Both the position numbers and the translations under genes were made by a program. Positions 1-44,717 of a DNA stretch of 44,717 nt are shown piece after piece (the stretch's first letter is position 1; each line of letters begins with the position of its first letter). The stretch covers positions 1-44,717 of the forward strand of contig LOES01000239.1 of the NCBI GenBank assembly GCA_001515955.1. The letters run 5' to 3'. The notes beneath the pieces are model-generated. The model ran no database searches. It was not told the origin of the DNA and worked only from the letters and a program-made list of their open reading frames with translations. Origin of the DNA: Clostridia bacterium BRH_c25 (GTDB taxonomy: Bacteria; Bacillota_A; Clostridia; Lutisporales; Lutisporaceae).

Positions 1-1001
1 TTGATAATAATATGAAAATGTCTCAGGGAACAAGCTCTGCTCCGGGTTATGGCGGAGCAACAGCACCCGCTGCTCCACCAAGTACTTTTGATACAGACGC
101 TGCAATGAAAAAATCCGAAGATAGGCAATATGAAGCAGCAGTGGCTGGACAGCCTCAAATAACCTCAGCGGAAAAAGTCTCACCAGAGACAAGGAACTCT
201 ATAAGCGTTGAGTTCGGTGAAAGTATCTTAGACGATAAAGGAGCGCCAAGCCAGATGATTGCTAGTTCAAGGGCGGGCAGAATGGTAATCAGAACAGGCA
301 ACGTATCAGTCAATGTTGAGGATGTGGAAAAGTCGGCTGCTGAAATCAGGCAGCTTACAGAAAGCAGCGGAGGTTATGTAGAAAATTCTCAGATAGAGAT
401 TATCACATTACCACCGGTTAGAGGGGCTGATGGAAGCACTACAGACAAGGAAGCCGCAGAAAAGTATGCAAATATGACTGTAAGGGTGCCTGAAGCTAAG
501 TTTGATGATATTTTCAATAATATAAAGGGCAAGGGCAAGCTGGTAAGTGAGAATATGAGCGGCAGCGACATAACAGCAGAATACAGGGATACGGCTGCCA
601 GAGTGGATAACCTGAAGATACAGGAGCAGAGCCTGCAGCAGCTTATGACAAAGGCTAAAAACGTGGAAGAGATACTTAAGATAGAGTCTGAGTTAAACAG
701 GGTAAGGACGGATATTGACATTAACTCCGGAAACCTGAAGCGCTGGGATAATCTGGTTCAGCTTTCTGCAATTTATATATACATGAGAGAGCTTAAGCCG
801 GAAGAGATTAAAAGCGTAGATGTTCCCGGAATGTGGGAAAAGGCATATCAAGGCTTTATAAAAGCTATAAATAGTATTACTGCAGGGCTTGAAAAGACCG
901 TGATAGTACTGGTTGCTGCAATACCATACCTGATAGTAGCAGGGGTGCTTGCAGTGGTTGGACTGCTCATAGCAAGAAGGATAAGGAAAAAGAAATTATA
1001 G
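1..1001 (+). CDS. DUF4349 domain-containing membrane-anchored protein (5' partial)
   Basis: The reading frame is open from base 3 with no stop before the first internal ATG at 12, so the true N-terminus lies upstream of the window. The visible 329 residues hold a low-complexity Ala/Pro/Ser/Glu stretch. A DUF4349-type domain follows (about residues 85-275 from the internal ATG), recognisable by the MVIRTGNVSVNVEDVEKSA start and the SGGYVENSQ segment. It contains a predicted coiled-coil region with heptad-like leucines (KIQEQSLQQLMTKAKNVEEI). A single hydrophobic segment near the C-terminus (about 295-320) ends in the basic tail ARRIRKKKL. In this family an N-terminal lipoprotein signal or anchor is usual, but that part is missing here. 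The function of DUF4349 proteins is not established; an envelope location is inferred from the membrane segment. A repeat-rich spacer and a terminator follow the gene, so it is transcriptionally separate from polA. Confidence 0.85.
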   Translation, partial: DNNMKMSQGTSSAPGYGGATAPAAPPSTFDTDAAMKKSEDRQYEAAVAGQPQITSAEKVSPETRNSISVEFGESILDDKGAPSQMIASSRAGRMVIRTGNVSVNVEDVEKSAAEIRQLTESSGGYVENSQIEIITLPPVRGADGSTTDKEAAEKYANMTVRVPEAKFDDIFNNIKGKGKLVSENMSGSDITAEYRDTAARVDNLKIQEQSLQQLMTKAKNVEEILKIESELNRVRTDIDINSGNLKRWDNLVQLSAIYIYMRELKPEEIKSVDVPGMWEKAYQGFIKAINSITAGLEKTVIVLVAAIPYLIVAGVLAVVGLLIARRIRKKKL

Positions 1002-1115
1002 TCTCGAGTCGTTAGTCGCTAGTCTCTAGAATTAGGCAAGGCGCTGGAGCATTATCGATTGGCTTCGAAGCCCTGCTAAAGCTCTCGCGACTGGAGACTA
1101 ACGACTAGTGACTAA
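1001..1115. repeat. Intergenic inverted repeat of TAGTCGTTAGTC-type units
   Basis: Directly after the DUF4349 stop codon, the segment 1003-1028 (GAGTCGTTAGTCGCTAGTCT) recurs in inverted orientation at 1091-1114 (GGAGACTAACGACTAGTGAC). Between them lie a small perfect palindrome (GGCTTCGAAGCC, 1060-1071) and AGGCAAGGC at 1035-1043. There is no open reading frame. AGGCAAGGC and a similar degenerate repeat texture recur at 11484, and GAGATGCGAG-type units occur at 13860, so this belongs to a scattered class of non-coding repeats in this genome. Confidence 0.55.
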
Positions 1116-1156
1116 TAAAAAGTATATCAGTGCTTATACCTGATATGCTTTTTTGT
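1116..1156 (+). terminator. Rho-independent terminator after the DUF4349 gene
   Basis: AAAAAGTATATCAG and CTGATATGCTTTTTT form a stem around a nine-base loop and run into a T tract. It separates the DUF4349 gene from polA. Confidence 0.7.
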
Positions 1157-1250
1157 TATTTATCCATATTTTTAAAAGGGTTTTTAGTTTTTTAGTGGAA
1201 ATAATATGTTATATTGAACGCATAAAAGTAAAAATCGGAGGATACAAGGG

Positions 1251-3860
1251 ATGGAAAGTGGTAAATTTATAATTATTGATGGCAACAGTCTGATGCACAG
1301 AGCTTTTTATGCACTGCCCAAGCTCACCAATTCCAAGGGCTTTCATACAAGTGTAATATATGGTTTTGTGAATATGATAAATAAAATACTTGAGGAGTAC
1401 AAACCCCAATACATAGGAATAGCCTTTGACAGGAAGGCACCAACCTTCAGACATCTGGAATATGCCGAATACAAAGCCGGCAGGCACAAGATGGCTGAGG
1501 AAATGGCGGAGCAGATTCCCGTGCTCAAAGAGGTTCTAGTTGCTATGAATATCAAGCAGTCAGAAATAGACGGCTTTGAAGCGGATGATATAATCGGAAC
1601 AGTTGCAGCAAAATGTGATGAAAAAGGGATATCCACCCTTATAGTTACCGGCGACAAAGATGCATTTCAGCTTATAAGCGATAATGTACATACACTTATG
1701 ACCAAAAAAGGAATCAGTGAAATTGAGGAATATGATATTGCAAAGCTTAGAGAGACATATGGAATCGCTCCGGCTCAGATAACCGACCTTAAGGGACTGA
1801 TGGGAGATGCTTCGGATAATATTCCGGGGGTGCCCGGGGTAGGGGAGAAGACAGCACTGGAGCTTATTCAGCAGTTCGGGACGGTGGAAGATGTACTTCA
1901 GAATGTGGCGGAAATCAAGAAAAACAAAGTTAGGGAGAATGTATCCAACAATATGGAGCAGGCCATCTTTTCAAAAAAATTGGCTACCATTGTAAAGGAT
2001 GCTCCTATAGATTTCAACCTGGAGGACTATTCTTTGAAGGAGGCCGACAAGGAGAAGCTTTACGAGCTGCTTACGGAACTGGAGTTCAAGGCTCTTGTCG
2101 AAAAAATGTGCGGCAATCTTCCAAATGCTGTGGCAGCAGAGCCGATAAAAATAATCGTTGAGGAAATAAGCAGCATTGACAAGCTGAAGGAAGTATTGGA
2201 GGAAGCGGAAAAGTCGGGCAGGCTTGCTTTCAAGATAGATGACGAGATGGGAGAAATGCTCAGAACAGTATATATTGATGTTGCAGGAAAACAGTATCGT
2301 TTTGCCGTTAATGACAGCAGTATGAGGCTTGTAAAAAGTATCATGGAAGACCCGGAGGTTAAAAAATCAGGACATGATATTAAGCAGGATATACTGCTTC
2401 TGAGAAAGTATGATATAGAAGTGAATTCTATAGGTTTTGACACCATGGTAGCCGCATATTTGTTAAATCCCTCAAAGGGTTCGTACAAAATCAGGGACTT
2501 GAGTCAGGAGTATCTGGGAGCAGGCATGGATGGATATGACTCCAAAGGCGTGGATCAGGTACAAAGATACGGAGCTACTGTGAAAAAGGTATCAGAGCTG
2601 CAGCCGGTATTTACAGGCAAGCTTGAGGAATATGGGATGATGGAGCTGTACTACACTATTGAGCTGCCTCTTGTTGCGGTACTCGCTGATATGGAGTATG
2701 AGGGCTTCAATGTAGACAAAGAAATACTCCAGGTGCTGTCTGCTGATTTTGCAGGGCAGATAGAAGCTCTTACCGCAGATATATACAGACAGTCTGGGGA
2801 GGAGTTCAATATAAATTCTACCAAACAGCTTGGGGCAATACTGTTTGACAAGCTGGGGCTCCCTGTAGTTAAGAAGACCAAGACCGGATATTCCACTGAT
2901 GTTGAAGTATTGGAGCAGCTTTCTGCCAAGCATCCTATCATTGAGAAGCTTCTTGAGTACAGACAGCTTGTAAAGATCAAGTCCACTTATGTTGATGGAC
3001 TTATCGGGATAATAAACCCTGATACAGGGAAGATACATACCAAGCTGAACCAAACTGTTACAGCCACAGGAAGGCTTAGCAGCACAGAGCCTAATTTGCA
3101 GAACATACCGATAAAAACTGAAAACGGAAGACAGATCAGGAAGGTTTTTGTACCCAAAAGCGAGGAATATGTCCTTGTGGATGCAGACTATTCACAGATT
3201 GAGCTTAGAATACTGGCGCACATATCCGGAGATCAGGGACTTATTGATACATTCAGAAGAAATGAGGATATTCATAGAAGGACAGCCTCTGAGGTATTTG
3301 GGGTTGACCTTGATGAAGTCACAGCTACTATGAGGGGAAGGGCCAAGGCGGTTAATTTCGGGATAGTATACGGCATAAGTGATTATGGTTTGTCACAGGA
3401 TCTGAAAATTTCAAGAAAAGAGGCAAAACAATATATAGATAATTACTTTGCCAGATATCCCATGGTAAAGCAGTACATGATTGATATAGTTGAAGCTGCC
3501 AAAGCTGACGGATATGTCAAGACTATAATGAACAGAAGAAGATATATTCCGGAAATCGCATCAAGGAATGCAGTAAACAGGAATTTCGGAGAGAGAATGG
3601 CCATGAATACTCCTATACAGGGCAGTGCTGCAGACCTGATAAAGATGGCTATGGTCAAGGTATATGAGGAGCTTAAGAAGAGAAACTTAAGGTCAAGGCT
3701 GATACTACAGGTTCATGACGAACTTATTGTGGAAACTCACAAGAGCGAGCTTTCAGAGGTAAAGCAACTGGTAGAGGAATGCATGGAAAAGGCTATTGAA
3801 TTAAAAGTGCCTGTAATTGCTGATATCAGCAGTGGCGATAACTGGTATAACGCAAAATAG
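1251..3860 (+). CDS. polA: DNA polymerase I (proofreading site apparently degenerate)
   Basis: This 869-residue protein has the three domains of bacterial DNA polymerase I, which fills gaps and removes RNA primers and damaged strands. The N-terminal 5' nuclease shows IIIDGNSLMHRAFYAL, GFEADDIIGT, TGDKDAFQL and GDASDNIPGVPGVGEKTA. The polymerase domain shows ATGRLSSTEPNLQNIP, motif A DADYSQIELRILAHISGD, the O-helix RGRAKAVNFGIVYGIS and motif C QVHDELIVE. The middle 3'-5' exonuclease-like domain (about 300-470) lacks the usual FDTET motif and reads LAFKIDDEM at that place. Proofreading is therefore probably lost, as in Taq and Bst polymerases, whose length it also matches. GGAGG at 1237-1241 lies at a good distance from the ATG. 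coaE starts within 30 bases, indicating an operon polA-coaE-lytic transglycosylase. Confidence 0.97.
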   Translation: MESGKFIIIDGNSLMHRAFYALPKLTNSKGFHTSVIYGFVNMINKILEEYKPQYIGIAFDRKAPTFRHLEYAEYKAGRHKMAEEMAEQIPVLKEVLVAMNIKQSEIDGFEADDIIGTVAAKCDEKGISTLIVTGDKDAFQLISDNVHTLMTKKGISEIEEYDIAKLRETYGIAPAQITDLKGLMGDASDNIPGVPGVGEKTALELIQQFGTVEDVLQNVAEIKKNKVRENVSNNMEQAIFSKKLATIVKDAPIDFNLEDYSLKEADKEKLYELLTELEFKALVEKMCGNLPNAVAAEPIKIIVEEISSIDKLKEVLEEAEKSGRLAFKIDDEMGEMLRTVYIDVAGKQYRFAVNDSSMRLVKSIMEDPEVKKSGHDIKQDILLLRKYDIEVNSIGFDTMVAAYLLNPSKGSYKIRDLSQEYLGAGMDGYDSKGVDQVQRYGATVKKVSELQPVFTGKLEEYGMMELYYTIELPLVAVLADMEYEGFNVDKEILQVLSADFAGQIEALTADIYRQSGEEFNINSTKQLGAILFDKLGLPVVKKTKTGYSTDVEVLEQLSAKHPIIEKLLEYRQLVKIKSTYVDGLIGIINPDTGKIHTKLNQTVTATGRLSSTEPNLQNIPIKTENGRQIRKVFVPKSEEYVLVDADYSQIELRILAHISGDQGLIDTFRRNEDIHRRTASEVFGVDLDEVTATMRGRAKAVNFGIVYGISDYGLSQDLKISRKEAKQYIDNYFARYPMVKQYMIDIVEAAKADGYVKTIMNRRRYIPEIASRNAVNRNFGERMAMNTPIQGSAADLIKMAMVKVYEELKKRNLRSRLILQVHDELIVETHKSELSEVKQLVEECMEKAIELKVPVIADISSGDNWYNAK

Positions 3861-3883
3861 GTGGAATTAAGGTGGGATGTGTG

Positions 3884-4483
3884 ATGGTTATTGGCTTGAC
3901 AGGAGGAATAGCAAGCGGCAAGAGTACTGTTTCAGCCAAGCTTAAACAGCTTGGAGCAGCTGTAATAGATGTGGATATACTGGCAAGAGGTGTTGTAAGT
4001 AAAGGAGAAATTGCATATAATAGAATAGTTCAGTGTTTTGGTGAAAATATACTGCTGCCCAGTGGCGAGATCAACAGAAAGAGATTGGGGAGTATTGTAT
4101 TTTCCGATAAAGAAAAGCTGGCACTTTTAAACAGTATAACTCATCCGGAAATAATAAGCAGAGTGAAGGATAGAATTCAAGAGCTGAAAGCATCGGGGCA
4201 AAAGGTTATTGTTGTTGATGCAGCCATACTTATTGAGATGGGTCTGCATAAATATGTGGACAGTGTCTGGGTCGTGATAGTAGACAGGGATACTCAGATA
4301 AAAAGACTTATAGAACGTGATAAATTTGATTATAAAGATTCAGAAAACAGGATAAATTCACAGTTTACCAATGAGATAAGAAAAAAGTATGCTGATGTCA
4401 TCGTTGATAATAACAAACCGATTGAGGAAGTTGGGAAAAAGTTGGAAAATTTATGGAACAACATTATTTCTGGGGGAGAATAG
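3884..4483 (+). CDS. coaE: Dephospho-CoA kinase
   Basis: CoaE phosphorylates dephospho-CoA at the ribose 3' hydroxyl in the last step of coenzyme A synthesis in the cytosol. The protein begins MVIGLTGGIASGKSTV, in which the Walker A loop GGIASGKST binds ATP. DVDILARGVV, ITHPEI and VVDAAILIEMGLHKYVD are characteristic of the family, and about 199 residues is the usual length. I chose the ATG at 3884 because AGGTGG at 3870-3875 sits eight bases upstream and family members start immediately before the P-loop. An in-frame GTG at 3872 would add four residues and cannot be excluded. The gene follows polA closely and is followed three bases later by a lytic transglycosylase, so all three are probably cotranscribed. 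Confidence 0.95.
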   Translation: MVIGLTGGIASGKSTVSAKLKQLGAAVIDVDILARGVVSKGEIAYNRIVQCFGENILLPSGEINRKRLGSIVFSDKEKLALLNSITHPEIISRVKDRIQELKASGQKVIVVDAAILIEMGLHKYVDSVWVVIVDRDTQIKRLIERDKFDYKDSENRINSQFTNEIRKKYADVIVDNNKPIEEVGKKLENLWNNIISGGE

Positions 4484-4486
4484 CAT

Positions 4487-5065
4487 TTGGCTAAAAAAAT
4501 GAGATTCAAATATACCGGACTTTTAACGGCAGTATTGCTGATATATATAGGTATGCTCAGTATGCCGAGCTTCTTAAAGCTTCTATATCCTTTAGAGCAT
4601 AAAGAAGCAATAATGAAATACGGACAACTTCACAAAATAGACCCTCCGCTGCTTGCCGCACTAATAAAAACGGAAAGTAATTTTAAGACCAATGCGGAAT
4701 CAAGAAAGGGAGCAAAAGGCTTGATGCAGATAACGCCTTCAACTGGAGGATGGATAGCAGATACTACCGGTATGAAGGATTTCAACGAGAGCATGCTTTT
4801 TGATCCCGAGATCAATATAAAGCTGGGCAGTTGGTATGTTGAGCATCTTGCAAATTACTACAAGGGCAGCTTTGAATTGGTTTTTGCTGCCTACAACGGA
4901 GGCCGTGGGAATGTGGATAAGTGGCTGAGGGACAGCAGCTTGAGCAGCAATGGCATAACTCTTGATGCAATTCCATTTTCGGAGACGGAAAATTTTGTGA
5001 AAAAGGTTAAGAAAAACTACAGTATTTATAAACGAATTTACAATTGGGGAGAAAGTACTAAATAA
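4487..5065 (+). CDS. Membrane-anchored soluble-type lytic murein transglycosylase
   Basis: This 192-residue protein has one N-terminal hydrophobic segment (about residues 8-26), which should act as an uncleaved anchor or signal. A transglycosylase SLT domain follows. The catalytic glutamate lies in ALIKTESNF (about E63). KGAKGLMQITPST and the late FAAYNGGRGNVDKWL motif complete the lysozyme-like fold. Such enzymes cleave peptidoglycan with formation of 1,6-anhydro ends and serve in wall remodelling, including sporulation and secretion. The start is a TTG preceded by GGGGGAG; an ATG four codons later is an alternative. It lies three bases after coaE and 30 bases before the binding-protein gene. 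The order polA-coaE-slt suggests a housekeeping operon. Confidence 0.92.
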   Translation: MAKKMRFKYTGLLTAVLLIYIGMLSMPSFLKLLYPLEHKEAIMKYGQLHKIDPPLLAALIKTESNFKTNAESRKGAKGLMQITPSTGGWIADTTGMKDFNESMLFDPEINIKLGSWYVEHLANYYKGSFELVFAAYNGGRGNVDKWLRDSSLSSNGITLDAIPFSETENFVKKVKKNYSIYKRIYNWGESTK

Positions 5066-5095
5066 TATGGGATAACGAAGGATGGAGAGCAAATA

Positions 5096-6694
5096 ATGAA
5101 GGATAAAAGGCTTTTACTTGTATGGATACTGCTTATGGCATTTATACTGATATCCTGTGAAAAGGAAGCCCCGCCGGACAAAACAGAAATCACCATAGAA
5201 AATGAAGAGCCTGTTGCAGGTGGAACAATAAATATGTGTTCGGTGGAACCCGGCTCATTGAATCCGCTGCTCAGCAAGAGCAAGACATATATAGAGGCTT
5301 CCAGGCTGATTTTTCAAGGCCTGGTAGAATATGATGCAAATCTGAAAATAACTCCGGTGCTTGCACAGAGCTGGAGCTTTGAGGATGGCTCTTCCAGGTG
5401 TATAGTCAAGCTGAAGGACAATGTGCTTTGGAGTGATGGAGAAAGCTTTACCGCCGATGATGTAAAATTTTCTTTGGATACTATTAAAGAGTCTGCAAAT
5501 TCTATATATAAGAGCAATTTGGAGCATGTGTTTTCATACAAAGTCAAGGATAATACAACGATAGAAATAGTTTTTGACCAGCCCTTTGCAAATGCGGTTG
5601 ATATGTTGAGCTTCCCCATAATACCCCAGCATGTTTATAAAGCGGATATAAACGCAGTGCCGGTAGGTACAGGTATGTTCAAGGTATCTCAGTATAATAA
5701 GCTTAAATACATGGAGCTGGTATACAACGACAAGTGGAAGAGCGAAGGAAAGCCTTACATTGAGAAAATAAATGTAGTTTTTATAAATGATACTGAAGCA
5801 TTTTCCACAGCTTTTCAGTCCAAGGAATTGGATCTTCTGAATACAACCTCCTATGACTGGGAAAAGTACAGCGAAATGAAGGATGTTAATGCCAACAAGT
5901 ATTCAACCATGTATTATGATTTTATTGGCTTGAATTATAATAATCCAATTTTTCTGGACAAAGCAGTAAGAAAGGCAATGATTCAAGGAATAAACAGAAA
6001 ATCAATTGTGGATAAGTACTTGCTTGGAAATGCAGTTGTGACAGATGTGCCGATAAACCCGAATTCATGGTTGCGCGAAGACACAGACGCAAAATATGGA
6101 TATAGCAGGTCGGAAGCTCAGAACCTGCTGAAGACAGCAGGCTTCGTAGATTCAAACAATGATGGTATGCTGGAGAGAGAGGTTGAGGGAGTCAAGCAGG
6201 AGCTCAAATTTACACTGATGACTAATGATGAGAACGAATTCAGAAGGAAAGCAGCAGAAGATATAAAGAAAAACCTTGAAGAAGTTGGATTCCGTGTCGA
6301 AATCAAGCTTGTTGCTTTCGCTGATCTGAAGGCAGCCATGGACAGCAAGACCTTCGATGCGGTGCTTACAGGCTACAATCTTTCAAATACACAGGATTTG
6401 TCCTTTGCATTCCACAGCACACAAATAGAAAGCGGCATGAACTTTATGTCTTACTCCAATACTGATATGGATGCTGTACTGCAGCAGGCATATACTGCTA
6501 TAGGTGATGAACAGAGAAAAACAGCATATAAGAATCTGCAGCAGGTTTTCAGAGAGGAAGTGCCCTGTATCAGTCTTTTATTCAGGGATGCCGCAGTAGT
6601 TGTAAGAAATAAGATAAGAGGAGAAATCAAGCCTGATGCAGTGAATCCGTATAGAAACATACATCAGTGGTTCATACCGGAAAGCAAGCAATAG
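5096..6694 (+). CDS. Oligopeptide ABC transporter substrate-binding lipoprotein (family 5)
   Basis: The 532-residue protein starts with a lipoprotein signal: a basic N-terminus, a hydrophobic core and a Cys in LISCEKEAPP. The mature part is a family-5 extracellular solute-binding protein. Family features include GGTINMCSVEPGSLNPLL, the segment LIFQGLVEYDANLKITPVLAQSW, the WSDGESFTADDVKFSLD motif, and VRKAMIQGINRKSIVDKYL late in the chain. Family members deliver oligopeptides, nickel or other ligands to Opp/Dpp-type importers. No permease or ATPase gene is adjacent, so it either supplies a transporter encoded elsewhere or acts as a peptide sensor. It probably shares the upstream operon, since only 30 bases separate it from the transglycosylase. 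The ligand cannot be deduced. Confidence 0.92.
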   Translation: MKDKRLLLVWILLMAFILISCEKEAPPDKTEITIENEEPVAGGTINMCSVEPGSLNPLLSKSKTYIEASRLIFQGLVEYDANLKITPVLAQSWSFEDGSSRCIVKLKDNVLWSDGESFTADDVKFSLDTIKESANSIYKSNLEHVFSYKVKDNTTIEIVFDQPFANAVDMLSFPIIPQHVYKADINAVPVGTGMFKVSQYNKLKYMELVYNDKWKSEGKPYIEKINVVFINDTEAFSTAFQSKELDLLNTTSYDWEKYSEMKDVNANKYSTMYYDFIGLNYNNPIFLDKAVRKAMIQGINRKSIVDKYLLGNAVVTDVPINPNSWLREDTDAKYGYSRSEAQNLLKTAGFVDSNNDGMLEREVEGVKQELKFTLMTNDENEFRRKAAEDIKKNLEEVGFRVEIKLVAFADLKAAMDSKTFDAVLTGYNLSNTQDLSFAFHSTQIESGMNFMSYSNTDMDAVLQQAYTAIGDEQRKTAYKNLQQVFREEVPCISLLFRDAAVVVRNKIRGEIKPDAVNPYRNIHQWFIPESKQ

Positions 6695-6754
6695 TATAAG
6701 CAACCGGAACTGATCCAGGAGAAAAACTTTGCTCTTTTGCCATATAGATTGCTA

Positions 6755-6783
6755 TTGACATAAAGGCTTTTAGATTATATAAT
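6755..6783 (+). promoter_or_regulatory. Consensus sigma-A promoter for tRNA-Leu
   Basis: TTGACA at 6755-6760 and TATAAT at 6778-6783 are separated by exactly 17 bases. Both hexamers match the consensus perfectly. The tRNA begins about 75 bases downstream. Confidence 0.85.
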
Positions 6784-6858
6784 AGTCAATGTGACAAGAG
6801 GTCATGTTCAAATTCAAGCAGTAAAAAAATCCTCAAGGAAATTTCTATAACCCAAAAT

Positions 6859-6941
6859 GCGAGAGTGGCGGAATTGGCAGACGCGCACGTTTGAGGGGCG
6901 TGTGGGAGACCGTACGGGTTCAAGTCCCGTCTTTCGCACCA
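6859..6941 (+). tRNA. tRNA-Leu (anticodon GAG)
   Basis: The 83-base cloverleaf has acceptor arms GCGAGAG and CTTTCGC, discriminator A and an encoded CCA. The anticodon stem CACGT/GCGTG holds the loop TTGAGGG, giving anticodon GAG, which reads CUU and CUC leucine codons. A long variable arm follows, as expected for tRNA-Leu. The T arm reads CGGGTTCAAGTCCCG. A consensus promoter lies upstream and a terminator downstream, so it is a single-gene unit. Confidence 0.96.
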
Positions 6942-6955
6942 AATTGATTATTCTA

Positions 6956-6983
6956 GACCAAAGTGAAAGCTTTGGTCTTTTTA
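6956..6983 (+). terminator. Terminator of the tRNA-Leu transcript
   Basis: GACCAAAG and CTTTGGTC form an eight-base-pair stem followed by TTTTT. It also separates the tRNA from the convergent small gene. Confidence 0.85.
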
Positions 6984-6987
6984 AATT

Positions 6988-7179
6988 TTACTTACTCTTT
7001 TCCGGCTCGTAGGCATCTTCTTCATAATCAAACTCATTCTTTTTCCTGGTTGCTTTATTGGTAAAGCCTCTATAAGGATTATTGGTACTGCTGGCAAGCT
7101 TCAGGCGATCATAGGCATCTTCTTCATAGTCAAAATCCTTTTTAATAAAACTCTTATATTGTTTGTTCAAAAAACTCAA
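6988..7179 (-). CDS. Small acidic protein with a duplicated FDYEEDAY octapeptide (unknown)
   Basis: I do not recognise this protein of 60-63 residues. Its striking feature is the octapeptide FDYEEDAY, present twice (about residues 16-23 and 50-57). The copies are separated by a basic, polar linker containing NPYRGF and KATRKK. The DNA of the two copies is nearly identical (GGCATCTTCTTCATA at 7015 and 7113), pointing to recent duplication or strong selection. No membrane segment or signal is visible. The start is uncertain. A TTG at 7179 directly abuts AGGGAG, while an in-frame TTG at 7170 has that ribosome site nine bases away and is more likely. It is convergent with tRNA-Leu and stands alone. 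The regular repeat and codon-phased design support a real gene, but the function is unknown. Confidence 0.6.
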   Translation of the reverse strand: MSFLNKQYKSFIKKDFDYEEDAYDRLKLASSTNNPYRGFTNKATRKKNEFDYEEDAYEPEKSK

Positions 7180-7403
7180 CTCCCTGCACTATATGTTTAA
7201 AATGATATAATAAATTATACTACATAATGCAATAAACAGGGCATATCTATTGATGATATGCTTTATTTTTTTTGTAATAGTTTTTTAATCTTTTATAACA
7301 ATAAAAAATGATACAATATTAGTAAATGTATAACTTGTTTAGTAATGCAGGAAATCTAATACTGTTTGCCTGTATGACATTTATGAGGGGGGAGAGGTTC
7401 AAT

Positions 7404-8867
7404 TTGAAAAAAATAGCAAGTCTAATATTAATATTCGCTACTATCGCTGCTTTGCTGACTTGCAGCGCATATGCAGCATCTGATGCTCCATATAAAGAGG
7501 CCAGTCCCTGGGCAGTACCGGAGCTTGACAAGGCAGCGGAATACGGCTTAATAACAGATAAGATCAAGGATAAGATGGATACATCGATAACCAGAGAGGA
7601 ATTCGCAGAATTAGCTGTGAAGCTCTATGAAAAGTATACAGGTACGCAAGCTGCTGCCGGAGATATGAGTATCTTTGTTGATACAAAGAATCCGGAGATA
7701 TTCAAGGCATATGGTTTGAAAATTGTTAACGGGACAAATGCACGTAAGAAGCTTTTTTTACCGGATGATTTGGCTACCCGGGAGCAAGTAGCAGCAATGA
7801 TGTATCGTACAGTAAAGGCAATGAATCCGGATGCTGATTTATCAACAGCAGGAGCCGGTATGTTTTCTGATGAAAGGTATATATCCGGCTGGGCTCTTGA
7901 GTCTGTGAGATTCATGAGCAAGAATGGATTTCTAAGGGGAGGAGATGGAAAAATAAGCCCCCAGGATACTTGTACAAGGGAAATGGCTGTGCTTATTGCA
8001 GCAAGGGTATATGAAGAATATTCCGGACATGGCGGGGATACAACAGACGGCAGCGGGATAATTGATATGGACAGTATCGGATTATCGGAGCTGAAACAAA
8101 TAGTCATAAACGATACGGAAGTTTATCAAGATAATTACCGCATTAAGGAAAAGAATGGCTCCACCTATATTTTCATAACAACAGATATATTCAAATATGC
8201 TTTTAAGCGTCCAAATGCAGGAAATTACACATATCCGGAAGTCGACATCAGTGGCAACAGTATTAGTATAAGCTGGAGAGATGAAGAAGGTGTTGTGCTG
8301 CAGGCAGATTTTCAGGAAGATGCTGCAGAAGCTCTGATTGACGGCAGGAAGGTTGACACAGGCATGGCTCCTTACAGCGAAAATGGAAAGCTGTTTATTC
8401 CTCTAAATTACTTCATTGCCGCAATGGATATGTATGGAGAAGTTAACAGCGAAGGAGATATATTATACATACAATACAAGAGCAGCTTTCCGGCAGATAT
8501 ACTGATGGGCACCTGGTCAGACACAAATGCCGACCTGTTTGCCGATTACAAGGATATATCAGCCGGGGCTGTGCCACTGCCTTCTTTTGGCACAGCTTAT
8601 ACATACAACAGTGATGGTACTTATGGGATGCGAATGGTCAGTATTGGAGACAATAATGACACGTTTATCGTGCAAAGTGGTAAATACCGGCTCATGGGAA
8701 GCACTATAATGCGCTATGATATAATTGAAACGGTTTATAAAGGAGTACCCTTTACAGTACAGTATGAGGACAAACTGGTAGAAATACCTCAATATATGTT
8801 CATTCACAATTATGATCCGAAAGAGGGCAAAATTGAAATCGGTGGGTTCTGGCTTAATAAGTACTAA
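7404..8867 (+). CDS. SLH-domain surface protein with copper-amine-oxidase-like domain
   Basis: The product of about 487 residues has a signal peptide ending near CSAYAASD. S-layer homology repeats follow, which bind secondary wall polymers: one with SPWAVPELDKAAEYGLITD, a second around IFVDTKNPEIFKAYGLKIVNG, and a third with ISGWALESVRFMSKNGFL. After a Gly/Asp-rich linker there is a segment resembling the copper amine oxidase N-terminal domain (ALIDGRKVDTGMAPYSENGK and IPLNYFIAAMDMYGEV). Despite its name, that domain is usually non-catalytic in Clostridia. The C-terminal part is a lipocalin-like beta-rich region that I cannot name. I chose the TTG at 7404 because GGAGAGG lies six bases upstream and the signal peptide starts there (LKKIASLILIF). 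An ATG at 7326 would add 26 poorly fitting residues. The protein is probably a cell-wall-bound envelope component. Confidence 0.85.
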   Translation: MKKIASLILIFATIAALLTCSAYAASDAPYKEASPWAVPELDKAAEYGLITDKIKDKMDTSITREEFAELAVKLYEKYTGTQAAAGDMSIFVDTKNPEIFKAYGLKIVNGTNARKKLFLPDDLATREQVAAMMYRTVKAMNPDADLSTAGAGMFSDERYISGWALESVRFMSKNGFLRGGDGKISPQDTCTREMAVLIAARVYEEYSGHGGDTTDGSGIIDMDSIGLSELKQIVINDTEVYQDNYRIKEKNGSTYIFITTDIFKYAFKRPNAGNYTYPEVDISGNSISISWRDEEGVVLQADFQEDAAEALIDGRKVDTGMAPYSENGKLFIPLNYFIAAMDMYGEVNSEGDILYIQYKSSFPADILMGTWSDTNADLFADYKDISAGAVPLPSFGTAYTYNSDGTYGMRMVSIGDNNDTFIVQSGKYRLMGSTIMRYDIIETVYKGVPFTVQYEDKLVEIPQYMFIHNYDPKEGKIEIGGFWLNKY

Positions 8868-8891
8868 AAGAATAAGAAAGAGGTATAACAT

Positions 8892-10037
8892 ATGAAAGAA
8901 TTGAGATTACATGGAGAACTGATAGTAACAGGGACAGGAAGTTTAAGTTATCTTGAAAACATTCAATGCAGCAGGGTTTTTATTGTAACCGGAGAGGGTT
9001 CCACCTTCAGGAATGGAACGATAGATAAGATCAAGGGATTACTGGATGAAAAGGGCTGCAATTATGAGATATATTCGGGAATAAAGAAAAATCCGGCCAC
9101 CGGTGAGGTACTGGAGGGAATTAACGCCATGAGGGGCTTTGTCCCGGATACAATACTTGCTGTGGGTGGCGGCTCATCAATTGATGCAGCTAAGGTAATG
9201 GCACTTTTTTATGAGTATCCCGGGCTTTCCTTTGATAAAGCACTGAATGAACCGCTGCCTGATACAAGAAAGAAGCTCAAGCTTATTGCAGTGCCTACTA
9301 CGTCGGGTACAGCAACAGAGGTTACAAAAGTTGCAGTGATAACATTCAAGGACAGCGATTTAAAGATAGGCCTTAAATCCACTGCTTTTATACCGGATAT
9401 TGCAATACTGGATGCAGGCCTCACATTATCAATGCCGGGAAATGTAGTTGCAGAAACAGGAATGGATGCTATGACCCATGCTGTCGAATGCTACATAAAC
9501 ACAAATCAGGATGACTATGCCGAATGCTTGGCTTCCGGTGCTGTGGAGGGGTTGTTCAAGTATCTGCCGCTCTCTTATGAAAAAGGGTCAATCGAATACC
9601 GTGAGAAGGTACACAATTACCAATGTATTGCCGGAAGTGCCTTCGCAAATGTTGGACTGGGAATGGCCCACGGGATTTCCCATGCAATAGGGGGAAGGTT
9701 CAATTATGGACATGGACTGTTAAATGCGGTAGTGCTGCCTTATGTACTCCAATTCAACTCGAAGGATAAGCGTGTGCAGGAGAGAATTCAATATCTTGCT
9801 TCGAGGGTAGGAGTCGGCAGCTTTATTGATGCAATAAAGGAATTGAATAAAAGACTTTCGATACCGGGTTCCTTCAAGGAAATGGGCATCACTGAGGAAG
9901 ATTTCAGTCAGAACTTTGGTATTCTGGTAACCAACTCCCTGAAGGGGTCCACAAGAGTAAATCCTGTAAAGGTTTCTCCGGAGGAGATGGAAAGGGTACT
10001 TCAATATATATATGACGGAAAGGATATAACTTTTTAA
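8892..10037 (+). CDS. Iron-containing alcohol dehydrogenase
   Basis: The 381-residue protein is a group III, metal-dependent alcohol dehydrogenase, which interconverts alcohols and aldehydes with NAD(P). The cofactor site shows AVGGGSSIDAAKVMA, followed by AVPTTSGTATEVTKVAVIT. Metal ligands are expected in GMDAMTHAVECYI and in AHGISHAIGGRFNYGHG, where the conserved His residues are present. The N-terminal part is compact for the family but complete. The gene lies 24 bases after the SLH gene with a clear AAAGAGG ribosome site, so cotranscription is possible although the functions are unrelated. The substrate (for example butanol, propanediol or lactaldehyde) cannot be told from sequence. A cobalamin riboswitch for the next operon begins about 55 bases after its stop. 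Confidence 0.93.
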   Translation: MKELRLHGELIVTGTGSLSYLENIQCSRVFIVTGEGSTFRNGTIDKIKGLLDEKGCNYEIYSGIKKNPATGEVLEGINAMRGFVPDTILAVGGGSSIDAAKVMALFYEYPGLSFDKALNEPLPDTRKKLKLIAVPTTSGTATEVTKVAVITFKDSDLKIGLKSTAFIPDIAILDAGLTLSMPGNVVAETGMDAMTHAVECYINTNQDDYAECLASGAVEGLFKYLPLSYEKGSIEYREKVHNYQCIAGSAFANVGLGMAHGISHAIGGRFNYGHGLLNAVVLPYVLQFNSKDKRVQERIQYLASRVGVGSFIDAIKELNKRLSIPGSFKEMGITEEDFSQNFGILVTNSLKGSTRVNPVKVSPEEMERVLQYIYDGKDITF

Positions 10038-10040
10038 ATA

Positions 10041-10069
10041 TTGTAATGTATTGGGCATTATGATAGAAT
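10041..10069 (+). promoter_or_regulatory. Candidate sigma-A promoter of the cobalamin riboswitch operon
   Basis: TTGTAA at 10041-10046 and TAGAAT at 10064-10069 are spaced by 17 bases, and the riboswitch begins about 24 bases downstream. The match is good but not perfect. Confidence 0.55.
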
Positions 10070-10092
10070 CAATATGAATTGAACAGCAAAAT

Positions 10093-10290
10093 AGTTCAGG
10101 TGCTTAGCCGGAGGCAACCCCTCCGGACAGCTTAAAAGGGGAAATGGGTTAAAATCCCATGCGGTCCCGCCACTGTAAAAGGGGAGTAGCCTATATATAC
10201 CACTGGAGCTTGTGCTCTGGGAAGGTGTAGGTATACGATGAACTCAAGCCAGGAGACCTACCTGAATTTGAAGCTTACCTACGAGAGATA
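10093..10290 (+). promoter_or_regulatory. Cobalamin (adenosylcobalamin-type) riboswitch
   Basis: The aptamer is closed by TTCAGGT (10095-10101) pairing with ACCTGAA (10259-10265). Inside are the hallmarks of the class: GCCGGAGGCAACCCCTCC, the B12-box-adjacent GCGGTCCCGCCACTGTAA, and AAGCCAGGAGACCT near the 3' end. It lies ahead of a binding protein, ATPase and permease for B12-type uptake, and a terminator follows at 10315. Binding of cobalamin is therefore expected to reduce transcription of the importer. The B-form preferred cannot be read from sequence. Confidence 0.95.
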
Positions 10291-10314
10291 GGGAGGTGCT
10301 TATACAGCATTTTT

Positions 10315-10350
10315 GTTCCTTTTATTTGGTAGAAGGAACTTTTATTTTTT
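10315..10350 (+). terminator. Terminator in the cobalamin riboswitch expression platform
   Basis: GTTCCTT (10315-10321) pairs with AAGGAAC (10333-10339) and is followed by TTTTATTTTTT. It sits between the aptamer and the first structural gene, as expected for transcription attenuation. Confidence 0.8.
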
Positions 10351-10405
10351 GCGGATATATTGAACGCACAAAAGAATTTATATTGGGCAAAGTGCGAATT
10401 CAATA

Positions 10406-10470
10406 ACAATCAAGGAAACATTTTGCGAAATTTGAATTAAGAATGCAAAATGTTTTTCGCAAAATATATT
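10406..10470. repeat. Palindromic intergenic element, copy A
   Basis: This 65-base segment can fold in two mutually exclusive ways with perfect 11-pair stems. AAACATTTTGC (10416) can pair with GCAAAATGTTT (10445), or ATTTTGCGAAA (10420) with TTTCGCAAAAT (10455). A clearly related copy lies at 26556-26620 in front of the DegV gene. The first stem ends in a T run and could also act as a second terminator ahead of the binding-protein gene. Confidence 0.6.
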
Positions 10471-10514
10471 GACTATGTTATATTCCAAAATCACTTAAAT
10501 GGGGAGTTGTTTAA

Positions 10515-11447
10515 ATGAAAAAGCTGTTAATGATTGCAATTGCATTGATTATGATACTGAGCCTTGCAGGCTGTACCAAGGCTGTGGCACCACCGGAGAC
10601 ACCGCCGGTAGAAAGCGGGGAGTCTGCAGATACGTCGAAGGTCGAAGTGACGGATTTTAAAGGCAGGAATATAGTGCTTGATAAGATTCCTCAGAGGATA
10701 GTCTCCTTGTCGCCATCCAATACAGAGATACTTTTTACTCTTGGCGCAGGGGAAAGGGTTGTAGGAGTAACCAGCTACTGTGACTATCCTGAAGAAGCCA
10801 GGAAGGTCGAGCAGGTAGGAACCTTTGATGGGCCGAATATGGAGCTCATAAAGAAGGTGCAGCCTGATGTGGTGCTGGCCGGTTATATACAGGAGGAAGC
10901 TGTAAAAGCCCTTGAGAATATGGGCATTACTGTAATTGTTACAGAGGCAGAGAGCTTTGAAGCTATTTACCAGAGTATAGAGCTTATCGGCAGGATAACT
11001 GGAACTGAAGCCAAAGCTTACGAAATAACAACCGGTATGAAGAACAAAATCGCAGAGATAGAAGCTAGGACAAAGGATAAGAAAAAGCCCACGGTATTCT
11101 ATGTTGTATGGGCAGATCCACTTACAACTGCAGGTTCAAAGACTTTCATAAATGATGTAATAAAGGCTGCAGGAGGGATCAATGTTGCTGAAAAGGTTGA
11201 GAGCTGGGCAAAATATAGTGCTGAGCAGCTGGTAAAGGATAATCCTGAAATGCTTGTAGCGGCTCTTCATTCTACAGATAAGGGCATGACAAAGGAAGAC
11301 CTGTCAAAGAACCAGATATTCAGTAAGCTTGAATGCGTTAATCAGGGAAAAGTATATATAATGTCTGATGACAACACAATATCAAGACCGGGGCCAAGGA
11401 TAATCCAGGGAGTGGAAGAAATGGAGAAAGTATTCTACGGAGAATAG
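10515..11447 (+). CDS. btuF: Cobalamin-type ABC transporter substrate-binding lipoprotein
   Basis: This 310-residue lipoprotein has a signal with the lipobox LSLAGCTKA, a short Pro/Glu linker, and a class III periplasmic-binding fold. The first lobe shows VTDFKGRNIVLDKIPQRIVS, LSPSNTEILFTLGAGERVVG and TSYCDYPEEA. A helical backbone joins the lobes, and PDVVLAGYIQ and the SKTFINDVIKAAGGINVA block are typical of BtuF/FecB proteins. Such proteins capture corrinoids or ferric siderophores outside the cell. The upstream cobalamin riboswitch makes a corrinoid the likely ligand. The ATG is preceded by GGGGAG. A 141-base repeat-bearing spacer separates it from the ATPase gene, but no terminator is obvious there, so the three genes probably form one regulon unit. 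Confidence 0.92.
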   Translation: MKKLLMIAIALIMILSLAGCTKAVAPPETPPVESGESADTSKVEVTDFKGRNIVLDKIPQRIVSLSPSNTEILFTLGAGERVVGVTSYCDYPEEARKVEQVGTFDGPNMELIKKVQPDVVLAGYIQEEAVKALENMGITVIVTEAESFEAIYQSIELIGRITGTEAKAYEITTGMKNKIAEIEARTKDKKKPTVFYVVWADPLTTAGSKTFINDVIKAAGGINVAEKVESWAKYSAEQLVKDNPEMLVAALHSTDKGMTKEDLSKNQIFSKLECVNQGKVYIMSDDNTISRPGPRIIQGVEEMEKVFYGE

Positions 11448-11550
11448 ATAATAGATGCGAGATACTAGATACGAGATGCGAGGACTCAGGCAAGGCTTCG
11501 GAGGTATACCCAAAGCACGAGGCACGTGGAACGAAACACGAGGCAAAAAT
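11448..11550. repeat. Degenerate GAGATGCGAG / CACGAGGC repeat block
   Basis: The spacer between btuF and the ATPase gene is made of short imperfect direct repeats: GATGCGAGATACTAGATACG and GAGATGCGAGG (11454-11483), then CACGAGGCACG and CACGAGGC (11517-11544). AGGCAAGGC at 11485 is shared with the repeat at 1035. No coding potential is seen. The same GAGATGCGAGATACGAGG texture follows the permease gene at 13860, so the operon is bracketed by one repeat family. Confidence 0.5.
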
Positions 11551-11588
11551 ATATACTCAACATAGGTATAAAGTGAGGAATGGTTTAA

Positions 11589-12860
11589 ATGGATAACCAT
11601 ATACAGATTGAAAAGCTGAGCTTCAGTTATGATCTTAAAAAAGTTCTGGAGCAGGTTGATATGAATATCAGTAAGGGCAGCTTTTTTTGCCTGGTAGGCC
11701 CTAACGGCTCAGGCAAAAGCACCCTTCTCAAAGTCATTTCCTCTGTACTTAAGCCTCAAAAGGGTGTTGTATACCTCGAGGGCAGAGACATCAATCATAT
11801 GAAGAACAGAGAGAAGGCCAAACTGCTTTCCTTTGTACCGCAGAATACCTCCCTTGAATTTGACTTCAGGGTTTCAGATGTTGTACTTATGGGGAGATAC
11901 CCGTATGTCAACAAGCTTAGAGGCGAGACCGGTGAGGATATGGAGATTGCTGAGAAGGCCATGGAATATACAAATACGACTCACTTAAAAGACAGAAGCT
12001 TTATGGAGCTTTCGGGGGGGGAGCGTCAGAGGGTCATTCTGGCACAAGCATTAGCCCAGGAGCCGGACATACTTATTCTTGACGAGCCCGTATCCCACCT
12101 GGACCTTCAGCACCAGGTTGAAATATTGAACCTTATTAAGAAAATGTGTGTTGACAGGAAGCTTACAGCAATTACCGTTCTTCATGACCTCAACATGGCA
12201 TCTGCATACAGTGACTATATTGTGATGATGAAGGAAGGGAAAATTATGCGGCAGGGGACCCCCTTTGAGACCTTGACTACGTCCAACATCAAGGAAATAT
12301 TCAGTACTGATGTATATGTTTCGGTCAGTCCTGTAGGTAGTAAGCCATATATATATACCCTTACCAGACCGAATATAGAAAAAAAAGGAGTACGGGTTCA
12401 TGTAATATGCGGTGGAGGAAGCGGGAGCAGTATCATAGGCACGCTTCACTCCGAGGGCTTTGACCTTAGCAGTGGAGTACTCGCTATTGGGGATCTTGAC
12501 TGGAAAATCTCCAAGGAGAATGCTGTGAAAATTGCAGAGGAGGTGCCTTTTGTAGGTATATCCGATGAAGCCTATGCAATGAACAGGGAGCTTGCTGCAG
12601 AAGCTGATGCAATAGTACTTGCGGGACTGTATATAGGGAAGTCCAATAAAAGAAACCTGGAGCTTCTGCTTGAAGAGGAGCTGGAGGGTAAGCCACTGTT
12701 AATACTTGAGGATGAGAGCTTTGCAGAGCGGGATTATACAGGAGGTATTGCACTGCAGCTTTATGAGTGTATAAAAGGCAGGGGTTATGCAATGCTGACA
12801 GACAGCAAAAGGCTCGGGGAAGAAATTCTGAAGGTGGTTGAAACCCATGGAGAGAATTAA
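11589..12860 (+). CDS. btuD: Cobalamin-type ABC transporter ATPase with extra C-terminal domain
   Basis: Residues 1-255 form an ABC ATPase of the iron/B12 importer class. Walker A is VGPNGSGKSTLLK, the signature is LSGGERQRV, Walker B is DILILDEPVSHLDLQHQ, and the switch is VLHDLNMAS. It would energise the permease encoded next. The protein is 423 residues, about 165 longer than a minimal ATPase. The C-terminal part (about 260-423) begins GVRVHVICGGGSGSSIIGTL, with a glycine-rich loop after a beta strand. It continues with alternating strand and helix segments (VLAIGDLDW, ADAIVLAGLYIGKSN, GKPLLILED), suggesting a Rossmann-like domain of unknown role. The 3' end overlaps the permease gene start by 14 bases, indicating translational coupling. 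The start ATG follows GTGAGGAATGG. Confidence 0.9.
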   Translation: MDNHIQIEKLSFSYDLKKVLEQVDMNISKGSFFCLVGPNGSGKSTLLKVISSVLKPQKGVVYLEGRDINHMKNREKAKLLSFVPQNTSLEFDFRVSDVVLMGRYPYVNKLRGETGEDMEIAEKAMEYTNTTHLKDRSFMELSGGERQRVILAQALAQEPDILILDEPVSHLDLQHQVEILNLIKKMCVDRKLTAITVLHDLNMASAYSDYIVMMKEGKIMRQGTPFETLTTSNIKEIFSTDVYVSVSPVGSKPYIYTLTRPNIEKKGVRVHVICGGGSGSSIIGTLHSEGFDLSSGVLAIGDLDWKISKENAVKIAEEVPFVGISDEAYAMNRELAAEADAIVLAGLYIGKSNKRNLELLLEEELEGKPLLILEDESFAERDYTGGIALQLYECIKGRGYAMLTDSKRLGEEILKVVETHGEN

Positions 12861-13851
12861 TAAAAAGAGCTGGCCGGTGTTTATCATTCTTGTTGTGCTG
12901 CTTGCAGTATCTTTGCTGCTGGCAGCGGCAACCGGGGCTGTAGATATCAGCATAAAGGAAATAATTGAAATACTATCCAAGGGAACGGATACAGTAAATG
13001 CCTCCATTCTTATGGATATAAGGCTTCCCAGAATATTGCTGGCGGCTGTCATAGGAGCCGGGCTTGCTGCTGTGGGTGGTGTAATGCAGTCAATATTCAA
13101 GAATCCTCTTGTCGATTCTTATACACTGGGGATGTCTTCGGGAGCTGCCCTGGGAGCAGTTATATCAATTATAACAGGCTTGAATGCAAGCGTAATGGGA
13201 ATAGAGACCACAGGTGTATTTGCATTTATCGGTGCTGTCTTAACATTGTTTTTCGTCTACAGCCTTGCCTATACAAGAAGCAGAATGTCAATTAATTCCC
13301 TTCTGCTGGCAGGTGTGGCAGTAAGTTATTTTCTGGCATCGGTGATATCCTTTCTTATGATGCTGAATCACGATAAGATAGAGCATATTGTGTTCTGGAC
13401 CATGGGCAGCTTATCCATGGCAACCTGGAATGAATTTTACATAGCTTCAATATTCATACTGCCCTCATTGGCAGTGCTGATGTATTATACCAGAGAGCTT
13501 AATATTCTTGTGATGGGGGAGGATGCTGCCCATCACCTCGGTATCAATACGGCAGCCTTGAAAAACATACTTCTCATAACCTGTGCTCTTATTGTAGGCA
13601 TTGTGGTTTCTACAGGCGGTACAATAGCATTTCTGGGTCTGGTAGCACCTCACATTATAAGACTTGTCATAGGTTCCGACAACAAAAGAGTTATACCCTA
13701 CTCAGCACTTTTAGGTGCAGTATTGCTGGTGCTGTCCGATACGGTTGGAAGGGTGCTTATACAACCGGTGGAAATACCTGTAGGAGTAATGACCTCTATA
13801 ATGGGCGGCCCATTTTTCATATTTCTCCTTAGAAGGCAGAAGGTAAAGTAG
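12847..13851 (+). CDS. btuC: Cobalamin/iron-type ABC transporter permease (FecCD family)
   Basis: The 334-residue protein is an integral membrane permease of the BtuC/FecCD family with about nine or ten hydrophobic segments. Family motifs are ILMDIRLPRILLAAVIGAGL, AAVGGVMQSIFKNPL, LGMSSGAALGAV and the cytoplasmic coupling region GTIAFLGLVAPHIIR. It would form the channel for the substrate delivered by the upstream lipoprotein. I chose the ATG at 12847, which has AAGGTGG nine bases upstream, over a TTG at 12838. The gene overlaps the end of the ATPase gene, as is typical of these operons. A repeat block and a short hairpin follow the stop codon instead of a classical terminator. Confidence 0.94.
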   Translation: MERINKKSWPVFIILVVLLAVSLLLAAATGAVDISIKEIIEILSKGTDTVNASILMDIRLPRILLAAVIGAGLAAVGGVMQSIFKNPLVDSYTLGMSSGAALGAVISIITGLNASVMGIETTGVFAFIGAVLTLFFVYSLAYTRSRMSINSLLLAGVAVSYFLASVISFLMMLNHDKIEHIVFWTMGSLSMATWNEFYIASIFILPSLAVLMYYTRELNILVMGEDAAHHLGINTAALKNILLITCALIVGIVVSTGGTIAFLGLVAPHIIRLVIGSDNKRVIPYSALLGAVLLVLSDTVGRVLIQPVEIPVGVMTSIMGGPFFIFLLRRQKVK

Positions 13852-13852
13852 A

Positions 13853-13915
13853 TACGAGACTCGAGATGCGAGATACGAGGAATGTAGGGACGAACAGTGT
13901 TCGTCCGCATGGACT
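13853..13915. repeat. GAGATGCGAG repeat block and GGACGAACAGTGTTCGTCC hairpin
   Basis: Directly after the permease stop, GATACGAGACTCGAGATGCG and GAGATACGAGG repeat the unit seen at 11454-11483. They are followed at 13888-13906 by a hairpin, GGACGAACAGTGTTCGTCC, that has no T tract. Nothing coding is seen between here and 14034. Confidence 0.5.
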
Positions 13916-14034
13916 TCGAAGAAATACTAAAACCCATTGCCCATTATGATATATAACTCAATACAAAAACCGATTTATGTGATATTATCTTCATGTATGG
14001 AAAACGCTAATATATGTTTCGGAGGTAGTATTAA

Positions 14035-15045
14035 TTGAGGAATATTGAAGATATCATAGTAAACAAGGTTGCATTGAATGTGCTTGACCGGGAGAACAAC
14101 ACCACAGTATTGACTGATAAGGAGCTGGAGCTGACCGAAGAGGTGTATGAGTATTTTGAAAGCCATCTATTGAAGATTTTAAAAGATGAAGAAGCCAGGC
14201 CGGCATATTTTGGCGAGGAGAAGAATGTAGTAAAGGAGCTGTGCAAGGAGATATTTGAGGACGAGGAACAATTTGTAGATCACAGCAATAAGCTGTCCCA
14301 ATATCTTTTCAGATGTATCGGAACTGATGAAAAGGAGTCCTCCGGCGATATGGCTGTCTGTCATTTTGACAGCCAGGAGGGGAAGTTTCTGGCTATTCTG
14401 AAGCTTAATTTTACTAATTCCTACTGCCATTATATAAAGGATGGAAGCGGCAATCCGATAGTTACTATAGGAGTGAACCGTACAGGACTTCCCGGGCTGA
14501 GTCAGAAGGTGTCCAAAGCTGTTGTAATAAGGGAGCCTAAAGATGATAGTGAGTACAATATGCTGGTGTTGGACAAGGATAAAGAGGGGATATTTACAAA
14601 TTCCTTTCTCAAATGTACCTTTACGAGAGACAGGCGGGAGAATACCAAGATAATAAGCAGAGTATCGGAGCAGTTTGCCAGGAAAGCCTTCAAGGATAAT
14701 GCCCAGGAGGCGGAACGGTTCAGAACAAGGCTATCTGACCACTTGCGGAATGAAGATAGATTTGATGTACAAAGAGTTGCTGAAGAGAGCTTCAACGACA
14801 TTATGGTAAAAAATGAATTCAAAGCTGTTATAGCCGGTGAAGGAATAACTGAAAATGATGTACCAATAGACCGGGAATGGGCTGAAAAGAAACTGAAGAG
14901 GAAGAGGCTCAAGGTGGACAAGTCCATTGAGCTTTACATAGACAACGAGGTTTATAATGATAAGGATAAATTCCAAATCAAACGGAACGGTGACGGCACA
15001 ATAGACATAATACTTAAGAATGTAAAAAACTATATTGAACGATAA
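14035..15045 (+). CDS. Nucleoid-associated protein (NdpA/YejK family)
   Basis: The 336-residue protein matches the 37-kDa nucleoid-associated protein family (NdpA/YejK). It shares the family's opening IIVNKVALNVLDRENNTTVL, the central GDMAVCHFDSQEGKFLAILKLNFTNS segment (in shorter motifs GDMAVCHF and FLAILKL), and the conserved YNMLVLDKDKEG region. E. coli YejK is a nucleoid protein of poorly defined function. In Firmicutes such genes often sit in accessory or defence settings, but no defence genes are visible here. The start is a TTG at 14035 with GGAGGT eight bases upstream; no ATG fits. It has its own spacer on the left and a shared hairpin terminator with the convergent threonine aldolase on the right. 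Confidence 0.85.
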   Translation: MRNIEDIIVNKVALNVLDRENNTTVLTDKELELTEEVYEYFESHLLKILKDEEARPAYFGEEKNVVKELCKEIFEDEEQFVDHSNKLSQYLFRCIGTDEKESSGDMAVCHFDSQEGKFLAILKLNFTNSYCHYIKDGSGNPIVTIGVNRTGLPGLSQKVSKAVVIREPKDDSEYNMLVLDKDKEGIFTNSFLKCTFTRDRRENTKIISRVSEQFARKAFKDNAQEAERFRTRLSDHLRNEDRFDVQRVAEESFNDIMVKNEFKAVIAGEGITENDVPIDREWAEKKLKRKRLKVDKSIELYIDNEVYNDKDKFQIKRNGDGTIDIILKNVKNYIER

Positions 15046-15075
15046 AAGAACCGCAGCGGCTGCTGCGGTTCTTTG
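15046..15075. terminator. Strong hairpin terminator between convergent genes
   Basis: AAGAACCGCAGC and GCTGCGGTTCTTT form a 12-pair stem with a four-base loop. On the + strand it ends in CTTT, and on the - strand in GGTTCTTTTATCG, so it may serve both the nucleoid protein gene and the aldolase gene. Confidence 0.8.
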
Positions 15076-15076
15076 G

Positions 15077-16102
15077 CTATTTCATTATATCCTTCATGCA
15101 CCGGATGGTATAGTCGATGTCTTCCTTGGTCACGTCATTGTTTGTGACATATCTCATGAAGCCGCCTTCGACGCCGTTTATCTTTATACCTTTTTCATAC
15201 AATTCCGTTACAAGCTTATCGGAGCTTATGCCTGTTTCCTCCATATCAAAGAACACCATGTTTATATGGACATCCTCATGGGTAAGCTTTATTCCGGGTA
15301 TCTCCACCAGGCGTTTTGCCATATACCTTGCATTGTCGTGATCGATATGGAGACGTTTTGACATTTTCTCAAGTGCTATAAGTCCGGCAGCAGCAAGTAT
15401 GCCTGCTTGCCGCATTCCTCCGCCTAAGAGCTTTCTGTTCTTCCTTGCTCTGTCTATGAAATTCCGGTTGCCTGCAAGCATTGATCCTATAGGAGCACAT
15501 AAGCCCTTGGAGAGACAGAACATTACAGAGTCGGTATATTGCGTTATCTGTCCCGCATCCACGCCCAGAAACGCTGCAGCATTGAAAAGTCTTGCGCCAT
15601 CAAGGTGGACAGGTAGGTTATGTTTCTTTGCTATACCGTATATTTCCTTCATTCTTGGAAGGGGTACAACAGTGCCGTTTGATAATGCATTCTCCATGCA
15701 GATCAAGCCGGTCTCAGGATAATGTATATCGTTATCACGGATTGCTTTTTCCACAGACTGGGGCTCCATGATACCCTTCTGTCCCGCGACTGTCCTGAGC
15801 TGCACACCGGATAGTACTGCGGTGCCTCCCACTTCGTGCTGTACAATGTGACAGTTTTCTTCGGCTATTATTTCATTTCCCCTTCTGGTATGCGTCATTA
15901 CTGCCAGCTGATTTCCCATGGTGCCGCTGGGAACAAAAAGAGCAGCCTCCTTACCGGCATATTCTGCGGCTTTTTTTTCTAAAAGACAGATAGTCGGGTC
16001 ATCCCCGTATACATCATCTCCGACAATTGCTTTTGCCATTGCTTCGCGCATCTCATCGGTAGGCTGTGTAACAGTATCACTTCTCAGATCTATATATCTC
16101 AA
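15077..16102 (-). CDS. ltaE: Low-specificity L-threonine aldolase
   Basis: The 341-residue PLP enzyme cleaves L-threonine or allo-threonine to glycine and acetaldehyde. Family signatures are [36 protein letters not shown], the cofactor-ring segment [25 protein letters not shown], and the Schiff-base lysine in [10 protein letters not shown] (about K199). I chose the TTG at 16102 because GGAGG lies eight bases before it and the protein then begins [10 protein letters not shown], as homologues do. The ATG at 16117 overlaps that ribosome site. The gene stands alone on the minus strand. A second threonine-to-glycine route (threonine dehydrogenase and Kbl) is encoded at 39.6-41.8 kb. Confidence 0.95.
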
Positions 16103-16280
16103 CGTTAAAACCTCCATTAATTTTTAATTTAAGAACATTATACAATAATAGATATTAAATGTCATTTTAGATTTTTCGACCATGTTTTTTGATAAGCTGT
16201 ACAATTTTGAGCTCTATGCGTTCCGGTGTTCTGTATCAGCGTACTGCTTAATATCATTTATTATAATAAATCAATATTTT

Positions 16281-16305
16281 GGTGCTTTGAAAATTTCAAA
16301 GCACC
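16281..16305 (+). promoter_or_regulatory. Perfect 12-base palindrome before the membrane-anchored unknown gene
   Basis: GGTGCTTTGAAA and TTTCAAAGCACC are perfect inverted repeats around one A. The element lies between a possible -10 (TATAAT, 16262-16267) and the ribosome site GAGGGAG. It has no T tract, so it is more likely an operator or a 5' leader hairpin than a terminator. Confidence 0.45.
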
Positions 16306-16322
16306 TGAGGGAGTGATGTATA

Positions 16323-16922
16323 ATGTTAATTAACAGGAAAAAGCTTACATATGTTTTTTCGTTCATCTCAATTATAATCTTAAGTGCAGCTTTTTTTTAT
16401 GTAGGCAAGCTTCCGGCAGCAGTAGGCGCCTTTAAGGAAAATATTGAAGTGGAGAGGGTATCTAAACAACTTTTTGAAGCTTACAATGTGATGGATAATA
16501 CCTTTCATTTTGAATTGCCTGATTCATGGTATACAAATGAAGTATCCTTTACCGGGGGAGAAGTGTTATATCATATGGACTTCATATCCAAGGACAAAAG
16601 AATACATGGTTTGGTTCAAGTATGGAAGCTTTCCAAGCCTTTAAAGCAGTTTGTCGAAGAGTCAAAAAAATCAGCTGTGGGTGTTGTTGATTTCAAGTAC
16701 TTTGACGTAAAGGAAATAATGACAGATAATAGAAAGGCTTATCTGACGGAATATAGCAGAGCAAACCAGAAGGGCGAATATAACAAGGCTTATGAGGTGT
16801 TTGTAGAAGGCCCTTCAAGCAGAATGTACAGGATAAGCTTTTTTGTGCCGGAAAAGGAATGGCGCAACTATTACAAGGTAATTTTTGATAGAATAATATA
16901 CTCAATAAGAATAAAAAGTTAG
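16323..16922 (+). CDS. Membrane-anchored extracytoplasmic protein of unknown function
   Basis: I do not recognise a named family. The 199-residue product starts with a basic N-terminus and one hydrophobic segment (about residues 10-30, YVFSFISIIILSAAFFYVG), likely a signal anchor. The outside part is a compact alpha/beta domain of about 150 residues. Motifs include FHFELPDSWYTNEVSF, YHMDFISKDKRIHGLVQVW and MYRISFFVPEKEWRNYY. This pattern resembles PsbP-like lipoprotein domains found in other Clostridia, but that is only an impression. The ATG has GAGGGAGTG nearby. It lies 144 bases upstream of the agr-type regulator and is on the same strand, but a promoter and a possible terminator in between suggest separate units. 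Confidence 0.7.
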   Translation: MLINRKKLTYVFSFISIIILSAAFFYVGKLPAAVGAFKENIEVERVSKQLFEAYNVMDNTFHFELPDSWYTNEVSFTGGEVLYHMDFISKDKRIHGLVQVWKLSKPLKQFVEESKKSAVGVVDFKYFDVKEIMTDNRKAYLTEYSRANQKGEYNKAYEVFVEGPSSRMYRISFFVPEKEWRNYYKVIFDRIIYSIRIKS

Positions 16923-16941
16923 TAATCATTTTTACATTTGA

Positions 16942-17028
16942 TATAATAAAAGAGACATTTTGTGTATTATAAAAGGGAAAAATGTTTTTTTGTCGAATGT
17001 TTCTAGGGATCATGCTATTTAATAGCAT
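16942..17028 (+). promoter_or_regulatory. Leader of the agr two-component genes: -10, hairpin, Spo0A-box match, palindrome
   Basis: A TATAAT (16942-16947) lies 120 bases before the regulator gene. Downstream are a hairpin ACATTTT (16955) / AAAATGT (16979) running into seven Ts, which could be a weak terminator or attenuator. A perfect match to the Spo0A recognition heptamer, TGTCGAA, follows at 16991-16997 within TTTTTTTGTCGAATG. The perfect palindrome ATGCTATTTAATAGCAT lies at 17012-17028. The assignment of each element is inferred from sequence only. Confidence 0.45.
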
Positions 17029-17066
17029 ATAAAGAATGTATTTGAACATATTTGGAGGTGATCCAC

Positions 17067-17843
17067 ATGTCGATCCATATAGTCCTGTGTGAGGACAAGC
17101 AGGTTATATTGAACAATATCAAGACAAGCCTTGAAAAGGTTATAAAACAAAACGGCATTGATGCAAAAATAAGCTTTACGACTGATAATCCCAAAAGGAT
17201 AATAGAGTACGCCAGACAATATGTTCAAGGTATTAATGCATACTTCCTTGATATAAATCTGGGTACCAATATGAATGGATTAGAATTGGCAAAACAAATC
17301 AGAAGTCATGACCCATACTGCTATATCACCTTTGTTACAGGTCACCCGGAGCTGTGCATGACAGTTTTCAAGTATCATATCGAGGCTTTTGAATATCTTA
17401 TCAAGCCCGTATCTTACCAAGCTCTTGAAGAGTGTATGCTTTCAATAAACAAGCACTACACCAACTATCAGAATTATCAGAAGCATAATAAAGGCGCAAT
17501 TATTAAAATCAGGTCAGGAAACTGTGATTATACTTTAGAGCTTCACAATATAATATATGTGGAATCGATTAATCAGAAGCTTGTAGTACATACAAGAAAT
17601 CGAAACATAGAATTCTTCGGATACCTGAAGGATATTATCAACGAACTCAATAAAAGCGGAGAGTACTTCTACCGATGTCACAGGTCATATATAATTAATG
17701 TTAATCATGTAAAAGAAGTGAATTATAAGGACTCATACATTATAATGTCCAGTGATGAAAAATGCTATATGTCAAGACAGCAGAAAAGCGAAATAAAGGA
17801 AGTACTGGATAGGATGGTACAAGAAAATGCTGATTTTATATAA
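17067..17843 (+). CDS. LytTR-family response regulator (AgrA/VirR-like)
   Basis: The 258-residue protein has a receiver domain (about 1-125) with the acidic pair in VLCEDKQ, the phosphoacceptor aspartate in AYFLDINLG (about D62), the T/S switch region YITFVTGH and the lysine in EYLIKPVS. A LytTR DNA-binding domain (about 150-255) follows, with NIIYVESINQKLVVHT, YFYRCHRSYIINVNHVKEV and a C-terminal helix. This is the AgrA/VirR architecture, which activates promoters carrying direct repeats. The ATG at 17067 has GGAGGTG six bases upstream. The kinase gene overlaps its 3' end by 17 bases. Together with agrB and agrD on the opposite strand it forms an agr-like quorum-sensing system. Confidence 0.94.
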   Translation: MSIHIVLCEDKQVILNNIKTSLEKVIKQNGIDAKISFTTDNPKRIIEYARQYVQGINAYFLDINLGTNMNGLELAKQIRSHDPYCYITFVTGHPELCMTVFKYHIEAFEYLIKPVSYQALEECMLSINKHYTNYQNYQKHNKGAIIKIRSGNCDYTLELHNIIYVESINQKLVVHTRNRNIEFFGYLKDIINELNKSGEYFYRCHRSYIINVNHVKEVNYKDSYIIMSSDEKCYMSRQQKSEIKEVLDRMVQENADFI

Positions 17844-19122
17844 GATATTTATCAACACAATGGCAATAGTGATCTTCATGTATTTGGCGCAGGCATTGTA
17901 CAGCTTTCAAAGAGACAGGAAAGTACTATGGAGCTTTATCATAATTACAGCTTTAGGCAATAATTTACTTGTATATATGGACAAGTATATTGGAATGGGC
18001 TTGCGTGCTCTGTTAGTACTGCTATTTATGATGCTGATGTCTTATTTTGTGTTGAAGCTCAACATACTACAGTCAATTGTATCAAACATCACCAACATGA
18101 TTGCCCTTGCTGTTGGTGATTTATCTGCTGTACTTATAATGGTCAATATTTATGGCTATACTCTTGAAGGTATAAAATCAAATATATTGCTGTCTTTAAC
18201 CTCTGATTTAGTAATATACGGGACAGTAATAATAATCATATTTCTTATAAGACTTGTTAAACAGACTCAGGAAATGACAGACAAGTATAAACGGAGTATA
18301 AGTATAAAGACATCACTTTATATGTTTGCAACTTTTATAGTAATTATTGTTAACTATTCAATATATGCATACTTCATGGGAGTGGTAGACAAAAGCATAA
18401 TACTGATAAATGTTGCAATTATGTGGATGTATCTTATACTAAGCCTCTATATCAATTTTACCAATAGTGCACTGGCATTAAAAGAGCAGCAGTATGACCA
18501 GCAGCAGGACTATATCAGAACGATAGACAGCCTGATAAATGATTTCAGAAGACTTAAGCACAGCTATGCCAATACCATATACAGCTTTTACGGGTATATT
18601 CAGGAGAATGATTTACAGGGATTAAAGTCCTACTATTCAGAGGTAATGGACGAGACAAAAAAAATGGACAGCAATCTGCTTCTGGCTCTGCAGCGGATAA
18701 AGGTATACGCAATATTCGGACTGCTGTGGAACAAGATAAATGAAGCCGAAAGCAGAGGAATAAAAGTGGGGGTCCAGGTCATAAACGAGGTGTATGAAGC
18801 GGGGATGAAGCTTACCGATCTCTGCGAGGTGCTTGGGAACTATCTTGACAATGCAATTGACGCGGCAGCGGCTTCGGAGATAAAGAAAATAAATATCAGC
18901 CTGACTGATGAGGATGGATACCTGACAATAAAAGTTGAAAATACTTATGAAGGAGTCTTGGATGTGAAGAAAATTCAGCGGAAAGGCTTTTCCACTAAAG
19001 GGGACAACCGGGGATTCGGTTTGACAATAACCAATCAGATATTGTCCAGATATGCAAATGTATTGCACAACACATCTGCAGAGGATAACATATTCAAGCA
19101 GGAGCTTGTAATAAAAAAATAA
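17827..19122 (+). CDS. AgrC-like GHKL sensor histidine kinase
   Basis: The 431-residue protein has about six N-terminal membrane segments (residues 5-215), as in AgrC-type peptide receptors. A dimerisation/histidine region follows with RRLKHSYANTIYSFYGYI (phospho-acceptor His in LKHSYAN). A GHKL ATPase domain follows: N box LCEVLGNYLDNAIDAA and G box KGDNRGFGLTITNQIL. It would sense the exported cyclic peptide and phosphorylate the LytTR regulator. Its start ATG lies inside the regulator gene (17-base overlap), so translation is coupled. The order regulator then kinase is the reverse of S. aureus agrC-agrA. It is convergent with agrD-agrB, with a shared bidirectional terminator. Confidence 0.93.
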   Translation: MLILYKIFINTMAIVIFMYLAQALYSFQRDRKVLWSFIIITALGNNLLVYMDKYIGMGLRALLVLLFMMLMSYFVLKLNILQSIVSNITNMIALAVGDLSAVLIMVNIYGYTLEGIKSNILLSLTSDLVIYGTVIIIIFLIRLVKQTQEMTDKYKRSISIKTSLYMFATFIVIIVNYSIYAYFMGVVDKSIILINVAIMWMYLILSLYINFTNSALALKEQQYDQQQDYIRTIDSLINDFRRLKHSYANTIYSFYGYIQENDLQGLKSYYSEVMDETKKMDSNLLLALQRIKVYAIFGLLWNKINEAESRGIKVGVQVINEVYEAGMKLTDLCEVLGNYLDNAIDAAAASEIKKINISLTDEDGYLTIKVENTYEGVLDVKKIQRKGFSTKGDNRGFGLTITNQILSRYANVLHNTSAEDNIFKQELVIKK

Positions 19123-19148
19123 GAGCACAATTTTGTGCTCTTATTTTT
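19115..19148. terminator. Bidirectional terminator between kinase and agrD
   Basis: GAGCACAA and TTGTGCTC (19123-19140) form a stem. TTATTTTT follows on the + strand, and TTATTTTTTTATT on the - strand. Confidence 0.85.
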
Positions 19149-19152
19149 GGGA

Positions 19153-19290
19153 TTAGTCTGCTTTTATTAGTGATTCCGGCATTTTTGGCTCTCTGAGCAA
19201 CCATGCATAACATGCCATTGATGATGTACTTGCTATTAACAGAGCCAAGGTACTGATAAGAACCATTAGTGGTTTAAGGAATCTTTTCAT
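19153..19290 (-). CDS. agrD: AgrD-like cyclic lactone autoinducer peptide precursor
   Basis: This 45-codon gene encodes a precursor with the AgrD plan. An amphipathic, basic N-terminal leader (MKRFLKPLMVLISTLALL) comes first. The signalling core ASTSSMACYAWL is followed by an acidic, proline-containing tail (REPKMPESLIKAD) that matches the conserved E-P-x-x-P-x-S-L pattern. By analogy AgrB should cleave after the ring and join Cys27 to the carboxyl of Leu31, giving a five-residue ring C-Y-A-W-L with a short N-terminal tail of unknown length. The ATG has GGAGAGG seven bases upstream, lying inside the 3' end of agrB. The stop of agrB is only two bases away. The gene is too short for routine ORF calling, but its position and motif make it secure. 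Confidence 0.93.
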   Translation of the reverse strand: MKRFLKPLMVLISTLALLIASTSSMACYAWLLREPKMPESLIKAD

Positions 19291-19292
19291 TT

Positions 19293-19910
19293 CTATACCT
19301 CTCCTTTATTGTTTATTCTAATACCCACACCGTACATGCTGCCTGCCAGCTTGTAAGTTACGGGCAGTATCAAAACTGATTCAAACAACGTAGCAAAAAC
19401 TATTATTGAAGAAACCGGTGTACCTCTGTTGTATAGAGCAGCCGCATATAATATCACAACTGTGATGCAGGACATCAGCTTAAGCTTCCTTCGCAATTTA
19501 CTGCTTGCGATGGGTCTTTCCTCGGTGTCGGCAGGTGCGTATTTCAGTACTGCTGCAAAGCATAGGGCAAATATAAAGCTTATAGCATAAATATTCAAAT
19601 TCACTGTCATCCCAAGATATATAACACAAGAGAAAAACAATGTGCTTGCAGGAAGGCATGTCCATTCCCGCTTCGCATGAACCCCGGAGGCAAAGGATCT
19701 TAATGCACCGAAGCTCACAAATGCTACAAGGAAATATTTGAATACGTTCAGAAGAATTGCCAGAATAAATATAATAATCATCTTGTATGAGTTTGCTATA
19801 AATACAGCAATTCCGTAGTTTATTTCAGCAAGCTTCTCTTCTGACAAATCATCCAAGTGTGCTGCGATAACTGTTGTGATTTTTGCGCTCATTCTTTCGG
19901 GAAATTCCAT
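19293..19910 (-). CDS. agrB: AgrB-like autoinducer-processing endopeptidase
   Basis: The 205-residue integral membrane protein belongs to the accessory gene regulator B family. These are cysteine endopeptidases that remove the C-terminal tail of AgrD and help form the thiolactone. The catalytic pair is present in RSFASGVHAKREWTC, at His78 and Cys85, the same positions as in S. aureus AgrB (77 and 84). About five hydrophobic segments follow the N-terminal amphipathic part. The ATG at 19910 has AAGGA seven bases upstream. agrD follows two bases after its stop, and its ribosome site is embedded in the agrB end. A TATAAT lies about 35 bases upstream on the - strand. The signal made by agrBD should feed the convergent kinase and regulator. 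Confidence 0.93.
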   Translation of the reverse strand: MEFPERMSAKITTVIAAHLDDLSEEKLAEINYGIAVFIANSYKMIIIFILAILLNVFKYFLVAFVSFGALRSFASGVHAKREWTCLPASTLFFSCVIYLGMTVNLNIYAISFIFALCFAAVLKYAPADTEERPIASSKLRRKLKLMSCITVVILYAAALYNRGTPVSSIIVFATLFESVLILPVTYKLAGSMYGVGIRINNKGEV

Positions 19911-20003
19911 AAAATCAATCCTTCATATAAGCAATTGAACTATTATAAGCTCTACTTAAATTCTAGAGATATATGAATAGCAGTACAATAGGCTTTATAT
20001 GAA

Positions 20004-20040
20004 TTGCCGTAATTAATATATAAAATGTAGAAATTTGCCG
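20004..20040 (-). promoter_or_regulatory. Direct repeat upstream of agrB, candidate LytTR binding sites
   Basis: On the - strand, TTCGGCAAATTTC and TTACGGCAATTCA share CGGCAA(A)TT and start 31 bases apart, about three helical turns. They lie roughly 95-130 bases upstream of the agrB start. LytTR regulators bind paired direct repeats, so these could be the sites through which the regulator activates agrBD. The spacing is longer than the classic agr spacing, so this is tentative. Confidence 0.3.
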
Positions 20041-20099
20041 AAAAAGCAAAAAAACATACCGTTCACCGTAAATAAACTAGAAAAATGTAGAATAATAGG

Positions 20100-20273
20100 T
20101 TACTCCGTCAGATCCTCAACGGGTATACTCATAACTTCATTATTTGACAACAGCTTTACCTGGGCTGTTGCATCACCTTTAACAACATTCTCAATCCATA
20201 CCGGTGAATTCTTGTAGGTTACTTCAATGATACCTTTGGAGTTGATTATTTCCTCTGCTCTTTTTATATCCAT
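20100..20273 (-). CDS. sspH: Small acid-soluble spore protein, H type
   Basis: The 57-residue protein begins MDIKRAEEIINSKGIIEVTY and continues with SPVWIENV, then ends SIPVEDLTE. This matches the SspH family throughout: MDIxRAxEI, the IEVTYxxxPVWIE core and the terminal VPVEEL-like motif. SASPs of this type accumulate in the developing forespore. The start has a near-perfect ribosome site AAGGAGGTGATGTA. A candidate sigma-G promoter lies 20-50 bases upstream. The gene was too short for common ORF cut-offs. It lies upstream of agrB on the same strand and diverges from the cyanophycin genes, and it shows that the organism is a spore former. Confidence 0.93.
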   Translation of the reverse strand: MDIKRAEEIINSKGIIEVTYKNSPVWIENVVKGDATAQVKLLSNNEVMSIPVEDLTE

Positions 20274-20281
20274 TACATCAC

Positions 20282-20323
20282 CTCCTTTTCACATATTATG
20301 CTGATGAAAAGGAGAATTAATGC
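20282..20323 (-). promoter_or_regulatory. Candidate sigma-G promoter of sspH, within a ribosome-site-masking inverted repeat
   Basis: On the - strand, GCATT (20323-20319) and CATAATA (20300-20294) are 18 bases apart. The -10 fits the sigma-G form CATnnTA; the -35 has one mismatch. An inverted repeat, CTCCTTTTCA / TGAAAAGGAG (20314-20305 and 20291-20282), brackets the -10. In a longer transcript it would pair with the sspH ribosome site. A transcript begun at this promoter would lack the upstream arm. Confidence 0.5.
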
Positions 20324-20425
20324 GAAAATACGGCTGAATTATTAAAATGGATATATTTTTCTTTTTTGTTTAACATGTAATACATTTTTAGATATTATTT
20401 TTGGAATATTAAAATATGTGCAGAA

Positions 20426-20459
20426 TGTGAAAAAAACAGACCTTTTCACACTTCTGTTT
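20426..20459. other. Overlapping inverted repeats upstream of cphB
   Basis: TGTGAAAA (20426) / TTTTCACA (20443) and AAAACAG (20433) / CTGTTTT (20453) are interleaved inverted repeats, so only one hairpin can form at a time. They lie about 50-80 bases before the cyanophycinase start. A related perfect palindrome is found at 24429. They could be an operator or a leader structure. Confidence 0.3.
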
Positions 20460-20506
20460 TCTTAGTGCGTGTCACACAAAAAATTGTTCTGGAAAGGGAT
20501 ACGATA

Positions 20507-21325
20507 ATGCCTGAAACTGAAAGGGGAAGCCTTGTAATAATAGGCGGAGCAGAGGATAAGAGAGCTGACAAAGCAATACTTAAAGAAGTAATAAAATTAG
20601 CAGGGGGTGAAAGCTCACATATAGCCTTGATTACCACAGCGACAAACAGTCCGGAGGAAGCAGGCCTGGAATACAAAAAGCTTTTTGGTGAGCTGGGAGC
20701 GGGAAGTGTTATATCAATTAATATCACAGACAGGGAATGTGCAAACAATATTGAGGGCTTGAAGGTTCTCAATGATGCTACCTGCATCTTTTTTGTGGGC
20801 GGTGACCAGTTGAGGATTTCAAGTATATTAGGAGGCACTGAAGTTCACAGAATTATAAGAGAGCTGTATGAAGAGGGCAGAGTAATTGCCGGAACCAGCG
20901 CAGGAGCTTCTATGATGAGTGAGATAATGGTTGTGGAAGGCAGAGATGAGGAAGCACCAAGAAAATGCACACTTAAAATGGCTCCGGGAATGGATCTTCT
21001 GGCAGGTGTGATCATAGACCAGCATTTTAACCAGAGGGGAAGAATTGGAAGATTACTGGCAGCAGTGGCACAAAATCCAAGCATTATTGGAATTGGCATT
21101 GATGAAGATACGGCAATGATAGTGAACAAAAACCTTGAGTTCCGGGTCAAAGGCTCTGGAGTAGTAACGGTTGTGGATGGCAGGGATATATCATTTACAA
21201 ATATATCCGAGCAATATCCGGATGATCCTCTTGCCATAACAAATGTAAAAATCCACATTTTGCCAAAGGACTATGGGTTTAATTTGATAAAAAAACAGGA
21301 AATAATAAAAAAGACTTCAAATTAA
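20507..21325 (+). CDS. cphB: Cyanophycinase
   Basis: The 272-residue serine peptidase of family S51 degrades cyanophycin (multi-L-arginyl-poly-L-aspartate) to beta-aspartyl-arginine dipeptides. The opening GSLVIIGGAEDK, FFVGGDQLRI, the nucleophile elbow AGTSAGASMMS (about Ser131), GVIIDQHFNQRGRIGRLLAAV and GIGIDEDTA are diagnostic. No export signal is present, in keeping with intracellular cyanophycin granules. I chose the ATG at 20507, with GGAAAGG nine bases upstream; a GTG at 20465 would add 14 unlikely residues. cphA follows after 143 bases with structured RNA potential between them, so the degradative and synthetic genes may be tuned separately within one transcript. Confidence 0.95.
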   Translation: MPETERGSLVIIGGAEDKRADKAILKEVIKLAGGESSHIALITTATNSPEEAGLEYKKLFGELGAGSVISINITDRECANNIEGLKVLNDATCIFFVGGDQLRISSILGGTEVHRIIRELYEEGRVIAGTSAGASMMSEIMVVEGRDEEAPRKCTLKMAPGMDLLAGVIIDQHFNQRGRIGRLLAAVAQNPSIIGIGIDEDTAMIVNKNLEFRVKGSGVVTVVDGRDISFTNISEQYPDDPLAITNVKIHILPKDYGFNLIKKQEIIKKTSN

Positions 21326-21432
21326 AATTCTTGTACTAAGGAAGTCTATTTTGAAACTCGCTTACGGGGCATAACAGATTAATGAAGAAAGGATGCCCCT
21401 GCTCGTTATAAAAAAGACTTCAAAATAAAAAG
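21303..21432 (+). promoter_or_regulatory. Alternative-hairpin spacer between cphB and cphA with flanking direct repeats
   Basis: Near-identical segments ATAAAAAAGACTTCAAA occur at 21304-21320 and 21408-21423. GAAGTCT at 21341-21347 is complementary to AGACTTC in both copies (21312-21318 and 21415-21421), so two exclusive stems are possible. The larger one encloses a second hairpin, GGGGCAT (21366) / ATGCCCC (21393). The first stem ends in ATTTTG and could weakly terminate. The architecture resembles an attenuator, but nothing shows what would switch it. Confidence 0.4.
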
Positions 21433-21468
21433 AAAGACATTTTTCAAAAAATACAAGGAGGAAGAATT

Positions 21469-24096
21469 GTGATTATTGTAAGCAGTCATGCTTATCAAGG
21501 GAAAAACATTTACAGCTATAAACCTGTGGTGAAGTTGGTAGTTGACTTAGGCAAGCATGCTGACATTCCGACTAGAGACATAGAGGGCTTTAATGATACT
21601 CTTCAGGAACTTCTGCCGGGTTTGAGGAAGCACTGCTGTTGCAGGGGGTATGAGGGAGGTTTTCTTGAAAGACTTCGGGAGGGAACATATTTTGCACATG
21701 TAATCGAACACATTGCAATTGAACTGCAAGCCAGGCTGGGCTATGATATAAAATATGGAAAGACAAGAGAAACAGGCAAAAAAGGCATTTACAATATTAT
21801 TTATGGATATGAAAATGAGTATGCGGGCATAGAATCGGGAAAGCTCGCAGTGGAAATCATGGAAGGGATACTGGCAGGCGAGCTGCCGGATGTAAATAGA
21901 AGATTGGAAGTAATAAGGAAGGTTTGTATTGCAACGGATTTTGGTGCGAGTACTGCTGCAATTGCAAAAGAAGCAAGGGAAATGGACATACCCATACTGC
22001 GAATAGGAGATGGAAGTATTCTGCAGTTGGGGTATGGAAAGCATCAAAAAAGGATTGAGGCAACACTCACAGAGAATGCAAGCTGTGTATCGGTTGATAT
22101 TGCTTGCAACAAGGAGCTTACAAAAAGCATACTTCATGAGTATGGAATACCTGTTCCGGCAGGAAAGGTAGTCAAGAGTGAGCAGGAAGCCTTGGAATAC
22201 AGTGAAAAAATAGGATATCCGGTTGTAGTGAAGCCCAATTGCGGAAGTCATGGGAGAGGCGTATCAATAAACCTGAAGAATCCTCAGGAAGTACTGGAGT
22301 CTTATAAAATAGCAAAGGAATATGAGGATACTATTCTGGTGGAAAAATATATTAAGGGCAGCTACTATAGAGTGCTGGTAGTAGGAGATAAGGTCGTGGC
22401 AGCCTCTCATAGGATATCTGCCCATGTAACTGGTGACGGAACAAGTACGGTAACAGAGCTTATTAATAAAGAAAACAGCAGTCCTTTGCGCGGTGAGGGG
22501 CATGAAAAGCCTTTAACAAAGATAAGTATAGACAGAGTAGCAGAGCAGTATCTCAAGAAACAGAACCTGACTCTTGACTATATACCCGGAGAGGGTGAAA
22601 CAGTATATTTGCGTGAGAACGACAATCTCAGCACAGGTGGTGTTGCAATTGATGTTACTGATGAAGTCCATGAGGAAAACAGGAAAGTGATAGCACAGGC
22701 CGTCAGAATAATTGGCTTGGACGTGGCCGGAGTTGATATAAGTACTGTTGATATTTCAAAACCTATAACAGAGGTGGGAGGAGCCATAATTGAAATCAAT
22801 GCCGCACCGGGAATCAGGATGCATCATTATCCGTACAAAGGCACCTCCAGGAATGTGGCAAAGGCTATAGTTGATATGCTGTTTCCAGAGGGCAGCACCA
22901 GCAGAGTGCCTATAGTATCAGTGACGGGAACAAATGGAAAGACAACCACCTCCAGGATGATAGCACATATAATAAGACAGATGGGACGTACTGTGGGGAT
23001 GACCACTACAAGCGGAATTTATGTAAATGATGAGTTGATCAAATATGGTGACAACACCGGCCCGATAAGTGCAAGGACAATATTGATGGATAAAAGAGTT
23101 GAATATGCCGTATTGGAAACTGCCAGAGGAGGAATAGTTAATCGCGGGTTAGGCTATGATATGGCTGATGTTGGCATAGTGACCAATATTACGGAAGACC
23201 ATCTGGGAATTGATGATATTAATACTCTTGAGGATCTGGCCTATGTAAAGTCTTTAGTTGCAGAAGCAGTCAAAGATACCGGTTATGCAGTTTTGAATGC
23301 AGATGACCAATATTGTCTCAGTATGAGAGAAAGGATAAAATCAAATATTATTTTATTCTCTTTGTCAGCTGGAAATGAAGCTGTAAGGAATCATATAGAA
23401 AATGGAGGTATGGCCATATACAGTGATGGCAGCACTATCTTTGTGAATAAAGCAGGGGTAGAGCTTCCCTTTATTGAAGCAAAAGCCATCCCTGCCACAA
23501 TAAATGGAGTATTGAAACACAATATCAGCAATAGTATGGCTGCGATAGCCGGTGCAATAGGGATGGGAATCTCTATCGAAAGTATAATAACGGGACTTTC
23601 AACCTTCAGATGTGATAGCGGCACCAACCCTGGAAGGTTCAATATGCATGATGTCAACGGTATAAAGGTGGTATTGGACTATGGACACAATATTGACGGC
23701 TACAGAGTAGTAATAGACTCACTGGAACAAATGAAGACCGGCCGTCTGATAGGAGTTATTGGGACCCCCGGAGACAGGACTGATTCAAGTACAATAACAA
23801 TAGGAAGTATGTGCGGAAATTGCTTTGACCGGATTTATATCAAGGAGGACAAGGACAAAAGAGGACGTGAGCCGGGAGAAGTAGCAGCTCTGCTGGAGAA
23901 GGGCTGTAAAATGGGAAGCATCAAGCCTTCGGAAATACTGACAGAACTTGCTGAGGAGAAAGCACTGGAAAAAGCGATTCTGGATGCTGTGCCCGGAGAC
24001 ATTGTCATAGTATTCTTTGAAGAATATCAACTAACCCTTGATGTGGTTGAAAGAATGGCAGTAGAGATGTCAAAGGTTCAGCAGATTATAGCATGA
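21469..24096 (+). CDS. cphA: Cyanophycin synthetase
   Basis: The 875-residue enzyme polymerises aspartate and arginine into cyanophycin using ATP. The N-terminal domain contains the HVIEHIAIELQ segment. An ATP-grasp domain (about 215-480) follows with YPVVVKPNCGSHGRGVSINL, ILVEKYIKGSYYRVLVVG and EVGGAIIEINAAPGIRMH, which adds aspartate. The C-terminal Mur-ligase-like domain carries the P-loop VSVTGTNGKTTTSRMIAHI, VLETARGGIVNRG and TNITEDHLG, and adds arginine. Length and domain order agree with bacterial CphA1. The start is a GTG with AAGGAGG 8-9 bases upstream. It lies downstream of cphB, and a small ORF overlaps or directly follows its stop. Cyanophycin would serve as a nitrogen, carbon and energy reserve. 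Confidence 0.96.
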   Translation: MIIVSSHAYQGKNIYSYKPVVKLVVDLGKHADIPTRDIEGFNDTLQELLPGLRKHCCCRGYEGGFLERLREGTYFAHVIEHIAIELQARLGYDIKYGKTRETGKKGIYNIIYGYENEYAGIESGKLAVEIMEGILAGELPDVNRRLEVIRKVCIATDFGASTAAIAKEAREMDIPILRIGDGSILQLGYGKHQKRIEATLTENASCVSVDIACNKELTKSILHEYGIPVPAGKVVKSEQEALEYSEKIGYPVVVKPNCGSHGRGVSINLKNPQEVLESYKIAKEYEDTILVEKYIKGSYYRVLVVGDKVVAASHRISAHVTGDGTSTVTELINKENSSPLRGEGHEKPLTKISIDRVAEQYLKKQNLTLDYIPGEGETVYLRENDNLSTGGVAIDVTDEVHEENRKVIAQAVRIIGLDVAGVDISTVDISKPITEVGGAIIEINAAPGIRMHHYPYKGTSRNVAKAIVDMLFPEGSTSRVPIVSVTGTNGKTTTSRMIAHIIRQMGRTVGMTTTSGIYVNDELIKYGDNTGPISARTILMDKRVEYAVLETARGGIVNRGLGYDMADVGIVTNITEDHLGIDDINTLEDLAYVKSLVAEAVKDTGYAVLNADDQYCLSMRERIKSNIILFSLSAGNEAVRNHIENGGMAIYSDGSTIFVNKAGVELPFIEAKAIPATINGVLKHNISNSMAAIAGAIGMGISIESIITGLSTFRCDSGTNPGRFNMHDVNGIKVVLDYGHNIDGYRVVIDSLEQMKTGRLIGVIGTPGDRTDSSTITIGSMCGNCFDRIYIKEDKDKRGREPGEVAALLEKGCKMGSIKPSEILTELAEEKALEKAILDAVPGDIVIVFFEEYQLTLDVVERMAVEMSKVQQIIA

Positions 24097-24113
24097 TAAG
24101 GCAGGGTGAGAAA

Positions 24114-24278
24114 ATGGATAAAAAGAAGGACAAGAAGACCAGTATAGACTCTTTGGAGGCCTTGACAGATGTGGAAATAGACTACCCATTGGTATATAAA
24201 GACGGTATTGGTCCCTTGGGTGGACGGAATACTACAGAAGAAAGGTATCCAGTAAGTGAAATGGTAGATGATGAATAA
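24114..24278 (+). CDS. Small hydrophilic protein following cphA (unknown)
   Basis: This 54-residue ORF begins MDKKKDKKTSIDSLEALTD and is very rich in charged residues. A lysine-rich head is followed by a middle with PLVYKDGIGPLGG and an acidic end (VSEMVDDE). No membrane segment is present and no family is recognised. The ATG at 24114 has AGGGTGAG seven bases upstream. An earlier in-frame ATG at 24093 overlaps the cphA stop. The tight spacing indicates cotranslation with cphA, so a role in cyanophycin metabolism or granules is possible but unproven. No terminator is obvious directly after it. Confidence 0.6.
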   Translation: MDKKKDKKTSIDSLEALTDVEIDYPLVYKDGIGPLGGRNTTEERYPVSEMVDDE

Positions 24279-24620
24279 TAAGAAAAATTGTTCATGAAAT
24301 TAATGTGCGAAAAGTACTATATGATTCATAGAAATATAGCACTATATTACTATAGAATAGGACTGGATTTTAGTATATAATAATCTATAAACAACAGAAA
24401 AACGACAACATTTTCCAGCATATATCAGATTGTGAAAACTTTTTCACAATTATATTTTCTTAATTGGCATCACGGGAAACAAAACAAATACAATTAGTTT
24501 TGTATTGTAATTAAAGCTTGAAAATCAGTATATTCTGTGATATATTCTATAAGCTAAGACGCCTTTATGGTCGGGCAAATGCTGAAAATAGATTAATAAA
24601 TTCCTTAATATATATTGCAT
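24279..24620. other. Gene-free AT-rich spacer with one strong palindrome
   Basis: No open frame of interest is seen. The main structure is a perfect 10-base inverted repeat with a two-base centre at 24429-24450, ATTGTGAAAA and TTTTCACAAT. It is followed by TATATTTTCTT, so it may be an operator or a weak terminator for the cyanophycin operon. A second hairpin, AATACAA / TTGTATT, lies near 24490-24510. A promoter for the next small gene was not clear. Confidence 0.4.
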
Positions 24621-24633
24621 TGAGGTGGATCAA

Positions 24634-24831
24634 ATGGATATACACAGTGGCGATACCTTGGTTTTTGCCGTTGACAACATGACAAAGATATGGACAATAT
24701 CAAAGGTAGACAACAACATCGTTAAAATTTTTGAAGAAGACGGATCATACAGGCAGATGCCCTATACGTATCTGATAGAAATGTTTGAAAGGGGCTATAT
24801 TAAAGTTGAAGCCCCGTCAATGGCCTGGTAG
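24634..24831 (+). CDS. Small conserved-looking protein of unknown function
   Basis: This 65-residue protein begins MDIHSGDTLVFAVDNMTKIW and continues with alternating beta-like segments, VKIFEEDGSYRQMPYTY, ending near MFERGYIKVEA. It looks like a small all-beta fold with a short helix, has no signal or membrane segment, and resembles no family I can name. The ATG at 24634 has GAGGTGG six bases upstream; a GTG at 24625 lies in that ribosome site and is unlikely. A strong terminator follows within 16 bases of the stop, so the gene is a single unit. The clean start and terminator make it likely to be real. Confidence 0.7.
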   Translation: MDIHSGDTLVFAVDNMTKIWTISKVDNNIVKIFEEDGSYRQMPYTYLIEMFERGYIKVEAPSMAW

Positions 24832-24846
24832 TTTAAGAAATAACAA

Positions 24847-24880
24847 CCTATTGCTCTCGGAGCAATAGGTTTTTTGTTTT
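24847..24880 (+). terminator. Terminator after the 65-residue protein gene
   Basis: CCTATTGCTC and GAGCAATAGG form a 10-pair stem followed by TTTTTTG. Confidence 0.9.
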
Positions 24881-24881
24881 A

Positions 24882-24910
24882 TGTCGAAAAATGTAGATTC
24901 ATACTATAAT
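24882..24910 (+). promoter_or_regulatory. Promoter of the NhaC leader with an overlapping Spo0A-box match
   Basis: TATAAT lies at 24905-24910. The -35 position 17 bases upstream is TGTCGA, a poor -35 that is part of a perfect Spo0A heptamer TGTCGAA (24882-24888). A weak -35 overlapped by an activator box is a common arrangement, but binding is not shown. Confidence 0.45.
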
Positions 24911-25022
24911 ACAGCATTGACGGTTGGGATGCTGTTGCCAAGACGGTGACAAACGGCTGAAGCATAAATGATGCGGATCATCACTGGGGGAAGCCTGCCA
25001 GGCTAAATATATATGTCAATAA
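24911..25022 (+). promoter_or_regulatory. Candidate riboswitch-type leader of the NhaC-family antiporter gene
   Basis: From the predicted transcription start, ATTGAC (24916-24921) pairs with GTCAAT (25015-25020) to close a domain of about 105 nt. Inside are possible helices TGATG / CATCA around CGGAT (24969-24983), GTTGCC / GGTGAC (24934-24950) and AGCCTG / CAGGCT (24992-25004). Purine-rich unpaired stretches include GGTTGGGATGC and CACTGGGGGAAG. An intrinsic terminator follows directly, and the next gene is a Na+/H+ antiporter homologue. The arrangement is that of a metabolite- or ion-sensing riboswitch. It does not match the consensus of TPP, FMN, SAM-I, lysine, glycine, cobalamin, c-di-AMP or fluoride classes as I know them. 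A sodium- or lithium-responsive class is my leading guess. Confidence 0.5.
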
Positions 25023-25062
25023 AGATATTTATGTAGTATAATTTACTAAGTATCTTTTTTTG
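25023..25062 (+). terminator. Terminator between leader RNA and the NhaC-family gene
   Basis: AGATA (25023) / TATCT (25051) and TAGTA (25034) / TACTA (25044) form a two-part stem, followed by TTTTTT. It lies seven bases before the ribosome site of the antiporter gene, so it must be bypassed for expression. Confidence 0.65.
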
Positions 25063-25077
25063 TTTTGTGGAGGGTCT

Positions 25078-26460
25078 ATGACAGAATACAAGGCTGATTT
25101 CAACTCTTATTTAATATTTGCAGTAAGTCTGGCGCTTATAGGGCTATGTATATTGCTGAATGTACCATTGTACTTCGGGTTCGCCGGGGCAGTTGCATTT
25201 TCTGCGGCGATGCTTGTGAGACAGGGACACAAGCTCAGGACATTGAATAATATGATGCTTAAGGGGATAAAGGATTGCTCAACATTATTCATTATTATAG
25301 TACTAATTGGGGCTACGGTGTCCATTTGGCTGTCATCAGGCATAGTACCTACACTTATGTATTATGGGTTTGAATATATCAAGCATATTAACTATATTCT
25401 TGCATGTTTCCTGGTAACAGCGATAATCTCGGTATTAATGGGCACTGCAATTGGTACGGTCAGTACAATAGGGATTGCACTTATAGGAATAGGAAAAGGC
25501 TTTGCAATACCTGAGCAGCTTCTCTTAGGTGCAGTGGTATCGGGAGCTTTTGTTGCAGATAGGATTTCGCCGATAGCAGGACTAGTAAACCTTATGCTGA
25601 AAACAACGGATTTGAAATACAGGGAGTATGCTAAAAGCATGCTGAATACTATAATACCATCATTAATCATTGCAGCATCGGCATATTACTTTATCGGTAA
25701 AGGCTATATGTCGGCAATTGATACGGCAAAGATAGCCATATTCCAGGGGAATATAAGCAGTGCTTTTCTAATCACGCCGGTTTTGCTGCTGCTCCCGCTT
25801 GTTGTCATGATAATGGCAGTATGCGGGGTTAAGCCAATAATTAATATGAGCGTTGGGGTTGCCGGAGGATCGATTATAAGCGTATTCCTCCAAAAAAAAG
25901 CTGTATCCGAAGTCTTTCAGTACATATTATCAGGTTATAAGTCAGCTACAGGTATTGAAGAGCTTGATAAAATACTGAGAGGCGGGGGAGTGCAGCCTAT
26001 GATTGAAGTACTTCTGATTGTGGCAGGGGCAGTTGCATTGAGCAGCCTGCTTGAAGGCACAAACATCTTAAATCCTGTAATTGCAAATATTATGGACAGA
26101 GCAAAAACCAAAATGTCGCTAATAGTCAGGACGGCAGCTTTCAGCAGTCTGCTTACAATTGCCACCTGCGATCAGACTGCCGGTATCATACTCCTGGGCA
26201 GACTTCTCAAGAAAAGATATGAAGAACTGGGGGTAAACAAGCTCATACTGGCCAGAACAATAGCAGATACAGGTACGACTATTGCCCCGCTTATCCCATG
26301 GAATGTGAATTCGATATTAATCCTTGCTATTACGGGGGTATCCGCACTGCAATATGCGCCTTATGCAGTTCTATGCTATACAGCGCCGTTGATTGCAGTA
26401 TTATCCGGCTGCTTTAGAGAAAGAGGAAAAATGCAAAAAAATATAGTTTTCCGGCTATAA
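25078..26460 (+). CDS. NhaC-family Na+/H+ antiporter
   Basis: The 460-residue membrane protein has about 11-12 hydrophobic segments and the features of the NhaC/ArsB-like antiporter family. Examples are MGTAIGTVSTIGIALIGIG, GAVVSGAFVADRISPIAG (conserved acidic residue in the membrane centre), TIATCDQTAGIILLGRLL and ARTIADTGTTIAPLIPWNVN. Members exchange Na+ for H+ or malate and lactate pairs; the exact substrates are not deducible. The ATG at 25078 is preceded at short distance by GGAGGG. The gene follows a structured leader that ends in a terminator, implying transcription attenuation. There is no partner gene downstream. Confidence 0.9.
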   Translation: MTEYKADFNSYLIFAVSLALIGLCILLNVPLYFGFAGAVAFSAAMLVRQGHKLRTLNNMMLKGIKDCSTLFIIIVLIGATVSIWLSSGIVPTLMYYGFEYIKHINYILACFLVTAIISVLMGTAIGTVSTIGIALIGIGKGFAIPEQLLLGAVVSGAFVADRISPIAGLVNLMLKTTDLKYREYAKSMLNTIIPSLIIAASAYYFIGKGYMSAIDTAKIAIFQGNISSAFLITPVLLLLPLVVMIMAVCGVKPIINMSVGVAGGSIISVFLQKKAVSEVFQYILSGYKSATGIEELDKILRGGGVQPMIEVLLIVAGAVALSSLLEGTNILNPVIANIMDRAKTKMSLIVRTAAFSSLLTIATCDQTAGIILLGRLLKKRYEELGVNKLILARTIADTGTTIAPLIPWNVNSILILAITGVSALQYAPYAVLCYTAPLIAVLSGCFRERGKMQKNIVFRL

Positions 26461-26555
26461 TAGTGTTTGATACCAGCTAAGACAGATATGCATACCACGA
26501 GTCATAGTTTTCTATTGTAAAGCTTGCTAACTTATGGCAGAATTAATATAGAGGC

Positions 26556-26620
26556 ACAATAAGAAAACCTTTTGCAAAATATGAATGAACAATACAAATG
26601 GTATTTTCCAAAAGGTATAA
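26556..26620. repeat. Palindromic intergenic element, copy B
   Basis: The segment can form ACCTTTTGcAAAATA (26567-26581) paired with TATTTTcCAAAAGGT (26602-26616), 14 of 15 bases paired around a 20-base loop. It aligns along its length with copy A at 10406-10470 (shared ACAAT, AAAC.TTTTGC.AAAT.TGAAT.AA.AAT.CAAA). Where the stems differ, both sides change together. It ends next to the DegV ribosome site. Confidence 0.55.
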
Positions 26621-26636
26621 TAAGGAGGATATGTTA

Positions 26637-27473
26637 ATGAGCGTAAAAATAGTTGCAGACAGCAGCTGCGATCTCAATGAGGATTTGAATAGGGAATTTA
26701 GTGTTACACTGATACCTTTTACTCTTAATGTCGGTGATAATATTTATAGGGATGATGAGAGCCTCGACGTAAAACGGATGCTCAAGGAAATGGCGGAATG
26801 TCCGACTATACCCAAAACGGCATGTCCTTCACCTAATGATTTTATAAAGGCCTATGAAGGTCCCGAAAGTGTCTTTGCAGTGACAATAAGCTCTAAACTC
26901 AGTGCTACATATGAAAGTGCCATGCTGGCTAAAAAAATGGTTCTGGAAAATGTAGAGGATAAATTCATACATGTATTTGACTCCTGCAGTGCTTCTATTG
27001 CTGAAACTCTAATTAGTATGAAGATATTTGAACTGGCAAAGAAAAGCTATGATAATCTGCAAATAGTAGAGAAGGTCAATGAATATATAAAGGGCATGAA
27101 AACAGTATTCCTCCTTGAATCCTTGGAGAACCTGATGAAAAATGGGAGACTGAGCAAGGTCAAGGGTACTATTGCCACACTTCTCAATATAAAACCAATA
27201 ATGGGAGCTACTGATGAAGGAGAGATAGAGCTGGTAGAAAGTGTAAGAGGCTATAAACGTGCCTTTGCAAGATTTGTTGAGGTTATTGGGGAGCAGGGAG
27301 GTAAGCTGGAGGAGAAGGTTATAGGAATAGCTCACTGCAACTGTCTTGAAAGAGCTGAGGAGTTCAAGCGGGAACTTCTGAAAAGGTACAAATTCAAGGA
27401 TATAATTATTGTTGAGACTGCAGGTCTCAGCAGTGTGTACGCAAATCAGGGAGGCATAATAGTAGCATTTTAA
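26637..27473 (+). CDS. DegV family fatty-acid-binding protein
   Basis: The 278-residue protein is a complete DegV. The opening KIVADSSCDLNEDL and TLIPFTLNVGDNIYRD form the first domain. Ser/Thr residues contacting the lipid head group are expected in TACPSPNDFIKAY and AVTISSKLSATYESA. FLLESLENLMKNGRLSKVKG and the GIAHCNCLERAEEFK region are also typical. DegV proteins bind fatty acids and can present acyl phosphate to FakA/PlsX-type pathways; no kinase gene is adjacent. I chose the ATG at 26637, eight bases after GGAGG, over an ATG at 26631. It is a single gene with a strong terminator. Confidence 0.94.
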   Translation: MSVKIVADSSCDLNEDLNREFSVTLIPFTLNVGDNIYRDDESLDVKRMLKEMAECPTIPKTACPSPNDFIKAYEGPESVFAVTISSKLSATYESAMLAKKMVLENVEDKFIHVFDSCSASIAETLISMKIFELAKKSYDNLQIVEKVNEYIKGMKTVFLLESLENLMKNGRLSKVKGTIATLLNIKPIMGATDEGEIELVESVRGYKRAFARFVEVIGEQGGKLEEKVIGIAHCNCLERAEEFKRELLKRYKFKDIIIVETAGLSSVYANQGGIIVAF

Positions 27474-27482
27474 AGGAGTTTT

Positions 27483-27510
27483 AAGGGGACTTATAAAGCC
27501 CCTTTTTTCG
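27483..27510 (+). terminator. Terminator after the DegV gene
   Basis: AAGGGG and CCCCTT form the stem (with ACTTATAAAG between), followed by a T tract. Confidence 0.85.
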
Positions 27511-27593
27511 TGTGGAAATATTCGCTAATGCCTGCAAATAGGACATGTTTGTGATATAATAATTCAAGAAGAACATATATGGGGGTATCGATT

Positions 27594-29363
27594 TTGAAAA
27601 GGTACATAACATTATTTGCAGCAGCCTTATTGATTATTTCCGGCATGACCGGTATTTTTGAAGCTGAAGCCGGCAGCAGGAGGCTGCCTTTTGAGGTTGA
27701 AGAATTTTCTGATGTGCCGCAGAATCACTGGGCTTACGAATCAATCCACTATTTCAGATATTTGAATATTACCCAGGGAATAGACGGCAACAAGTTCGGT
27801 TTGGGACAGCCTGTGAAAAAGAGTGAATTCATTACAATGCTGGTAAGGCTTATGGGGTGGGAACCGGTTGCAACAGAAAGCGACAGCTTTTCAGATGTAA
27901 GCAAGGACAAATGGTATCATTCCTACGTTGAGACAGCAGTGGCCCATGGAGCTGTATTGAAGGGGACAGGCAGCTTCAGCCCGGACAAGGATATAACAAG
28001 GCTGGAAATAGCAGAGGCAATAGTGAGGACCCTTGGATATGGCGAGCTGGCTGGGCAGCTTAAGTACCTTCCAAGTGAGTTTGCGGATGTCACGGATGGT
28101 GCGGAATATACGAACATTGTAAAGGACTTTGGTATTTCCAATGGGACTGATGGAGTCAGCTTCCTGCCGGAAAGCACTGCAAAGAGAGAAGAAGCCGTAG
28201 CAATGCTCATCAGGATGTATCAGAGACTGAATTCAAAGGTTGAAGAGCTGCATGCCTTCTATGCCATAAAATCCTATGAACAGGCAGGCATGATACAGGA
28301 TATGAACTCTGTGAGCTTTGGCTGGAGCAGGCTGGAATATGATAAGAACAGCAATAAGCTTTTTGTAGCGGTTGCTAAAAATGGGAAAAGCGATTTTTTC
28401 ATCCCTGATGGTTATTCAGAGCCTATAAATATTGCCAAGGGAAACAACTTGCCTATACAGCTCAACCTTTTTGCTTCCAATGAAACAAAGATCCAAAATC
28501 CATCGGTTGGGGAGCAGCTGGGAATAGTTGAGTACTTGCTTACAGACACTGATGCTCAGGCTGAGGTTATTTTACAGGTTGTTCAGGCCTTGAGCAATAC
28601 TCCGGTTGAAAGCGGTACAATCTCTTTCGATGGTATAGTTGTTGATTTTGAAAACTTAAGAGGAGAGAAGCTCAAAAAGCTCTACAATGAATTTCTGGCA
28701 AAGCTGAAGACTGAGCTTGTAAAATATGACAAGAAGCTTTATGTGGCAGTGCATCCTAAAAGAGGCGGCGGACATACATATTACGACGGATATGACTATA
28801 GAACCATAGGTGATATAGCAGACAAGGTCATACTTATGGCCCATGATTATAACGCAATAAGCCTCACAGAAAGTGAAATGGCTATAGGTTATAATGACAC
28901 GCCCCTTACACCGATAAATGAGATATATTATGCTCTAAAGGCAATAGCGGACAAGGAAACGGGAGTAGCCGATCTGAGCAAGGTATGGCTTCAATTATCC
29001 TTTGATACTGTCCAATGGAAAATGGCTGAAGGAAAGGTCATTAACCGGAATGCCTTTCGACCTTCATATGTACAGCTCAGAGACCGTATGACAAAGAATG
29101 AACCAGGCTCGGATTTGAAAGCAAGGTACTCTGAGAAGCTTCAAAACCCTTGGCTGACATATTATAACAACAGCGACGGCACTAATAACATCATATGGTA
29201 TGAGGACAGCAGAAGCATCAGTGCCAAGATAGAACTGGCAAAACTGTTCGGCATCAATGGGGTATCCCTCTGGAGGTTGGGCAATATTCCTGACTTTGAA
29301 GAGTCTGAGGGCAGCGGAGTGGAACTCAATGTATGGCAAACAATCAAAAAGCAAATGGAATAG
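27594..29363 (+). CDS. SLH-domain protein with C-terminal GH18-like domain
   Basis: The product of 589 residues has a signal peptide (LFAAALLIISGMTGIFEAEA) and three S-layer homology repeats: FSDVPQNHWAYESIHYFRYL, FSDVSKDKWYHSYVETAVAHG and FADVTDGAEYTNIVKDFGIS. A region of about 330 residues follows that resembles glycoside hydrolase family 18, of the YaaH/YvbX spore-peptidoglycan type. The active-site strand reads FDGIVVDFENLRG, retaining D-x-x-x-D-x-E. KLYVAVHPKRGG, DKVILMAHDYN and a late GVSLWRLG support the barrel. The SLH repeats should anchor it to the wall. I prefer the TTG at 27594, with GGGGGT eight bases upstream and a TATAAT at 27555-27560; an ATG at 27579 would add five residues. 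A terminator follows. Confidence 0.88.
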   Translation: MKRYITLFAAALLIISGMTGIFEAEAGSRRLPFEVEEFSDVPQNHWAYESIHYFRYLNITQGIDGNKFGLGQPVKKSEFITMLVRLMGWEPVATESDSFSDVSKDKWYHSYVETAVAHGAVLKGTGSFSPDKDITRLEIAEAIVRTLGYGELAGQLKYLPSEFADVTDGAEYTNIVKDFGISNGTDGVSFLPESTAKREEAVAMLIRMYQRLNSKVEELHAFYAIKSYEQAGMIQDMNSVSFGWSRLEYDKNSNKLFVAVAKNGKSDFFIPDGYSEPINIAKGNNLPIQLNLFASNETKIQNPSVGEQLGIVEYLLTDTDAQAEVILQVVQALSNTPVESGTISFDGIVVDFENLRGEKLKKLYNEFLAKLKTELVKYDKKLYVAVHPKRGGGHTYYDGYDYRTIGDIADKVILMAHDYNAISLTESEMAIGYNDTPLTPINEIYYALKAIADKETGVADLSKVWLQLSFDTVQWKMAEGKVINRNAFRPSYVQLRDRMTKNEPGSDLKARYSEKLQNPWLTYYNNSDGTNNIIWYEDSRSISAKIELAKLFGINGVSLWRLGNIPDFEESEGSGVELNVWQTIKKQME

Positions 29364-29366
29364 TAT

Positions 29367-29402
29367 AAAATGGGACTAATAGTGCTTTAGTCCCATTTTT
29401 AC
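29367..29402 (+). terminator. Terminator after the SLH-GH18 gene
   Basis: AATGGGACTAA and TTAGTCCCATT form an 11-pair stem ending in TTTTT. Confidence 0.9.
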
Positions 29403-29465
29403 ATTTTACCCCAAAATAGTGGAATAACTTACGTATTTATATAAAAAAGATTAGGAGTGATAAAC

Positions 29466-30368
29466 ATGAAAAATACCAATAAAATAATAGCTATGGTCTT
29501 TGTGCTCGTGTTTATGTTTACAGTAGTTATGTCATCGGCAGTTTTTGCCGCTCCGGGTAATGACAAGGCAAATGGTAAGGATAATGCTATAGAAACAGAG
29601 AAGGTAAAAGGCAGTGACAAAGCAAATGAGCCTGACAGGGAAGAAAAAACAAAGGTAAAGGAAACAGAAGAAAACAACACTGCAGAAACCGATGACAGCA
29701 CAGTGGAGACTGATGAAAGTACGGTAGAAGAAGAGAAGGCTGTCAAGGAAAAGGACAAGGTTATGGAGCAAAAAAAGGTACTGATGAAGCAGCTTATTGA
29801 AGTAAGAAAGTCGGGGGATACAGAAGCTGAAGCACAGCTTCTGGCTCAGGTAAATGAGTACAAGGAGCAGCTAAGGCTAATGGTAAGGAACAGATATACG
29901 GAAGAAGAAATGGCACAGCTTGAGCAAGCAGCAGAAGACATCGAAGCTGCAGATCCTACTCTCGAAGTATTGCCTGTAGAAATGATCATATCAAAGGGCA
30001 AAAGCCTAAAGCTGGATATACCTCCGGTTATAAAGGACGGGAAGGTATTAGTGCCTATAAGGACTTTCTCACAGGCCTATGGAGCAGAAGTCCAGTGGGA
30101 TCAAGAAGAGCATGCTATTACTATAATCAAAGACGATATTGAGATAGTTCTGAAAACAGACAGCAGCATAGTATTTGTAAATGGTATAGAAACTGATTTG
30201 GGAATTCCCGTTACAGGAATAAACGGAAGGAATGTTATGCCTGTCGGCTTCCTGGCAGAAAAGCTCGGACTTAAGGTGGAAGTTGACGAAGATGGTACGG
30301 TAGAAGTTGACGATGAAGAAGATGCTGACGAGGAAGACGAAACTGCTGATACAAATACAGAAAACTAA
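29466..30368 (+). CDS. Secreted copper-amine-oxidase-like domain protein
   Basis: The 300-residue protein has a signal peptide cleaved near AVFAAPGND. A long charged Glu/Lys/Thr/Asp stretch follows (about 35-105), then a coiled-coil-like helix region (MKQLIEVRKSGDTEAEAQLL), then the copper amine oxidase N-terminal-like domain. That domain shows DIPPVIKDGKVLVPIRTFSQ, YGAEVQWDQEEHAITI and GRNVMPVGFLAEKLGLKVE. The C-terminus is a very acidic tail. The domain is non-catalytic and found on many clostridial wall proteins. The ATG at 29466 has AGGAGTG seven bases upstream. It is flanked by terminators on both sides, so it is a single unit. An envelope role is inferred. Confidence 0.87.
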   Translation: MKNTNKIIAMVFVLVFMFTVVMSSAVFAAPGNDKANGKDNAIETEKVKGSDKANEPDREEKTKVKETEENNTAETDDSTVETDESTVEEEKAVKEKDKVMEQKKVLMKQLIEVRKSGDTEAEAQLLAQVNEYKEQLRLMVRNRYTEEEMAQLEQAAEDIEAADPTLEVLPVEMIISKGKSLKLDIPPVIKDGKVLVPIRTFSQAYGAEVQWDQEEHAITIIKDDIEIVLKTDSSIVFVNGIETDLGIPVTGINGRNVMPVGFLAEKLGLKVEVDEDGTVEVDDEEDADEEDETADTNTEN

Positions 30369-30407
30369 ACCATAATATCACATAATTGGAATTCCTATTA
30401 AGTTGCG

Positions 30408-30436
30408 GGGACTGAATGTGAAATTCAGTCCTTTGC
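30408..30436 (+). terminator. Hairpin after the copper-amine-oxidase-like gene
   Basis: GGACTGAAT and ATTCAGTCC form a nine-pair stem with a five-base loop. The following T tract is short (TTTG), so termination may be incomplete. Confidence 0.55.
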
Positions 30437-30494
30437 TATGGTTGGTTTTGAAACTTTTTCCATGCTTGTTCGTCTAATAATATGAGGTGAAATA

Positions 30495-31058
30495 ATGAAA
30501 AGGTTGTTATCAGTATTTTTGATAGTGCTGCTGCTAGCTGGATGTTCGCAAAAGCCAAAACAAGTGGAGCAGCCTGCACCCGAGCCTGCCAAGCCTCCGG
30601 TAGAGGAGAATATTGCAGTTGAAAATCCACCTGCTGTAGAGGAAAAAGAGAGCAACCTCTTCGATGCAAGAAAGTCAAAGGTGGGAGACAAGGTGGCAGG
30701 GCTTAGGATAACAAAGGTTGAAGTACATAATGCCAGTGATGAGGATTACGACGCTTATGTGGACTTTGAGGGTGAAGTGACAGTAAGCGGCACCTTCAAA
30801 CACAATCTTGATGATGAATTCTTAGACCATGAGATAAGCTTTCGGGTTGACGAGGAATGGGCTTCGAAGCTTCCGATGCTGGCTCATGACCAGAGGTACG
30901 TGTGGTTCATGTTCATGAATCATGATGATGCTGAAAAGGCATTGGGTGCTCCCGGTACAGAGGGGAAAGCGACTGTAACAATAAAAAATTATAGTATAAA
31001 ATATGCCCACACAGAAATATGGAATACAGCTGACCTGGTAAAGGCAGAAAAGAAATAG
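30495..31058 (+). CDS. Lipoprotein of unknown function
   Basis: The 187-residue product starts with a lipoprotein signal (MKRLLSVFLIVLLLAGCSQK; Cys17) and a Pro/Glu-rich linker to about residue 55. A soluble domain of about 130 residues follows. Motifs are KVGDKVAGLRITKVEVHN, a beta-rich VDFEGEVTVSGTF and DQRYVWFMFMNHDDAEK. It looks like a small beta-sandwich, but I cannot name a family. It would sit on the outer face of the membrane. AGGTGA lies at a suitable distance before the ATG. A strong terminator follows. The gene ends the surface-protein group before the accessory islet. Confidence 0.8.
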   Translation: MKRLLSVFLIVLLLAGCSQKPKQVEQPAPEPAKPPVEENIAVENPPAVEEKESNLFDARKSKVGDKVAGLRITKVEVHNASDEDYDAYVDFEGEVTVSGTFKHNLDDEFLDHEISFRVDEEWASKLPMLAHDQRYVWFMFMNHDDAEKALGAPGTEGKATVTIKNYSIKYAHTEIWNTADLVKAEKK

Positions 31059-31060
31059 AC

Positions 31061-31092
31061 TCGAGCGGTTCACTTTGAACCGCTCGATTTTC
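31061..31092 (+). terminator. Terminator after the lipoprotein gene
   Basis: TCGAGCGGTTCA and TGAACCGCTCGA form a perfect 12-pair stem with a three-base loop, followed by TTTTC. Confidence 0.88.
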
Positions 31093-31165
31093 ATATATTA
31101 TCTTTTTTGTATCATCAATTCCCTGTTTTTTTCATTGTAGTTGTTTATAAGTATAGCTAATTCAA

Positions 31166-31474
31166 CTATCTAAACAACTTTGGATAATCGGTCGCACCAT
31201 GAACTACTCGATAGACATAAATCGTGTCGTCAATTAGTCGGTAAACACAAATGTATTCGCCACATACCAGCTTGCGGTATCCTTTCTTTTGCAAAACAGA
31301 GTCTGAATGCTCAGTACCCATCAATGGATACTCGCCAAACTTTTCAATAGAGTCAAGCAACTTGTCGGTAATTTTTTCCGCTGAAATTGGACCAACTGCA
31401 AGCAAGTGGTAATCCGCAATTTGGTCAATGTCGTTTAAGGCGGGAGTAAGAATTTCAACCTTAACCTTAGGCAT
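31166..31474 (-). CDS. ParE/RelE superfamily toxin
   Basis: The 102-residue protein has the ParE-type fold signatures. VEILTPALNDIDQIADYH is the first helix pair, EKITDKLLDSIEKFGEYPLMG the second, and the beta sheet includes GYRKLVCGEYICVYRLIDD, with IYVYRVVHG near the end. Family members poison gyrase or, in the RelE branch, cleave ribosome-bound mRNA; the sequence alone does not settle which. The gene overlaps the antitoxin gene by eight bases, so its translation depends on the antitoxin, as in classical type II modules. It ends 108 bases from the lipoprotein terminator. Confidence 0.92.
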   Translation of the reverse strand: MPKVKVEILTPALNDIDQIADYHLLAVGPISAEKITDKLLDSIEKFGEYPLMGTEHSDSVLQKKGYRKLVCGEYICVYRLIDDTIYVYRVVHGATDYPKLFR

Positions 31475-31733
31475 GAGAATACTTTTCCTTTAAACGATTT
31501 CTCACTTCAGTCACGGTATAGGTTGGCTCTCCAGAAAGGCGTGAAAACTCGGCCTCCAAAACCTTTGCGCGGTGTTCAAGCATTCTTTCTCTCTGCTCGA
31601 ATGCGTCAATGCTCATAACCACTACATCGCCTTCACCATTTTTTGTAATATAAATCGGCTCAGCAGTCTGATGAGCCAAATTAGAAATCATACTATAGTC
31701 ATTGCGCAGAGCCGTAGAAGATTTTATCTGCAT
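31467..31733 (-). CDS. Phd/YefM family antitoxin
   Basis: The 88-residue protein begins MQIKSSTALRNDYSMISNLA and includes EPIYITKNGEGDVVVMSIDAF, the Phd/YefM DNA-binding fold. The C-terminal half (EHRAKVLEAEFSRLSGEPTY) would wrap around the toxin. I chose the ATG at 31733, where GGAGGG lies seven bases upstream, over a TTG at 31796 that would lie in the promoter. Antitoxin first, toxin second with overlap is the standard order. The operator palindrome upstream suggests autoregulation. The pair stabilises whatever DNA carries it. Confidence 0.93.
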   Translation of the reverse strand: MQIKSSTALRNDYSMISNLAHQTAEPIYITKNGEGDVVVMSIDAFEQRERMLEHRAKVLEAEFSRLSGEPTYTVTEVRNRLKEKYSHA

Positions 31734-31766
31734 AATATATCCCTCCAATACTATTATTCTGCTATT

Positions 31767-31795
31767 ATTATACGATAATTCTATCAGAATATCCA
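31767..31795 (-). promoter_or_regulatory. Promoter and operator of the toxin-antitoxin operon
   Basis: On the - strand, TGGATA (31795-31790) and TATAAT (31772-31767) are 17 bases apart. The inverted repeat ATTCT-ATC-AGAAT (31778-31790) lies in the spacer, a suitable operator for the antitoxin. Confidence 0.65.
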
Positions 31796-31796
31796 T

Positions 31797-32123
31797 AAAA
31801 ATTTGAAATTCTATGCAAATTATTTTATCACATTGTCACCTTCCAACCCGCTATGACTTCGATGAGGTTTCTTCCAAATCACTGCATAAGTCGTCACTGC
31901 CGTCAGTCGCTGCCAGTTGCATGCTCAGTCTGGCGACTCGGAAAAGACACTCGACAACGGGTGCCTTTTTGGTTTGTTTTTTCCTAATTGAGAGGTAATA
32001 ATTTAGAATTAATACGGTTTACAGAGGTGTGTTCATATCGATATAACCGATATAGAAATAGATTATCGGTAAAGATAATCTATAAAGATGACCCTTCATT
32101 GACTATTTAATTATGCAACAAAC
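31797..32123. other. Non-coding spacer with a probable gene remnant
   Basis: The stretch 31860-31990 is richer in G+C than its surroundings. On the - strand it keeps an open frame of about 45 codons (including VECLFRVARLSMQLAATDGS) that has no usable start codon and runs into a stop at 31858. I take it as a decayed gene end of unknown origin. The + strand frame over the same bases (31813-31998) has no ribosome site. The rest (32000-32123) is AT-rich with an inverted repeat TATCGATATAACCGATATAG near 32036 and nothing coding. Confidence 0.35.
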
Positions 32124-32402
32124 ATGAAAGAGGGCACTGATAAAATTTGGATTTCAGGAATAGAATATCTGAAGGATGGAATAGATATTTATAAAACCAT
32201 TGGCATTGTAAATAAAAAGGAAAGAGAACTGGTGCTTCACGCTGATTCATATATTGAGCTTCAGCAATTGAAGAATGAAAGTGATGGTAAATTGTATGAA
32301 TGTGCTTTCAAATATGAATTCTTTGATAAGATACTCTATAAAGGCAATCTTGTTATTTTAGCCAAGATAGTTATTCATGAATTATATGAGGTGCAGGAAT
32401 GA
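32124..32402 (+). CDS. Orphan small protein of unknown function
   Basis: The 92-residue frame begins MKEGTDKIWISGIEYLKDGI and has a mixed hydrophobic-polar pattern without signal or membrane segments (VHELYEVQE-like end, ILAKIVIHELYEVQE). No family is recognised. The ATG has no clear ribosome site, and the only purine run, GAAAGAGGG, lies just inside the frame. The gene could be poorly expressed, truncated, or started elsewhere. It sits in the accessory islet between the toxin-antitoxin pair and the coiled-coil gene. A weak hairpin follows (32437-32470). Confidence 0.45.
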   Translation: MKEGTDKIWISGIEYLKDGIDIYKTIGIVNKKERELVLHADSYIELQQLKNESDGKLYECAFKYEFFDKILYKGNLVILAKIVIHELYEVQE

Positions 32403-32436
32403 CCGAAGAATAGATGTACATAAAAAAACTTAAGAA

Positions 32437-32470
32437 TAGAAGGAGGGGGATGTATTTTCACCCTTCTTTG
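32437..32470 (+). terminator. Weak hairpin after the orphan small gene
   Basis: AGAAGGAGGGGG and CCCTTCT can pair with one bulge and are followed by TTGTTG rather than a clean T run. Confidence 0.35.
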
Positions 32471-32499
32471 TTGTTTCATGGGTGGTATCATCCGCTTCA

Positions 32500-32835
32500 T
32501 TACTTAGCTTTCTTATGTCTGGATTCAACAACTTCAAGCCGTTTATCCTGACTATTAATAGACATAGCAAGTATATCAATCTTGTTTTCAATACTTTCTA
32601 ACCTTTCGGTGTGCTCTCCCAGCTTAACTGTATTGTCGCCGGCTCTTTCATGTACTGCCTGAAGCTTTGTCTTAATGTCATGCTCCAGGATTGTTTCAAT
32701 CTTCTTTTGCCCAGATTCTAAACTATCAAGGCGTTGGGTTACTTGCTCAAAGCGTTGATTCGTTTCTTTTCTGCCTTCCTGAACTTCGGTATAAAGCCGT
32801 GCTAACAGATCATAGACCTTGTCAATATCACTCAT
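32500..32835 (-). CDS. Coiled-coil protein of unknown function
   Basis: The 111-residue protein begins MSDIDKVYDLLARLYTEVQE and is almost entirely helical, with heptad repeats through RFEQVTQRLDSLESGQKKIE and KLGEHTERLESIENKIDILA. Such proteins are common in phage-derived and mobile regions, where they act as structural or tether proteins. No specific family can be named. The ATG at 32835 has AAGGAGG about nine bases upstream, better than an upstream start at 32865. On the - strand a TATACT overlaps the palindrome ACTCAAGATTGAGT (32860-32873) just before it, suggesting a small repressed unit. It lies 190 bases from tRNA-Thr. Confidence 0.75.
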   Translation of the reverse strand: MSDIDKVYDLLARLYTEVQEGRKETNQRFEQVTQRLDSLESGQKKIETILEHDIKTKLQAVHERAGDNTVKLGEHTERLESIENKIDILAMSINSQDKRLEVVESRHKKAK

Positions 32836-32859
32836 GGGTTGCTTCCTCCTTGATATGTT

Positions 32860-32876
32860 ACTCAAGATTGAGTATA
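32860..32876 (-). promoter_or_regulatory. Possible -10 overlapping a palindrome before the coiled-coil gene
   Basis: ACTCAAGATTGAGT is an inverted repeat with six-base arms. On the - strand TATACT (32876-32871) overlaps it and could be a -10 box. No good -35 was seen. Confidence 0.35.
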
Positions 32877-33025
32877 GTTTACCACAAAACGGAAGGAATT
32901 AGAAGTAGAAAGTGATTGTAGTGGGGTATAAGTATTTAGGTCTGCCTCTCTTTTATGTAGCAATATAATCCCCAAAACAATTTATGTAAATTGATGTTGG
33001 ATACCATAGAACCCAGTAATATCAA

Positions 33026-33101
33026 TGGAGCTGGAGATGGGACTCGAACCCACGACCTGAGCATTACGAATGCTCTGCTCTACCGACTGAGCTACTCCAG
33101 C
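33026..33101 (-). tRNA. tRNA-Thr (anticodon CGT)
   Basis: The 76-base cloverleaf on the - strand has acceptor arms GCTGGAG and CTCCAGC, discriminator T and an encoded CCA. The anticodon stem GAGCA/TGCTC holds the loop TTCGTAA, anticodon CGT, which reads ACG. The D arm reads TAGCTCAGTCGGTAGAGCA and the T arm GTGGGTTCGAGTCCCA. Its 3' end faces the accessory islet at 31.1-32.9 kb. Confidence 0.96.
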
Positions 33102-33120
33102 ATTTATCTATAGCTGCCTG

Positions 33121-33303
33121 TTATCTGAGATTCCTTTTTGTTTTTGCAGGCATAGGAATCAAAAGCTCTGTAAGTACAAAACCTGCAATAATAGGTAAGG
33201 CGATATAGAACCATACATCAGATTTTTTTGCAAGCTTGAGAATAATTGCTTCAACTAGAAGGACTCCACCCCAAATAAGTGAGTTTTTCGCGGTTTTATC
33301 CAT
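33121..33303 (-). CDS. Small two-segment membrane protein
   Basis: The 60-residue protein begins MDKTAKNSLIWGGVLLVEAI and contains two hydrophobic segments (about 9-24 and 30-48), the second around WFYIALPIIAGFVLTELLI. It ends in a basic tail, KTKRNLR. No family is recognised. AGGAGG lies eight bases before the ATG, and the gene sits directly upstream of tRNA-Thr on the same strand, 20 bases away. It may be cotranscribed with the tRNA. The good ribosome site supports expression. Confidence 0.7.
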   Translation of the reverse strand: MDKTAKNSLIWGGVLLVEAIILKLAKKSDVWFYIALPIIAGFVLTELLIPMPAKTKRNLR

Positions 33304-33448
33304 ATATGTACCTCCTGCTGTTCTTGCTCATAATGAATGCAAGTTACTAGTATATTCTAACATTTATTATAACAAAAAAACATGCCCCATACACAAATTT
33401 TTGTATTTAACCTAAAGTGTGCTGTGATTTATATTAATATGAATTTTA

Positions 33449-33477
33449 TTGACAAATTGTTAAATACTAATTATTAA
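33449..33477 (+). promoter_or_regulatory. Sigma-A promoter of the P/T-rich lipoprotein gene
   Basis: TTGACA (33449-33454) and TATTAA (33472-33477) are spaced by 17 bases, about 60 bases before the gene start. Confidence 0.7.
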
Positions 33478-33535
33478 GGGGAAAATGTGAGTCAAGGGAA
33501 GCATAAATCAAATGCTATTGAATGGAGTGATATAT

Positions 33536-34261
33536 TTGAAAGGTTATCATAAATACACACTTTACACTATCTTGCTAACAGTAAGTGTAATATGCGTGGC
33601 TGCAGGGCTGGTATCCTGCACCCCGAAAGCTCAGAGTCCAGCTGCAAACAAGCCTGCCCCTCAGACGACACCGGTGCCAACCATTACACCGACACCAACA
33701 CCAACACTTACACCGACTCTAACCCCAACTCCTACACCTGAGGAAGAGTCATTGTTGGATTTTTATCCTCTAAAGGAAGGCAACATGTGGGAATATGAGG
33801 GTGAAGGAATGGAATATGCTTCTTTTGTACAGAAGGTGGTATTCAGCTCGGGCAACAGATATCAGGTTACAGTTGACAACGGGGGTACGGTGATGGCTAA
33901 TGTTTTGGAGGTGAGAAAGGACAGCATTGTCAACACCTATAGGTCGGGGGAGGTTTACAATAATGAGAACATGTTAGGCAAGCCCAGCAATATGAACATA
34001 ATACTGCTGCAAACCCCAATTAAGAAAGGAAACTTCTGGATAAGTGAGGAAAACCATTATGAGATCATGGATACAGCAGCTGCTGTTACAGTGCCTGCAG
34101 GGGAGTTCAAGGACTGTATTGCAGTGAGAGAAACCTTTAAGGATCAGACCTCGAACATGGTTTTTTACTATAAAAAGGGAGTTGGCATGGTTCAATCTGA
34201 GTTCAGGACGGATATGGGAGATTTGATCACATCAAAGTTGAAAAGATACGAATTAAAATGA
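33536..34261 (+). CDS. Lipoprotein with Pro/Thr-rich linker
   Basis: The 241-residue product has a lipoprotein signal (LLTVSVICVAAGLVSCTPK, Cys27) and a tandem Thr-Pro linker (TPTPTPTLTPTLTPTPTP) that would span the wall. A globular domain of about 170 residues follows, with FYPLKEGNMWEYEGEG, a beta-rich middle and VFYYKKGVGMVQSEF. This last pattern occurs in many surface lipoproteins of unknown role. I chose the TTG at 33536, with GGAGTG six bases upstream. It has its own promoter and shares a bidirectional terminator with the convergent transporter gene. Confidence 0.82.
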   Translation: MKGYHKYTLYTILLTVSVICVAAGLVSCTPKAQSPAANKPAPQTTPVPTITPTPTPTLTPTLTPTPTPEEESLLDFYPLKEGNMWEYEGEGMEYASFVQKVVFSSGNRYQVTVDNGGTVMANVLEVRKDSIVNTYRSGEVYNNENMLGKPSNMNIILLQTPIKKGNFWISEENHYEIMDTAAAVTVPAGEFKDCIAVRETFKDQTSNMVFYYKKGVGMVQSEFRTDMGDLITSKLKRYELK

Positions 34262-34263
34262 AA

Positions 34264-34295
34264 GTAGACTCCTATATTGAGGAGTCTTCTTTCAT
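34264..34295. terminator. Hairpin between convergent lipoprotein and DMT transporter genes
   Basis: AGACTCC and GGAGTCT form a stem with an eight-base loop followed by TCTTTC. The hairpin overlaps the last codons of the minus-strand transporter. Confidence 0.7.
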
Positions 34296-35201
34296 TGCTG
34301 CTGTTTTAACTATGCTCTTGGTTTTTGAAAGCTGTACAAGCAGCACTCCTGCAAGTATGATAACTGTTGAAAACAATATGGTAATCGTAAAAGGCTCTCC
34401 AAGTATCAGGGTACCCAGAAGGAATGCCACGGGCGGATTTACATAGGCATAGGTGCCGGCTTTTGCTGCAGGCCATTTTTGCAATATATATATGTAAGAG
34501 GAATAGCCGATCAAGGACCCAAAAACAATCAGGTAAAGCAATGCACCGATTCCTTTTGCTGAGAAGCTAACCCTGGAAAACTCTCCCAGGGATGCTCCTA
34601 CGATTAATAAGCCAATTCCGCCTGCCAGCATTTGAATGCCGATATTTGATACGACAGAACCGGTTGGTGTAAAGCCTTTTGAATATACTGAGCCGGTTGC
34701 CCATAAAAAAGCCGCCAATAGAATTACTGCTGTGACTTTGATATCGACACTTCCTCCACCGGAGGTTGAAAGCACCAGTAAAGCAACTCCTGAAAACCCA
34801 ATAAGCAGACCAAGCCAACCTTTGAAATCTATCCTGGGTCTTCCCGGTATAAAAAGCTCAATTATTGCCATAAAGAGAGGTATCGTAGCGACCAGCAAGG
34901 ATGTGACTCCCGAATGAGCCCACTGCTCCGCCCATACAATCAGACCATTGCCTCCCAGCAGCAGAAACAAACCTACTATAGACTGATCTCTGATGCTTTT
35001 CAGATTAGCCGGAAATTCCAGACCCCTGAGCCGGGCATAAAGCAGCATTAGTGCACCTGCTGTAACAAATCTTATTCCGGCAAAAAGCTCCGGGGGGAAT
35101 GCACTGACACCGATCCTTATTGCAATATACGTAGAGCCCCATAGTATGCAAACTGCTATATATGCGGCTATAACCTTCGATTCTTCATTCTTAAAAAGCA
35201 T
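34272..35201 (-). CDS. EamA/DMT family transporter
   Basis: The 309-residue protein has ten hydrophobic segments arranged as two EamA repeats. The first has CILWGSTYIAIRIGV and LFAGIRFVTAGALMLLYARL. The second has FLWATGSVYSKGFTPTG and GYSSYIYILQKWPAAKAGTY. Drug/metabolite transporters of this type usually export amino acids or other small metabolites; the substrate is unknown. I chose the ATG at 35201, which follows GGGAGG by nine bases. The longer frame from 35342 begins with 47 residues unlike the family. It stands alone and is divergent from the thiT riboswitch. Confidence 0.92.
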   Translation of the reverse strand: MLFKNEESKVIAAYIAVCILWGSTYIAIRIGVSAFPPELFAGIRFVTAGALMLLYARLRGLEFPANLKSIRDQSIVGLFLLLGGNGLIVWAEQWAHSGVTSLLVATIPLFMAIIELFIPGRPRIDFKGWLGLLIGFSGVALLVLSTSGGGSVDIKVTAVILLAAFLWATGSVYSKGFTPTGSVVSNIGIQMLAGGIGLLIVGASLGEFSRVSFSAKGIGALLYLIVFGSLIGYSSYIYILQKWPAAKAGTYAYVNPPVAFLLGTLILGEPFTITILFSTVIILAGVLLVQLSKTKSIVKTAAMKEDSSI

Positions 35202-35387
35202 TGGATAAAACCTCCCGAACTCTCTCCAACAATAATGTACCAGGTTAAATGTCATAGGATTATTATAATGCATGATATGAGCTGTTGTAAACTGGAAAAG
35301 GCCTTTGCCTGATCTGCTGCTGCGGCAAAAAACCATTGACACAACATCATAATGGGGCTATTATAATGTTGTATGTAAGAGATTTAC

Positions 35388-35415
35388 TTTACATGCGCCA
35401 ATAATTTCATATAAT
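35388..35415 (+). promoter_or_regulatory. Sigma-A promoter of the TPP riboswitch-thiT unit
   Basis: TTTACA (35388-35393) and TATAAT (35410-35415) are spaced by 16 bases, immediately before the aptamer. Confidence 0.65.
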
Positions 35416-35420
35416 ATTGT

Positions 35421-35520
35421 CCGCTAGGGGAGCTTTATGCTGAGATAGCACGCTGCGCTTAAATAAGTACAGGTGCTGACCCTTTGAACCTGTCTGGTTA
35501 ATTCTAACGGAGGGAAGCGG
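35421..35520 (+). promoter_or_regulatory. TPP riboswitch
   Basis: CCGCT (35421) pairs with AGCGG (35516) to close the aptamer. The thi-box signatures are present: AGGGGAGC and GCTGAGATAGCA on the 5' half, and GACCCTTTGAACCTGTCTGG then GGAGGGAAGCGG on the 3' half. A terminator follows at 35541, and thiT is the regulated gene. Thiamine pyrophosphate should lower transcription. Confidence 0.97.
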
Positions 35521-35540
35521 TTGTGATTAGTAGATAATCT

Positions 35541-35570
35541 GACCGTAACTTTTGCTTACGGTCTTTTTGT
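35541..35570 (+). terminator. Terminator in the TPP riboswitch expression platform
   Basis: GACCGTAA (35541) and TTACGGTC (35556) form an eight-pair stem followed by TTTTTG, between aptamer and thiT. Confidence 0.88.
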
Positions 35571-35637
35571 TTTAAATGCAAGTCGCATTATGTAGAGTGG
35601 ATAAGGTCGCGGGATAATATTCAAAGGGAGGATTTTT

Positions 35638-36171
35638 ATGGGAAGGACATCAACAAGAATGCTTACGGAAGCGGGTATTATGATAGCAGCTGCCCAGATA
35701 CTGAGCTATGTAAAAATTTATGAGGCTCCATATGGGGGCTCGGTTACTGCAGGAAGCATGGTACCTATTATATTGTTTTCTTTAAGGTGGGGATTGAAAT
35801 CCGGATTGCTCGCAGGTACCGCCTATGGGATTCTGCAGTTATTGATAGGCGGTGAGGTATATACACTTCACATAGCATCCGTACTGTTTGACTATCTGAT
35901 TGCTTTTGGACTGCTTGGCCTGGCAGGGGTATTCCAAAGCAGCACAAAGGGTATGCTAATGGGTACCTGTCTGGGTGTTTTCGGAAGATTTATATGCCAT
36001 GTTATTTCAGGAGTGGTAGTATGGGCCTCATACGCGCCTGAGGGCATGAATCCATTAGTTTATTCGGTATTGTATAACGGCTCCTATCTTTTGCCGGAGC
36101 TTGTAATTACTATGGTTATTGTAAGAATACTTTATAAGCCGCTGATGAAGAATTTGGGACAAAGGGCATAA
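35638..36171 (+). CDS. thiT: Energy-coupling factor thiamine-binding component ThiT
   Basis: The 177-residue membrane protein is the S component that captures thiamine for an ECF transporter. Six hydrophobic segments are present. ThiT motifs include RMLTEAGIMIAAAQILSYVK, YGGSVTAGSMVPIILFSLRW (the conserved thiamine-contacting region) and GRFICHVISGVVVWASYAPE. The ATP-driven EcfAA'T module is not in the window and is expected elsewhere, shared with other S components. GGGAGG lies about seven bases before the ATG. The preceding TPP riboswitch confirms the assignment. Confidence 0.95.
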   Translation: MGRTSTRMLTEAGIMIAAAQILSYVKIYEAPYGGSVTAGSMVPIILFSLRWGLKSGLLAGTAYGILQLLIGGEVYTLHIASVLFDYLIAFGLLGLAGVFQSSTKGMLMGTCLGVFGRFICHVISGVVVWASYAPEGMNPLVYSVLYNGSYLLPELVITMVIVRILYKPLMKNLGQRA

Positions 36172-36176
36172 TAGAC

Positions 36177-36212
36177 AAAAATCTCTACTCGCAGGAGTAG
36201 AGATTTTTATTT
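36177..36212 (+). terminator. Terminator after thiT
   Basis: AAATCTCTACTC and GAGTAGAGATTT form a 12-pair stem with a GCAG loop, followed by TTATTT. Confidence 0.92.
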
Positions 36213-36282
36213 GGGGCAATTAGCATTTTCTGTTATAATAGTATTGTTTAATTTGAAATTTTGTAATAAGGATGGGTTAGTG

Positions 36283-37662
36283 ATGAAAAAGATATTTGCA
36301 GTTCTGACAGTCCTTATACTGGTGCTTTCGGGCTGCAGTGGGGATGCTCAGAAAAATGAAGCTTTACCGGGGGATATAAACCCAAAAGAGGAAAGGCTTG
36401 TAAAGGAGTTTATGGGTACTGTGAATATATTTCACCGGGCTGAAGACAATCTGCTGCTCAGTACTGAGGAGGAGGAGCTTTACAAGTACTACGACGTAGA
36501 CGTAAGCTCTACTGAGATAAAAGACAGCCAATTAACAGAGCTGTCAGATATGTATATTTATCAGGAGCCTATTGGGAACAGGGGCATTATTGTGGTTGAG
36601 GAGCTGGACTACAAAAACACATTGAAGTTCATAAGTAAGGATAATGCAGAAAAGGTTATAGCAGAGGATATTGGCTTAACTAATGCGATAAATATTTCAA
36701 TAGCTCCAAAGGCTGGGAAGCTTGCTTACACATCACTCCTTGAGGGTAGTGATATTTACGGTATTTACATTTATGACATGGAAGCTTCAAAGAATCTAAA
36801 GATTATGGAGATCAAAAGTGATGGACTTATAGAAGGCTTCAACTATCTTGTTAACTGGTCGAAAGATGAGAGCAATGTCATAATACAGGATAAATACATA
36901 TATGATACTAATAGCGGGTTGCAGAAGGGAGAGCTTAAGTCAGCATACTCCCAGTGGTCTGACACAGGCTCTAAAATTGCTTTTGTACTGGAAGACGGAG
37001 CACAGCAGTGGCTTAATACAACAGATTTTCATATCTATCCGGGAAAGAAAGTGTGCGTCTACGACATTTCAAAGGGAAGCTATGAGGAGGTTTTCAAAAT
37101 CGACGGAGACGAATATGTTTTCAGCGGTATAACCTGGGATGGAAAAGACAGCAGGCTGGCTTTCTCAGGTATAAAAGTAAAGGATATGAACCAGCCTGAT
37201 TGGTATATGAAGCTTAACTACAGTTCATTATATATTGTGGAGCTGGAGGACAATAAGAGTAAAAGACTGGAGACTAATGTGGATGCAAGCGATGGAACAA
37301 TGATTGAGCTTGCAAATCTCAAATTTACTGAGGAGGGGAATCTGCTCAGCTTTACAGTAGGGAATTATGAAGAAAGCAGCCTTCATATAGTAAATACAAA
37401 AACACTGGAAGTAAAGACCATCGAAAATGCTGAATATCTTCATTGGATTGATGAGGAAAGTTATGCAATATCAGCGGGACAGGACACCATGTATTTTGGC
37501 AAGGATAATTCAATAATGAGTATAGATGAAAAGCTGGAGGAAAATATTATATATACATCAAAAACCAGGTTGGACGACTTCTACTTGTCCAAGGACGGAA
37601 AAGGAATATTGATTTTTGAGCTTCAGGATAATGTGCATATTGTAAGATATATCGGGGAATAG
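36283..37662 (+). CDS. Lipoprotein with probable beta-propeller domain
   Basis: The 459-residue product has a lipoprotein signal (MKKIFAVLTVLILVLSGCSG; Cys18) and a long beta-rich body. Repeating segments such as GKLAYTSLLEGSDIYGIYIY, SKDESNVIIQDKYIYD, DTGSKIAFVLEDG and WDGKDSRLAFSGIK resemble the PD40/TolB-like propeller pattern of W-S-x-D-G-x-x-I-A-F. No catalytic motif is visible. A role as a surface binding or sensing protein is inferred. I chose the ATG at 36283, with AAGGATGGG upstream, because the signal peptide starts there. It precedes a nucleoside phosphorylase gene by 24 bases, so the two may be cotranscribed. Confidence 0.82.
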   Translation: MKKIFAVLTVLILVLSGCSGDAQKNEALPGDINPKEERLVKEFMGTVNIFHRAEDNLLLSTEEEELYKYYDVDVSSTEIKDSQLTELSDMYIYQEPIGNRGIIVVEELDYKNTLKFISKDNAEKVIAEDIGLTNAINISIAPKAGKLAYTSLLEGSDIYGIYIYDMEASKNLKIMEIKSDGLIEGFNYLVNWSKDESNVIIQDKYIYDTNSGLQKGELKSAYSQWSDTGSKIAFVLEDGAQQWLNTTDFHIYPGKKVCVYDISKGSYEEVFKIDGDEYVFSGITWDGKDSRLAFSGIKVKDMNQPDWYMKLNYSSLYIVELEDNKSKRLETNVDASDGTMIELANLKFTEEGNLLSFTVGNYEESSLHIVNTKTLEVKTIENAEYLHWIDEESYAISAGQDTMYFGKDNSIMSIDEKLEENIIYTSKTRLDDFYLSKDGKGILIFELQDNVHIVRYIGE

Positions 37663-37686
37663 AATAGCATGGAGTGAGGTGTCTGT

Positions 37687-38463
37687 ATGTACGATAATAT
37701 AACAAAAGAGACCATGGTGAAGATTCATTTAGGATGTAAAATCGAAGATGTTGCCAGTACGGTAATTCTCACGCCCATATGGAGCCTGGAAGGCTTCAAG
37801 GATAAGGCAGATGCTGTATTGGCAGAGTTTGCAGGTTGGTATAAGGGCGTCACTTTGGCAGTCAATAATAAAAATGTAACAGTAATAAGCAGCGGAATAG
37901 GGTCTCCGATGTCCGGGGACTGCGCTTTGGCTTTAAGCTATACCGACTGTGAAAATGTCATATTTTCCGGTTCTGCAGGAGCAGTCAATAAGAATTATAA
38001 TATCGGGGATATGCTCGCTGTTAGCGAAGCCGTTATTGGAGAGGGGTTTTCACGCTATCACGGTGAAGACATAAGAAAAGACTGCTTCGGGAAGCTGGTG
38101 TCGGGAGATAAGCAAACAGCACAAGTACTTATGAATACTATCAGAAAGTATGAAAGTGGGTATGGGGTTAATTGCCGTGAGGGAAGAATATTTTCAATAG
38201 ACTCAATATTAGGTGAGAGAAAGGATACCTTTGATTATATCCGGGAAAAAGGCTGCGATGCAGTTGAAATGGAGGTGTCGGCGGTATTCACCGCATGCAG
38301 GCGGGGTGGTAAGAAGGCTGCTGCCTTGATACTTATCAGTGATCAGCCTCTTAAGTACAGGAATTTATTTGAGGGGATAACTGAAATTGATATAAAGAGA
38401 TATAATGAGATTAAGAATGATTTGCCAGGAATACTGCTGGAAGCCGCTGCCGGTTTTCAGTAA
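37687..38463 (+). CDS. Nucleoside phosphorylase family protein
   Basis: The 258-residue protein belongs to the PNP/UDP phosphorylase family, which splits nucleosides to base and ribose 1-phosphate or, in related members, hydrolyses nucleoside derivatives. Supporting motifs are VTVISSGIGSPMSGDCALAL, VIFSGSAGAVNKNYNIGDML (phosphate and ribose region), and the signature DAVEMEVSAVFTAC, whose Glu-Met-Glu contacts ribose. AALILISDQPLKYR carries the base-binding Asp position. The substrate cannot be specified. The gene has GGAGTGAGG upstream. The next gene starts 22 bases after its stop, so an operon with the FAH-family gene is likely. Confidence 0.88.
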   Translation: MYDNITKETMVKIHLGCKIEDVASTVILTPIWSLEGFKDKADAVLAEFAGWYKGVTLAVNNKNVTVISSGIGSPMSGDCALALSYTDCENVIFSGSAGAVNKNYNIGDMLAVSEAVIGEGFSRYHGEDIRKDCFGKLVSGDKQTAQVLMNTIRKYESGYGVNCREGRIFSIDSILGERKDTFDYIREKGCDAVEMEVSAVFTACRRGGKKAAALILISDQPLKYRNLFEGITEIDIKRYNEIKNDLPGILLEAAAGFQ

Positions 38464-38485
38464 AGAAAAAGCGGAGGTGCTGAAT

Positions 38486-39238
38486 ATGAAATTAGTCAGG
38501 TTTGAAAGTCACGGGGCTGTAAGCTATGGTTTGGTAGAAGAAAATATGGTGTATAGGATCGAGGGGGATATTTTTAGTGAGTACAAGGTGACTGAAGAGA
38601 AGTTTGAGCTGCCGGAAGTAAAATTACTGGCCCCATGCAAGCCTTCGAAGATAGTCGCTGTGGGTATAAATTACAGGGATCATGCAACTGAAATGGAGCA
38701 TGACCTGCCTGAGGATCCGGTGCTTTTTATAAAGCCGCCAACTACAGTTATTGGTCCTGAGGATAAAATAATAATCCCTCAAATGTCGCAGAGGGTTGAC
38801 TACGAAGCTGAGCTTGCCCTGGTAATAGGAAAGCAGGTAAAAAACGTTGAACCGGCGGAAGCTTTACAATATGTACTTGGCGCAACCTGCTTCAATGATG
38901 TTACTGCCAGGGATCTGCAGAAAAAGGACATACAGTGGACTCGCGCAAAATCCTTTGATACCTTTGCACCTATGGGACCCTTCATTGTAACTGATGCAGA
39001 TTATAACAACATAGAAATTGAGCTTGTGCTTAACGGTGAAACGAAGCAAAAATCAAACACATCATATTTTATGGTCAAATCCCATGAAATTGTCAGCTAT
39101 GTATCGCAGATAATGACATTGTATCCTGGTGACGTTATAGCAACCGGAACACCATCAGGAGTTGGACCCATGCTAAAGGGGGATGTTGTGGAGGTAAGAC
39201 TGCAGGGTATAGGAATACTGAGAAATTATATTGCATAG
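38486..39238 (+). CDS. Fumarylacetoacetate hydrolase family protein
   Basis: The 250-residue protein has the FAH-family barrel of the YcgM/HpaG-like acylpyruvase and isomerase type. After a short N-terminal domain come KIVAVGINYRDHATEME, DPVLFIKPPTTVIGPEDKI, and the metal-binding VDYEAELALVIGKQ with its two Glu residues. CFNDVTARDLQKKDIQWTRA and GDVIATGTPSGVGPM complete the signature. Enzymes of this group act on 2-oxo acids such as oxaloacetate, acylpyruvates or hydroxymuconic semialdehyde products; which one applies here is unknown. The ATG at 38486 has GGAGGTG seven bases upstream; a longer frame from 38405 lies inside the previous gene. Confidence 0.92.
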   Translation: MKLVRFESHGAVSYGLVEENMVYRIEGDIFSEYKVTEEKFELPEVKLLAPCKPSKIVAVGINYRDHATEMEHDLPEDPVLFIKPPTTVIGPEDKIIIPQMSQRVDYEAELALVIGKQVKNVEPAEALQYVLGATCFNDVTARDLQKKDIQWTRAKSFDTFAPMGPFIVTDADYNNIEIELVLNGETKQKSNTSYFMVKSHEIVSYVSQIMTLYPGDVIATGTPSGVGPMLKGDVVEVRLQGIGILRNYIA

Positions 39239-39593
39239 CTGCCTGATTTTTGAATATTATTCCGCCTCATGAGCAAAATACTTGTGAGGTGATTGTAGGT
39301 AAAGAAGTGCCATACATGGGCGCTTTTTTTTTTTGCAATGCAAATTGACACACAGAGTAAATTATATTGAGTATTGTGAATTCAGTAATATTGCGGTAAT
39401 GTCTACAAAAAACACATAAATGTCTGAAAATTAAGAACGTTTGTACTTGCATAGAGTACAATGCATAAAATATGTATGTAAATTTTGCACAAAACTATTT
39501 TTTTTCAAAAAAATAGATGATATAATAGTATTTGAATAGCAATAATGAACCTTAAGAATTAATTTAATAGAGTAAAAAAGTGGGAGGATTTAC
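39239..39593. other. AT-rich spacer before the threonine dehydrogenase gene
   Basis: No coding potential is seen. A hairpin CCTCA / TGAGG (39267-39290) is followed by the terminator at 39305-39334. Further on, an AT palindrome CTATTTTTTT / AAAAAAATAG (39495-39516) lies directly upstream of a TATAAT (39521-39526), which is the probable -10 for the tdh-kbl operon. The palindrome occupies the -35 region and could be an operator. Confidence 0.5.
39305..39334 (+). terminator. Terminator after the FAH-family gene
   Basis: AGTGCC and GGCGCT pair (one G-T) around ATACATG, followed by ten or more Ts. Confidence 0.75.
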
Positions 39594-40550
39594 ATGAAAA
39601 AAATATTAATTACCGGAGCTTTGGGACAAATTGGGACAGAGCTTACTACTTACTTGAGAAAGCAGTACGGAAATGATAATGTTATTATTAGCGATATTAG
39701 CAAGCATGGAAATGGCAGCTTTTTTGAGGCTGGCCCCTTTGAGCAGCTTAATGTTGTGGATGCGGAAGAGGTTGCCGGAGTATGTAAAAAGTACGGAATA
39801 AACCAGATCATACATTTAGCAGCCATCCTTTCAGCAAAAGCTGAAAACAATCCACAGGCAGCATATACTATTAATATGAACGGAACATACAATGTTCTTG
39901 AGGTGGCAAGAGAGATGGGCATAGCAGTATTTACACCCAGCTCGATAGCAGCTTTTGGTGCAGGCACTCCGGCTGACAATACTCCACAGGATACTATTCA
40001 GAGACCTTCAACTATGTATGGGGTAACAAAGGTTGCAGGAGAGCTTCTTTGTGACTACTATTTCAGAAAATACGGAGTGGATACAAGAGGAGTAAGGTTC
40101 CCGGGAATCATATCATATGCTGCACTTCCTGGCGGCGGAACTACAGACTATGCTGTACATATATACTATGAAGCACTGAAGAACAGGAAATATACATCCT
40201 TTATAGGAGCCGGAACGTATATGGATATGATGTACATGCCTGATGCCATCAAGGCAATACATGACCTTATGGAAGCAAATCCTGACAGGCTCGAGCACAG
40301 AAATGCATTCAACGTGACTGCAATGAGCTTTGATCCCGACATGCTTGCTGTTGAAATAAAGAAGCATATTCCAGAGTTTGTACTGACATACGATGTTGAC
40401 CCTGTGAGACAGGCTATAGCAAACAGCTGGCCCAACTCCCTGGATGATAGTGCTGCAAGGAAGGAATGGGGATGGGACCCCAAGTATGACATGGCATCAA
40501 TGACAAAGGACATGCTTGAAAAGTTAGCTGTAAAGCTAAATATTAAATAG
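39594..40550 (+). CDS. tdh: L-threonine 3-dehydrogenase (short-chain type)
   Basis: The 318-residue protein is an extended short-chain dehydrogenase that oxidises L-threonine to 2-amino-3-ketobutyrate with NAD+. The dinucleotide fold opens ILITGALGQIGTEL. HLAAILSAKAENNPQAAY, FTPSSIAAFGA, and the catalytic YGVTKVAGELLCDYYFRKYG (Tyr-x-x-x-Lys) follow. VRFPGIISYAALPGGGTTDYA and the YMDMMYMPDAIKAI segment are specific to this threonine dehydrogenase type rather than sugar epimerases. GGGAGG lies upstream of the ATG. The next gene encodes the partner ligase, 72 bases away, giving a two-step threonine-to-glycine pathway. Confidence 0.93.
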   Translation: MKKILITGALGQIGTELTTYLRKQYGNDNVIISDISKHGNGSFFEAGPFEQLNVVDAEEVAGVCKKYGINQIIHLAAILSAKAENNPQAAYTINMNGTYNVLEVAREMGIAVFTPSSIAAFGAGTPADNTPQDTIQRPSTMYGVTKVAGELLCDYYFRKYGVDTRGVRFPGIISYAALPGGGTTDYAVHIYYEALKNRKYTSFIGAGTYMDMMYMPDAIKAIHDLMEANPDRLEHRNAFNVTAMSFDPDMLAVEIKKHIPEFVLTYDVDPVRQAIANSWPNSLDDSAARKEWGWDPKYDMASMTKDMLEKLAVKLNIK

Positions 40551-40622
40551 AAAACAAATATAAATACGGTGTTTTGGAAAAAGATTATATAATTCCAAAT
40601 TCACCTAACAGGAGGTAAAAAA

Positions 40623-41810
40623 ATGGGTTTGCATGATCTGGACTTTATTACCCAAAGACTGAATGAACTCAAGGAGCAGGGTGTATACAGGAAGCTGCCT
40701 GTATTGGGGAGCCCGTCAGGCCCAAGAAGTGTAATCAATGGCAGGAATGTAATAAATCTTTCTTCCAATAACTATCTGGGCTTGGCAAATCACCCGAGAC
40801 TCAGGGAAGCAGGCAAAAAGGCAATTGACAAATGGGGCATGGGCGCAGGTGCGGTAAGAACAATCATAGGGACTATGGCCATACATGAAGAACTGGAAGA
40901 GAAGCTTGCAAAGTTCAAGCATGTAGAAGCAGTTCTGGTATTCCAGTCCGGCTTTACTGCAAATGCTGCGGCTATTCCTGGAATAGTTGACAAGGGCGAT
41001 GTAGTTATAAGTGATGAGCTTAACCACGCTTCAATTATCGACGGCTGCAGACTCAGCAAGGCTGCTGTTGTAAGATTCAAGCACAGCGATATGGCTGATC
41101 TTGAAAGAGTGATCAATGAAGTCAAAGACAAATACAATATAAAGATGATAATTACTGACGGCGTTTTCAGCATGGACGGTGATATAGCAAAGCTTCCTGA
41201 AATTGTTGAACTTGCAGAAAAATACGACTGTCTCACCTATGTTGACGATGCACATTCCAGCGGAGTTCTTGGAACCAATGGACAGGGTTCTGCCCACCAT
41301 TTCGGACTGAGCGACAGAGTTGACGTGCAGATAGGAACTCTTTCAAAGGCTATAGGCGTTGTTGGCGGATATGTAGCCGGCAGAAGCAACCTTATAGACT
41401 GGTTGAATCACAGAGGCAGGCCATTCCTCTTCAGTACTGCAGCTCCACCGGCAGTAGCAGCAGCTTGTATTGAAGCAATTAATATATTGTCGGAAAGCAG
41501 AGAACTCACAGACAGAATGTGGGAAAATGCAAATTACTTCAAGAAGAAACTAAATGAACTTGGCTTCAACACAGGTAAGAGTGAAACGCCGATCACTCCT
41601 GTAATAGCAGGGGATGATAAGAAAGCTGTTGAGCTGAGCAAGAGGCTGTTTGAAGAAGGTGTATTTGCGCAGAGCATAGTGTTTCCAACAGTTGCAAAAG
41701 GAGCGGCTAGGGTAAGGACAATTGTTACAGCGGCTCATACAAAAGAAGATCTGGATGAAGCAGTTGCAGCTTTCGCAAAGGTCGGAAGAGAGCTTGGATT
41801 GATAAAGTAA
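40623..41810 (+). CDS. kbl: 2-amino-3-ketobutyrate CoA ligase (glycine C-acetyltransferase)
   Basis: The 395-residue PLP enzyme of the alpha-oxoamine synthase family converts 2-amino-3-ketobutyrate and CoA to glycine and acetyl-CoA. Motifs are [51 protein letters not shown], the cofactor segment [13 protein letters not shown] and the Schiff-base lysine in [17 protein letters not shown] (about K242). [13 protein letters not shown] and [16 protein letters not shown] agree. The context with threonine dehydrogenase favours Kbl over the related 8-amino-7-oxononanoate synthase. The ATG has AGGAGG at seven bases. A strong terminator closes the operon. Confidence 0.95.
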
Positions 41811-41811
41811 T

Positions 41812-41840
41812 AAAAAAGCACCGAAAGGTGCTTTTTTATT
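41812..41840 (+). terminator. Terminator after kbl
   Basis: AAAAAAGCACC and GGTGCTTTTTT form an 11-pair stem with a GAAA loop. Confidence 0.93.
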
Positions 41841-41846
41841 ACTTAA

Positions 41847-41866
41847 GCTCCAATATCTATTGGAGC
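41847..41866 (+). promoter_or_regulatory. Perfect palindrome upstream of the GH18 gene
   Basis: GCTCCAATA and TATTGGAGC are perfect inverted repeats around TC. A TATAAT (41907-41912) lies 40 bases downstream. It may be an operator or a second hairpin of the preceding terminator region. Confidence 0.35.
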
Positions 41867-41943
41867 GCTGAAACATTTGCCAACTTTATTACGTCACTAT
41901 TCATGATATAATTAATTAGAAAGTTTGGGGAAGAGGTGTAAAT

Positions 41944-43659
41944 GTGAAGAAATATCTTCTAATTATAGCAGCAGCTTTTATAATCGCAGTAATATCGGGA
42001 ATATATATTTTTCCACAGCTTTGGACAACCACCCAATATACTCCTAACGAAGTACACTTTGTTGTTGAGGGAAGCATTGTCAAGGAAGACTATTCGCTGC
42101 TTTTAGAAAATGGACAGCTTTTATTTCCTATCGAAGCAGTACGGAAATACATCGATCCCAAGGTGCATTGGGATGAAAATGCAAGCAAGGTGGTTTTTAC
42201 GACCAAGGATAAGGTGCTTATAATGAAGACTGGAAAACTCACTGCAATGGTAAATTCCCGTCCTGTTGATGTTAATATTCCGGTAAGACTGGTCGAGGGC
42301 AAGCCTTATATACCGATTCAGGTGCTTGACACCATGTTTGGAATAGAGCTTCAATGGATTGAGAAAAATAATGTTGCTATACTTGATTATAAGAAGAATA
42401 CTGTTCAGGTTGCGGTGGTTCAGAAAGACAACAGGATTATGAGGCTTGAACCTGCCTTATGGTCTCCTGCAGTTAAAAAGGATATCGACAAAGGGGAAAT
42501 TCTAAGGATTTTTGGGGAGCATGAAAAATGGTACAAGGTGCGAAGTGAGGACGGGTTCATAGGATACATCGAGAGGAAGCATGTCAAGACTGAGCTTATA
42601 GCTTCCGGAACGGACATAACTGAGCCTTCAGACAGCAGTGTGGCCTGGAAGCCGGAGCAGGGCAAGATAAATATGACGTGGGAATATGTAGGAAGTAAGA
42701 ATCCTGATATTTCGGGACTGAAAAGCATTAATGGTCTTGATGTGGTATCTCCTACCTGGTTCAATATAGTGGACAAGCAGGGAACCGTAGTCAACAAGGC
42801 TGATAATGGTTATGTGAAATGGGCTCACAATAACGGTTATAAAGTGTGGGCACTTGTAGGAAACGGGTCTGACCCGGAGGTCACTCATGGATTTCTCAAT
42901 AATACAGATACAAGAGAGAAGATATATCAGCAGCTGCTGATATATGCGGAGCTTTATGGACTTGACGGAATCAATATAGATTTTGAAAATATATACTTGA
43001 AGGACAAAGACATGCTTACCCAATTCATGAGAGAGCTTACGCCTCTATTAAAAGAACAGGGACTTGTGGTCTCCATAGATGTAACCTTCAGATCTGCAAG
43101 CGAGAACTGGTCCATGTGCTATGACCGGGAGGCTTTGGCCGGAATAGTGGATTATATTGCTGTAATGGCTTATGACCAGCATTGGGCAGCAAGTCCTGTG
43201 GCAGGGTCGGTAGCAGAGTTTGGATGGGTTGAAAGCAATCTCAAAAGGATACTTGAGCAGGTGCCTAATGAAAAGGTTCTTCTGGGGCTTCCTTTCTACA
43301 CAAGGGTATGGAAGGAAGAAACAGTCAACGGTAAGGTGAAGGTGTCTTCTTCGGCTGTATCCATGGGTTCGGTGGAAAAGATACTGTCGGAAAGGAAGCC
43401 TGAAGTCGTATGGGATGAAGAAAGCGGCCAGCACTATGTCGAGTATAAGGTGGGCAAGGTCACACATAAAATATGGATAGAGGATGAGAAGTCCATAAAC
43501 CTGAAAACCTCTCTGGTTCACAAATATGACCTGGCAGGAGCCGCCTCCTGGAGAAAAGGCTTTGAATCAGAGGATATCTGGGTCGTGCTCCAGGACAGCT
43601 TGAAGGTGAAGCAGAATTATACTCAATGGGCTAATGCAAATAGTGTGGCAGCTGATTAG
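41944..43659 (+). CDS. Copper-amine-oxidase-like / SH3 / GH18 domain protein
   Basis: The 571-residue protein has an N-terminal hydrophobic anchor (about residues 4-24). A copper amine oxidase N-terminal-like domain follows (about 40-150; LLFPIEAVRKYIDPKVHWDE, GKPYIPIQVLDTMFGIELQW). A bacterial SH3 domain lies at about 155-220 (KGEILRIFGEHEKWYKVRSE, GFIGYIERKHVK). A glycoside hydrolase 18 domain of the YvbX type fills about 235-550. The GH18 active strand is LDGINIDFENIYLKD, keeping D-x-x-x-D-x-E, and VDYIAVMAYDQHW and GLPFYTRVWKE support the fold. Likely targets are peptidoglycan or chitin-like glycans; related proteins act in spores. The start is a GTG after AAGAGGTG. The gene stands alone, with a structured non-coding element downstream. 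Confidence 0.9.
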   Translation: MKKYLLIIAAAFIIAVISGIYIFPQLWTTTQYTPNEVHFVVEGSIVKEDYSLLLENGQLLFPIEAVRKYIDPKVHWDENASKVVFTTKDKVLIMKTGKLTAMVNSRPVDVNIPVRLVEGKPYIPIQVLDTMFGIELQWIEKNNVAILDYKKNTVQVAVVQKDNRIMRLEPALWSPAVKKDIDKGEILRIFGEHEKWYKVRSEDGFIGYIERKHVKTELIASGTDITEPSDSSVAWKPEQGKINMTWEYVGSKNPDISGLKSINGLDVVSPTWFNIVDKQGTVVNKADNGYVKWAHNNGYKVWALVGNGSDPEVTHGFLNNTDTREKIYQQLLIYAELYGLDGINIDFENIYLKDKDMLTQFMRELTPLLKEQGLVVSIDVTFRSASENWSMCYDREALAGIVDYIAVMAYDQHWAASPVAGSVAEFGWVESNLKRILEQVPNEKVLLGLPFYTRVWKEETVNGKVKVSSSAVSMGSVEKILSERKPEVVWDEESGQHYVEYKVGKVTHKIWIEDEKSINLKTSLVHKYDLAGAASWRKGFESEDIWVVLQDSLKVKQNYTQWANANSVAAD

Positions 43660-43710
43660 TAAAGAACTTTGCTATAGGTAATATAGTAGTATACTCTGAA
43701 GACAAACTGC

Positions 43711-43925
43711 TGAGCAACCATGTCAATAGCCAAAGTATGCTTATACAGAAATTGTTAATGGCTCTTGTGAATGGAGCCTTAGAAACATCCGTATGCGAGG
43801 CAGGACGCCGAGCAAGCCTTAAAGGTCAAGGATGACCATTTTAAGGCGTTAGGATTTTCTTAGGCGAAATGAACTAGTGCCATCAATTTCTGTATACCCA
43901 TATGTGGCTATGACATGGTTGCTCA
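43711..43925 (+). ncRNA. Candidate structured RNA or palindromic element (long hairpin, 215 nt)
   Basis: The ends of this gene-free segment are long inverted repeats. 43711-43762 begins TGAGCAACCATGTCAATAGC, and 43879-43925 ends GGCTATGACATGGTTGCTCA. They pair over about 45 positions with only small bulges and some G-U pairs. Inside, GCCTTAGAAACATCC (43776-43790) pairs with GGATTTTCTTAGGC (43852-43865). Within that is the hairpin GCCTTAAA-GGTCA / TGACC-TTTTAAGGC (43816-43847), next to a purine-rich unpaired stretch GCGAGGCAGGACGCCGAGC. A TATACT (43690-43695) lies just upstream. There is no T-run terminator and no obvious target duplication. The strand is arbitrary because the palindrome is symmetrical, but the + orientation has the -10. 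It could be a non-coding RNA or a miniature mobile palindrome. The rest of 43660-44014 shows only a short hairpin CTGTA / TACAG near 43950. Confidence 0.55.
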
Positions 43926-44014
43926 ATAGATTCTGCTCCTTTATTATCTGTAGTAAATACAGGCAGGTTTTGGTATCATTAGGGTATATTATTAATTGTA
44001 AAGGCTGATGTTGT

Positions 44015-44717
44015 ATGACTGAAAAAAAGGAAATAAGAATATCGGTAAGGGATCTGGTGGAGTACGCTTACCGCTCAGGGGACCTGGATTCGAGATTTTT
44101 CGGAATGAGCAGAGCCCTTGAAGGAGCCAGGCTGCATCAAAAAATCCAAGGCTTGAGAAAGGATAAGGCAGCAGATGGCGGAGAAAGCTATCATAAGGAA
44201 GTAAGCATATCCAGGACAGTAAGCTGCAATGACCTTGCCTTTATAATATCCGGAAGAATAGACGGACTTATCGAAAGAAGCCAGGACATTATACTGGAGG
44301 AAATAAAGACCACCCTGAGCCCCTTGGAGCACATAACTGAGGATACTTATCCTGTGCATTGGGCTCAGGTAAAATGCTATGCCTATATGTACGCATGTGA
44401 ACATGAAGCAAAGGTGGCCGGCATTCAGCTGACTTACTACAATACAGACAGCGGAGAACAGAAGGTGTTTGTTAAGCCCGCGGTAATTGAAGAGCTTGAG
44501 GAGCACTTTATGGGGATACTGGATAAGTATTGCAGTTGGGCTTATGAAATGCATGAATGGAGCGAACTGAGGGACGGCACTATCAAAAAGCTGGACTTTC
44601 CATACAACGAATACCGTAAGAATCAAAGAAAGCTCGCAGTAGCAGTATATAAGACAATAGCCGCCTCAAAGAGGATTTTCATACAGGCTCCTACAGGAAC
44701 GGGAAAGACAATTTCCG
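44015..44717 (+). CDS. PD-(D/E)XK nuclease-helicase fusion, Rad3/DinG-type (3' partial)
   Basis: The frame runs open from the ATG at 44015 to the window end, so at least 234 residues are present and the rest lies outside. The first 170 residues look like a PD-(D/E)XK nuclease domain of the Cas4/RecB type. SVRDLVEYAYRSGDLD comes first, then HKEVSISRTVSC, then GRIDGLIERSQD and IILEEIKTTLSP, which supply the D and E-x-K active residues. HWAQVKCYAYMYACEHE supplies the Q-Y motif. A helicase domain then starts with the Q-motif-like LDFPYNEYRKNQRKLA and Walker A QAPTGTGKT. This order is that of XPD/DinG-like helicases with an N-terminal nuclease domain, presumed to act in DNA repair. The ribosome site (AAGG) is weak. 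Confidence 0.88.
   Translation, partial: MTEKKEIRISVRDLVEYAYRSGDLDSRFFGMSRALEGARLHQKIQGLRKDKAADGGESYHKEVSISRTVSCNDLAFIISGRIDGLIERSQDIILEEIKTTLSPLEHITEDTYPVHWAQVKCYAYMYACEHEAKVAGIQLTYYNTDSGEQKVFVKPAVIEELEEHFMGILDKYCSWAYEMHEWSELRDGTIKKLDFPYNEYRKNQRKLAVAVYKTIAASKRIFIQAPTGTGKTIS

Follow-up and report, generated by a model that had tools for sequence, protein, structure and literature searches.

Clostridia bacterium BRH_c25 carries, between a GH18 protein gene and a further gene downstream, a 213-letter palindromic element (43712..43924, + strand) that is at once a dispersed, MITE-like palindrome and the carrier of a conserved, RNA-like core; positions refer throughout to the window, the whole 44,717-nucleotide stretch of contig LOES01000239.1 that we analyzed. 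The original prediction had offered a structured RNA or a mobile palindrome. Each of these is supported by our results and only the choice between them falls away: the element is a dispersed repeat with empty insertion sites in related genomes, and it encloses a conserved core related to the TwoAYGGAY RNA motif (Rfam RF01731), so both alternatives hold. That this is a repeat element with a TwoAYGGAY-related core we regard as close to certain, and selection on the RNA form of the element as probable. CsrA is put forward tentatively as the partner of that RNA, and the statement taken whole (a MITE-like mobile element with a TwoAYGGAY-type core, and CsrA as its most likely partner) is advanced with the same reserve.

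Borders and fold of the element

The self-complementary, nested-hairpin structure placed at 43711..43925 by the original prediction is real, and its borders were drawn correctly. Folded as + strand RNA, window 43711-43925 reaches -105.3 kcal/mol against a mean of -52.2 for 200 dinucleotide shuffles (z -12.5; 0/200 as good), and BLAST matches in related genomes begin mostly at query position 53/54 and stop at 264/265, which sets sharp borders at window 43712/43713 and 43923/43924. We orient the element by the strand that matches TwoAYGGAY and call its arm family W. No ORF of at least 50 aa overlaps 43712-43924 in the ORF listing, and a consensus scan found no promoter-like site inside the element.

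The outer stem is formed by a left arm (43712..43773, +) and a right arm (43866..43924, +), both delimited by the fold and by covariation across 33 copies; as predicted, the two pair nearly perfectly, almost throughout their length. They enclose a core (43774..43865, +) that forms a three-way junction related to TwoAYGGAY, defined by our alignment A1 with its pair counts, by model R1 and by the RF01731 match. Hairpin 1 (43794..43814, +) has the loop AGGAC, with GGA at 43803-43805 in 32 of 33 copies, and hairpin 2 (43816..43847, +) has the loop region CAAGGATG, with GGA at 43830-43832 in 31 of 33. The stretch GCGAGGCAGGACGCCGAGC, previously described as a purine-rich unpaired core, folds instead into a small hairpin with the AGGAC loop.

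The opposite strand folds almost equally well (-97.3 kcal/mol, z -11.6), with 80 pairs as against 82 on the + strand and 79 common to both, counted over the element and 3 bases on each side. This near-equivalence favors the most serious rival explanation, that the element is plain palindromic mobile DNA whose hairpins serve only transposition, for example as folded single-stranded DNA or in end recognition. In that case the TwoAYGGAY shape would be a handle that the element uses for itself, without any RNA function directed at the host. We consider this rival doubtful but well worth weighing, and return to it below.

Relation to the TwoAYGGAY RNA

A scan of Rfam at gathering score returned nothing at the element. 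With an E-value threshold and relaxed filters, RF01731 surfaced at 43752-43889 as a match to the full model (36.2 bits, E 3.6e-4). The window copy thus stays below the gathering cut-off of 43, and its relation to the family is through members that exceed it: W-family copies at G001:C56 (45.2 bits), G001:C61 (44.4 bits), and G019:C12 (44.1 bits) are over the cut-off. Two members above it, L056 (44.4 bits) and L052 (45.2 bits), each share 77.2% identity with the window copy, measured over 197 and 202 columns, respectively. The two-hairpin, three-way-junction architecture is present in the window copy, with loop 2 (AAGGAT) and loop 1 (AGGAC) departing from AYGGAY; A-N-GGA is found in loop 2 in most W copies. 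The middle of the element is a sub-threshold relative of TwoAYGGAY, a described but unexplained motif. The earlier suggestion that it may be an undescribed RNA therefore does not wholly stand.

A second weak match at the element, Histone3 (14.5 bits), was rejected because it lies far below its own cut-off. Elsewhere in the window, a Cobalamin riboswitch (10081-10279), a TPP riboswitch (35416-35532), and two tRNAs (6859-6938 and 33029-33101) are over their Rfam cut-offs, and at 999-1114 there is an inverted repeat whose 32-nt arms are 81% complementary.

TwoAYGGAY has been in Rfam since 2010 and, to our knowledge, its function has never been demonstrated. Rfam places it in one clan with CsrB (CL00106), and the Rfam 15 article reports two added covarying pairs for it (PMC11701678). 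We found no description of TwoAYGGAY as a mobile repeat in the literature searched, supplements aside.

The insertion site and its empty counterparts

The upstream gene (41944..43659, +) encodes a GH18 protein, as predicted (PF00704, E 2.4e-27). The downstream gene (44015..44716, +), earlier called a helicase, is cut by the window end; the only Pfam match in its visible 234 aa is to a PD-(D/E)XK nuclease (PF12705, E 1e-5). Of the 45 loci that a genome scan with this gene found, two belong to close relatives, each of them a metagenome-assembled genome. In four relatives (G001, G002, G007, and G008) the GH18 gene adjoins the downstream gene without the element, and RF01731 has no match at these empty sites at E up to 0.01. 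Of the relatives detected, G008 stands closest to the window (protein identity 76.9% and 80.7%).

In G008 and G007, the gap between the two genes contains a terminator-like hairpin. Its loop and right arm are retained in the window at 43948..43971 (+), where query 289-333 matches both relatives; its left arm is unrecognizable there. The hairpin may act as a terminator; the consensus scan reported no terminator in the window. Two stretches of extra DNA are missing at the G008 and G007 empty sites: one from the GH18 stop to the element (43660..43711; comparison with L181 and L182), whose approximately 50 nt may belong either to another end of the element or to flanking DNA that has diverged, and one of 23 nt that follows the element (43925..43947). 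From this comparison we read the element as probably inserted into or beside the terminator-like hairpin, with approximate ends.

Dispersed copies and families of arms

With the window DNA as query, BLAST found near-full copies in G008 (17) and G019 (11), and further copies in G001, G002, G005, G006, and G007. The 32 aligned copies are 72.7-86.3% identical to the window copy; of the many near-identical copies named as a sign of a mobile palindrome, the number is thus borne out, the copies being related rather than near-identical. The conservation at one genomic position named as a sign of an RNA gave way to dispersal, the GH18-helicase junction being empty in the four relatives.

RF01731 was matched at E up to 0.01 in 15 of 22 genomes (8 over the cut-off) of a family sample drawn from the Gracilibacteraceae, the family for which one close relative is titled. 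An evenly drawn class sample of 391 genomes contained 38 carriers (26 over the cut-off), 28 of them with at least two matches, and none of 14 control genomes matched. The class search undercounts because its filters were stricter; in G001, for example, it found 7 matches where the family search found 17. Pairs of elements, inverted or in tandem and separated by a few hundred bases, occur at L066, L080/L123, L089, L122, and L112/L124.

The core is common to at least three arm families. Elements of the X family (G001/G005) have ends like GCTGTTGCANAANA...GAAGAATAATGCGACA, those of G374 the ends GATTCGGNTGTCAAAA, and those of G060 the ends TTCGTAATAT. In G060 the end pattern has 33 matches, on one contig of 3,135,972 bases, against 0 for a control pattern; the 30 that were fetched comprise 11 full units of 262-265 nt, 3 deletion forms of 99-112 nt, 8 of other lengths, and 8 without a second end within 1.6 kb. 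In G008, W copies have next to them, in head-to-head arrangement, elements of a more distant palindromic family, Y. Model R1 scores these at 33-41 bits at 7 distinct loci (L165, L168, L170, L171, L172, L174, and L175); in Y elements one loop carries GGA and one is altered. One unit in G001 (L242:1500-1825) joins X-type ends to a Y-like core, as if ends and cores had been exchanged. Neither R1 nor Rfam matches this unit, and it is likeness of sequence that groups it with the G008 Y elements.

The element is short and non-coding, with inverted ends, dispersed copies, and empty sites, as in a MITE; it departs from one in its target-site duplications, which were among the expected signs of a mobile palindrome and which a comparison of flanks found to be absent as a rule. 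With the true ends uncertain for some families, direct-repeat scores of the flanks exceeded the 95th percentile of cross pairs in 3/16 for G008 plus the window, 1/10 for G019, 0/14 for X, 1/7 for G374, and 1/7 for G060. At L185 (G019:C12) a 19-bp hairpin sequence flanks the element on either side as a direct repeat with a single mismatch; this may be a rare target duplication.

No parent transposon or transposase was found at the ends examined in G374, G001/G005, and G060, a few loci in genomes of which only G060 looked single-contig. The G374 end pattern has 7 matches, 5 at elements and 2 within coding frames that look FtsX-like by eye. For G001 and G005 there were 36 and 31 matches, most of them with a mismatch, and at ten loci the ORFs were simply listed; in three long G060 units, no transposase was recognizable by eye. 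These searches also bear on the possibility that the element encodes an RNA, guide or structural, belonging to a transposon system that escaped detection and acting here in trans. It is mobile, structured, and dispersed, and there is a precedent in RAGATH-18 RNA, which has reportedly been proved to serve IS607 TnpB. However, the Rfam searches matched neither RAGATH-18 nor any other transposon RNA family, and no transposase or nuclease gene is linked to the ends at the few loci examined, so we think a guide RNA improbable.

Paired changes, loops and strand

The 33 distinct W cores (L166 and L167, cut by contig ends, were dropped from alignment and counts, and copies of G005, G001, and elsewhere entered the alignment only partly) have changed on both sides at 17 of 30 core pairs. 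None of 500 shuffles reached the core covariation score; four of five measures gave 0/500 and the fifth 1/500, in a test where relatedness alone can exceed shuffles. The paired share, 95.5% in the core alignment, was no higher than 52.8% in the slid controls. Across the element as a whole, at least two Watson-Crick types are seen at 41 of 79 pairs. One insertion is orthologous between G002 and G001, with the right flank homologous up to the element. In it, four Watson-Crick pairs have changed on both sides; one of these changes involves a register shift, its column being also that of a lost pair. This element is identical at 192/208 positions as against 245/307 and 317/374 in its flanks, a difference that might also reflect gene conversion or recent exchange. 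The compensatory changes and the conserved core proposed as evidence for an RNA are thus both observed.

Both GGA loops are kept in 30/33 W copies, and conservation is higher in the GGA loop columns than in the other unpaired columns (0.97 vs 0.86; one-sided p 0.018; 6 vs 44 columns). This loop conservation argues against plain mobile DNA, as does the persistence of the core across families with unrelated arms. Core-less deletion forms also occur as repeats, and movement may thus not depend on the core, a further point against a shape kept for transposition. Plain mobile DNA is favored, on the other hand, by the high number of copies, the inverted repeats at their ends, the deletion derivatives, and the random orientation.

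Selection on a + strand RNA should raise G-U pairs above A-C mismatches. By parsimony, G-U and A-C events number 31:19 in W, 13:11 in X, 10:8 in G374, and 2:2 in G060 (56:40 in total), a weak asymmetry in the right direction; the lack of asymmetry in the young families X and G060 sits well with plain mobile DNA. The earlier argument that G-U pairs in the arms suggest RNA selection is thin, only 3 + strand pairs being missing from the - fold, and keeps a weak backing in these events. A loop count over 50 RF01731 matches, with GGA hairpins in 50/50 forward and 9/50 reverse, carries no weight because the family model itself contains GGA and the count is circular.

Orientation to flanking genes is random over 85 copies: between co-directional genes 23 are sense and 24 antisense, and a further 21 lie in convergent, 13 in divergent, and 4 in one-sided settings, as surveyed with mechanical ORFs and flanks of ~400-3400 nt, an ORF spanning the whole element in 5/85 rows. 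Such randomness argues against any fixed role in cis, and on this ground a sense-only 3' UTR role was rejected. That the element is a cis-acting 3' UTR element or part of a terminator controlling the GH18 gene, to which its sense placement between the GH18 stop and the terminator-like hairpin remnant and the Rfam type label of TwoAYGGAY (Cis-reg) both lend some color, is the least likely of the alternatives and highly improbable, since its site is empty in four relatives, its orientation elsewhere is random, and Weinberg 2010, rating TwoAYGGAY a probable RNA, marks it in its table as not cis-regulatory (PMC2864571).

CsrA and flagellated clostridia

Gardner and Eldai (2014) put forward the proposal that TwoAYGGAY binds CsrA (PMC4333381), which is described as a dimer with two RNA surfaces, CsrB being its GGA-repeat sponge (PMC9037510). 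GGA in hairpin loops, the feature expected of a CsrA-binding RNA, occurs in both loops in the 30 W copies counted above; RF00018, the CsrB/RsmB family, has no match in the loci scanned.

Across the class sample, which omits at least 3 of the 22 family-sample genomes, csrA is present in 33/38 carriers and 92/353 others (Fisher p 2e-13, kinship ignored), and in 25/26 carriers outside the window's family. The 125 genomes with csrA are all among the 142 that are flagellin-positive; inside this group the link to csrA is not significant (33/35 carriers vs 92/107, p 0.24), and it is absent from the family sample of 22 (10/15 carriers vs 5/7 others). The class-sample carriers without a csrA match (G001, G002, G022, G023, and G332) all have FlhA, which makes assembly gaps a possible explanation; that gaps do occur is indicated by G005, which has csrA and flagellin and no FlhA match. 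TwoAYGGAY scores best in G374, where csrA has three matches, of which two are weaker (53 bits). The element is tied to flagellated clostridia, and the data are compatible with CsrA, no more. The strength of this csrA/flagella association across the class counts against plain mobile DNA.

Discussion

We favor the reading in which a short, non-coding palindromic element, with outer arms that vary by family and a middle that keeps a TwoAYGGAY-type three-way junction, would be copied in trans by a transposase encoded elsewhere. In the lineage of the window, one such copy probably inserted between the GH18 gene and the gene downstream. Read-through transcription on the TwoAYGGAY strand could then expose the two GGA loops, which a CsrA dimer might bridge, and the transcript would thereby titrate CsrA; we infer both the transposition in trans and the titration by read-through transcript. 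A bolder extension, which we think unlikely, is that the mobile palindromes of flagellated clostridia are self-spreading CsrA decoys, carrying a two-site CsrA-binding RNA whose core is retained through arm exchange since binding benefits the element or the host. If it were true, transposition itself would raise the dose of CsrA sponge and rewire motility and carbon regulation.

TwoAYGGAY as the payload of a dispersed repeat would explain the patchy spread and variable outer stem of this RNA, and calls for caution before it is taken for an ordinary cis-regulator. The 2014 CsrA proposal becomes testable, by asking whether copy number shifts free CsrA.

The element shares with TwoAYGGAY the full-length model match, the three-way junction, two GGA-loop hairpins, and a variable outer stem, and several copies of the window's W family exceed the RF01731 cut-off. 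It differs in the score of the window copy (36.2 vs 43) and in its AGGAC loop 1, and neither Rfam nor the parts of the papers drawn on here present TwoAYGGAY as a mobile palindrome with many copies; in both it is an RNA motif. CsrB/RsmB (RF00018), of the same Rfam clan as TwoAYGGAY, likewise has GGA in hairpin loops, with many sites in the product of one gene, whereas the W element has two sites and many genomic copies; CsrB/RsmB sequester CsrA, whereas for the W element such binding is predicted. Small palindromic repeats are familiar in bacteria, for example ERIC, RUP, Correia, and BIME. With these and with MITEs the element has in common that it is short, non-coding, and dispersed, with inverted ends, deletion forms, and head-to-head pairs. 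It differs from them in showing target duplications only in single cases, in that the limited searches above detected no parent transposon for it, and in possessing a branched core that is conserved across families with different arms.
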